Positions 1 through 33,635 of a stretch of 33,635 bases of DNA are shown one piece after another. This stretch comes from Burkholderiales bacterium (GTDB lineage Bacteria > Pseudomonadota > Gammaproteobacteria > Burkholderiales > Burkholderiaceae_E): assembly GCA_947463885.1 (NCBI GenBank), contig CANHUQ010000007.1, forward strand, positions 1 through 33,635, written 5' to 3'. Under the pieces are notes generated by a model, which was not told the origin of the DNA, searched no databases, and worked only from the letters and a program-made list of their open reading frames with translations. How positions within the stretch are numbered: the first letter of the stretch is position 1; each line of letters starts with the position of its first letter. The position numbers and the translations under genes are program-made.

Positions 1-458
1 GCCCGGAAAGTGAAGAGACCGAAATCGGTGATCAGATTTCCGCCAATTCCGGCTTCAGCCTCCCATTTGCGCTTGTGCATGCCCTGAAATGCAGCATTTT
101 TTTCAGGGTTGAGATTTCCAGTTCTCACGCGGCCAAAGGCAAACAGGGCCAACCTTCCCTCACGGTGCAGGTAATAGCGGGCACGATCGCCGAGGTAGAT
201 GAATTTGTCATCGATGTAAATGAAGCCCGGAAAAACGTAGAGCGAGTCATCCTGGGCGGCATAGCGATTCTGAAAGCCCAAGACTGCCGCGCCCGGTACA
301 AAGCCACTGGGTACTGGGCTGTTCTGAGCCTTGGACGACAACAATTCAAGTGCGCCGAGCTCAGGTTCGGCCTGGGCGGGCAACGCAGCACAGCACAGCG
401 CGACACTGCATGCGACGGCCAGGGTCCCACGAAAGCGATCAATCACAGCCATGGCCAT
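1..458 (-). CDS. MipA/OmpV family outer-membrane protein, N-terminal part (runs off left edge)
   Basis: My reverse-strand translation starts at ATG 458 (or the in-frame ATG at 452) and stays open to base 1, giving about 152 residues of an incomplete protein. It opens with a signal peptide: a basic start, a hydrophobic Ala/Val/Leu/Cys stretch and a likely cleavage after AQA near residue 30. The mature part has features typical of the MipA/OmpV family: a region with a phenylalanine-proline-glycine segment, tyrosine-rich strands, a GDRARYYL segment and a later GIGGNLITDFG strand. MipA homologues are outer-membrane beta-barrels that scaffold murein hydrolases in E. coli; other members respond to osmolarity or antibiotics. 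The ATG overlaps the TGA of the upstream thioesterase by one base (TGATG), implying translational coupling. The C-terminal barrel is outside the window, so the assignment rests on the N-terminal third to half only. Confidence 0.72.
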   Translation of the reverse strand, partial: MAMAVIDRFRGTLAVACSVALCCAALPAQAEPELGALELLSSKAQNSPVPSGFVPGAAVLGFQNRYAAQDDSLYVFPGFIYIDDKFIYLGDRARYYLHREGRLALFAFGRVRTGNLNPEKNAAFQGMHKRKWEAEAGIGGNLITDFGLFTFR

Positions 459-889
459 CACGCTCCTGCACCCGTCAGAAACCAGCGCATCGCATCGGGT
501 ACGGCGGTCGGCTTACGCGACGCACGATCGATCAGCACACAAGTTGATTCGGCACTGGCGACTTCACCATTGACTGCAAGCAGCGTCTGCTCAAACTCAA
601 AGGATGTCCGGCCAATGCGCCTGACACGCGTACCCACCCGCACCGCCCCGGGGAAATAGAGCTCTTTCCGGTAGACGATCGTCTGCTTCGCCACAACAAT
701 GCCGCACGCTTTGCGCACCTCTGCGATCTCTGGATCGTCGAGCACTTCGATGCGACCGGCCTCAAAGAACGTACCGATCACAGCATTGTTGATGTGGCCT
801 TGTCGATCGGTATCAGCGTTGCGCAGCTTCTCCTGCGTCCAGAAGCGGAAGTCTGCTGCATGCTCAGCGGCGGGCGTATCACTCATCAT
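458..889 (-). CDS. Acyl-CoA thioesterase, hotdog fold (4HBT/YbgC-like)
   Basis: The protein has 143 residues, the usual length of a single-hotdog 4-hydroxybenzoyl-CoA thioesterase-type enzyme. The N-terminal segment contains TDRQGHINNAVIGTFFEAGR, which matches the family signature in which Asp (here D, a few residues before HINN) and the following helix form the active site. A central strand region (VVAKQTIVYRKEL, then RVGTRVRRIGRTSFEF) follows the family pattern. It probably hydrolyses acyl-CoA to free acid and CoA in the cytoplasm. An open frame continues upstream to 1054, but that part overlaps the acyl-CoA synthetase, so I start at the ATG pair 889/886 just after a GAGTG ribosome-binding-like sequence. 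The neighbouring acyl-CoA synthetase, 23 bases upstream, makes a CoA-ester cycle or proof-reading role plausible; the substrate is not readable from sequence. Confidence 0.82.
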   Translation of the reverse strand: MMSDTPAAEHAADFRFWTQEKLRNADTDRQGHINNAVIGTFFEAGRIEVLDDPEIAEVRKACGIVVAKQTIVYRKELYFPGAVRVGTRVRRIGRTSFEFEQTLLAVNGEVASAESTCVLIDRASRKPTAVPDAMRWFLTGAGA

Positions 890-912
890 CAATTCACTCG
901 ATACAGGGGGAG

Positions 913-2487
913 TTACAGTCCTAATGCAGTGCGCGCCATGTCGCGCAGCACGCGCTTCTGAATCTTGTTGCCATTCGGGCCATTCAACGCAGGAAACGCA
1001 TCGATGGCGATGATCCGCCTGGGAACCTTGTAGCCGGCCATGCGATCGCGGCAATACGCCAGCAATTGGACTTCAGTGGCAGATGGGTTGCAAAGAACAT
1101 AAGCCACCGCGACATCGCCCTCGCCCGGCACATTGACACCCACCACTTGGGCGCCGTGTACCTGAGCGTGCTGCATCAGACCCGATTCGATCTCAGCCGG
1201 ATTCACCAGGAACCCACGCAATCTCAGGCTATCGCCCATGCGAGCGAGATAAACAAATCCCGCCCCTTCAAGATGGGCCAGATCACCCGTGCGAAACCAG
1301 CCATCGTCGGTGAAGGCCTTCGCGGTGGCCTGAGGATTGTTCAGATAGCCCGCCAGTACATTGGGGCCACGAATGTGCAGCTCACCCGCATGGCCTTCAC
1401 CCAGCGGCTCGCCAGACTCAGGATCGACCACCCTCACCGCAATCAAAGGATCGATCGGGATACCACCCGCCTTGGCACGCTGGGTCGCTGGAGCCTCCCA
1501 AGGATGAAAGGCCATCAGCGAAAAGCACTCGGACGAACCATACGTGCCGGTGAATCGACACTGCAGTGCATCGGCCCGCTCCGTGACCTGCAACGTGAGG
1601 CCCACGAAATCCGCCTGCACGCCATGGCGTAAGCTCGAGAAATTGACGTCAGGCACCTGCAGCATGGCGTCGAACATGGCATCCGCACCGACAACATGCG
1701 TGATCTCGTGTCGCTCGATCAGGTGCGCCGCCTCGGATGCATCGAACACTGGCACAAGGACGCAGGCCGCGCGGCCGGCCAAGGCTCCCAAGGCAGTCAT
1801 GAAACCGAAGACGCCAAAGAGCGGCAGCACGCACAGCACGGCATCCGCTGCGCGGATGTCCAGAGCGCGCGACACATGCTGTGCGTGACGCACGATGCTG
1901 GCGTGGTCATGGGCGGCGAGCTTAGGAAATCCGGTGGTGCCTGAGGTGCTGAAACAGCACATCAGATCGTGCCCCTGTCCGGCCTCGGGGGCGGCGCTGA
2001 AGCCTGCTGATTGCGCGAATTCGATAAACCGGTCGCAGTCATCGAGCGCCACCACCTGATGCAATGAGGTCAGCTCGGCCTGTAATGCCAGCGCGATGTC
2101 GCCATAGTCGGTCTCCAGGAATCGCCGGGGCGTGAAGATGACGCGGGCCTGTGAGACCTCAAGCAGGTGTCTCACCTCGGGGGCTTTATAGCGCGTGCTA
2201 ATGGGCACCACCAGCACGCCCAGGTGCGCAGCAGCGCACAGCAACTGCATCCAGGCCGGGCCATTGGGCAACCAGACGGCCATTGCATCGCCACGCTTCA
2301 GACCCAACGCGGACAGGCCGACGGTGGCAGCGTATGCCGCCTCACGCAATTGCGCCCGATTGAATGTGCAGTCGGTGGTGACCAGCGCAGGCAGCGCATC
2401 GTGACCCGCCAGCACAGCATCGATCAGACACTGACTCGCCGACTCAGCCTGCCAGTCGCTTACTTCAGGCGCACGCACTGTGGACAT
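913..2487 (-). CDS. Acyl-CoA synthetase / AMP-dependent ligase (ANL superfamily)
   Basis: The 524-residue length is normal for the ANL superfamily, which adenylates a carboxylic acid with ATP and transfers it to CoA. Visible core motifs are the P-loop-like STSGTTGFPK at about 180-189, the YGSSE motif at 316-320, the GWFRTGD motif with its ribose-binding Asp near 402, and the C-terminal NGNKIQKRV segment with the probable adenylation lysine near 508. The hinge motif is divergent: where many family members have GRxKD..IxxxGxN, this one has ARMGDSLRLRGFLVNPAEIE. The start is the ATG 13 bases after the stop of the SH3-like gene; it is followed 23 bases later by a hotdog thioesterase. Substrate (fatty, aryl or dicarboxylic) cannot be decided here. 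The gene is probably co-transcribed with the OYE upstream. Confidence 0.88.
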   Translation of the reverse strand: MSTVRAPEVSDWQAESASQCLIDAVLAGHDALPALVTTDCTFNRAQLREAAYAATVGLSALGLKRGDAMAVWLPNGPAWMQLLCAAAHLGVLVVPISTRYKAPEVRHLLEVSQARVIFTPRRFLETDYGDIALALQAELTSLHQVVALDDCDRFIEFAQSAGFSAAPEAGQGHDLMCCFSTSGTTGFPKLAAHDHASIVRHAQHVSRALDIRAADAVLCVLPLFGVFGFMTALGALAGRAACVLVPVFDASEAAHLIERHEITHVVGADAMFDAMLQVPDVNFSSLRHGVQADFVGLTLQVTERADALQCRFTGTYGSSECFSLMAFHPWEAPATQRAKAGGIPIDPLIAVRVVDPESGEPLGEGHAGELHIRGPNVLAGYLNNPQATAKAFTDDGWFRTGDLAHLEGAGFVYLARMGDSLRLRGFLVNPAEIESGLMQHAQVHGAQVVGVNVPGEGDVAVAYVLCNPSATEVQLLAYCRDRMAGYKVPRRIIAIDAFPALNGPNGNKIQKRVLRDMARTALGL

Positions 2488-2500
2488 CGGTCACCGACAA

Positions 2501-3154
2501 TCAGCGCGCTTGCGGTGGGGGCCGACCACCACCGCCACCGCCCGGGGGAGGTGGTGGGGGCGGCGGGCGATAGTCCGACCCGCCTGATCCGCCATAAGGC
2601 GGGCGCGCATGGGGCGGGGCGGGCGGCGGCGGTGGCCGATAGTTCGACGCAGGCGGACGATACTGCGGCGGCGGAGGACGGTAATGAGGAGGCGGCGGCC
2701 GATAGTGTGGCGGCGGATGGTAATAGGGCGGCCGATGCTGGTACGGAGGGTACTGGTTCCAGTAGTTGGCTTGGCCGTACCAGGGACGGTTGTAGTAGTG
2801 GTCGCGCCAGTAGCTGTTGAGGATGAAGCTCGTGACGCCGATGCCCACGATGGCTCCGGCGATGTTGACTGCCTGCGGCGAACCGTTTTGCTGGATCAGC
2901 AGGTTGCCCGCGTACACCCAACCGCGCAAAGGCGGAACGGCCACGTCGCACCAGGAGTAGTCAGCCAGGCATGCCTGGATAGCCACATACGTACCGGCCT
3001 GAAGGACCGAGACCACCGGATACTCCTTGGCGGGACCCGCGCGCAGATTCAGGTCGACCATTGCTTGAGCCTGTTGCTGCGCGGCAGCCGGGCCGCCCGA
3101 CACCATGACCAGCACAGCACCCGCCCTCAGCCATGTGATGAAGCGTTCCCGCAT
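2501..3154 (-). CDS. Exported SH3-like domain protein with long proline/tyrosine-rich tail
   Basis: I choose ATG 3154, because a strong GGAGGA ribosome-binding site lies about 8 bases upstream, over the TTG/ATG options nearer 3181. The 217-residue product has a cleavable signal peptide (MRERF, hydrophobic core, AAAQ near residue 25). An SH3b-like domain follows at about 28-90 (LNLRAGPAKEYPVVSVLQAGT, then CDVAVPPLRGWVYAGNL), of the type that binds peptidoglycan or metal in other bacterial proteins. A short hydrophobic glycine-rich segment (AGAIVGIGVTSFIL) precedes a low-complexity tail of Tyr/Trp/Asn and then repeated HYRPPPP and QYRPP units ending in polyproline and polyglycine. Its role is unknown; a cell-envelope location is inferred. 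It sits 26 bases after the OYE gene and 13 before the CoA ligase. Confidence 0.8.
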   Translation of the reverse strand: MRERFITWLRAGAVLVMVSGGPAAAQQQAQAMVDLNLRAGPAKEYPVVSVLQAGTYVAIQACLADYSWCDVAVPPLRGWVYAGNLLIQQNGSPQAVNIAGAIVGIGVTSFILNSYWRDHYYNRPWYGQANYWNQYPPYQHRPPYYHPPPHYRPPPPHYRPPPPQYRPPASNYRPPPPPAPPHARPPYGGSGGSDYRPPPPPPPPGGGGGGRPPPQAR

Positions 3155-3180
3155 GGACACGTCCTCCGATAAACACTCCA

Positions 3181-4344
3181 CTAAACCACAAGGCCATTAG
3201 GGCGGGAAGTCGAAGTCGCCAGATTTGGTACCGAGGCCACTCGCTTCTGAAGCCACCATCCGGCAGCCGGCGGCGTCATGGCATACCCGTCCAGTCCGAA
3301 TTTGCAAGCGGCATCCACCGCCCAGTTCGGGTTGTGCAGCATCTCGCGCGCCAGAGCCACCAGATCGGCACGGCCCTCGGACAGAATACGTTCCGCCTGG
3401 TCGTGATGCACGATCAACCCGACAGCCATGGTCTTGATGTCAGCCTCTTCGCGCAGCTTTTGCGCAAACGGCACCTGGTAGCCATAACCGATCGGCGTGC
3501 TGCTGACTGGGCGGGCCAGGATGCCGCCCGCACTGCAATCGATCACATCCACGCCCACTGCTTTGAGTTCGCGGGCCAGCACAACACTTTCGGCGGGTCC
3601 CCAGCCGGCATCGTCATCCACCGAAAGTCGCATGAACAGGGGGCGATCTTCAGGCCAGTTGGCCCGCACACACCGCGCCACTTCGATCGCAAAACGTCTG
3701 CGGTTGGCGTCACTGCCCCCGTATTGATCGGTGCGCTGATTGGCTTGGGGCGAAAGAAATTCGTGCACGAGAAAACCATGCGCACCATGAATCTCCACCG
3801 TATCGAATCCTGCTTTGCAGGCCCGTGCCGCAGCGCGACCAAAAGCCTGTACCACTTCACCCACCTCAGCAGTACTCAGTGCGCGCGGCACAGGTGACTT
3901 GTCGTCTGCAGCAATCGCGCTCGGAGCCACCAGTTCCCAATCGTCCCAGTCCTGCACGCCGCAGTCCGCACCGAGCGGGCGACCGCCTTCCCAGGGTCGT
4001 CCCGTGCGTGCCTTGCGCCCCGAGTGCCCTAGTTGGATCCCAACCGCGGTGCCGCACTCGTGCACGAAGTCGACGATGCGTTGCAAAGGCTCGATGAATG
4101 CGTCATCCCATAAGCCGAGGTCACCTACCGTGCCACAGCCACGACGCTCGACCTTAGTGGACTCCATCATCACCAAACCGACCCCACCGGCAGCATACCG
4201 ACCGGCATTCATCAGATGCCAGTCCGTCGGGAACCCCCGCACGGCTGCGTACTGATGCATGGGTGCCACCACAATTCGGTTACGCAGCGTCAGGCCACGC
4301 AGACTGAGCGGGGTAAAGAGCAAAGGTGTCGTCACGGAAATCAC
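3181..4344 (-). CDS. Old yellow enzyme family NAD(P)H:flavin oxidoreductase, class II (YqjM/XenA-like)
   Basis: This 387-residue protein is a TIM-barrel FMN ene-reductase that would reduce activated C=C bonds or related electrophiles with NAD(P)H. Family marks are the N-terminal LFTPLSLRGLTLRNRIVVAPM, IQLGHSGRKA (FMN/substrate pocket), HGAHGFLVHEFLSP with the substrate-binding His pair at about 186 and 189, and NQRTDQYGGS. The usual PMCQY motif of class II enzymes reads PMHQY, so the flavin-tuning cysteine (Cys26 in YqjM) is a histidine at about residue 30. The start is uncertain: GTG 4344 gives this length, while GTG 4335 lies 5 bases after GAGTGA and gives a start nearer the family norm. 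No ATG is available. It heads the minus-strand cluster down to MipA. A second OYE lies at 31444-32592. Confidence 0.9.
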   Translation of the reverse strand: MISVTTPLLFTPLSLRGLTLRNRIVVAPMHQYAAVRGFPTDWHLMNAGRYAAGGVGLVMMESTKVERRGCGTVGDLGLWDDAFIEPLQRIVDFVHECGTAVGIQLGHSGRKARTGRPWEGGRPLGADCGVQDWDDWELVAPSAIAADDKSPVPRALSTAEVGEVVQAFGRAAARACKAGFDTVEIHGAHGFLVHEFLSPQANQRTDQYGGSDANRRRFAIEVARCVRANWPEDRPLFMRLSVDDDAGWGPAESVVLARELKAVGVDVIDCSAGGILARPVSSTPIGYGYQVPFAQKLREEADIKTMAVGLIVHHDQAERILSEGRADLVALAREMLHNPNWAVDAACKFGLDGYAMTPPAAGWWLQKRVASVPNLATSTSRPNGLVV

Positions 4345-4375
4345 TCACAGAGAAAACAAAAATTCGGCGCACTGC

Positions 4376-4405
4376 AAAAAAAAAAGCCCCGACCTGGGTC
4401 GGGGC
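4376..4405 (-). terminator. Rho-independent terminator after the DUF937-OmpA gene
   Basis: Two perfect 9-base arms (GCCCCGACC at 4386-4394 and GGTCGGGGC at 4397-4405) flank a two-base TG centre. On the minus strand the hairpin is followed directly by ten Us (the A run at 4376-4385). It lies 22 bases after the stop of the OmpA-like gene and separates it from the OYE gene, which must have its own promoter or rely on read-through. Confidence 0.93.
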
Positions 4406-4427
4406 GTTTGACACACGCATCAGCGCA

Positions 4428-5534
4428 TCAGTTGGCTTTAACGATGTCCACGCGGCGTGCTGCACGGTCATCGGACGAACCCGTGACGAACTCGGGCGCG
4501 CGCATCTCGATGTTGCCCTCGCCCAGGCCTGCGGCCATCAGCGCTTCCTTCACGGCCTTGGCGCGATTCTTGGCAAGCTCTTCATTGGCAGCCTGATCAC
4601 CGGTCTTGTCGGTGAAGCCCGTCAGCGAGACCTTGCCATCCTTGCCGGCGGCAGCAAACGCATCAGCGATGGCTTTCTTGCCTTCATCACCGATATCGAA
4701 CTTGCCCACTTCGAAGAACACCGACTGGGGCAGGCCAGTCGCAACAGGCGCGGGGGCCGGTGCAGGCGCAGGAGCCGGTGCAGGCGTTGCAGCCGGAGCA
4801 GGAGCGGGAGCAGCGGGCTTAGTCTCAGGCCCTTTGCCCAGCCATTGCCACAGCAGGAATGCACCGATCAGCGCAGCCAGCCAAGGCAGCCACTTGCCCA
4901 GACCCGATGAAGCAGGCGGCGGGGGAGGCGGTGTCACCGAGCGCACCGCTGCAGGGGCTACGGCCGCCAGGCTGGCCGGCAGCTTGTCCATCCAGCCCGT
5001 GCCGAGCACGCTTGACAGACGCGGGTCGATATTGGCTTTGGCCAGATTGCCCTTCTGACCCAGCAACAGGTTGGCCAAGCCACCTGCATCCAGATTCTGC
5101 GAGGACACGAGCTTCTTGATCGCGCCGAAAACCAGCGGCGTGGCCATGCCGAGCAGACTGTTCGCCGAAGAAGGCTTAATGCCAGCCACCGAGGCCAATG
5201 CATTGCCAAGCATGCTCGACTTATCGCCACCGAACAGACCCGACAGCAGACTGGAGCCGACGGAAGTCAGCGCGCTGCTACCTGCACCACCCAGCGCACC
5301 CGCGATATTGCCCAGGAGTCCAGTGTCGACATTCGCACCGGTCACCATCTTGAACAGATCAGCCGCACCACCTGTGGTGGAAGCCTTTTGGGTCATGCCG
5401 CCGAGCAGCACCGGCAGCAGTGAGGTCACCGCTGACTGCACGCCAGTCTCGCTCTCACCCAGCAGCTTAGCCGCCGGACCGATTAAGTCTTTGCCAGCGC
5501 CAGACGTCAGCATTTCAAGAATGTTGCCTACCAT
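4428..5534 (-). CDS. DUF937 (YidB-like) - transmembrane - OmpA-like fusion protein
   Basis: The open frame extends to 5834, but ATG 5534 is preceded at about 8 bases by the purine run GGAAGGGGA and begins a natural DUF937 start (MVGNILEMLTSG), giving 368 residues. Residues 1 to about 195 are the Leu/Gly/Ser-rich DUF937/YidB region. A PPPPPP stretch near 202 precedes one transmembrane helix at about 213-232 (WLPWLAALIGAFLLWQWL), then an Ala-Pro repeat linker at about 240-265. The OmpA C-terminal peptidoglycan-binding domain fills about 270-368, with the diaminopimelate-binding Asp (LTGFTDKTG, about 309) and Arg (AKNRAKAV, about 324). I infer an inner-membrane protein with DUF937 in the cytoplasm and the OmpA domain gripping peptidoglycan across the periplasm. 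The function of DUF937 itself is not known to me. Confidence 0.9.
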   Translation of the reverse strand: MVGNILEMLTSGAGKDLIGPAAKLLGESETGVQSAVTSLLPVLLGGMTQKASTTGGAADLFKMVTGANVDTGLLGNIAGALGGAGSSALTSVGSSLLSGLFGGDKSSMLGNALASVAGIKPSSANSLLGMATPLVFGAIKKLVSSQNLDAGGLANLLLGQKGNLAKANIDPRLSSVLGTGWMDKLPASLAAVAPAAVRSVTPPPPPPASSGLGKWLPWLAALIGAFLLWQWLGKGPETKPAAPAPAPAATPAPAPAPAPAPAPVATGLPQSVFFEVGKFDIGDEGKKAIADAFAAAGKDGKVSLTGFTDKTGDQAANEELAKNRAKAVKEALMAAGLGEGNIEMRAPEFVTGSSDDRAARRVDIVKAN

Positions 5535-5844
5535 CGTGATTCCCCTTCCTTGTGTATTGGGTGAAGACAGACCAGAACCTGAGATTGTGGAAAGTCTGCC
5601 GTCGGCCGCATGAGGCCGGGCGGATTGGATCCGCGAGTACCCTCTTCCGAGTCGCTCTTCGGACAGGCGGGCGGATTCTAGCGCATGACTTGGCTGTTCA
5701 CCACCCAAAATAAAAACGTTTGAAAGGAATTTTTCAGTGTGGCGGGGTAAGGCGAAACAGTGTTGACCGAGTGTTGACCGGTTTGCGCCAGACAGACAAT
5801 CGGAACGCAGGCTTAGCCCACCCTGACTGCGCACGCGCTAAGCA
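5535..5844. promoter_or_regulatory. Divergent promoter region between OmpA-like gene and AT-hook/RHH gene
   Basis: This 310-base stretch has no credible gene. Reading left, a -10-like TAGAAT (plus strand ATTCTA, 5675-5680) would give the OmpA-like gene a leader of roughly 130 bases; no good -35 accompanies it. The leader contains the small inverted repeat GCGGAT-TGG-ATCCGC around 5619-5633. Around 5700-5740 the DNA is AT-rich, unlike the genes on each side. Reading right, TTGACC at 5774-5779 and GACAAT at 5795-5800 are a weak promoter-like pair with short 15-base spacing. An exact 11-base tandem repeat overlaps that element and is listed separately. Confidence 0.4.
5759..5780. repeat. Exact tandem repeat of 11 bp (AGTGTTGACCG x2)
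   Basis: AGTGTTGACCG occurs at 5759-5769 and again, without a gap, at 5770-5780. The 11-base period is about one helical turn, so both copies face the same side of the DNA. The repeat sits 65 bases before the first possible start of the small AT-hook/RHH gene and contains two TTGACC sequences that resemble -35 elements. A tandem operator is a reasonable but unproven reading. Confidence 0.6.
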
Positions 5845-6117
5845 GTGCTACCCTTCGCGGCCTCAACTCTCGCCAACCGAATCATCGTGACACGCAAAGC
5901 CAGCACACGCATCGCCACCGGTCCTGCTTCCTCGAACGTTGGCACAGCCCCAGCACGACGCGGGAGGCCTCCTCGCAAGGTGTACATCAATGTGCTGGTG
6001 AAGGCGACCACACGCGAGGCCCTCACTCGGCTAAAGGCCAGTGGCGATTTTGCCAGTCAGGGTGAAGTGATTGATGCACTCGTGGCTCAGACAACCGAGC
6101 TACGCTCGCGTTCCTGA
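5845..6117 (+). CDS. Small DNA-binding protein: AT-hook-like motif plus ribbon-helix-helix-like domain
   Basis: This 90-residue basic protein has a low-complexity N-terminus (Ala/Ser/Thr), then RRGRPPRK at about 39-46, which contains the RGRP core of an AT-hook minor-groove binder. A C-terminal half follows (YINVLVKATTREALTRLKASGDF then SQGEVIDALVAQ) with the strand-helix-turn-helix pattern of Arc/CopG-like ribbon-helix-helix proteins. The frame opens at GTG 5845, immediately after an in-frame TAA; a second GTG at 5887 (VTRKAS) would give 76 residues and may be the real start. Neither has a clear ribosome-binding site. It converges on the alpha/beta hydrolase and diverges from the OmpA-like gene. 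No antitoxin-toxin partner is adjacent, so I favour a stand-alone regulator or nucleoid-type protein; the domain call is by pattern only. Confidence 0.62.
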   Translation: MLPFAASTLANRIIVTRKASTRIATGPASSNVGTAPARRGRPPRKVYINVLVKATTREALTRLKASGDFASQGEVIDALVAQTTELRSRS

Positions 6118-6143
6118 AGAAGCCTAGATCCCTGCTGAGCGCG

Positions 6144-7346
6144 TCATGAGACAGCTTTTTTAGTTGTCTCTTCAAGGAAACGCAGCAGTGTATCGATCAC
6201 CACGTGCGGCTGCTCTTGCTGCACCCAATGCCCGGCGCCCTCGACGATCTTGCACTCGAGCATGCGCGTGAGGTTGCGTTCACACATGGCGTCGAACTCA
6301 CCGGGTTTTTGATAAATCCCCCAGTCACTACGACCCGCGATGAAGCAGGACGGGACATCAATGGTGCGTCCTGCATAGAGCTGATGTTCGGCATGAAAGC
6401 GTCCGCTGGTCGAACATCGGTACCACTGCAGTCCACCCTGAAACCCAGTGCGAGCGAACTCCTGTGCATAGACCTGCAGATCTACATCGGGCAGCCAGGC
6501 GCACGCCGCCACCTGCGAGGGGTCAGGCATATCAGACGCAACGGTTGCGGCCATGTCCTGATTGAGCTCCATGACGTAGTACGTCGGCAGCAGGGCGAGC
6601 GATTCGGCATTCCAAGACTTCAGCGGTTCAGGCCGATTCGCAGCCCAGTCCGCACTCTTCACGTGGTAATACGCTCTTAGGAAATCTGCGATCCCCTGGG
6701 GCGCCTGACGCATGTCGGCATCCGCCTCACGCGTAGAGTAGTACCACTGATAATGCTTGCGCGGCCGAGGCAGCGCAGCCAGTGCGGCGTGGACATCGAC
6801 TGGCGGCGCAGCACGGGCGGCGGACGCGCGCGCGGTGTCAAACGGCAATGCAGGCGGCCCACCAAAGGGCGCACTCATGAGCACGACCGAACGAAAAACA
6901 TCGGGCCGAACCGTGGCACACCAGGCTGCCACAGGCGATCCGAAATCATGTCCGATCACGCAGGCCGCGTGGCGATAGCCCAGCGCAAACAGCAGACCCA
7001 CCGCATCACGCACCAGGTTCATCATCCTGAATGCAGACAAGTCGGTGTCGTAGGCGCCATCCCACCCGGTGGTGCGTCCATATCCGCGCTGGTCCGGGGC
7101 CACTGCGTGATAGCCCGCCTGTGCAAGCGCCGGCAGGATCTTGCGCCAACTGAAGGCCAGCTCGGGAAAGCCGTGCAGCAAGAGCACGCAAGGTCGATCC
7201 TGGGTTTCGTAGCCGGCCTCAAGAACATGCATGCGTAAACCGTTGACCCCCTCCACAAAACGCGAACGAATGCCTGGCGGCAGCACGCTGTCAGGCAGCG
7301 GTGGCAATTCGGAGTGAGAGATTCCAGGTGGTGTAGTGAGGGTCAT
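6144..7346 (-). CDS. Epoxide hydrolase-like alpha/beta hydrolase
   Basis: This 400-residue cytoplasmic hydrolase has an intact epoxide hydrolase-type set: the oxyanion motif HGFPE at 58-62, the nucleophile elbow GHDFGS with Asp near 134, the acid Asp near 341 (GRSDWG) and the catalytic His near 373 (EGAGHW). Cap-domain tyrosines that activate the epoxide are likely in HYQWYY (about 199-203) and in GLQWYR (about 309). An Asp nucleophile also fits haloalkane dehalogenases, but the two cap Tyr favour epoxide hydrolase. Its ATG overlaps the ugpC stop by four bases (7343-7346), so it is the last gene of the ugp cluster. In E. coli this position is held by ugpQ, a glycerophosphodiester phosphodiesterase; the present protein is unrelated in fold. 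Confidence 0.87.
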
Positions 7347-8407
7347 GAGTCGATACGCTGTCGCGTTTGAGGATCAAACCAGTGCACATGTCCGGGCACG
7401 GCCTGCACGTTCAGGATCTGCCCAGGCATGGCAGGCGTGACACCCGCATCCATGCGCACAATGAAAGTCTGCTGACCAACACGGGTGTGCACCAATCGCT
7501 CCGCGCCGAGCATCTCCACCACCTCCACCTGCACGGGCCAGCCCTCCCCGGCAAAGAAGGCATGCTCTGGGCGCACACCGAGCACCAGTTCACCATCGCG
7601 CGGTGCGGGATGGATAAGGGGCAATTCGAGACCGTCCAGTCGAACTGTGCCGTTGACGACTTTCACGGGCAGCAAATTCATGGGCGGTGAACCAATAAAC
7701 CCCGCCACAAACGTGGTGCGCGGCTGGAGATAGACCACCTCAGGCGTGCCGATCTGCTCCACCACACCCTGATTCATGACGATCATGCGCTGCGCCAGGG
7801 TCATGGCTTCCACCTGGTCGTGTGTCACAAAGAGCGAGGTCACACCCAGCTCGCGATGCAGCTTTTGAATTTCCAGTCGGGTCTGCACCCTGAGTTTGGC
7901 ATCCAGATTGGACAGCGGCTCATCAAAGAGAAACACCTGCGGCTGTCGCACGATCGCGCGCCCCATGGCCACCCGCTGTCGCTGCCCGCCCGACAATTGC
8001 CGGGGCTTACGGTCGAGGTAGTCACTGATCTCGAGTACGGCCGCGGCCTTGCGCACCCGCGCCTCGATCTGATCGCGAGGGACGCGTGCAATCTTCAGAC
8101 CATAGGCCATGTTGTCGTACACGCTCATGTGCGGATAGAGCGCGTAGTTCTGAAACACCATGGCGATATCGCGCTCGGCAGGCTCGAGGTCGTTGACCAC
8201 CCGATCGCCGATGAGAATCTCACCCCCAGTGATTTCCTCCAGACCGGCCACCATGCGCAGCAGGGTGCTCTTGCCGCAACCGGACGGCCCGACAATGACG
8301 ATAAATTCGCCGTCAGCGACTTCGGCATCGACGCCATGGATCACCCGATTTGTCTGCGACCCGGTGCCATAGGCCTTGATGACTTTACGAAGAGATAACG
8401 CGGCCAT
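7343..8407 (-). CDS. ugpC: Glycerol-3-phosphate ABC importer ATP-binding subunit UgpC
   Basis: This 354-residue ATPase of the MalK/UgpC (CUT1) type drives the UgpA/UgpE permease. Walker A is GPSGCGKST at 40-48, the signature [10 protein letters not shown] starts at 138, Walker B with its catalytic Glu is FLFDEP at 159-164, the D-loop is SNLDA and the switch His is near 196 (VTHDQ). The C-terminal ~110 residues form the TOBE-type regulatory domain, with [10 protein letters not shown]. The ATG at 8407 has a GGGAGGC ribosome-binding site 6 bases upstream and follows ugpE by 33 bases. MalK-type subunits can serve several permeases, so the specificity comes from the ugpB/A/E genes beside it. Confidence 0.95.
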
Positions 8408-8440
8408 GAAGCCTCCCGGCTGAAGGATGCAGTGAGGCGC

Positions 8441-9298
8441 TCATTTTTCAGTATCCACGAGACCCTTGACGAACCACTTCTGCATCAAAAGCACCACCAG
8501 CGCCGGCGGCAACATGGCCAAGATAGCGGTGGCCATGATCACATTCCATTCGTTGGCCGCATCGCCACCCGAAATCATCCGCTTGATCCCCATCACGATC
8601 GGATAACGGCTTTCATCGGTAGTGACTAACAAGGGCCAGAGGTACTGGTTCCAACCGTAGATGAACTGAATGACGAAAAGCGCCGCAATGCTTGTGGCCG
8701 ACAATGGGATCAGCACATCGATGAAAAATCGGATCGGTCCGGCTCCATCAATACGGGCGGCCTCGACCAGTTCATCAGGCACCGTCAGAAAAAACTGCCG
8801 GAACAAGAACGTGGCCGTGGCCGAGGCAACCAGCGGCACCGTCAGCCCGGCAAAGGTATTGAGCATGCCCAGATTGGACACGACCTCATAGGTTGGACCA
8901 ATGCGCACTTCCACTGGCAACATCAGGGTCACGAAGATCATCCAGAAGCACAGTGTGCGGCCCGGAAACCGGAAATACACAAAGGCAAACGCCGACAACA
9001 GCGAGATGATGATCTTTCCAATCGCAATGGTCAGCGCGCTCAGCAGACTCGTCCACATCATCGGGGCCACGGGTGCAATGCGACTGCCATACTCTGACTG
9101 CCCGCCAAACAGCGCAGTGCGATAACTCTCGATCAGATTGGTGCCGGGGATCAGGGACATCGGGGCCTGCTGCACAATTTGCTGCGCGGTCTGCGTCGAT
9201 GCAATCAACGTCACCACCAGCGGAAAAGCGACAAGCGCCACCCCCACGATCAGGACGAGGTGTGCCACCAGGGAAAGGATCGGACGCCGCTCAACCAT
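8441..9298 (-). CDS. ugpE: Glycerol-3-phosphate ABC importer permease UgpE
   Basis: I start at ATG 9298 (MVERRPILSL), giving 285 residues, close to the E. coli length; the longer open frame to 9601 overlaps ugpA. Six hydrophobic helices are visible, beginning with LVAHLVLIVGVALVAFPLVV. The coupling EAA loop of binding-protein-dependent permeases reads ELVEAARIDGAGPIRFFIDVLIP. The C-terminus has the WNQYLWPLLVT segment typical of the UgpE/MalG branch. It lies 14 bases after ugpA and is the second membrane subunit of the importer. Confidence 0.94.
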   Translation of the reverse strand: MVERRPILSLVAHLVLIVGVALVAFPLVVTLIASTQTAQQIVQQAPMSLIPGTNLIESYRTALFGGQSEYGSRIAPVAPMMWTSLLSALTIAIGKIIISLLSAFAFVYFRFPGRTLCFWMIFVTLMLPVEVRIGPTYEVVSNLGMLNTFAGLTVPLVASATATFLFRQFFLTVPDELVEAARIDGAGPIRFFIDVLIPLSATSIAALFVIQFIYGWNQYLWPLLVTTDESRYPIVMGIKRMISGGDAANEWNVIMATAILAMLPPALVVLLMQKWFVKGLVDTEK

Positions 9299-9312
9299 GC
9301 TCGTGCCCGTGC

Positions 9313-10221
9313 TCAGTACTGCACGCGGCGTTCGACATACCGGAACTGGACAACGGTCAGCGCCACCACGATGGCCATCAGCACCACCGACTGCACCGCC
9401 GAACCGCCGAGGTCCATGGCCTTGAACCCATCGTAGTAAGCCCGATACACCAAGATCGCTGTGTCTTTTCCGGGACCGCCCTGGGTGGCCGCATCGACAA
9501 TCGCAAAGGTGTCGAAGAAGGCGTAGACGATATTGATCACCAGCAGAAAGAAGGTCGTGGGCGAGAGCAACGGAAAAACAATCGTCCAGAACCTGCGCCA
9601 TGGGCGCGCACCGTCGATGGCCGCGGCCTCAATCAGGCTCTTGGGGATGGACTGCAACCCAGCCAAGAAGAATAGAAAGTTATAGGAGATCTGCTTCCAG
9701 ATCGATGCCATCACAATCAGGGCCATGGCGTGGCTGGAATTGAGCAGATGATTCCATTCAATGCCCAGCGCGCGCAGGGCGTGACTCACGATCCCCACCG
9801 ACGGCGCGAACATGAAGAGCCACAGAACCCCTGCGATGGCAGGAGCCACCGCGTACGGCCACACCAGCAGGGTGCGATAGACGGTCGCACCCTTGACGAC
9901 AGTGTCCGCCATCACGGCGAGCCCCAGCGCAATCGACAGACCTAATACGGCCACCAGCAGCGAGAAGACGGCCGTCGTCTTGAACGACGCCAGGTAGGTA
10001 TCGTCGGCGAAGAGTCGCTGAAAGTTTTCCAACCCGACAAACTGGCTGCTGGTGCCGAATGCATCTTCCAGCATGAAGCTTTGCCACAGCGCCTGGGCAG
10101 CAGGCCAAAAGAAGAAGATCAGCACGATCGCCATCTGCGGGGCGATCAGTACCCAAGGCAGCCAGCGATGCCTGAAACGGACGCGTTTTTCGATCGACAC
10201 AGGAGTCTGGGCAGCCGGCAC
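9313..10221 (-). CDS. ugpA: Glycerol-3-phosphate ABC importer permease UgpA
   Basis: This 302-residue inner-membrane protein has six predicted helices, starting with [20 protein letters not shown]. The UgpA/MalF branch is indicated by [11 protein letters not shown] in the first periplasmic part and by the EAA loop [23 protein letters not shown]. The end carries RYVERRVQY, as in enterobacterial UgpA. The start is GTG 10221, 30 bases after the ugpB stop, with a weak ribosome-binding site; GTG 10200 is a shorter alternative. It pairs with UgpE to form the channel. Confidence 0.93.
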
Positions 10222-10251
10222 GCCTATGCGCGCCGACGGCCTGTCCGATGA

Positions 10252-11559
10252 TTAGGACTTGTTGGCTTTCTCAAAGCGCTCGAGTTGCTCGTTGCCGCGT
10301 TTGACCGCTGTATCGAGCGCCTCCTTGGGCGCCTTCTTACCAGACCACACCTGCTCGAGTTCCTCGTCGATGACCGCACGCACTTGCAGGAAGTTACCCA
10401 GGCGAATCCCTCTGGATTTGTCAGTGGTCTTGCGAATCATTTGATTGACCGAGACATCGGCACCCGGGTTTTGCTTATAGAAGCCGGATTTTTCGGTCAT
10501 CTCGAACGCGGCACTCGTGATCGGCAGATAGCCGGTCAGCTGATGGTTCTTCGCCTGAATGTCGGGGCGGCTGAGGTAGTCGAAAAATGCGGCGACGCCC
10601 TTGTACTCCGCGGGCTTCTTACCGGACATCACCCACAGACTTGCGCCGCCGATGACCGTGTTTTGCGGTGCACCTTCAACGTCGGGGTAATACGGCAGGG
10701 TCGAAATGCCCGAGGCAAACTTACCGTTGCGCATGATGTTGCCCCGCGCAGCCGACGACCCGGTGTACATGGCGCACTCGCCGGACACAAACGTCGCATC
10801 GGGTGCGGCGCCCCGCCCTTTGTAATGGAACAGACCCTGCTTGGACAGGTTGGCGAGGTTTTCGATGTGCCGCACGTGCAGCGGCGTATTGAATGCCAGA
10901 CGTGCATCCAATCCGTTGAATCCGTTTCGCTTGGTCGCGAATTCAACGTTATGCCAGGCCGAAAAACTCTCGAGCTGAGTCCAGCTCATCCAACTGGTCG
11001 TGAGCGGACACTTGTGACCGCTGGCTTTGAGTTTGGCCGCGGTCAGAGCCACCTCGGGCCAGGTCAGAGGCGGCTTGTCAGGATCAAGACCGGCTGCCTT
11101 AAAGGCATCTTTGTTGTAGTGAAAGACCGTGGTTGAACTGTTGAACGGGAAACTCATCATCTGGCCGTTCGGGGCTGTGTAGTAGCCCGCAACGGCGGGC
11201 ACATAGGCCTTGGGGTCGAACTTCATGCCGGCGTCGGCCATGACTTTGGTGACCGGCACCACAACGCCCTTACTGGCCATCATGGTTGCGGTCCCGACTT
11301 CGAAGACTTGCAGCACATGCGGCGCGTTGCCTGCGCGGTAGGCGGCAATGGCAGCGGGCATGGATTCGTCGTAGCCACCTTTGAAAGTGGGTACCACTTT
11401 GTAGTCCTTTTGCTGCTCGTTGAAGTCTTTGGCAATGCCATTGACCCATTCACCGAGCGCACCACTCATGGAGTGCCACCATTGGATTTCGGTTTGAGCC
11501 GATGCGGTGGTGGACGCGGCCATCGCAAACAGTGCGCCGGCAAGGAATCTGAGCTTCAT
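10252..11559 (-). CDS. ugpB: sn-Glycerol-3-phosphate-binding periplasmic protein UgpB
   Basis: ATG 11559 is the best start: GGAG lies 8 bases upstream, whereas ATG 11565 would leave only about 4 bases. The 435-residue product has a signal peptide (MKLRFLAGALFAMAAS..ASAQ, cleavage near residue 22) and aligns from memory along its whole length with E. coli UgpB: IQWWHSMSGALGEWV, FEVGTATMMASKGVVVPV, PFNSSTTVFHYNKDAFKAAGLDP, NTVIGGASLWVMSGKK, TGYLPITSAAF, KNPGAD-like QNPGADV and RLGNFLQVRAVIDEELEQVWSGKKAPKEALDTAVKRGNEQL. It captures glycerol-3-phosphate or glycerophosphodiesters and delivers them to UgpAE. It is the first gene of the operon ugpBAEC-hydrolase. No clear Pho box is visible to me in the 245 bases upstream. 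Confidence 0.95.
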   Translation of the reverse strand: MKLRFLAGALFAMAASTTASAQTEIQWWHSMSGALGEWVNGIAKDFNEQQKDYKVVPTFKGGYDESMPAAIAAYRAGNAPHVLQVFEVGTATMMASKGVVVPVTKVMADAGMKFDPKAYVPAVAGYYTAPNGQMMSFPFNSSTTVFHYNKDAFKAAGLDPDKPPLTWPEVALTAAKLKASGHKCPLTTSWMSWTQLESFSAWHNVEFATKRNGFNGLDARLAFNTPLHVRHIENLANLSKQGLFHYKGRGAAPDATFVSGECAMYTGSSAARGNIMRNGKFASGISTLPYYPDVEGAPQNTVIGGASLWVMSGKKPAEYKGVAAFFDYLSRPDIQAKNHQLTGYLPITSAAFEMTEKSGFYKQNPGADVSVNQMIRKTTDKSRGIRLGNFLQVRAVIDEELEQVWSGKKAPKEALDTAVKRGNEQLERFEKANKS

Positions 11560-11804
11560 GAGCATATCTCCAGTGGTCGTGTGGGGCCGGTGCACAGCAA
11601 GTACGCACAGCCGGCCGGTCGGAAGGGGCTCGGAGACCCCAAACCGCTGAACTTAGGGCAACCCGGTGACACCATGATGTCGGGCGTCGCCGGAGCAATG
11701 GTAGCTCACCCGACTCAGATAGCTTGGCACATCGGACAGCTTGATGCAGCATCCGCGCTTCGGCGCAGACTCGACTGCGCCCACGCCCACGTGCCTTTCC
11801 TTGC
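11560..11804. promoter_or_regulatory. Divergent intergenic region ugpB / acyltransferase, with two imperfect-to-perfect inverted repeats
   Basis: No gene is credible here. A near-palindrome GACACCATGATGTC lies at 11668-11681 (12 of 14 positions symmetric), about 109 bases before ugpB. A perfect inverted repeat with 7-base arms, GGCGCAG (11762-11768) and CTGCGCC (11775-11781), lies 23 bases before the acyltransferase start. Either could be an operator or an RNA hairpin; no convincing -35/-10 pair is visible. Confidence 0.35.
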
Positions 11805-12857
11805 ATGTCAGACCCCAAGCGACTGCCTGTCATTGATGCCTTGAAAGTCGTTGCCGCACAAGCGATCGTGCTGCATCACTTCGCGCTCTACGGCCCCATG
11901 AGCACCTACGCGCGGCCTCTTGCGCCGCACCTGATCGATGCACTGGCCGAGCATGGCCGTTGGGCCGTGCAAATCTTTCTGGTCATCGGCGGCTTTCTGG
12001 CCGCCCGAACGCTGGCCCCTGATGGCAAACCAGCCGACATCCGCGTGATGCAGAGTCTGGGCAAGCGATGGCTTCGGCTGGGGATCCCTTATTGGGTTGC
12101 ACTGCTCCTGGCGCTTCTGGCCGGCGCGATCGCTCGCCACTGGGTGAGTCTGCCGCACACCCCGGCGGCACCGAGCCTCGGTCAGGTGCTGGCAAACGCG
12201 CTGATGCTGCAGGATATCGTCGGTGTGCCAGCCCTCTCAGCTGGCCTGTGGTATGTCGCCATTGATCTGCAGCTATTTGCCTTGATGCTGCTCCTGATGT
12301 GGGGCTTGCGCCAGATGGCTCTGGAGGCCTACGCAACCCTTGCCGTGACCCTCGGCACTGCGGTATCGCTGCTTCTGTTCAACATCGACCCGACGTGGGA
12401 CGCCTGGGGGCTTTACTTTTTCGGCGCCTACGGGTTGGGCACGCTGGCATGGTGGAGTGCTGCTTCGCAAGGGCCATCTGCTCGCCGATGGGTGCTCGTG
12501 ACACTCATCGCGGGTCTGACGACCCTCTCACTGATCGCGATGTGGCGCAGCCGGATTGCGCTGGCAGGCCTCACCGCCTGCATACTGGCTTTGTGCAGCG
12601 GGCCAGCATCGGCGCAGTATGCGCGTCAGGTCCCGCGTGCCTTAGCCTGGCTGAGCGACCGGTCTTACGCACTTTTCTTGGTGCACTATCCGGTTTGCCT
12701 GGTGTTCAACGCCGCTGCGCAGCGCTGGCTCCCTCATACCCCAGGCACACAGGCGCTCGCGCTCTTCGCAGCGTGGGCCGTCTCGATGTGGGCAAGCCAC
12801 GTTCTGTACACCCGCGTGGAGCGTCCTGCGGGGGCACGGCCCAACCGGAACCGATGA
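11805..12857 (+). CDS. Acyltransferase family 3 integral membrane protein (OafA/YrhL type)
   Basis: This 350-residue polytopic protein has about ten hydrophobic helices. The family hallmarks are at the N-terminus: PVIDALKVVAAQAIVLHHF, with the conserved catalytic His near 25, and AVQIFLVIGGFLAARTL, the counterpart of the FFVISGFL motif. A late segment SDRSYALFLVHYPVCLVF is the usual penultimate-helix motif. Such enzymes move acetyl or other acyl groups from the cytoplasm to sugars or glycans at the outer face of the membrane. The ATG 11805 lacks a clear ribosome-binding site. It stands alone between the divergent ugp operon and the convergent DUF2059 gene, so its acceptor cannot be inferred from neighbours. 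Confidence 0.86.
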   Translation: MSDPKRLPVIDALKVVAAQAIVLHHFALYGPMSTYARPLAPHLIDALAEHGRWAVQIFLVIGGFLAARTLAPDGKPADIRVMQSLGKRWLRLGIPYWVALLLALLAGAIARHWVSLPHTPAAPSLGQVLANALMLQDIVGVPALSAGLWYVAIDLQLFALMLLLMWGLRQMALEAYATLAVTLGTAVSLLLFNIDPTWDAWGLYFFGAYGLGTLAWWSAASQGPSARRWVLVTLIAGLTTLSLIAMWRSRIALAGLTACILALCSGPASAQYARQVPRALAWLSDRSYALFLVHYPVCLVFNAAAQRWLPHTPGTQALALFAAWAVSMWASHVLYTRVERPAGARPNRNR

Positions 12858-12901
12858 TCTGCAGTCCCCCTTGAGCAGACCTCCACGCGCATCCGAAGCG
12901 T

Positions 12902-13570
12902 TTACTTGCGCGGTGGTTCGGCACCCCGGTTGCCCGGCATGGCGGCGCCGTTACCGGCTGGCGGGGGCGAAGGAATAGCCGGAGGCATCGCGCCCATCGC
13001 GGGCGCTGGTGCGCCCGAGGCAGCCGGGGCAGCCGATGGTGGCGGCACGCCCAGTTGCTTGCCCATGAATGCCTCCAGGGTCTTGAGCTTCGGCTCAATC
13101 TGGCTGCGGGTTTCGTTGACCAGCTTCTCCGACAGGGTGCGCTGCATACCCGGCACGAGCTGGTTGAAGCGCTTGATCACGGGTGATTCGAACCAACTGA
13201 TCAATTGCTTAAGCTCGGCCTCGTTGAAGTTGCTCTCAAGCTCTGCGCCAATCGTGGAGGGCGTCAGGGCAATCGCCTTATCACGCAGCAAAGGCACCGC
13301 CTCGTCGGCATATTTCTTGAGCTCGGCGTCGATGGCCTTGACCACGCCCTCGCGCTTGTCGGCCGGAACGTTTTGCAAGTAAGGTCGTGCGGCCATGGAC
13401 ATCTCGATGGCCGGTCGCTCGGCAATCGTGCGCGCCATCGCTTCAATGCCAGGCTGTTGCAACGCCAGCACCTTGTTGACAAGTTCTTTTTTGGTCTGAC
13501 TTTGCGCGGGCGCTGCGAACAGGGCCAGCGCAGCCAGTGCAGCCGACGCGATGCGAACGGTGACGGTCAT
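12902..13570 (-). CDS. Exported DUF2059 domain protein with Pro/Ala-rich tail
   Basis: ATG 13570 is chosen over upstream codons because GAGGGAGAG sits about 6 bases before it and a signal peptide starts there (MTVTVRIASAALAALALFAAPAQSQ, cleavage near residue 25). The 222-residue product has the helical DUF2059 domain at about 85-160, recognisable by FNEAELKQLISWFESPVIKRFNQLVPGMQ, the family's conserved helix pair. Residues after about 175 are a low-complexity Pro/Ala/Gly/Met tail. A periplasmic location is inferred; the biochemical function of DUF2059 is unknown. It converges with the acyltransferase and diverges from the sigma region-4-like gene. Confidence 0.85.
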   Translation of the reverse strand: MTVTVRIASAALAALALFAAPAQSQTKKELVNKVLALQQPGIEAMARTIAERPAIEMSMAARPYLQNVPADKREGVVKAIDAELKKYADEAVPLLRDKAIALTPSTIGAELESNFNEAELKQLISWFESPVIKRFNQLVPGMQRTLSEKLVNETRSQIEPKLKTLEAFMGKQLGVPPPSAAPAASGAPAPAMGAMPPAIPSPPPAGNGAAMPGNRGAEPPRK

Positions 13571-13657
13571 TCGAACTCTCCCTCGTCGCCTCGGGCGCAC
13601 CCCGCGAGGACCGGAACGGTCATGCAAACAGGGCACAGGGCGGATCGGAAGCGGAAA

Positions 13658-13685
13658 AGTTTACCTCAACGCCCACCACAGTCGA
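13658..13685 (-). promoter_or_regulatory. Candidate promoter of the DUF2059 gene
   Basis: On the minus strand TCGACT (plus 13680-13685) and TAAACT (plus 13658-13663) are separated by 16 bases and each match four of six positions of the sigma-70 consensus. The start of transcription would fall about 80 bases before the gene. The match is weak and was found by eye. Confidence 0.28.
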
Positions 13686-13705
13686 TCGACACCTGCGCAC
13701 GGAGC

Positions 13706-13722
13706 AGGCACGGTTCGTGCCT
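13706..13722. repeat. Short perfect inverted repeat (7-bp arms, 3-base centre)
   Basis: AGGCACG (13706-13712) and CGTGCCT (13716-13722) flank GTT. It lies in the same divergent intergenic region as the larger repeat at 13793-13827 and about 135 bases before the DUF2059 start. Confidence 0.6.
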
Positions 13723-13792
13723 CGCTTGGTCGGTGGGCGATCGCGCTGTGTTGTGGTTCGGCGCAGTCGCCCGGGTGCCGTGATACGGACGC

Positions 13793-13827
13793 CACCCCAC
13801 TGGCTCACCTCTTGAGCCAGTGGGGTG
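13793..13827. repeat. Perfect inverted repeat, 15-bp arms with 5-base centre, before the sigma region-4-like gene
   Basis: CACCCCACTGGCTCA (13793-13807) and TGAGCCAGTGGGGTG (13813-13827) are exact reverse complements around CCTCT. There is no T-run on either side, and both flanking genes point away from it, so a terminator is unlikely. A weak promoter-like pair, TTGAGC (13812-13817) and CATATA (13835-13840), 17 bases apart, would place the -35 inside the right arm. An operator or a strong leader hairpin are the two main readings. The remaining bases of the 315-base gap 13571-13885 hold no credible gene. Confidence 0.8.
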
Positions 13828-13885
13828 CGAGCCTCATATACGGACAGATCCGGGCCAGCGCCCGACCCCATCAGAGGCCAACATC

Positions 13886-14128
13886 ATGCCGACCGACACC
13901 GCAACGTTTGCCCCGCGCGCCATGCTGACCCCAAACGAGAGCACTGTTTTGCGGCTGCGCTACGGACTGGGTGCCGAAGACGCCGCCACTGGTCTCACCT
14001 TGGTTGAAATCGCCCGCCAACTAGGTGTCTCCACCCAACGCGCCAGCCAACTCGAAACCAGCGCGCTGGCCAAGCTTCGCAGCGCGCTGCGCGAACGAGG
14101 CGTCACATCCGTTGACGACATCCTCTGA
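13886..14128 (+). CDS. Small stand-alone sigma-70 region 4-like DNA-binding protein
   Basis: ATG 13886 is chosen because AGAGG lies about 9 bases upstream; an open frame continues to 13820 but overlaps the inverted repeat. The 80-residue product is nearly all one domain: LTPNESTVLRLRYGLG at about 14-29 matches sigma-70 region 4.1 (LTPREEKVLRMRFGIG-like), and TLVEIARQLGVSTQRASQLE plus SALAKLRSAL at about 38-68 match the region 4.2 helix-turn-helix. Sigma region 2, which binds the core enzyme and opens the -10, is absent. The C-terminal RERGVTSVDDIL also resembles a sigma tail. It could bind -35-like DNA or the RNA polymerase beta flap as a co-regulator, or be a LuxR/sigma-4-like regulator. There is no ECF or anti-sigma partner next to it. 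Confidence 0.82.
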   Translation: MPTDTATFAPRAMLTPNESTVLRLRYGLGAEDAATGLTLVEIARQLGVSTQRASQLETSALAKLRSALRERGVTSVDDIL

Positions 14129-14155
14129 GCGTCACGATCCCAGGGGCAACGCAGA

Positions 14156-15130
14156 CTAAGGAACGATCAGGACCTTTCCGGTCACCTTGCGGGCGCCCAT
14201 GTCCAGCAACGCCTGGGGCACCTGATCCAGCCGATACGTGGCTGAGATATGTGGGCGCAGCTTGCCTTGGGTCAGCAATGCCATCATCTGGCGCACATCT
14301 TCCTGATTCGCCTGCGGTTCACGTCGGGTGTAGTCGCCCCAGAACACACCCACCACCGACGCGCCCTTGAGCAACATCAGATTCAGCGGCAGTGCGGGAA
14401 TCTGACCATTCGCGAAGCCCACCACCAGATAGCGCCCGCGCCAGGCAATCGACCGGAAAGCGGGCTCGGCATACTTCCCACCCACCGGGTCGTAGATCAC
14501 GTCCGGACCCTTCCCGTCCGTGGTGCGCTTGATGGCCTCGCGTAAGTCTTCAGTTTCGTAATTGATGGTGGCGTCCGCGCCATGCTCACGGCAGACCGCC
14601 AATTTTTCCTCGGTGGATGCGGCTGCAATCACGCGCGCGCCGCGGGCCTTGGCAATTTCGATCGCCGAAATACCCACGCCGCCGGCGGCACCCAGGACCA
14701 GCACAGTCTCGCCCGCCTTCAGTGCGGCCCGATCGGTCAACGCATGCCAGGACGTGCCATAGGTGAGCATGAAAGCTGACGCCACGTCATAGCCCAGACC
14801 GGGCGGCAGTAGCACCACCTTTTCAGCCGAGGCAATGACCTCCTCGGCAAACGATCCATGACCCGTGCTAGCCAGTACGCGATCACCAGCCTTGACATGG
14901 GTCACGCCCTCCCCCACCGAGATGACATCACCAGCGGCCTCTGATCCCGGCGAGAACGGACGCTCGGGTTTGAACTGATACTTGTTCTGGATGATCAGCA
15001 CGTCCGGAAAATTGACGCTCGCTGCACGCACCCTGATGCGCACCTGGCCAGGCCCGGGTTCACGCGCCGGAATGTCCTCTAGCACCAGTGATTCCGGCGG
15101 GCCCCATTCTTTGCACAGCACAGCTTTCAT
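14156..15130 (-). CDS. Zinc-independent quinone oxidoreductase (NADPH:quinone reductase, MDR family)
   Basis: This 324-residue protein belongs to the QOR branch of the medium-chain dehydrogenase/reductase superfamily. The N-terminal GroES-like domain starts MKAVLCKEWGPPESLVLED and contains AASVNFPDVLIIQNKYQ and PGSEAAGDVISVGEGV; the catalytic-zinc Cys/His ligands of alcohol dehydrogenases are missing, as expected for QOR. The NADPH-binding fold has GAAGGVGISAIEIAKARGARVIAAAS. It would reduce quinones or enones in the cytoplasm. The ATG has a GGAGG ribosome-binding site 8 bases upstream. It is divergent from the nitronate monooxygenase, with 148 bases between the starts, and converges on the sigma region-4-like gene. 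Confidence 0.9.
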   Translation of the reverse strand: MKAVLCKEWGPPESLVLEDIPAREPGPGQVRIRVRAASVNFPDVLIIQNKYQFKPERPFSPGSEAAGDVISVGEGVTHVKAGDRVLASTGHGSFAEEVIASAEKVVLLPPGLGYDVASAFMLTYGTSWHALTDRAALKAGETVLVLGAAGGVGISAIEIAKARGARVIAAASTEEKLAVCREHGADATINYETEDLREAIKRTTDGKGPDVIYDPVGGKYAEPAFRSIAWRGRYLVVGFANGQIPALPLNLMLLKGASVVGVFWGDYTRREPQANQEDVRQMMALLTQGKLRPHISATYRLDQVPQALLDMGARKVTGKVLIVP

Positions 15131-15278
15131 TGTTCTGCCTCCTAGGTTGTATGTGTGTCTGCGAGTCTAACGCGTCTGGTCTGCCACCTGCCTTGCGTAC
15201 GGCCGGCAGCCGCGACGGCCCGTGTATGCTCCGATGTATGAATCTCAACCGATCCCGACATAACGGAGGAAGACAAGC

Positions 15279-16262
15279 ATGACCCTGCAGGAAATCAAAC
15301 GACGGATGTCAATTCCCGTGATTGGCTCCCCTCTTTTCATCATCTCGAATCCGGACCTGGTCATCGCGCAATGCAAAGCCGGTATCGTGGGGTCGTTTCC
15401 TGCACTGAATGCGCGCCCTGCAGAAGTGCTGGAGCAGTGGCTGCAGCGGATCACGTCTGAGTTGGCCGAATATGACCGGCAACACCCCGAGCGGCCCTCG
15501 GCGCCGTTTGCCGTCAATCAGATCGTGCACAAGACGAACGACCGTTTGGACCACGACGTGGCCATGTGTGTGAAGTACAAGGTGCCGATGATCATCACCT
15601 CGCTGGGTGCGCGCGAGGAAGTCAACGATGCGATCCATTCCTATGGCGGCATGGTGCTGCACGATGTCATCAACCAGACCTTCGCGCACAAGGCGATCGA
15701 AAAGGGCGCCGATGGACTGATTCTGGTCGCGTCGGGTGCGGGTGGGCACGCCGGCACCCAATCGGCCTTCGCTCTGGTGCAGGAGACACGCGAATGGTTC
15801 AAAGGGCCAATCGCCCTGTCGGGATCCATCGCGACCGGAGAAGCGGTGCTGGCGGCTGAGGCGATGGGTGCCGACTTCGGGTACATCGGCTCGGCGTTCA
15901 TTGCGACCCGCGAGGCCAATGCGGCTGAGGGCTACAAGCAGATGATCGTGGACTCAAGCGCCAAAGACATTCTGTACAGCAACCTGTTCACTGGCGTGCA
16001 CGGCAATTACCTGCGCCCCTCGATCGTAGCCGCCGGGTTGGACCCCGAAAACCTGCCGCAAGGCGACCCAAGCAAGATGCAGTTCGGTTCGGGCGGCAGT
16101 GCCAAGAGCAAAGCCTGGCGCGATATCTGGGGCTGCGGCCAGGGGATCGGGGCGGTGCGTGAGGTGCAGGGCGCTGGCGAATATGTGGCTCAACTGATCA
16201 CGCAATATCAGGCCGCACGGGCGCGGCTCGGGCTGCCGTTGCGGGCACAGGTCGCTGCATAA
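15279..16262 (+). CDS. Nitronate monooxygenase (2-nitropropane dioxygenase family)
   Basis: This 327-residue FMN-dependent TIM-barrel protein has the family order IPVIGSPLFIISNPDLVIAQCKAGIVGSFPALNAR at the N-terminus, then DVINQTFAHKAIEKGADGLILVASGAGGHAG, where the AGGH signature and its His mark the flavin and catalytic region. A phosphate-binding segment GSIATGEAVLAAEAMGADFGYIGSAF follows. Such enzymes oxidise alkyl nitronates such as propionate 3-nitronate to carbonyl products, though many homologues have other substrates. GGAGG precedes the ATG by 8 bases. It is followed after 12 bases by a Bug receptor gene, suggesting co-transcription. Confidence 0.88.
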   Translation: MTLQEIKRRMSIPVIGSPLFIISNPDLVIAQCKAGIVGSFPALNARPAEVLEQWLQRITSELAEYDRQHPERPSAPFAVNQIVHKTNDRLDHDVAMCVKYKVPMIITSLGAREEVNDAIHSYGGMVLHDVINQTFAHKAIEKGADGLILVASGAGGHAGTQSAFALVQETREWFKGPIALSGSIATGEAVLAAEAMGADFGYIGSAFIATREANAAEGYKQMIVDSSAKDILYSNLFTGVHGNYLRPSIVAAGLDPENLPQGDPSKMQFGSGGSAKSKAWRDIWGCGQGIGAVREVQGAGEYVAQLITQYQAARARLGLPLRAQVAA

Positions 16263-16274
16263 AGGGGGCTTTAC

Positions 16275-17285
16275 ATGGCTCATTCCCACAGCCCGAAACG
16301 TCATCTTATAGAGCGTCGCCGTCTTGTAAGCGGCCTGTCCGTCGCCGTGTCTGGTCTGGCAGCACCAACCCTGCTGCGCGCCCAAGAAGCCTGGCCCACG
16401 CGCCCGGTCAAGGTCATCGTGCCGTTTCCCGCAGGCGGCGTGGTCGACCTGGTCACCCGCGCGGTGACAGACCGTCTGGCGGTCACCCTGAAGCAGCCGT
16501 TCGTGATCGAAGCCCGACCCGGTGCGAACGGAAATATCGGGACCGAAGCGGCCGCTCGTGCGGCCGCTGACGGGTACACCCTGTTGACCGCCACCCCTGC
16601 AACGGTCACTCAGCCGCTACTCTCAAATACGGCCAAATTCAAATCGACGGACTTTTCCGGTTTGGGGCTGGTGGGCGCACCACCCAACATCTTTTGCGTG
16701 GCCCCTAGCCTGCCTGTGCGCTCGATGCGCGAACTGGTGGAGTATGCGCGGGCTCGCCCGGGCCAGTTGAGCGTCAGCAACCCCGGGATCGGCACCTCCA
16801 ACCATCTCGGGCAGGAACTGCTGTTCTCGCACACTGGTCTGCAAATGGTTCAGGTGCGTTACCCGGGCCAACCCCAAATGATCCCTGACATTGCAAGCGG
16901 ACAAGTGCATTTCGGAGCTGTGACCTCGGCGCTTGCCTTGCCGCAGGTGCGTGACGGGCGCTTGCGCGCGCTGGCCATCGGCTCACCCAAGCGCTGGTCT
17001 GAACTTCCGGAGGTGCCAACCATGTCGGAAGCGGGCTTTGGCGAGGCCACCTTTGTCCCATGGTATGGCCTGGTCGCGCCTGCAGGCACACCACGCGCCA
17101 TCGTCCGCAAACTGTCCGATGAAATCAGCGCCGCATTGGCGCACCCAGACGTGATCGCTCGCCTGGAAAAACTCGGCACCCAGATTACGCCGGCTTCGGC
17201 CGAGGAGTTCGACCTGCTCATGCGCAATGAAGTCGAGCGATGGGGCCGGGTGATTCGTGAGCGCAACATCCGGGCTGATGCGTGA
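16275..17285 (+). CDS. Bug/TctC-type periplasmic solute receptor (orphan)
   Basis: This 336-residue protein has an N-terminal export signal with consecutive arginines (ERRRLVSGLSVAVSGLAAP), compatible with Tat export although the consensus is incomplete; cleavage is likely after LRAQ near residue 38. The mature part starts with the Bug family opening WPTRPVKVIVPFPAGGVVDLVTRAV, and has PGANGNIGTEAAARAAADGYTLL and IASGQVHFGAV in the expected order. Bug proteins bind carboxylates or amides in the periplasm and may serve the TctAB carrier. No tctAB genes are beside it, so it is an orphan. The ATG follows a GGGGG-rich ribosome-binding site. An amidohydrolase gene lies 88 bases downstream. Confidence 0.92.
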   Translation: MAHSHSPKRHLIERRRLVSGLSVAVSGLAAPTLLRAQEAWPTRPVKVIVPFPAGGVVDLVTRAVTDRLAVTLKQPFVIEARPGANGNIGTEAAARAAADGYTLLTATPATVTQPLLSNTAKFKSTDFSGLGLVGAPPNIFCVAPSLPVRSMRELVEYARARPGQLSVSNPGIGTSNHLGQELLFSHTGLQMVQVRYPGQPQMIPDIASGQVHFGAVTSALALPQVRDGRLRALAIGSPKRWSELPEVPTMSEAGFGEATFVPWYGLVAPAGTPRAIVRKLSDEISAALAHPDVIARLEKLGTQITPASAEEFDLLMRNEVERWGRVIRERNIRADA

Positions 17286-17330
17286 CCCGGTTGTTCTGAG
17301 CCTGCATTCATTCACGCTCTTCACAGATCC

Positions 17331-17349
17331 GTCGGCCTGAGTGGCCGAC
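17331..17349 (+). promoter_or_regulatory. Hairpin between the Bug receptor and M20 amidohydrolase genes
   Basis: GTCGGCC (17331-17337) and GGCCGAC (17343-17349) form a perfect 7-base stem with a TGAGT loop, ending 24 bases before the amidohydrolase ATG. Only a short CACTTTC follows, so this is at best a weak terminator; it may also influence translation or mRNA stability of the downstream gene. Confidence 0.45.
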
Positions 17350-17373
17350 CACACTTTCTGAGGGAACCACGCC

Positions 17374-18567
17374 ATGGGCGCCATCGAGAACCTTGAACCG
17401 ATCGAGCAGTTGGGGCGCTACTTACCGCAGATGACCGAGTGGCGCAGGCATATTCATGCGCACCCGGAGACAGCCTTCGAAGAGGTGGGCACAGCTGCCT
17501 ATGTCGCAGAACGTTTGCGCAGTTTTGGTGTCGATGTCGTACATGAAGGGCTGGCGAAAACGGGCGTAGTCGCCTCGATCCGGGCGGGCACCAGTACGCG
17601 TGCCATCGGCCTGCGCGCCGATCTTGACGCGCTGGACATGCAGGAGGCCAGCGGCGTGCCCTGGGCATCGAAGCATGCCGGCAAACACCACGCCTGTGGC
17701 CACGACGGGCACACTACGATGCTGCTCGGTGCTGCGCGTCACCTCGCCGCCACCCGCAATTTTGACGGAACAGTGCATCTGATCTTTCAGCCGGCCGAAG
17801 AAAACGAAGGCGGTGGACGGGTCATGGTTGAAGAGGGGCTGTTCGATCGCTTTCCGGTAGAGGCAGTCTTCGGCATGCACAACATTCCGGGCATTGATGC
17901 GGGCCGGATCGCAGTCAAGGCTGGGCCGATGATGGCGTCTTACGACATTTTCGAAATTACGCTGACTGGGCGAGGCTCCCATGGCGCCATGCCCCACAAG
18001 GGCATCGACCCGATCGCCATCGGTGCCGAACTGGTTCAGAAACTGCAGACGATCGTGAGCCGGAATGTCGATCCACTGGAGCCCACTGTCGTCTCGGTCA
18101 CCAAGTTCCATTCCGGGACTGCGTGGAACATCATCCCCAACGAAGCGGTCATTGGAGGCACGGTCCGCGCCTTCAGCGAACTGGTGCAAGAGCAGGTAGA
18201 GCAGCGCATCCGCCAGTTATGTGAGGGCACAGCGCTTTCGCATGGCGCGCAGATCAGCGTGCGCTACGAACGGCGGTATCCGCCCACGGTCAATCACCCG
18301 GATGAAGCAGCCCTTTGCTTGCGCGTAGCCGAAGCACTGGTGGGCACAGACCGGGTCATTCGCGATCCGAAACCTGCGATGGGCTCAGAGGACTTTGCCT
18401 GGATGCTGAAGGCACGCCCCGGCGCCTACGTATGGATCGGGAACGGTACAGGCACCTCAGGCGGTTGTATGGTGCACAACCCGGGCTATGACTTCAACGA
18501 TGCCATCCTGCCGATCGGTGCTGCCTTCTGGGTGAAACTGGCCGAGACCGCGCTGGCACGCCGATAA
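17374..18567 (+). CDS. M20 family metal-dependent amidohydrolase (hippurate hydrolase/N-acyl-amino-acid amidohydrolase type)
   Basis: The 397-residue length fits the M20D family. Metal ligands are visible in HACGHDGH (Cys near 108, His near 110), in the catalytic pair PAEE near 142-143, in FGMHN (His near 169) and in the late MVHNPGYDF (His near 368). The lid/dimerisation domain contains GRGSHGAMPHKGIDPI. These enzymes split N-acyl amino acids, hippurate, indole-acetyl conjugates or peptides; the substrate here is unknown. GAGGG lies about 10 bases before ATG 17374. Its neighbours, an orphan Bug receptor and nitronate monooxygenase, suggest a small uptake-and-hydrolysis module, which is inference. 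It converges on a TetR regulator. Confidence 0.92.
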   Translation: MGAIENLEPIEQLGRYLPQMTEWRRHIHAHPETAFEEVGTAAYVAERLRSFGVDVVHEGLAKTGVVASIRAGTSTRAIGLRADLDALDMQEASGVPWASKHAGKHHACGHDGHTTMLLGAARHLAATRNFDGTVHLIFQPAEENEGGGRVMVEEGLFDRFPVEAVFGMHNIPGIDAGRIAVKAGPMMASYDIFEITLTGRGSHGAMPHKGIDPIAIGAELVQKLQTIVSRNVDPLEPTVVSVTKFHSGTAWNIIPNEAVIGGTVRAFSELVQEQVEQRIRQLCEGTALSHGAQISVRYERRYPPTVNHPDEAALCLRVAEALVGTDRVIRDPKPAMGSEDFAWMLKARPGAYVWIGNGTGTSGGCMVHNPGYDFNDAILPIGAAFWVKLAETALARR

Positions 18568-18601
18568 TCTTCGCCGGGGGCGTACAGGAGGGGTTCAGCG
18601 C

Positions 18602-19225
18602 TCAGCCTTGCCGGGCGGCCTCTACCAGAATGTCGCCAATGACGGTACGGACCTCGTCGCGCGCCGCATGACCGATGGAGCCTGCCCCCAGGAGCTGCGC
18701 GGCACCGCCCAAGGCGAGGTAATACGCGATTGCGAATTTTCGCGCACGGACTGGGTCGGGTGTCAGGTCTCGGAATACCAACTGAAGCGCCTGCAGGCGG
18801 GACTTATCGATTTCCGCCAACCGTAAGGCAGCCGCCTCATTGCGGCGGGCGAAGGCGCGCATGGCCAAACCGAAACGCATGTGAGGAAAATCGGACCCAG
18901 GCGCGCTATGGATCAGGGCGTCCACCCAGCCCATCAGTGCTTCCACGGGGTCCTTGGGTCGAATGACCACGAAGTCTTGCATCCGCTGCGCTTCCTGCAC
19001 ACACCAGCGATCGATCAGTGCATCCACCAATTCGGCCTGGCTGCCGAAATGCCAATAGAAGCTGCCACGCGTGACGCCGATTGCCTCGGCCAAGGTGAGC
19101 ACGCGCACCGCGCTGAAGCCACCTTCCACGACCGCAGCGTAAGCGGCATCAATCCAGTCTTCACGGGACAACCGTGTTGATTGCGACTGGACAGATGCGG
19201 GCCGATTGGAGACTTTGGAATTCAT
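18602..19225 (-). CDS. TetR family transcriptional regulator
   Basis: I use ATG 19225, giving 207 residues; a TTG at 19243 would add six. Residues about 20-70 are a canonical TetR HTH domain: LSREDWIDAAYAAVVEGGF, then LTLAEAIGVTRGSFYWHFGSQAELVDALIDRW, including the conserved YWHF recognition-helix end. The C-terminal ligand and dimer domain has no recognisable specificity. The upstream DNA (about 19226-19290) is AT-rich for this genome, consistent with a promoter. The gene is convergent with the M20 amidohydrolase, so regulation of that operon is possible only in trans. Other possible targets are benE or itself. Confidence 0.92.
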   Translation of the reverse strand: MNSKVSNRPASVQSQSTRLSREDWIDAAYAAVVEGGFSAVRVLTLAEAIGVTRGSFYWHFGSQAELVDALIDRWCVQEAQRMQDFVVIRPKDPVEALMGWVDALIHSAPGSDFPHMRFGLAMRAFARRNEAAALRLAEIDKSRLQALQLVFRDLTPDPVRARKFAIAYYLALGGAAQLLGAGSIGHAARDEVRTVIGDILVEAARQG

Positions 19226-19607
19226 CGTAAGCAAACGCCTCAAAAAAGGGGGCGATCAACTAAAAATAACTTTTCACTACACGGAAGATACCATCGAATC
19301 TGGTGCGATGCCGCGTCTTTGGGTCAGGCTGCACGAATGTCCCTGTCCGTTGCCCACAAGACATGGGTGACCGACACGAGCAAAGATCTCGTGTACGTCA
19401 CATCTGGCTCTCCAGTTCCGACGCCCATGACGCAGCGATGGGCGATCGCAACACACCGGAGCGACGCGGAGCCATCATCCGTAGCGAGCCACAGGGCTGG
19501 GGGGAAGAAGTGAGCCGCGCAGGCATGTGCCCGGGCTGGATGCTGAGAGGTCTGGACACCGTTGCAAAGGGTCCGACACATCGACGACAGAGTGCGTTGC
19601 CTGGAAT
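19226..19607. other. Gene-poor intergenic stretch between TetR and benE, with two inverted repeats
   Basis: Short open frames here have low-complexity, Arg/His/Ser-rich translations and no ribosome-binding sites, so I call no gene. Two perfect inverted repeats are visible: ACACGAG/CTCGTGT (19374-19380 and 19388-19394) and CGCCCAT/ATGGGCG (19422-19428 and 19438-19444). Neither has a T-run on the minus side that would terminate nearby genes. The first 60 bases are AT-rich, the probable TetR promoter. The rest could be a decayed gene, regulatory region or ncRNA. Confidence 0.4.
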
Positions 19608-20828
19608 CTAACGCGCGTCGGGTGTGCGCCATGCGATCAAGGCGATCAGCCCGAAGACCACACCCCAAAATGCAGGGCCGATACCCCACAGAGTCAGCCC
19701 CGAGGCGGTGACAAGAAAGGTGACCAAGGCGGCATCGCGCTGCGCCTCATCCGCTAGCGCTGCATGCAGGCCGCGCCCGATCGTGGGCAATAGCGCTAAC
19801 CCAGCGATGGTCATCACAAGTTCTTTGGGCAGACTCAGAAACAGAGCAGCGAGCGGCGCGGCGAACACTGCCACCAGCAGGTAGAGCACGCCAGCCGCCG
19901 CCGCCGCAAGCCATCGGCGCTGCGGATCAGGATGAGCTTCGGGACCCATGCACAGTGCGGCGGTGATGGCGGCCAGGTTGAGTGCAAAGACGCCGAAGGG
20001 CGCCAGAAGGAGCGTAGCCAGACCGACGATCGTGAGCAATGCCGAGATTGGAGCGTGCCCATAGCCCGAGGCCCGCAGCACAGCCACACCAGGAAGATTT
20101 TGCGACGCCATCGTCACCACGAAAAGCGGTAGCGCGACACCGAGGAAGGCCTGAGTGGACCATACCGGTGGCCATGCCAGCGGTTGGACGGTCACGGTCG
20201 TAGAAGCTGCGGTCGGCCAGCTCAGGCCCCCTGTTTGCATGGCCACAGCGAGGAGCCCTGCCAGCAGACTGAGCGGCACCGCAAAGCGCGGCCACAGGCG
20301 ACGCCCGACGAGCAGCACCAACAGCATCGGCAACACCGTCCGTGGCGCCCGCTCCAGCGCAGGGAAAATATCGATTCCGAAACGCACCAGCACGCCCGCA
20401 AGCAAGGCACTGGCCAGTGAGTGTGGAATGCGATGCATCCACCGCTCAAAGACCCCGCTGGCGCCGACTGCAGTCAGCAATACCGCACAGGCGATAAACG
20501 CGCCTACGGCCTGATCCAAAGGGATATTGCGCAGACTGACTGCAAGCAGCGCGGCGCCAGGAGTCGACCAGGCGATCACCACGGGCAGACGCCACCACAG
20601 GCTCGGCACCAGGCAAGTAAGGCCCATGCCCAGTGACAGCGCCGCGGTCATGGTGGCAAGCTGCTCGGCCGACAGACCCAGGGCTGATGCGGTCTGCACG
20701 ATAAGTGGATAGGAGCTTGAGAAGCCCACTAACACGGTGACAAACCCCGCAGTGAGCACCCCTGTCGCAGCACCGAACGCACCGACCGTATGCCCGGCGC
20801 GGGGGTGCGTGCGCTGCGGGCGGTTCAT
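19608..20828 (-). CDS. benE: BenE family benzoate/H+ symporter
   Basis: This 406-residue inner-membrane protein has about twelve hydrophobic helices. The opening, FGAATGVLTAGFVTVLVGFSSS then LSAEQLATMTAALSLGMGL, is typical of BenE/YdcO, with further family-like segments PGAALLAVSLRNI and GIDIFPALE. A downstream ALFLSLPKELVMTIAGLALL segment is also family-typical. BenE imports benzoate or a related aromatic acid with protons; the actual substrate here is unproven because no benABCD genes are in the window. The ATG lies one base after the prfC TGA (TGAGATG), so translation is probably coupled to RF3. No benzoate-degradation or BenM-type regulator gene is adjacent. Confidence 0.9.
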   Translation of the reverse strand: MNRPQRTHPRAGHTVGAFGAATGVLTAGFVTVLVGFSSSYPLIVQTASALGLSAEQLATMTAALSLGMGLTCLVPSLWWRLPVVIAWSTPGAALLAVSLRNIPLDQAVGAFIACAVLLTAVGASGVFERWMHRIPHSLASALLAGVLVRFGIDIFPALERAPRTVLPMLLVLLVGRRLWPRFAVPLSLLAGLLAVAMQTGGLSWPTAASTTVTVQPLAWPPVWSTQAFLGVALPLFVVTMASQNLPGVAVLRASGYGHAPISALLTIVGLATLLLAPFGVFALNLAAITAALCMGPEAHPDPQRRWLAAAAAGVLYLLVAVFAAPLAALFLSLPKELVMTIAGLALLPTIGRGLHAALADEAQRDAALVTFLVTASGLTLWGIGPAFWGVVFGLIALIAWRTPDAR

Positions 20829-20829
20829 C

Positions 20830-22440
20830 TCAGGCTGCGATCCGTTGCCCGTGTTCGCGCGTGGCGTGAAACCGCACTTTGGGCCAGCGCTCCATGGTCA
20901 AACGCAGATTGACACCGGTATCAGCCAGGTACACAAGATTGCCGTCCACGTCTCGGGCCAGACGCATCTGCTGTGCACGCATGAACTCCTTGAGCACCTG
21001 GTCGTCGTCGCAGGTGACCCAACGGGCGCTGTTGATACCGGCGCTCTCGAAACTGGCTTCCACGCCATATTCCGTGCGCAGCCGGTGCTCCACGACTTCG
21101 AATTGCAACTGCCCGACTGCACCCAGCAGGGGGGTGGCGTCGATGAACGGCTCGAACACCTGGACCGCACCCTCTTCACCCAACTGCTGCAAACCCTTGG
21201 CCAGTTGCTTGGACTTGAGCGGATCGCGCAAGCGGGGCCGCGAGAACAACTCCGGGGCAAAGTAAGGGATCCCGGTGAAACCGATTGGGTCATTGGCCTC
21301 GGTCAGGGTGTCACCGATCTGAAGCTGCCCGTGGTTATGCAGACCAATGATGTCGCCCGCATAAGCCACTTCCATGAGCGAGCGTTCATTAGCCATGAAG
21401 GTCAGCGCGTTCTGGACCTTGATCTGTCGATTGAGCCTGCGGTGGTTCACTTTGATGCCAGGGTCGTAACGACCCGAACACACACGCAGGAATGCAATGC
21501 GATCTCTGTGGTTCGGGTCCATGTTGGCCTGGATCTTGAACACAAACCCGGTGAAACCCGGCTCTTCAGGCTTGACCGATCGCACACCCGCATCGCGCGG
21601 CTGTGGCGGGGGCGCCCAGTCGCTGAGTGCGCGCAGAATTTCGCGCACTCCAAAATTATTGATGCCGGACCCAAAAAATACGGGGGTTTGTCGACCCGCA
21701 AGAAACTGATCGAGTTCGAATTCGGATCCTGCCCCGCGCACCAGTTCGATCTCTTCGCGCATGGTGGCCATTTCTTGCGCAAACTCGGTGTCAAGCGCCG
21801 CAAGGTCGGCACCAGAAATCGCCTGAACGGACTGATTGGCCCGCTCTTCTCCGGGCGCAAATCGAAGCACTTCATCGCGCAGCAGGTGATAGACACCACG
21901 AAACCGCTTGCCGCTACCAATCGGCCAGGTGACCGGTGCGCAGCGAATCTTGAGCACCGATTCAATTTCGTCGAGCAGCTCGATCGGCTCACGCACTTCG
22001 CGGTCGAGCTTGTTGACGAAAGTAATGATGGGCGTATCACGCAGACGGCAGACTTCAAGCAACTTGATCGTCTGCGCTTCGACGCCCTTGCCGGCATCGA
22101 CCACCATGACGGCGCAATCGACGGCGGTCAGCACCCGATAGGTGTCTTCAGAAAAATCCTGGTGCCCAGGCGTATCGAGCAGATTGAACACGCAGTCGTC
22201 GTATTCAAACTGCATGACCGAACTGGCCACAGAAATGCCGCGCTGCTTTTCAACCTCCATCCAGTCGGAGGTGGCATGTCGAGCGCTTTTTCGGGCTTTG
22301 ACCGTCCCGGCAAGCTGAATCGCGCCCCCGAACAGCAGCAGCTTTTCGGTGAGCGTGGTCTTGCCGGCATCGGGGTGGGAGATGATCGCGAAGGTGCGCC
22401 GGCGCGCCACCTGTCGGCCCACTTCAGGGGAGGTATCCAT
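20830..22440 (-). CDS. prfC: Peptide chain release factor 3
   Basis: This 536-residue GTPase accelerates removal of RF1/RF2 from the ribosome after peptide release. The G motifs are intact: HPDAGKTT at 22-29, RGISVAS in switch 1 around 67-73, DTPGH at 89-93 and NKLD at 143-146. Domain II/III segments [25 protein letters not shown] and [38 protein letters not shown] are highly characteristic. Length matches the family (about 530). The start is ATG 22440, 27 bases after the cls stop, with only a weak ribosome-binding site. It is followed by benE without a gap. Confidence 0.97.
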
Positions 22441-22467
22441 GGATCGGGCCGCAGTGTATCAGTCCGC

Positions 22468-23931
22468 TCACAGCAGGGGCGATGCCAGCTGAGCCGCGTT
22501 CTCCAGGATCCGCCGACCCAGTCCACGGCCTTCCCAAAGGATTGCATCCAAGGGCTTGCATTGGCTGAGGTAGCTTCGCTGCAGGGCCAGCAGGCGTTCG
22601 GCCACCCCCCGGTCATAGATCAGCGTAGACAGCTCAAAATTCAGGTGAAAGCTGCGCAGATCCAAGTTCACCGTCCCGAACACAGCGAACTCACCATCGA
22701 CCACCACGCTCTTGGTATGCAACAAGCCACCGTCGAAGCGCTCGATGCGTATCCCGGCGGCAAGCAGGTCCGAAAAATACGAGGCGCTTGCATATTGCAC
22801 CAGCCTTGAATCACATCTCAAGGGCACGATCAGCGTGACCGCCACCCCACGCCTCGCGGCCGAGCGCAACGCCATGACGATGGATTCGCCCGGAGCGAAA
22901 TACGGCGTGGTCAGAATCAGTTCATGGCGCGCTGAATAGATCGCACTCAACAGCACAGACTCGACGTGCTGATAGGCGAAGCCGGGGCCGGACGCAAACG
23001 GCTGCAGGGCAACTGGTCCACGATCGTCGAGCACCCCTGCCCCCCGCTCCAGCGCTTCAAGACTCACTCCTAAGTCCTTCCCGTGAGACCCCTGCTGCAG
23101 GAACGCCATCGCAGCGGTCATGGCACCCAATACGGCACACGATGGCCCCTCGATACGGACCATGGCATCAATCCAGGGGCCCACGCCAGCGTCGCGCTTG
23201 AACTCCAGGGGATCGGCCATGTTGAAGCTACCGGTCCAGGCAATGTGATGATCGAACACCGCGAGCTTGCGATGGTTACGCAAGTCGGCCCGGGCCGCGG
23301 CCAATCGGAATGCACTGACCGGCCGCACAACAATGACCTCCACGCCAGCTTGGTGCAGCACATGCATTCCAGCACTGCGTGTAAACGGGCGGCTGCCGAG
23401 ACCATCCATCAGGATGGTCACCTTGACGCCACGTTGGGCTGCGCGCACCAGCGCATCGATGACATCCAGCACCCGGCCTGCGTGGTGCCAGATGTAGAAC
23501 TCGAGCGAGCAATGCGTCCTGCAGGCATCGATGTCGTCGATCAAGCCCTGCAGAATGCCGGCGCTCTCACTGAACAACTCGACCCGATGTCCACGCATCA
23601 CGTCAATGCCGCCCAGCGCGCGAGCCAGTCGGGCCGTGGGTTCTGCTGCCGGTCCGAGCACAGCAGGATCGACCGCTGCACCACGGGCGAGCCGCGAAAA
23701 ACGATCGGCCATCACAGCATGTTCGGCCTCAGCCCGTTCGATCCACCGGCGGCCCAGGCGACGCTCACCGATCATCACATACAGCAGTGCTCCGCCCACC
23801 GGCACGGCAAGCACCAGCAGGATCCAAGCCATGGACACACCGGGCGGATTGCGACGCGCCAGAATACGCAGCATCAGTGCGGCACAGATCGCGCCGTGTG
23901 AGCAGGCGAGCAGAAACGCTGGCGTGACCAT
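22468..23931 (-). CDS. cls: Cardiolipin synthase-like phospholipase D family protein
   Basis: This 487-residue membrane protein has two N-terminal helices (about 5-25 and 34-54, with MAWILLVLAVPVGGALLYVMIG) and two HKD motifs: HRKLAVFD at about 220-227 and HTKSVVVD at about 405-412, each followed by a typical GSFNM or GTVNLDLRS segment. This architecture is that of bacterial cardiolipin synthases, which join two phosphatidylglycerols to give cardiolipin and glycerol. ATG 23931 lacks a clear ribosome-binding site. The gene diverges from the CorC-like gene (69 bases between starts) and precedes prfC. Another phosphatidyltransferase activity is possible. Confidence 0.9.
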   Translation of the reverse strand: MVTPAFLLACSHGAICAALMLRILARRNPPGVSMAWILLVLAVPVGGALLYVMIGERRLGRRWIERAEAEHAVMADRFSRLARGAAVDPAVLGPAAEPTARLARALGGIDVMRGHRVELFSESAGILQGLIDDIDACRTHCSLEFYIWHHAGRVLDVIDALVRAAQRGVKVTILMDGLGSRPFTRSAGMHVLHQAGVEVIVVRPVSAFRLAAARADLRNHRKLAVFDHHIAWTGSFNMADPLEFKRDAGVGPWIDAMVRIEGPSCAVLGAMTAAMAFLQQGSHGKDLGVSLEALERGAGVLDDRGPVALQPFASGPGFAYQHVESVLLSAIYSARHELILTTPYFAPGESIVMALRSAARRGVAVTLIVPLRCDSRLVQYASASYFSDLLAAGIRIERFDGGLLHTKSVVVDGEFAVFGTVNLDLRSFHLNFELSTLIYDRGVAERLLALQRSYLSQCKPLDAILWEGRGLGRRILENAAQLASPLL

Positions 23932-23962
23932 GGGGTGCAGTCTAATGGCAGCGACAGGCGGG

Positions 23963-23971
23963 TGCTATCCT
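23963..23971 (+). promoter_or_regulatory. Extended -10 candidate for the CorC-like gene
   Basis: TGCTATCCT contains a TGn extension before TATCCT (four of six matches to TATAAT), 29 bases before the gene start. The -35 region (about 23943-23948) is poor, as is common when the -10 is extended. Confidence 0.35.
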
Positions 23972-24000
23972 GAGCGTCCCCAGGCTTTCCCCCTTCCGAG

Positions 24001-25314
24001 ATGGATCTGTTGCTGCTGCTGCTCCTCATCGTGCTGAATGCACTGTTCGCGATGTCGGAGATGGCCGTGGTTTCCTCACGCAAAGCCAGGCTTCAGCGCA
24101 TGGCCGACGACGGCCATCCCGGTGCGCAGGCGGCCCAGGCTCTGCATGATGAACCAGGCGGATTTCTGTCCACCATTCAGGTCGGCATCACAACGATCGG
24201 TGTGCTGAGCGGTATTGTGGGTGAGGGCCTGATTGCCACGCCCATCGCGAAATGGCTCAGTCATTTCCCGCTGATCGAACCCTACGCAAAAGGCTTGTCG
24301 TTGGCGACGGCCGTCACAATCATCACCTTTCTTTCTGTGGTGATCGGCGAGCTCGTTCCGAAGAGACTCGCGCTACGTGCACCGGAGCGGATCGCGTCCA
24401 TTGTGGCCCGCCCGATGACCTGGTTCGCCCGGATCACTCGGCCGCTGGTGTGGACGCTGTCGTCTTCGAGCAACCTGCTTGTCAGGCTGCTCGGAGGACG
24501 CGGACAGGAAGAGCCCCCGGTGACCGACGACGAAATCAAGGTCCTGATGGAACAAGGGGCCGAGGCCGGTATCTTTCATGAGAGCGAACAGGCGATCGTC
24601 TCGAACGTGCTGCGCCTGGATGAGCAGCGCATCGGCGCCATCATGACGCCGCGCATGGACATTTACTCCATCGATCTCGATGATGGCGACGGCGCCGTGC
24701 GTGCGCAGATCGCCGAAAGCCCGCATGCGCGGGTCGTGGTCTGCCGTGGCGGGCTTGAACACATCCTGGGTGTATTGCGGGTCGGAGATCTGGTGGGCCC
24801 GGCCTTGCGGGGCGATCTGCTCAATGTGGAGCGTCACCTGTCTGCGCCGCTTTATCTTCCCGAGACCATCAGCACGACCCAACTGCTCGACACCTTTCGG
24901 CGCGAGCGCGTGCAGTTCGGGCTGATCGTCGATGAATACGGCGATCTGCAGGGCCTGGTCTCGCTCACCGATGTGCTGACCGCCATCGTGGGCGAATTGC
25001 CCGAGCCCGACGCGACCGGCGAGCTCGATGTCGTGCGCCGCGACGACGGCTCATGGCTGGTCGACGGCTCGGTGGGGCTGGAACGACTGAAGGCTGTCCT
25101 CGAAGTCGACGAACTGCCGGCCGAAGAAGAACGAAGCTTTCATACGGTTGGCGGCTTTGTCATGCATCGCCTCGGACGTATCCCGTCGGTGGCAGACCAT
25201 TTCGAGGCGGCTGGTTTCCGATTCGAAGTGGTCGACATGGACCGCAACCGGGTCGATAAAATTCTGGTGGCGCGCCTGCCCGAATCAGATGCTGATCTGA
25301 TCGAAACAAGCTAA
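24001..25314 (+). CDS. CNNM/CBS/CorC-HlyC domain membrane protein (hemolysin-like, TlyC family)
   Basis: This 437-residue protein starts with the CNNM (DUF21) membrane domain: MDLLLLLLLIVLNALFAMSEMAVVSSRKARLQRMADDG. It has a second and third helix region near 60-130 with the conserved VVIGELVPKRLALR. The cytoplasmic CBS pair follows (MTPRMDIYSIDLDD, then FGLIVDEYGDLQGLVSLTDVLTAIVGELPEPD), and a C-terminal CorC-HlyC domain (VGGFVMHRLGRIPSVAD.. FEVVDMDRNRVDKI). Family members are linked to Mg2+/Co2+ homeostasis or efflux; older 'hemolysin' names are not supported by activity. An upstream pyrimidine-rich GCTTTCCCCC makes the ribosome-binding site unclear. It is transcribed away from cls. Confidence 0.93.
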   Translation: MDLLLLLLLIVLNALFAMSEMAVVSSRKARLQRMADDGHPGAQAAQALHDEPGGFLSTIQVGITTIGVLSGIVGEGLIATPIAKWLSHFPLIEPYAKGLSLATAVTIITFLSVVIGELVPKRLALRAPERIASIVARPMTWFARITRPLVWTLSSSSNLLVRLLGGRGQEEPPVTDDEIKVLMEQGAEAGIFHESEQAIVSNVLRLDEQRIGAIMTPRMDIYSIDLDDGDGAVRAQIAESPHARVVVCRGGLEHILGVLRVGDLVGPALRGDLLNVERHLSAPLYLPETISTTQLLDTFRRERVQFGLIVDEYGDLQGLVSLTDVLTAIVGELPEPDATGELDVVRRDDGSWLVDGSVGLERLKAVLEVDELPAEEERSFHTVGGFVMHRLGRIPSVADHFEAAGFRFEVVDMDRNRVDKILVARLPESDADLIETS

Positions 25315-25438
25315 GCGCAACGCTTTGAAGGATTGGCTCATATCGGGCTGCGGCTTCGGCGTCTGCAGGCCGTGAACGGTATGATCGTTGGCGTACCGGC
25401 CGCATGGCTGACGCACTGCCTCTGAAGGGAGATCTGCC

Positions 25439-26419
25439 TTGTTTCGCATGCATTCCATTTGCCTTGCGCTGTGGCGCGCGACCGGCCTGTTGGCGCTGTG
25501 CCTGACCACAGGGTTGCCCGCTCAGGCCCATGCACAGATCGACACCCTGAAGGTGATGATCGGGGCGAATCCGGGCGGTGGGTTCGATCAGACCGGTCGT
25601 GGCATTGCAGCCGCCATGCAATCGGCCGGCACGATCCGCAATGCCACCTTCGAGAATAAGGGCGGTGCAGGTGGAGCGATCGGTCTAGCGCATTTCGTGA
25701 ATACTGAAAAAGGCAACCCGAATGCGATGGTGGTCACGGGCGCCGTGATGGTCGGTGGCATCGAGATGAGTCGCTCGCCGGTGTCGCTGCGCAACGCCAC
25801 GCCCATCGCCAGGCTGTTTGCAGACACGATGATTCTGGTAGTCCCTGCCCAATCGAAAATTCAGTCCGTGGCCGATCTGATCACGCAACTCAAGGCCAAC
25901 CCCGGATCGGTGTCCTGGGGAGGCGGCTCCCGAGGTTCGATCGATCACATCCTGACAGGACTGATCGCCAAGGAAGCGGGTATTGAGCCCGCGCGCATCA
26001 ACTACATTCCGTTCGCCGGCGGCGGCGAGGCCACGGCCGCCATTTTGGGCAACCAGGTGACGGTCGGGCTGGCGGGCGTATCGGAATTCCTGCCCTTCGT
26101 CAAAGACGGCAAGATGCGCGCGCTCGCTGTGTCATCGAGCTTCCCCGTTCAGGGGATCCGCCCGCTGAAAGAACAGGGGTTGAACGTCGAAATCTACAAC
26201 TGGCGCGGCGTTTACGGGGCGCCAGGCATCACCAATGAGCAACAGAAAACGCTGATCGATGCGGTGGTCAAAGCCACTCAAACAACCCAATGGAAAGAGA
26301 CACTGGCCCGCAATGAATGGGCCCCGTTTCTGCAGACCGGGCCGGAGTTCGGCACCTTCGTAGAGTCGGAGTCCAAGCGGCTGGGAGCGATCCTACGCGA
26401 GCTAGGTCTGGCCAAGTGA
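25439..26419 (+). CDS. tctC: Tripartite tricarboxylate transporter periplasmic receptor TctC
   Basis: This 326-residue Bug-family receptor precedes tctB and tctA, so it is the cognate binding protein of a TTT carrier. The start TTG 25439 is favoured because AGGGAG lies 7 bases upstream; ATG 25448 is 16 bases from it. The signal peptide contains RATGLLALCLTTGLPAQAHAQ with cleavage near residue 33. The mature part has LKVMIGANPGGGFDQTGRGI, ATFENKGGAGGAIG and INYIPFAGGGEATAAILGNQVTVGLAGVSE, as in TctC. The ligand (citrate, another carboxylate or an aromatic acid) cannot be read. A weak TATGAT at 25380-25385 could be its -10. Confidence 0.94.
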   Translation: MFRMHSICLALWRATGLLALCLTTGLPAQAHAQIDTLKVMIGANPGGGFDQTGRGIAAAMQSAGTIRNATFENKGGAGGAIGLAHFVNTEKGNPNAMVVTGAVMVGGIEMSRSPVSLRNATPIARLFADTMILVVPAQSKIQSVADLITQLKANPGSVSWGGGSRGSIDHILTGLIAKEAGIEPARINYIPFAGGGEATAAILGNQVTVGLAGVSEFLPFVKDGKMRALAVSSSFPVQGIRPLKEQGLNVEIYNWRGVYGAPGITNEQQKTLIDAVVKATQTTQWKETLARNEWAPFLQTGPEFGTFVESESKRLGAILRELGLAK

Positions 26420-26456
26420 TGTCATCGGGTTCACTCGGACACCACAGCCGACAGCA

Positions 26457-26960
26457 ATGAAAGCCAGCGCGCTGAGCGTGGCGGCCGCGGTGATTGCCGG
26501 TGCTGCGGTCTTTGCGATCGGTGCCTCGTTCATTGACGGTGACGCAGGGTATTCAGGACTGTCCCCGCGGTTCCTGCCGACCCTGGTTGCAGTGGGGCTG
26601 GCCACCTGTGGAGCTCTGCTGGGTGTCGAGGCCCTGCGCTCCAGGGCTGCGCATGTGCCAGACCGATCAGACGGCACAGGCGCCTCAGTGTTCCCACGCC
26701 TGAAACAAGGCCAGGTATATGACCCGGTCCGGAACCTCGCCTGGGTGGTCTGCGGGCTGGTGTTTCATCTCGTGACGATCGGCTACATCGGGTTCGTCGC
26801 TGCCAGTGTGGTGCTGATGGTGTGCGTGGCGCGCGGCTACGGCAGCCAGCGCGCCTTGCGAGACGCCGGCGTCGCACTGGCTCTGGCGCTACCGGTCTGG
26901 CTGCTCTTTTCCAAAGTGATCGGCGTCTCGTTGCCGTTGTGTCCGGTGCTGGGCCTGTGA
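26457..26960 (+). CDS. tctB: Tripartite tricarboxylate transporter small membrane subunit TctB
   Basis: This 167-residue protein has four hydrophobic helices in the usual TctB arrangement: an N-terminal one ([17 protein letters not shown]), the conserved [25 protein letters not shown], then [24 protein letters not shown] and a last pair ending [22 protein letters not shown]. The final SLPxxP..L is typical of TctB. It has no clear ribosome-binding site, and lies 37 bases after tctC. Its TGA overlaps the GTG start of tctA by four bases (GTGA). Confidence 0.93.
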
Positions 26961-28465
26961 TCGAGACGCTCAATGCCCTGATGGGAGGGTTCGCCGCCGC
27001 GATCTCGCCTGTCAATCTCGCCTGGGCACTTGCGGGTTGTTTCATCGGCACGGCCATCGGCGTGCTGCCGGGAATCGGCCCGGCACTCACGGTCGCGATG
27101 CTGCTGCCGCTGACCGCCAAAGTCGAACCGACTGCTGCGTTGATCCTGTTCGCAGGGGTGTACTACGGTGCCATGTTCGGGGGCTCCACTACCTCGATAC
27201 TGATGAACACGCCCGGCGAGTCAGCCACCATGGTGACCGCTATGGAAGGCAACGCTATGGCCCGCAATGGCCGCGCCGGGCCAGCCCTGGCCACTGCAGC
27301 CATCGGGTCCTTCGTGGCCGGCACACTGGCCACCTTGCTGCTGACGCTGTTTGCGCCCGTCATGGCGCAATTCGCCTTGAGCTTCGGTCCCGCCGAGTAC
27401 TTCATGATCATGGCGCTCGCCTTCACAATGGTGTCAGCGGTGATCGGTGCGTCCCTCCTGCGCGGCATGACGAGTCTGTTCGTCGGGCTGGGCATTGGCC
27501 TCATCGGCATTGATCCGGTCTCAGGGGTGGTGCGCTTCACAGCAGGCATCCCGGAGCTGTACGACGGCATTGATGTGGTCGTGGTGGCCGTCGGACTGTT
27601 CGCAGTGGGAGAAGCCTTGCATGGTGTACTCGGGCCCACTCAAGCAAGCACCATGAACCGGATGAGTTCCACGCGCATGAGCGCGACAGACTGGCGTCGA
27701 TCCGTGCCTGCGTGGCTGCGCGGCACCGCCATTGGATTTCCATTTGGACTGATTCCCGCTGGCGGCGCGGAGATTCCCACCTTCCTTTCATACGCCACCG
27801 AAAAAAAGCTGTCTCGTCATCCGGATGAATTCACGCCCAATGGCGGTCCAGGCGCGATTGAGGGTGTTGCGGGCCCCGAGGCTGCAAACAACGCGACGGT
27901 GACCGCTGCGCTGGCCCCACTGCTGACGCTCGGTATTCCCACCTCTGCCACGACCGCGATCCTGCTGGCGGCGTTCCAGAACTACAACCTGCAACCTGGT
28001 CCGACACTGCTGCAAACCTCAGGCCCGCTGGTCTGGACGCTGATCGCCTCGCTGTATATCGGTAACGTGATGCTGCTGGTGCTGAACCTGCCGCTGATCG
28101 GAATCTGGGTGAAGGTGCTGCGCATCCCGCAGCCGCTGCTATACGGCGGCATCTTGGTCTTCGCAGGGCTCGGTGCTTACAGCCTGCGTCAATCCTGGTT
28201 CGACCTGCTGCTGCTGCTGATCATCGGGCTCGCAGGCCTTGCGATGCGCAGGCATCAGTTCCCGGTGGCACCAGTGCTGATCGGCATGATCCTGGGCCCA
28301 ATGGCCGAAAAACAGCTGCGCAATGCACTGGCCATCGCGCAAGGCGACTGGACGGTGTTTCTGACCCGACCGCTATCGCTCGTCATACTGTGCGTGATCG
28401 TGGCGGTCCTGGTGCTGCCGCGGCTGGCGTGGCTCAGGCGTGAGCCCACGCCGCTTGCACGGTGA
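26957..28465 (+). CDS. tctA: Tripartite tricarboxylate transporter large membrane subunit TctA
   Basis: The open frame extends upstream to 26822 but the overlap with tctB and family length favour GTG 26957, giving 502 residues. About twelve helices are seen. Family motifs are [30 protein letters not shown] near the N-terminus, [30 protein letters not shown], the cytoplasmic loop [25 protein letters not shown] and [14 protein letters not shown]. This subunit forms the transport path for the TctC-bound ligand with Na+/H+ coupling. The start overlaps the tctB stop by four bases. The TGA overlaps the next ATG by one base (TGATG). Confidence 0.95.
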
Positions 28466-30195
28466 TGCCTGCAAACGCTGCGCCGCCCATCCCCCATTTC
28501 GCCCGACGCGTCTGGGGACTGATTGCACCGTATTTTCGCGGTCAGGCCCGATGGGCGGCCATCGCTTTGCTGACGGGTGTTGTTGCGCTAAACCTGATCA
28601 CGGTCTGGGTCGATGTGCTGCTCAACGATTTTCAGCGCGATTTTTTCAACGCGCTCGAGAGCCGCGATGAAGCCGCCTTTCGCGAGCAATTGTGGCGCTT
28701 CAGCGGGCTGGCATTTGCGTTCATCCTGGTGGCGGTCTACAAGTTTCATCTCACGCAGCTCTTTGAGCTGCGCTGGCGCACTTGGCTGACGCAACGCTTT
28801 CTGGACGGCTGGATGTCGCATCGGGCTTACTACGCGATGGAGCTCGCCGGCACGCCTACCGACAACCCCGACCAGCGCATGGCAGAGGACATTCGGCTGT
28901 TCACCGAATACACCGTCTCACTGTCCATGGGCTTACTCAACGCGTTAGTCACCCTGGCCTCTTTCGTCACGATCTTGTGGGCCGTCTCAGGTCCGCTGTC
29001 GGTCACGCTCGGGTCGACCGAGATCTCGATCCCCGGGTACATGGTCTGGGTGGCGCTCGGGTACGCCTTACTGGGCAGTTGGCTGTCTCACCGGATCGGC
29101 AAACCCCTGATCGGACTGAATGTGGCGCAGCAAAGACTGGAGGCCGATTTTCGCTATGGTCTGATTCGGGTGCGCGAGCATGCCGAGAGCATCGCCCTCT
29201 TTCGGGGGGAAGCCTCGGAAACCTCGGGACTGCTCCAACGCTTCGGCGAGGTCGTCGCTAACTATTGGGCCTTGGTGAAAGCGCAAAAGCGACTGATCTG
29301 GACGCAAAGCCTGTATGCGCAAATGGCCGTGATCTTTCCCTTCGTGGTGGCAGCCCCCCGCTACTTTCACGGGCCGCTGAAACTGGGTGATCTGATGCAG
29401 ATCGCCAATGCGTTCGGGCAAGTGCAGTCGGCGCTGTCCTGGTTTGTGAACGCCTATGCAAATCTGGCCAGCTGGCGCGCCACAGCCGAGCGGCTGCTGA
29501 CTTTCGAAGACGCCATCGCACAAAGCGGGCTGACCGCCACGCAAGGACTGCGCACCACGGTAGGCGAAACGCCCGCACTGCACGATGTGCGGCTCGATAC
29601 GCCTGGGGGTCGGCCGATCGTGGCACGCACCCGTCTGGCGATCAGCGCTGGCGAACGAGTCCTGCTCAGCGGCCCATCGGGCAGCGGGAAGAGCACGCTT
29701 TTTCGTGCGCTGGCGGGTATTTGGCCCTATGGAGATGGCCGCACCCAGCACCCGCAACAGGGCGTGCTGTTTTTGCCCCAGCGCCCCTACCTGCCCCATG
29801 GCAGTCTGCGCGCCTGTGTGAGCTATCCGGGGGCTGTGGGCGATTTCACTGACACGCAGCTGACCCGCGCGCTGCAGGACTGTCGGCTGCCGCAGCTGAT
29901 CTCCCGGTTGGATGAAGTGGCGACCTGGGACCGTCAGCTGTCACCGGGCGAACAGCAGCGATTGGCGTTTGCGCGCGCGATACTCAATGCACCGACATGG
30001 CTCTTCCTGGACGAGGCGACCGCATCGCTTGATGAAGCGACCGGGTCAGCCCTGTATGCGCTGTTGATCGAGCGTCTACCGCAGAGCGCCCTGATCAGCA
30101 TTGCGCATGACGCCTATCTGAGCCGTTTTCATTCACGGCATATTCGGCTGCACCCCGGTGAGCACGGGGCCATCCTGACTGAAACCGTTGCATGA
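28465..30195 (+). CDS. SbmA/YddA-like ABC transporter (fused permease and ATPase)
   Basis: This 576-residue half-transporter (ATG 28465; GTG 28462 is also possible) has a membrane domain (ABC_membrane_2 type) at about 15-350 with GLIAPYFRGQARWAAIALL, VYKFHLTQLFELRWRTWLT and the SbmA/BacA-like region DNPDQRMAEDIRLFTEYT. The nucleotide-binding domain has Walker A GPSGSGKST at 403-411, signature LSPGEQQRLAFARA at 492-505 and Walker B with Glu (WLFLDEATASLDE) near 512. The family includes YddA and the mycobacterial cobalamin/antimicrobial peptide transporter Rv1819c; the direction and substrate here are unknown. The start overlaps the tctA stop by one base. It is followed by glucokinase after 49 bases. 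Confidence 0.88.
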   Translation: MPANAAPPIPHFARRVWGLIAPYFRGQARWAAIALLTGVVALNLITVWVDVLLNDFQRDFFNALESRDEAAFREQLWRFSGLAFAFILVAVYKFHLTQLFELRWRTWLTQRFLDGWMSHRAYYAMELAGTPTDNPDQRMAEDIRLFTEYTVSLSMGLLNALVTLASFVTILWAVSGPLSVTLGSTEISIPGYMVWVALGYALLGSWLSHRIGKPLIGLNVAQQRLEADFRYGLIRVREHAESIALFRGEASETSGLLQRFGEVVANYWALVKAQKRLIWTQSLYAQMAVIFPFVVAAPRYFHGPLKLGDLMQIANAFGQVQSALSWFVNAYANLASWRATAERLLTFEDAIAQSGLTATQGLRTTVGETPALHDVRLDTPGGRPIVARTRLAISAGERVLLSGPSGSGKSTLFRALAGIWPYGDGRTQHPQQGVLFLPQRPYLPHGSLRACVSYPGAVGDFTDTQLTRALQDCRLPQLISRLDEVATWDRQLSPGEQQRLAFARAILNAPTWLFLDEATASLDEATGSALYALLIERLPQSALISIAHDAYLSRFHSRHIRLHPGEHGAILTETVA

Positions 30196-30244
30196 TGCGC
30201 GGGCAAGCCACCATCACGTGCCGACCCGGCCTGACCGTGACCCC

Positions 30245-31264
30245 ATGAACCTACCCGTGCCACAGCCCCTTCGTCGCGAGCACCTCGTCCTGGTGGCCGA
30301 TGTCGGCGGGACCTATCTGCGCCTGGGGCTGGCACGCAACCACGCACTGATTGCTCCCGCGAGTCATTTCGAGCGAGAGCGCTTTCCTGATCTGGAATCG
30401 GCATGCGCCCGTTTCCTGAACGAGCAGCCTGCAGGCGTACGCCCGGACGGCGCATCGATCGCAGCTGCGGGCCCGCTCAAGGATGGATGCATCGAGCTCA
30501 CGAACGCTGGCTGGCGTATCGAGCCGCTCAGGCTGGCATCGGCTATCGGGTTGCACCCGAGTCGCGTCAAGCTGCTCAACGATTTCGAAGCGATGGCCTG
30601 GGCATTGCCACAGCTCGAGTCACACGATCGTGCAGTCATTCCGGGAGGCGCATTCAGTCGGCGAGGCGACCCTGCACCCACGGGCCATCCACAGGGCCAT
30701 CAGGCGATCCTGGGGCCGGGCACGGGTCTGGGGGTGGCTGCTTTGCTGAAAACCGAGGCCGGATACAGGCCGCTGGCCACTGAAGGCGGCCATGCGAGCC
30801 TTGCACCCGAAACGCGCTTCGAACGTGTGGTCGCAGAGCGTGCGGTTCAACGCTATGGGCGCGCTTCCTGGGAGCGGGTGCTCAGCGGCCCCGGACTGGT
30901 CTTGCTGTACGAGGCCGCCCTGCATGACAGCGACGCACGCGCCACCCCGTCAATCGATCATCCCGGCAACGTCCTGCAAGCCTGTGTGCAAGGCGACGCC
31001 CACGCGCTGCTCGCTGCGCAGACGTTCGTTGCACTGCTGGGCGCCTTCGCCGGTGACCTTGCGCTGCTCTACAACGCAAGCGGCGGCATCACGGTGGGCG
31101 GGGGCATGATGGCCGCATTAGCACAGGCCGTCCCACTTGAGGGCATGCGCGAGCGCTTTGAGGCCAAGGGCCGATTCGCGCCATGGTTGCAGCAGATTCC
31201 ATTGCAGCGTGTCGTGACACCTTTCATGGAGCTGCGCGGCGCAGCGGCCGCCTACTGTCACTGA
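30245..31264 (+). CDS. glk: Glucokinase, Glk family
   Basis: This 339-residue protein is an E. coli Glk-type enzyme, not ROK: ADVGGTYLRLGLA (phosphate 1) at about 18-30, LNDFEAMAWAL with catalytic Asp near 113, GPGTGLGVAALL at about 157-168 and EGGHASLAP near 180. The C-terminal part has NASGGITVGGGM. It phosphorylates glucose to glucose-6-phosphate for the Entner-Doudoroff or pentose phosphate routes. ATG 30245 has no strong ribosome-binding site; upstream starts give an implausible His/Pro-rich head. Compared with E. coli Glk it has a GHPQGHQ insertion near 147-153. It lies 49 bases after the ABC transporter, so co-expression is possible but not shown. Confidence 0.93.
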   Translation: MNLPVPQPLRREHLVLVADVGGTYLRLGLARNHALIAPASHFERERFPDLESACARFLNEQPAGVRPDGASIAAAGPLKDGCIELTNAGWRIEPLRLASAIGLHPSRVKLLNDFEAMAWALPQLESHDRAVIPGGAFSRRGDPAPTGHPQGHQAILGPGTGLGVAALLKTEAGYRPLATEGGHASLAPETRFERVVAERAVQRYGRASWERVLSGPGLVLLYEAALHDSDARATPSIDHPGNVLQACVQGDAHALLAAQTFVALLGAFAGDLALLYNASGGITVGGGMMAALAQAVPLEGMRERFEAKGRFAPWLQQIPLQRVVTPFMELRGAAAAYCH

Positions 31265-31361
31265 GCCGCCTCAAGCCACCGAACGGCCTCAATGCCCTGT
31301 TGTCGCACAAGTCGCTGAAACCGCGCACCCGGGATCACCTGGCACATTCCGCAACGCGCCC

Positions 31362-31392
31362 CTGACAGGCGCGATCCTGATTGAATTAACAT
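31362..31392 (+). promoter_or_regulatory. Candidate sigma-70 promoter of the second old yellow enzyme
   Basis: CTGACA at 31362-31367 matches five of six positions of TTGACA. TAACAT at 31387-31392 matches four of six positions of TATAAT. The 19-base spacing is long. The predicted leader to ATG 31444 is about 45 bases. Confidence 0.35.
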
Positions 31393-31443
31393 GGTCCGAT
31401 CGCAGCGGTGCCGGTCAGGCATCGCGCCAAAAAGGGAGACTCC

Positions 31444-32592
31444 ATGGCTGCGCTCTTCACCCCGTTTACCCTGCGTTCGGTGACTCTGCCCAATCGGATC
31501 ATGATTTCTCCGATGTGCCAGTACTCGGCGCACGAAGGGTTTGCCAACGAGTGGCACACCGCCTACATCACGAAGGTGTCGCAGGGTCGCCCCGGCTGCG
31601 TGATGGTCGAAGTGAGCGTCGTTGAGAAACGCGGCCGCGGCACTTACGGCGATCTGGGCATCTGGGAAGACGGCCATATTGCCGGCATGCGCGCACTGGC
31701 CACCATCATCGAGAGCTATGGCGCCGTCCCGGCCATCCAGATCGGGCATGCAGGACGCAAGGTTTCAGCCCAACGGCCCTGGGAAGGCAACGGCCCCCTG
31801 GGCCCACGCGATGCTCGCGAACGCGGTGAACTGCCTTGGGTGGGGGTGGGCGCTTCGTCGCTACCGGTCGATGAGCGCTGGGTGCCGCCGCGCGAAGCCA
31901 CCGAAGCCGACCTTGACACCATGGTCGAGGCGTTTCGTCACGGTGCTCGCCGCGCAGTACAAGCCGGCTTCAAGCTGGTTGAACTGCACATGGCCCATGG
32001 CTATCTGCTCAACAGCTTTCTGTCGCCCATCGCCAATCAGCGCACCGATGCCTACGGCGGCAGCCTGGAAAATCGCATGCGCTTCCCGCTTCGGGTGGCT
32101 CAGGCCGTGCGCGAAGCGCTTGGCGCAGAGCTGCCGATGTCGGTGCGCTTGTCGGCAGTTGATGGGCTGGAGGGCGGCTGGACCATCGAGGACAGCATCG
32201 CCTTTTCTCATAAGCTGAAAGCGCTTGGTGTCGACATCATCGACTGCTCTTCGGGCGGCATCGCAGGCCCGGCCACGGCCGCCCGTGTGGCGGTGCCGCG
32301 CGGACCGGGCTACCAGGTGCCCTTTGCCGACGCCATTCGCCGTGCGGTCAACATCCCCACCATCGCCGTGGGCCTGATCACTGAGCCCGCGCACGCCGAA
32401 TCCATCCTCAACGAGGGCAAGGCAGACATCATCGCCATCGGACGGCAAGCGTTGCAGGACCCGAACTGGCCGCTCAATGCGGCGCTGGCCTTGGGAGTGG
32501 ATCCGCAATTCGATCGCTGGCCGGCGCAGTACGGCTGGTGGCTTGCGCGGCGCGCCGGCATTCCGCCGGCTCCGTGGCCTGGCAATCAGTGA
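31444..32592 (+). CDS. Old yellow enzyme family NAD(P)H:flavin oxidoreductase, class II (YqjM/XenA-like)
   Basis: ATG 31444 is preceded at 6 bases by GGGAGA; the product has 382 residues. The N-terminus reads MAALFTPFTLRSVTLPNRIMISPMCQYSAHEGF, with the intact flavin-modulating Cys near 25. Other marks are QIGHAGRK, HMAHGYLLNSFLSPIANQRTDAYGGSLENRMRF and the FMN phosphate loop AVGLIT..GRQAL. It would reduce enones, nitro compounds or similar electrophiles, with substrate unknown. It is paralogous to the OYE at 3181-4344 but unlike it keeps PMCQY. An aldo/keto reductase begins 13 bases after its stop, so the pair is probably co-transcribed. Confidence 0.94.
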   Translation: MAALFTPFTLRSVTLPNRIMISPMCQYSAHEGFANEWHTAYITKVSQGRPGCVMVEVSVVEKRGRGTYGDLGIWEDGHIAGMRALATIIESYGAVPAIQIGHAGRKVSAQRPWEGNGPLGPRDARERGELPWVGVGASSLPVDERWVPPREATEADLDTMVEAFRHGARRAVQAGFKLVELHMAHGYLLNSFLSPIANQRTDAYGGSLENRMRFPLRVAQAVREALGAELPMSVRLSAVDGLEGGWTIEDSIAFSHKLKALGVDIIDCSSGGIAGPATAARVAVPRGPGYQVPFADAIRRAVNIPTIAVGLITEPAHAESILNEGKADIIAIGRQALQDPNWPLNAALALGVDPQFDRWPAQYGWWLARRAGIPPAPWPGNQ

Positions 32593-32605
32593 GTTGGAGC
32601 AAGCC

Positions 32606-33616
32606 ATGAACTATCGCACCCTGGGCCGCAGTGGCCTGAGCGTGTCCTCCCTGTGCCTGGGGGCCATGATGTTCGGCGATCGCACCACCGAAGCCGACTC
32701 TGTCGAGATCATTGCGGCCGCCCGCGATGCGGGCATCAACTTCATCGATACCGCCGACGTCTACAAGCAAGGCGAGTCTGAACGCATCACTGGGCGCGCC
32801 ATTGCCTCCGAGCGCAACCGCTGGATCGTTGCCACCAAGGTGGGCAATGCCATGGGCGATGATCGCAACAGCCGCGGACTGTCACCGCGCTGGCTGCACA
32901 CCGCGATCGACGACTCCTTGCGCAGAATGGGCATGGACCACGTCGACATCTGGTACCTGCATCGCGAAGACCACGCCACGCCCCTGGCAGAAACCATCGG
33001 CGCCATCGCCGATATCGTGCGGGCTGGCAAGGTGCGTTACCTGGGCATTTCCAATCATCGGGCCTGGCGTATCGCCGAGATCGCAAGGCTCTGTCAGGAC
33101 GCGGGCATGCCCACACCGGCGGCCTGTCAGCCCTATTACAACGCCTTCAACCGCATGCCCGAAGTGGAGGTCCTGCCCGCCTGTGCGCACTACGGGATCG
33201 GCGTGGCCTCGTACTCGCCCGTGGCGCGTGGCGTGCTCGCCGGCAAATACAGGCCGGGTGAAGCCCCACCGACTGACTCTCGCGCAGCCCGCAAGGACCG
33301 GCGCATGATGCAAACCGAATGGCGCGATGAGTCCCTGGTTCTGGCCCAGCGAGTCGCTGAGTACGCTGCATCACGTGGCATGAGTGCTGCGCAGTTCGCG
33401 GTCAATTGGGTCTTGCACAACCGACTGATCAGCGCAGCGATCGTCGGTCCGCGCACGATGAAACAGATGGGCGAATATCTCGGTGCGCTCGAGCACCGCT
33501 TCAGCGCCGATGATGAAGCCTTCATTGACGGCATCGTGGCCACCGGCCATCCCTCCACGCCCGGTTACAACGATCCGGCCTACCCGATCGAAGGTCGCAT
33601 CCCCGCTGCGGCCTGA
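32606..33616 (+). CDS. Aldo/keto reductase
   Basis: The 336-residue product from ATG 32606 (GGAG 7 bases upstream) is a TIM-barrel NADPH-dependent reductase. The catalytic tetrad is intact: Asp near 48 (NFIDTADVY), Tyr near 53, Lys near 78 (IVATKVG) and His near 119 (YLHRED). The NADPH-binding C-terminus has IVGPRTMKQMGEYLGALE. Upstream reading frame to 32477 overlaps the OYE and is not used. As the second gene of the OYE-AKR pair it may reduce carbonyls from the same electrophiles. Substrate is unknown. Confidence 0.95.
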   Translation: MNYRTLGRSGLSVSSLCLGAMMFGDRTTEADSVEIIAAARDAGINFIDTADVYKQGESERITGRAIASERNRWIVATKVGNAMGDDRNSRGLSPRWLHTAIDDSLRRMGMDHVDIWYLHREDHATPLAETIGAIADIVRAGKVRYLGISNHRAWRIAEIARLCQDAGMPTPAACQPYYNAFNRMPEVEVLPACAHYGIGVASYSPVARGVLAGKYRPGEAPPTDSRAARKDRRMMQTEWRDESLVLAQRVAEYAASRGMSAAQFAVNWVLHNRLISAAIVGPRTMKQMGEYLGALEHRFSADDEAFIDGIVATGHPSTPGYNDPAYPIEGRIPAAA

Positions 33617-33635
33617 CCGACCCATGCGCTCAGCC

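Follow-up and report, generated by a model that had tools for sequence, protein, structure and literature searches.

DriD of Caulobacter crescentus is described as an HTH-WYL-WCX protein that is activated by single-stranded DNA (ssDNA), flanks the sigma-4 domain and binds a 20-bp pseudo-palindrome overlapping the -35 position, the spacing to the poor -10 elements being constant; its regulon is SOS-independent and devoted to DNA damage and repair, with didA, bapE, recJ and dnaG as its own targets (PMC12340889). PafBC, the mycobacterial WYL activator of DNA-damage genes, is according to the same paper a heterodimer of which PafB alone contacts the promoter, at -24 (PMC12340889). SiwR of Mycobacterium smegmatis is a WYL homodimer that activates adjacent DinB-like genes from an imperfect palindrome of 19 bp situated in the region between -35 and -10 (PMC10693628). 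The WYL-fold proteins BrxR and CapW are tied to phage-defence systems, and BrxR is a repressor that uses an inverted repeat with a 5-bp spacer located downstream of its predicted -10 element (PMC9122601). Among the bacteria treated in these papers, SOS-independent WYL-driven damage regulons are characterised in few, namely Caulobacter and mycobacteria. The operator of the classical SOS regulon, the LexA box, is a palindrome as well; in the genus studied here it is of the CTGT-N8-ACAG type.

Analysis of a palindrome in a Burkholderiales genome, within a window of 33,635 nucleotides (the whole stretch of DNA that was analysed), points, by analogy, to a WYL regulon like that of DriD but in a different lineage as the best reading, with a new kind of member, a sigma-4 protein. 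The palindrome would be the operator-promoter of a LexA-independent damage regulon, would be bound by a WYL protein and would control, among other genes, a genus-specific stand-alone sigma-4 protein. We put the probability of this explanation at roughly three in four. With DriD the proposed system shares an HTH-WYL-WCX protein, a palindrome of about 20 bp over the predicted -35 position, a fixed distance to a weak -10 element and repair targets that appear to be SOS-independent. It differs from DriD in its lineage and in its targets, which are Mre11/Rad50-like genes, recC, DnaQ-Cho, ribonucleotide reductase and the sigma-4 protein. The two regulators are 20–23% identical in full-length fold alignments, and the likeness between them is drawn from domains, fold and promoter anatomy. 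As in PafBC, a WYL protein would activate DNA-damage genes, but from a palindromic site. The placement of the palindrome in the promoter recalls SiwR, but here the genes are many and unlinked. The WYL fold is common to BrxR and CapW, and the 5-bp spacer to BrxR; an operator of the BrxR/CapW repressor type, downstream of the -10 element and beside a phage-defence operon, does not fit, since the site studied here lies upstream of the -10 element and defence-type neighbours were seen at single-genome sites only. A palindromic operator of a DNA-damage regulon, as proposed here, also recalls the LexA box, but boxes of that type are not enriched near the sites described below.

The inverted repeat has the sequence CACCCCACTGGCTCA-CCTCT-TGAGCCAGTGGGGTG. 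Its arms (13793–13807 and 13813–13827) are 100% complementary over 15 bp, as the first-pass annotation had stated. This is the sole perfect hairpin with arms of at least 11 bp (loop 3–8) in the 33.6-kb window, and the longest arm in 40 order-1 Markov shuffles of the window was 12, compared with 15 bp in the real sequence. The features of the locus are as follows.

12902–13570, minus strand: divergent gene with a weak DUF2059 match (21.3 bits, below the cut-off of 23.6).
13793–13827, no strand assigned: perfect inverted repeat with 15-bp arms and loop CCTCT; the outer arm is mostly unconserved in relatives.
13801–13819, plus strand: conserved putative operator core TGGCTCA-N5-TGAGCCA, predicted to span -40 to -22, recognized by conservation and recurrence.
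13829–13834, plus strand: predicted -10 element GAGCCT, with A-11 and T-7 conserved (39/47 sites; 11/11 promoters of the sigma-4-like gene).
13841, plus strand: predicted transcription start, placed seven bases past T-7.
13873–13877, plus strand: possible ribosome-binding site AGAGG, from inspection of the sequence.
13886–14128, plus strand: gene of an 80-aa stand-alone sigma-70 region 4 protein (PF04545, E 1.9e-14).

A terminator scan called nothing at 13793–13827 and the repeat is followed by no T-run. An intrinsic terminator, consisting of a stem-loop and a T-run, was thus ruled out, as had been expected from the start. No Rfam match at gathering score was found in the window. The loop CCTCT (13808–13812) is complementary to AGAGG in front of the start codon; this is probably a chance match, since transcription is predicted to start downstream of the loop.

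The inner part of the repeat is kept in relatives. Each of the 11 genus genomes with a sigma-4-like gene has GGCTCA-N5-TGAGCC at the same place in front of that gene; the L006 copy differs by a single left-arm change. Outer-arm bases are mostly lost, so that only the inner part remains; in L003, L010 and L013 the two bases flanking the core still pair, with different letters. The gene upstream of the palindrome, judged by eye, differs by clade, being divergent in L003–L008 and apparently co-directional in L009–L013, and the palindrome stays with the sigma-4-like gene across clades despite this change. A-11 and T-7, read by eye, are conserved in 11/11 of these promoters. In the window the core is placed ten bases upstream of the -10 element, and the -10 element itself, GAGCCT, is a poor one.

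The core recurs elsewhere as a promoter module. A search with TGGCTCA-N5-TGAGCCA at one mismatch or less returned 47 sites in the 12 genus genomes (2–8 per genome), compared with 2 for the reversed control. Although the -10 element was not required in this search, an A and a T at offsets 11 and 15 beyond one arm (A+11/T+15) were present at 39 of the 47 unique sites, while all other A/T offsets from 3 to 35 were occupied at 0–10 of them. Seven of the eight sites lacking the pair fall inside predicted genes (L072, L115, L123, L126, L127, L128, L129); of the sites that have it, at least three (L075, L077, L096) likewise coincide with predicted ORFs, which the gene predictor may have over-called. 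When core and -10 element were searched together, two mismatches or less gave 102 rows in the genus genomes and 6 control rows, some palindromes being counted once per strand. In a sample of 150 genomes of the order, one mismatch or less gave 60 rows in 35 genomes, 5 of them from the genome of the window, and 3 rows in the control. Orthologous sites make such counts non-independent; the classes of targets are independent. In a stricter set of sites the A and the T are present at 41 of 43, a count given no weight here because these positions had helped to select the set. The module recurs, with a fixed -10 element, in front of many targets, and across the order it is linked to WYL genes.

A+11/T+15 would thus correspond to A-11/T-7 of a -10 element at a fixed distance, and the core would span about -40 to -22, with its centre near -31, over the -35 position. 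The first-pass annotation had proposed the palindrome as an operator in a promoter, which its position and conservation support, and had pointed to a search for it in the genome and in relatives: the whole 35-bp element occurs once in its genome, the core recurs, and it is conserved in 11/11 cases. A dispersed REP-like repeat was ruled out, the 35-bp element being single-copy and most core sites having the fixed -10 element. The promoter that the annotation had drawn, TTGAGC-17-CATATA with its -35 element in the right arm, did not hold: it was missed by the consensus scan of 13400–14300, in which no sigma-70 promoter (TTGACA-16/18-TATAAT) was detected, the predicted -10 element is GAGCCT, six bases upstream of CATATA, and the -35 position falls under the palindrome centre. 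The element does lie in a divergent intergenic region, as described, but the palindrome side facing the gene at 12902–13570 is without A+11/T+15 and thus without a -10 element toward that gene; only the sigma-4-like gene is faced by one.

The predicted transcription start agrees with gene starts at other targets. In six of the seven DnaQ-Cho promoters with a module hit, the A of the start codon falls exactly on the predicted +1, the genome of the window being the exception; recC of the latter genome starts at the predicted +2. The six loci with ATG at +1 are L194, L195, L196, L197, L198 and L206, and their DnaQ-Cho nuclease mRNAs are apparently leaderless.

Two known promoter elements were compared with the module. 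LexA-type boxes, at one mismatch, were found near 6 of 91 module sites, which is about chance by estimate. The lexA promoters of the genus carry CTGT-N8-ACAG exactly in 7/12 cases and a CTGG variant in 5/12. This box is different from the core, and a LexA/SOS operator was therefore ruled out. A sigma-32 promoter (CCCCTTGA...CCTCAT) was considered, as the spacer at the sigma-4-like gene is often CCYYT. Against it, a search for TTGAGCC-N13-CCTCAT with one mismatch showed no enrichment (51 rows vs 47 in the control), and the spacer varies at other targets; the idea was dropped.

Module sites were found before an operon of a Mre11/SbcD-like nuclease and a Rad50/SbcC-like ATPase, before recC in the genome of the window, and, mostly with two mismatches, before DnaQ-Cho. 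In five genomes, two-mismatch sites lie in front of ribonucleotide reductase (L192, PF02867) and of a Toprim/GyrB-C-like protein (L189). The L189 protein, of about 229 aa, combines a Toprim domain with a weak match to the GyrB C-terminus; the loci of this type are L188, L189, L190, L200 and L201. A further site precedes a small conserved protein adjoining pqiC, whose copy in the genome of the window has no Pfam match. This protein (L069:2083-2319; orthologues at L110–L114, L120–L122 and L125) has a C-terminal motif like FDAPTYxRRGIxIPELD, and by likeness to DidA one could speculate that it is a division inhibitor. Some sites precede genes that are not obviously for repair, and several sites with two mismatches have no assigned target. 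A lipoprotein-like gene follows a site in G001, G006 and G009 (by eye). Sites seen in single genomes lie, in G006, at one gene of the CRISPR NE0113 family and one with DUF3857, and, in G007, at a cytosine methylase; defence-type neighbours are confined to such single-genome sites. The G006 sites, L117 and L118 (C41 and C45), lie beside the CRISPR NE0113-family and DUF3857/transglutaminase genes, and L118 has a -10 element on both sides. Because the palindromic site recurs in front of DNA-repair genes, the data suggest that, apart from the classical SOS system, there is another response to DNA damage.

The candidate binder is a WYL protein, encoded in the genome of the window at G000:C2:14212-15174. 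Eleven of the 12 genus genomes encode it, and in other families it has relatives of 46–60% identity. Its architecture is HTH-WYL-WCX, with matches to PF13280 (E 5.8e-21) and PF25583 (E 2.1e-15) and with HTH_DeoR at 19.4 bits, just under the cut-off of 21. When the G003 copy was used as a query, the solved relatives by sequence were PafBC and DriD, with PafBC 6sj9 as the best match (E 2.6e-18). Foldseek with the WYL model, which has a mean pLDDT of 76, placed DriD 8tp8 on top (E 4.2e-16, TM only about 0.42) and PafBC 9fnd at rank 6, followed by BrxR and CapW. In five genomes (L110–L114) the WYL gene comes third in the mre11-rad50 operon, which has a module site at each end, and it stands directly under a site at L211 (the second G047 copy), L222 (G082) and L232 (G049; the same site as L162). 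Outside the genus, where 18 of the 19 WYL loci returned were analysed (all but L157), palindromes at two mismatches or less and per-locus p<=0.05 were found in WYL flanks at 11/18 loci, compared with 0.9 expected, and neighbouring genes vary among these loci. A+11/T+15 is present beside 6 of these 11 palindromes and absent from 5. The WYL gene in the genome of the window lies about 1.6 kb from the small-gene site on C2, apart from the Mre11/Rad50 operon, and no recognisable site was found in front of it.

Since the promoter anatomy is like that of the DriD and SiwR sites, we infer a WYL activator that senses damage; that the WYL protein binds the site, that it activates and does not repress, and that ssDNA is the signal are parts of the same proposal. 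The core at 13801–13819 would serve a dimeric WYL regulator of the DriD/PafB kind as operator and would overlap the -35 position. DNA damage would expose ssDNA, to which the WYL protein would bind; in its ssDNA-bound form the protein would cover the -35 position and bring in RNA polymerase. As a result, a LexA-independent repair regulon would be switched on, comprising the Mre11/Rad50-like operon, recC, DnaQ-Cho and ribonucleotide reductase, with the small conserved protein and the sigma-4-like protein as further members. The proposed WYL regulon would exist alongside the LexA system. Among open-licence PMC papers, searched by title and abstract start, no description of it was found. For a regulon that appears to extend over several families of one order, the analysis provides an operator motif open to testing, a rule for the -10 element, a candidate regulator and a list of targets.

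With the same operator and the same regulon, the WYL protein might instead act as a repressor that blocks polymerase at -40 to -22 and is released upon damage, in the manner of BrxR. CapW, likewise, reportedly represses at defence genes. Both proteins are among the WYL fold matches, and a site over the -35 position could block polymerase. The inverted repeats through which BrxR represses have a 5-bp spacer, the same length as here, but their location downstream of the predicted -10 element of BrxR is different (PMC9122601). The activators DriD and PafBC outrank BrxR and CapW in the fold matches, and both the poor -10 element and the lack of a consensus sigma-70 promoter in 13400–14300 are as expected of an activator-dependent promoter. 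Repression, the chief alternative to the activator reading, is for these reasons considered unlikely.

It is also improbable, in our estimate, that the module is bound by another, unseen regulator and that WYL genes are just frequent members of the regulon. In favour of such a regulator, and against the WYL reading, stands G009, in which no WYL protein was detected by tblastn or PF13280 (the genome is 94% complete) and the ackA–small gene interval is too short to hold a WYL gene; the small gene, DnaQ-Cho and the lipoprotein-like gene of G009 still have module sites in front of them (L125, at G009:C528, is one of these loci). Good palindromes are also missing from 7/18 WYL flanks outside the genus. 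An unseen regulator would, however, leave the 11/18 palindrome-flanked WYL genes with varying neighbours to be explained. We raised our estimate for it, and slightly lowered that for the DriD-like WYL regulon, because the WYL gene in the genome of the window is apart from the Mre11/Rad50 operon and because 5/11 palindromes in WYL flanks are without a -10 element.

The protein encoded downstream of the palindrome matches PF04545 with 53.3 bits (cut-off 24.1) and has no other sigma regions. Similarity to orthologues starts at Met13 (13922) of the 80-aa ORF, which is possibly the real start of the gene. The gene is found in 11/12 genus genomes and is missing from G009. When a sample of 150 genomes from the order was searched with a profile, five genomes had matches at E<=1e-9: the gene itself and four in ORFs of 330–817 codons, presumably full sigma factors. 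A few hits of 41–44% in short open frames of 112–228 codons, mostly at contig ends by position, are presumably cut RpoD genes. A scan of genome contigs gave at least four loci at 43–48% identity. The search of viral contigs revealed no relative, and 115 plasmid records match the protein, the best 20 of the 115 being RpoD-annotated or unannotated. Judged by these searches, the stand-alone sigma-4 gene has so far been seen only in this genus. The best hits of its predicted fold (mean pLDDT 75) were sigma region 4 chains, none of them at E<=0.001.

The recognition helix, RERIRQ in RpoD, is TQRASQ or PQRASQ in the sigma-4-like proteins; the replaced positions bind -35 DNA in RpoD. In Caulobacter the -35 contacts are made by Arg624, Gln629 and Lys633 (PMC12340889). 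The first-pass annotation had named the 80-residue protein for a binding test; as binder of the palindrome, the protein would regulate its own gene. A helix-turn-helix sigma-4 domain is indeed encoded next to the palindrome, and TTGAGC looks like a -35 half site. This assignment is nonetheless very improbable: the -35-binding positions of RpoD are replaced, the module extends to other families of the order, in which the searches showed no stand-alone sigma-4 gene, and it is present in G009, which is without the gene.

A doubtful but testable idea is that the sigma-4-like protein is a damage-induced sigma mimic, which keeps the sigma-4 core, and has lost the residues that read the -35 element. 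Such a mimic could occupy the beta-flap of RNA polymerase or displace housekeeping sigma region 4 in some other way. If true, it would bias polymerase from -35-dependent promoters to -35-independent, WYL-activated repair promoters, which would make a two-part switch with both parts in one regulon. Placing a stand-alone sigma region 4 protein under probable damage control makes sigma mimicry during repair open to experiment.

That the element acts in RNA as a leader hairpin (a role the annotation had allowed for) or an attenuator is hardly credible, despite the perfect 15-bp stem of the window copy and the two core-adjacent bases, which in L003, L010 and L013 differ in letter and still pair, since the fixed -10 element downstream places the module upstream of the start, the inner bases are conserved in sequence rather than covarying, the outer arms decay in most relatives and there is no T-run.

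A second WYL paralogue, 47–48% identical, is present in some genus genomes (G007:C64, G011:C119, G005:C59). A variant element, GGGCTCA-N5-TGAGCCC, has CAGACT in place of the -10 element and was seen repeatedly, in G007, G008, G010 and G011 (L074, L076, L199, G008:C127) and could be either a terminator or a site.
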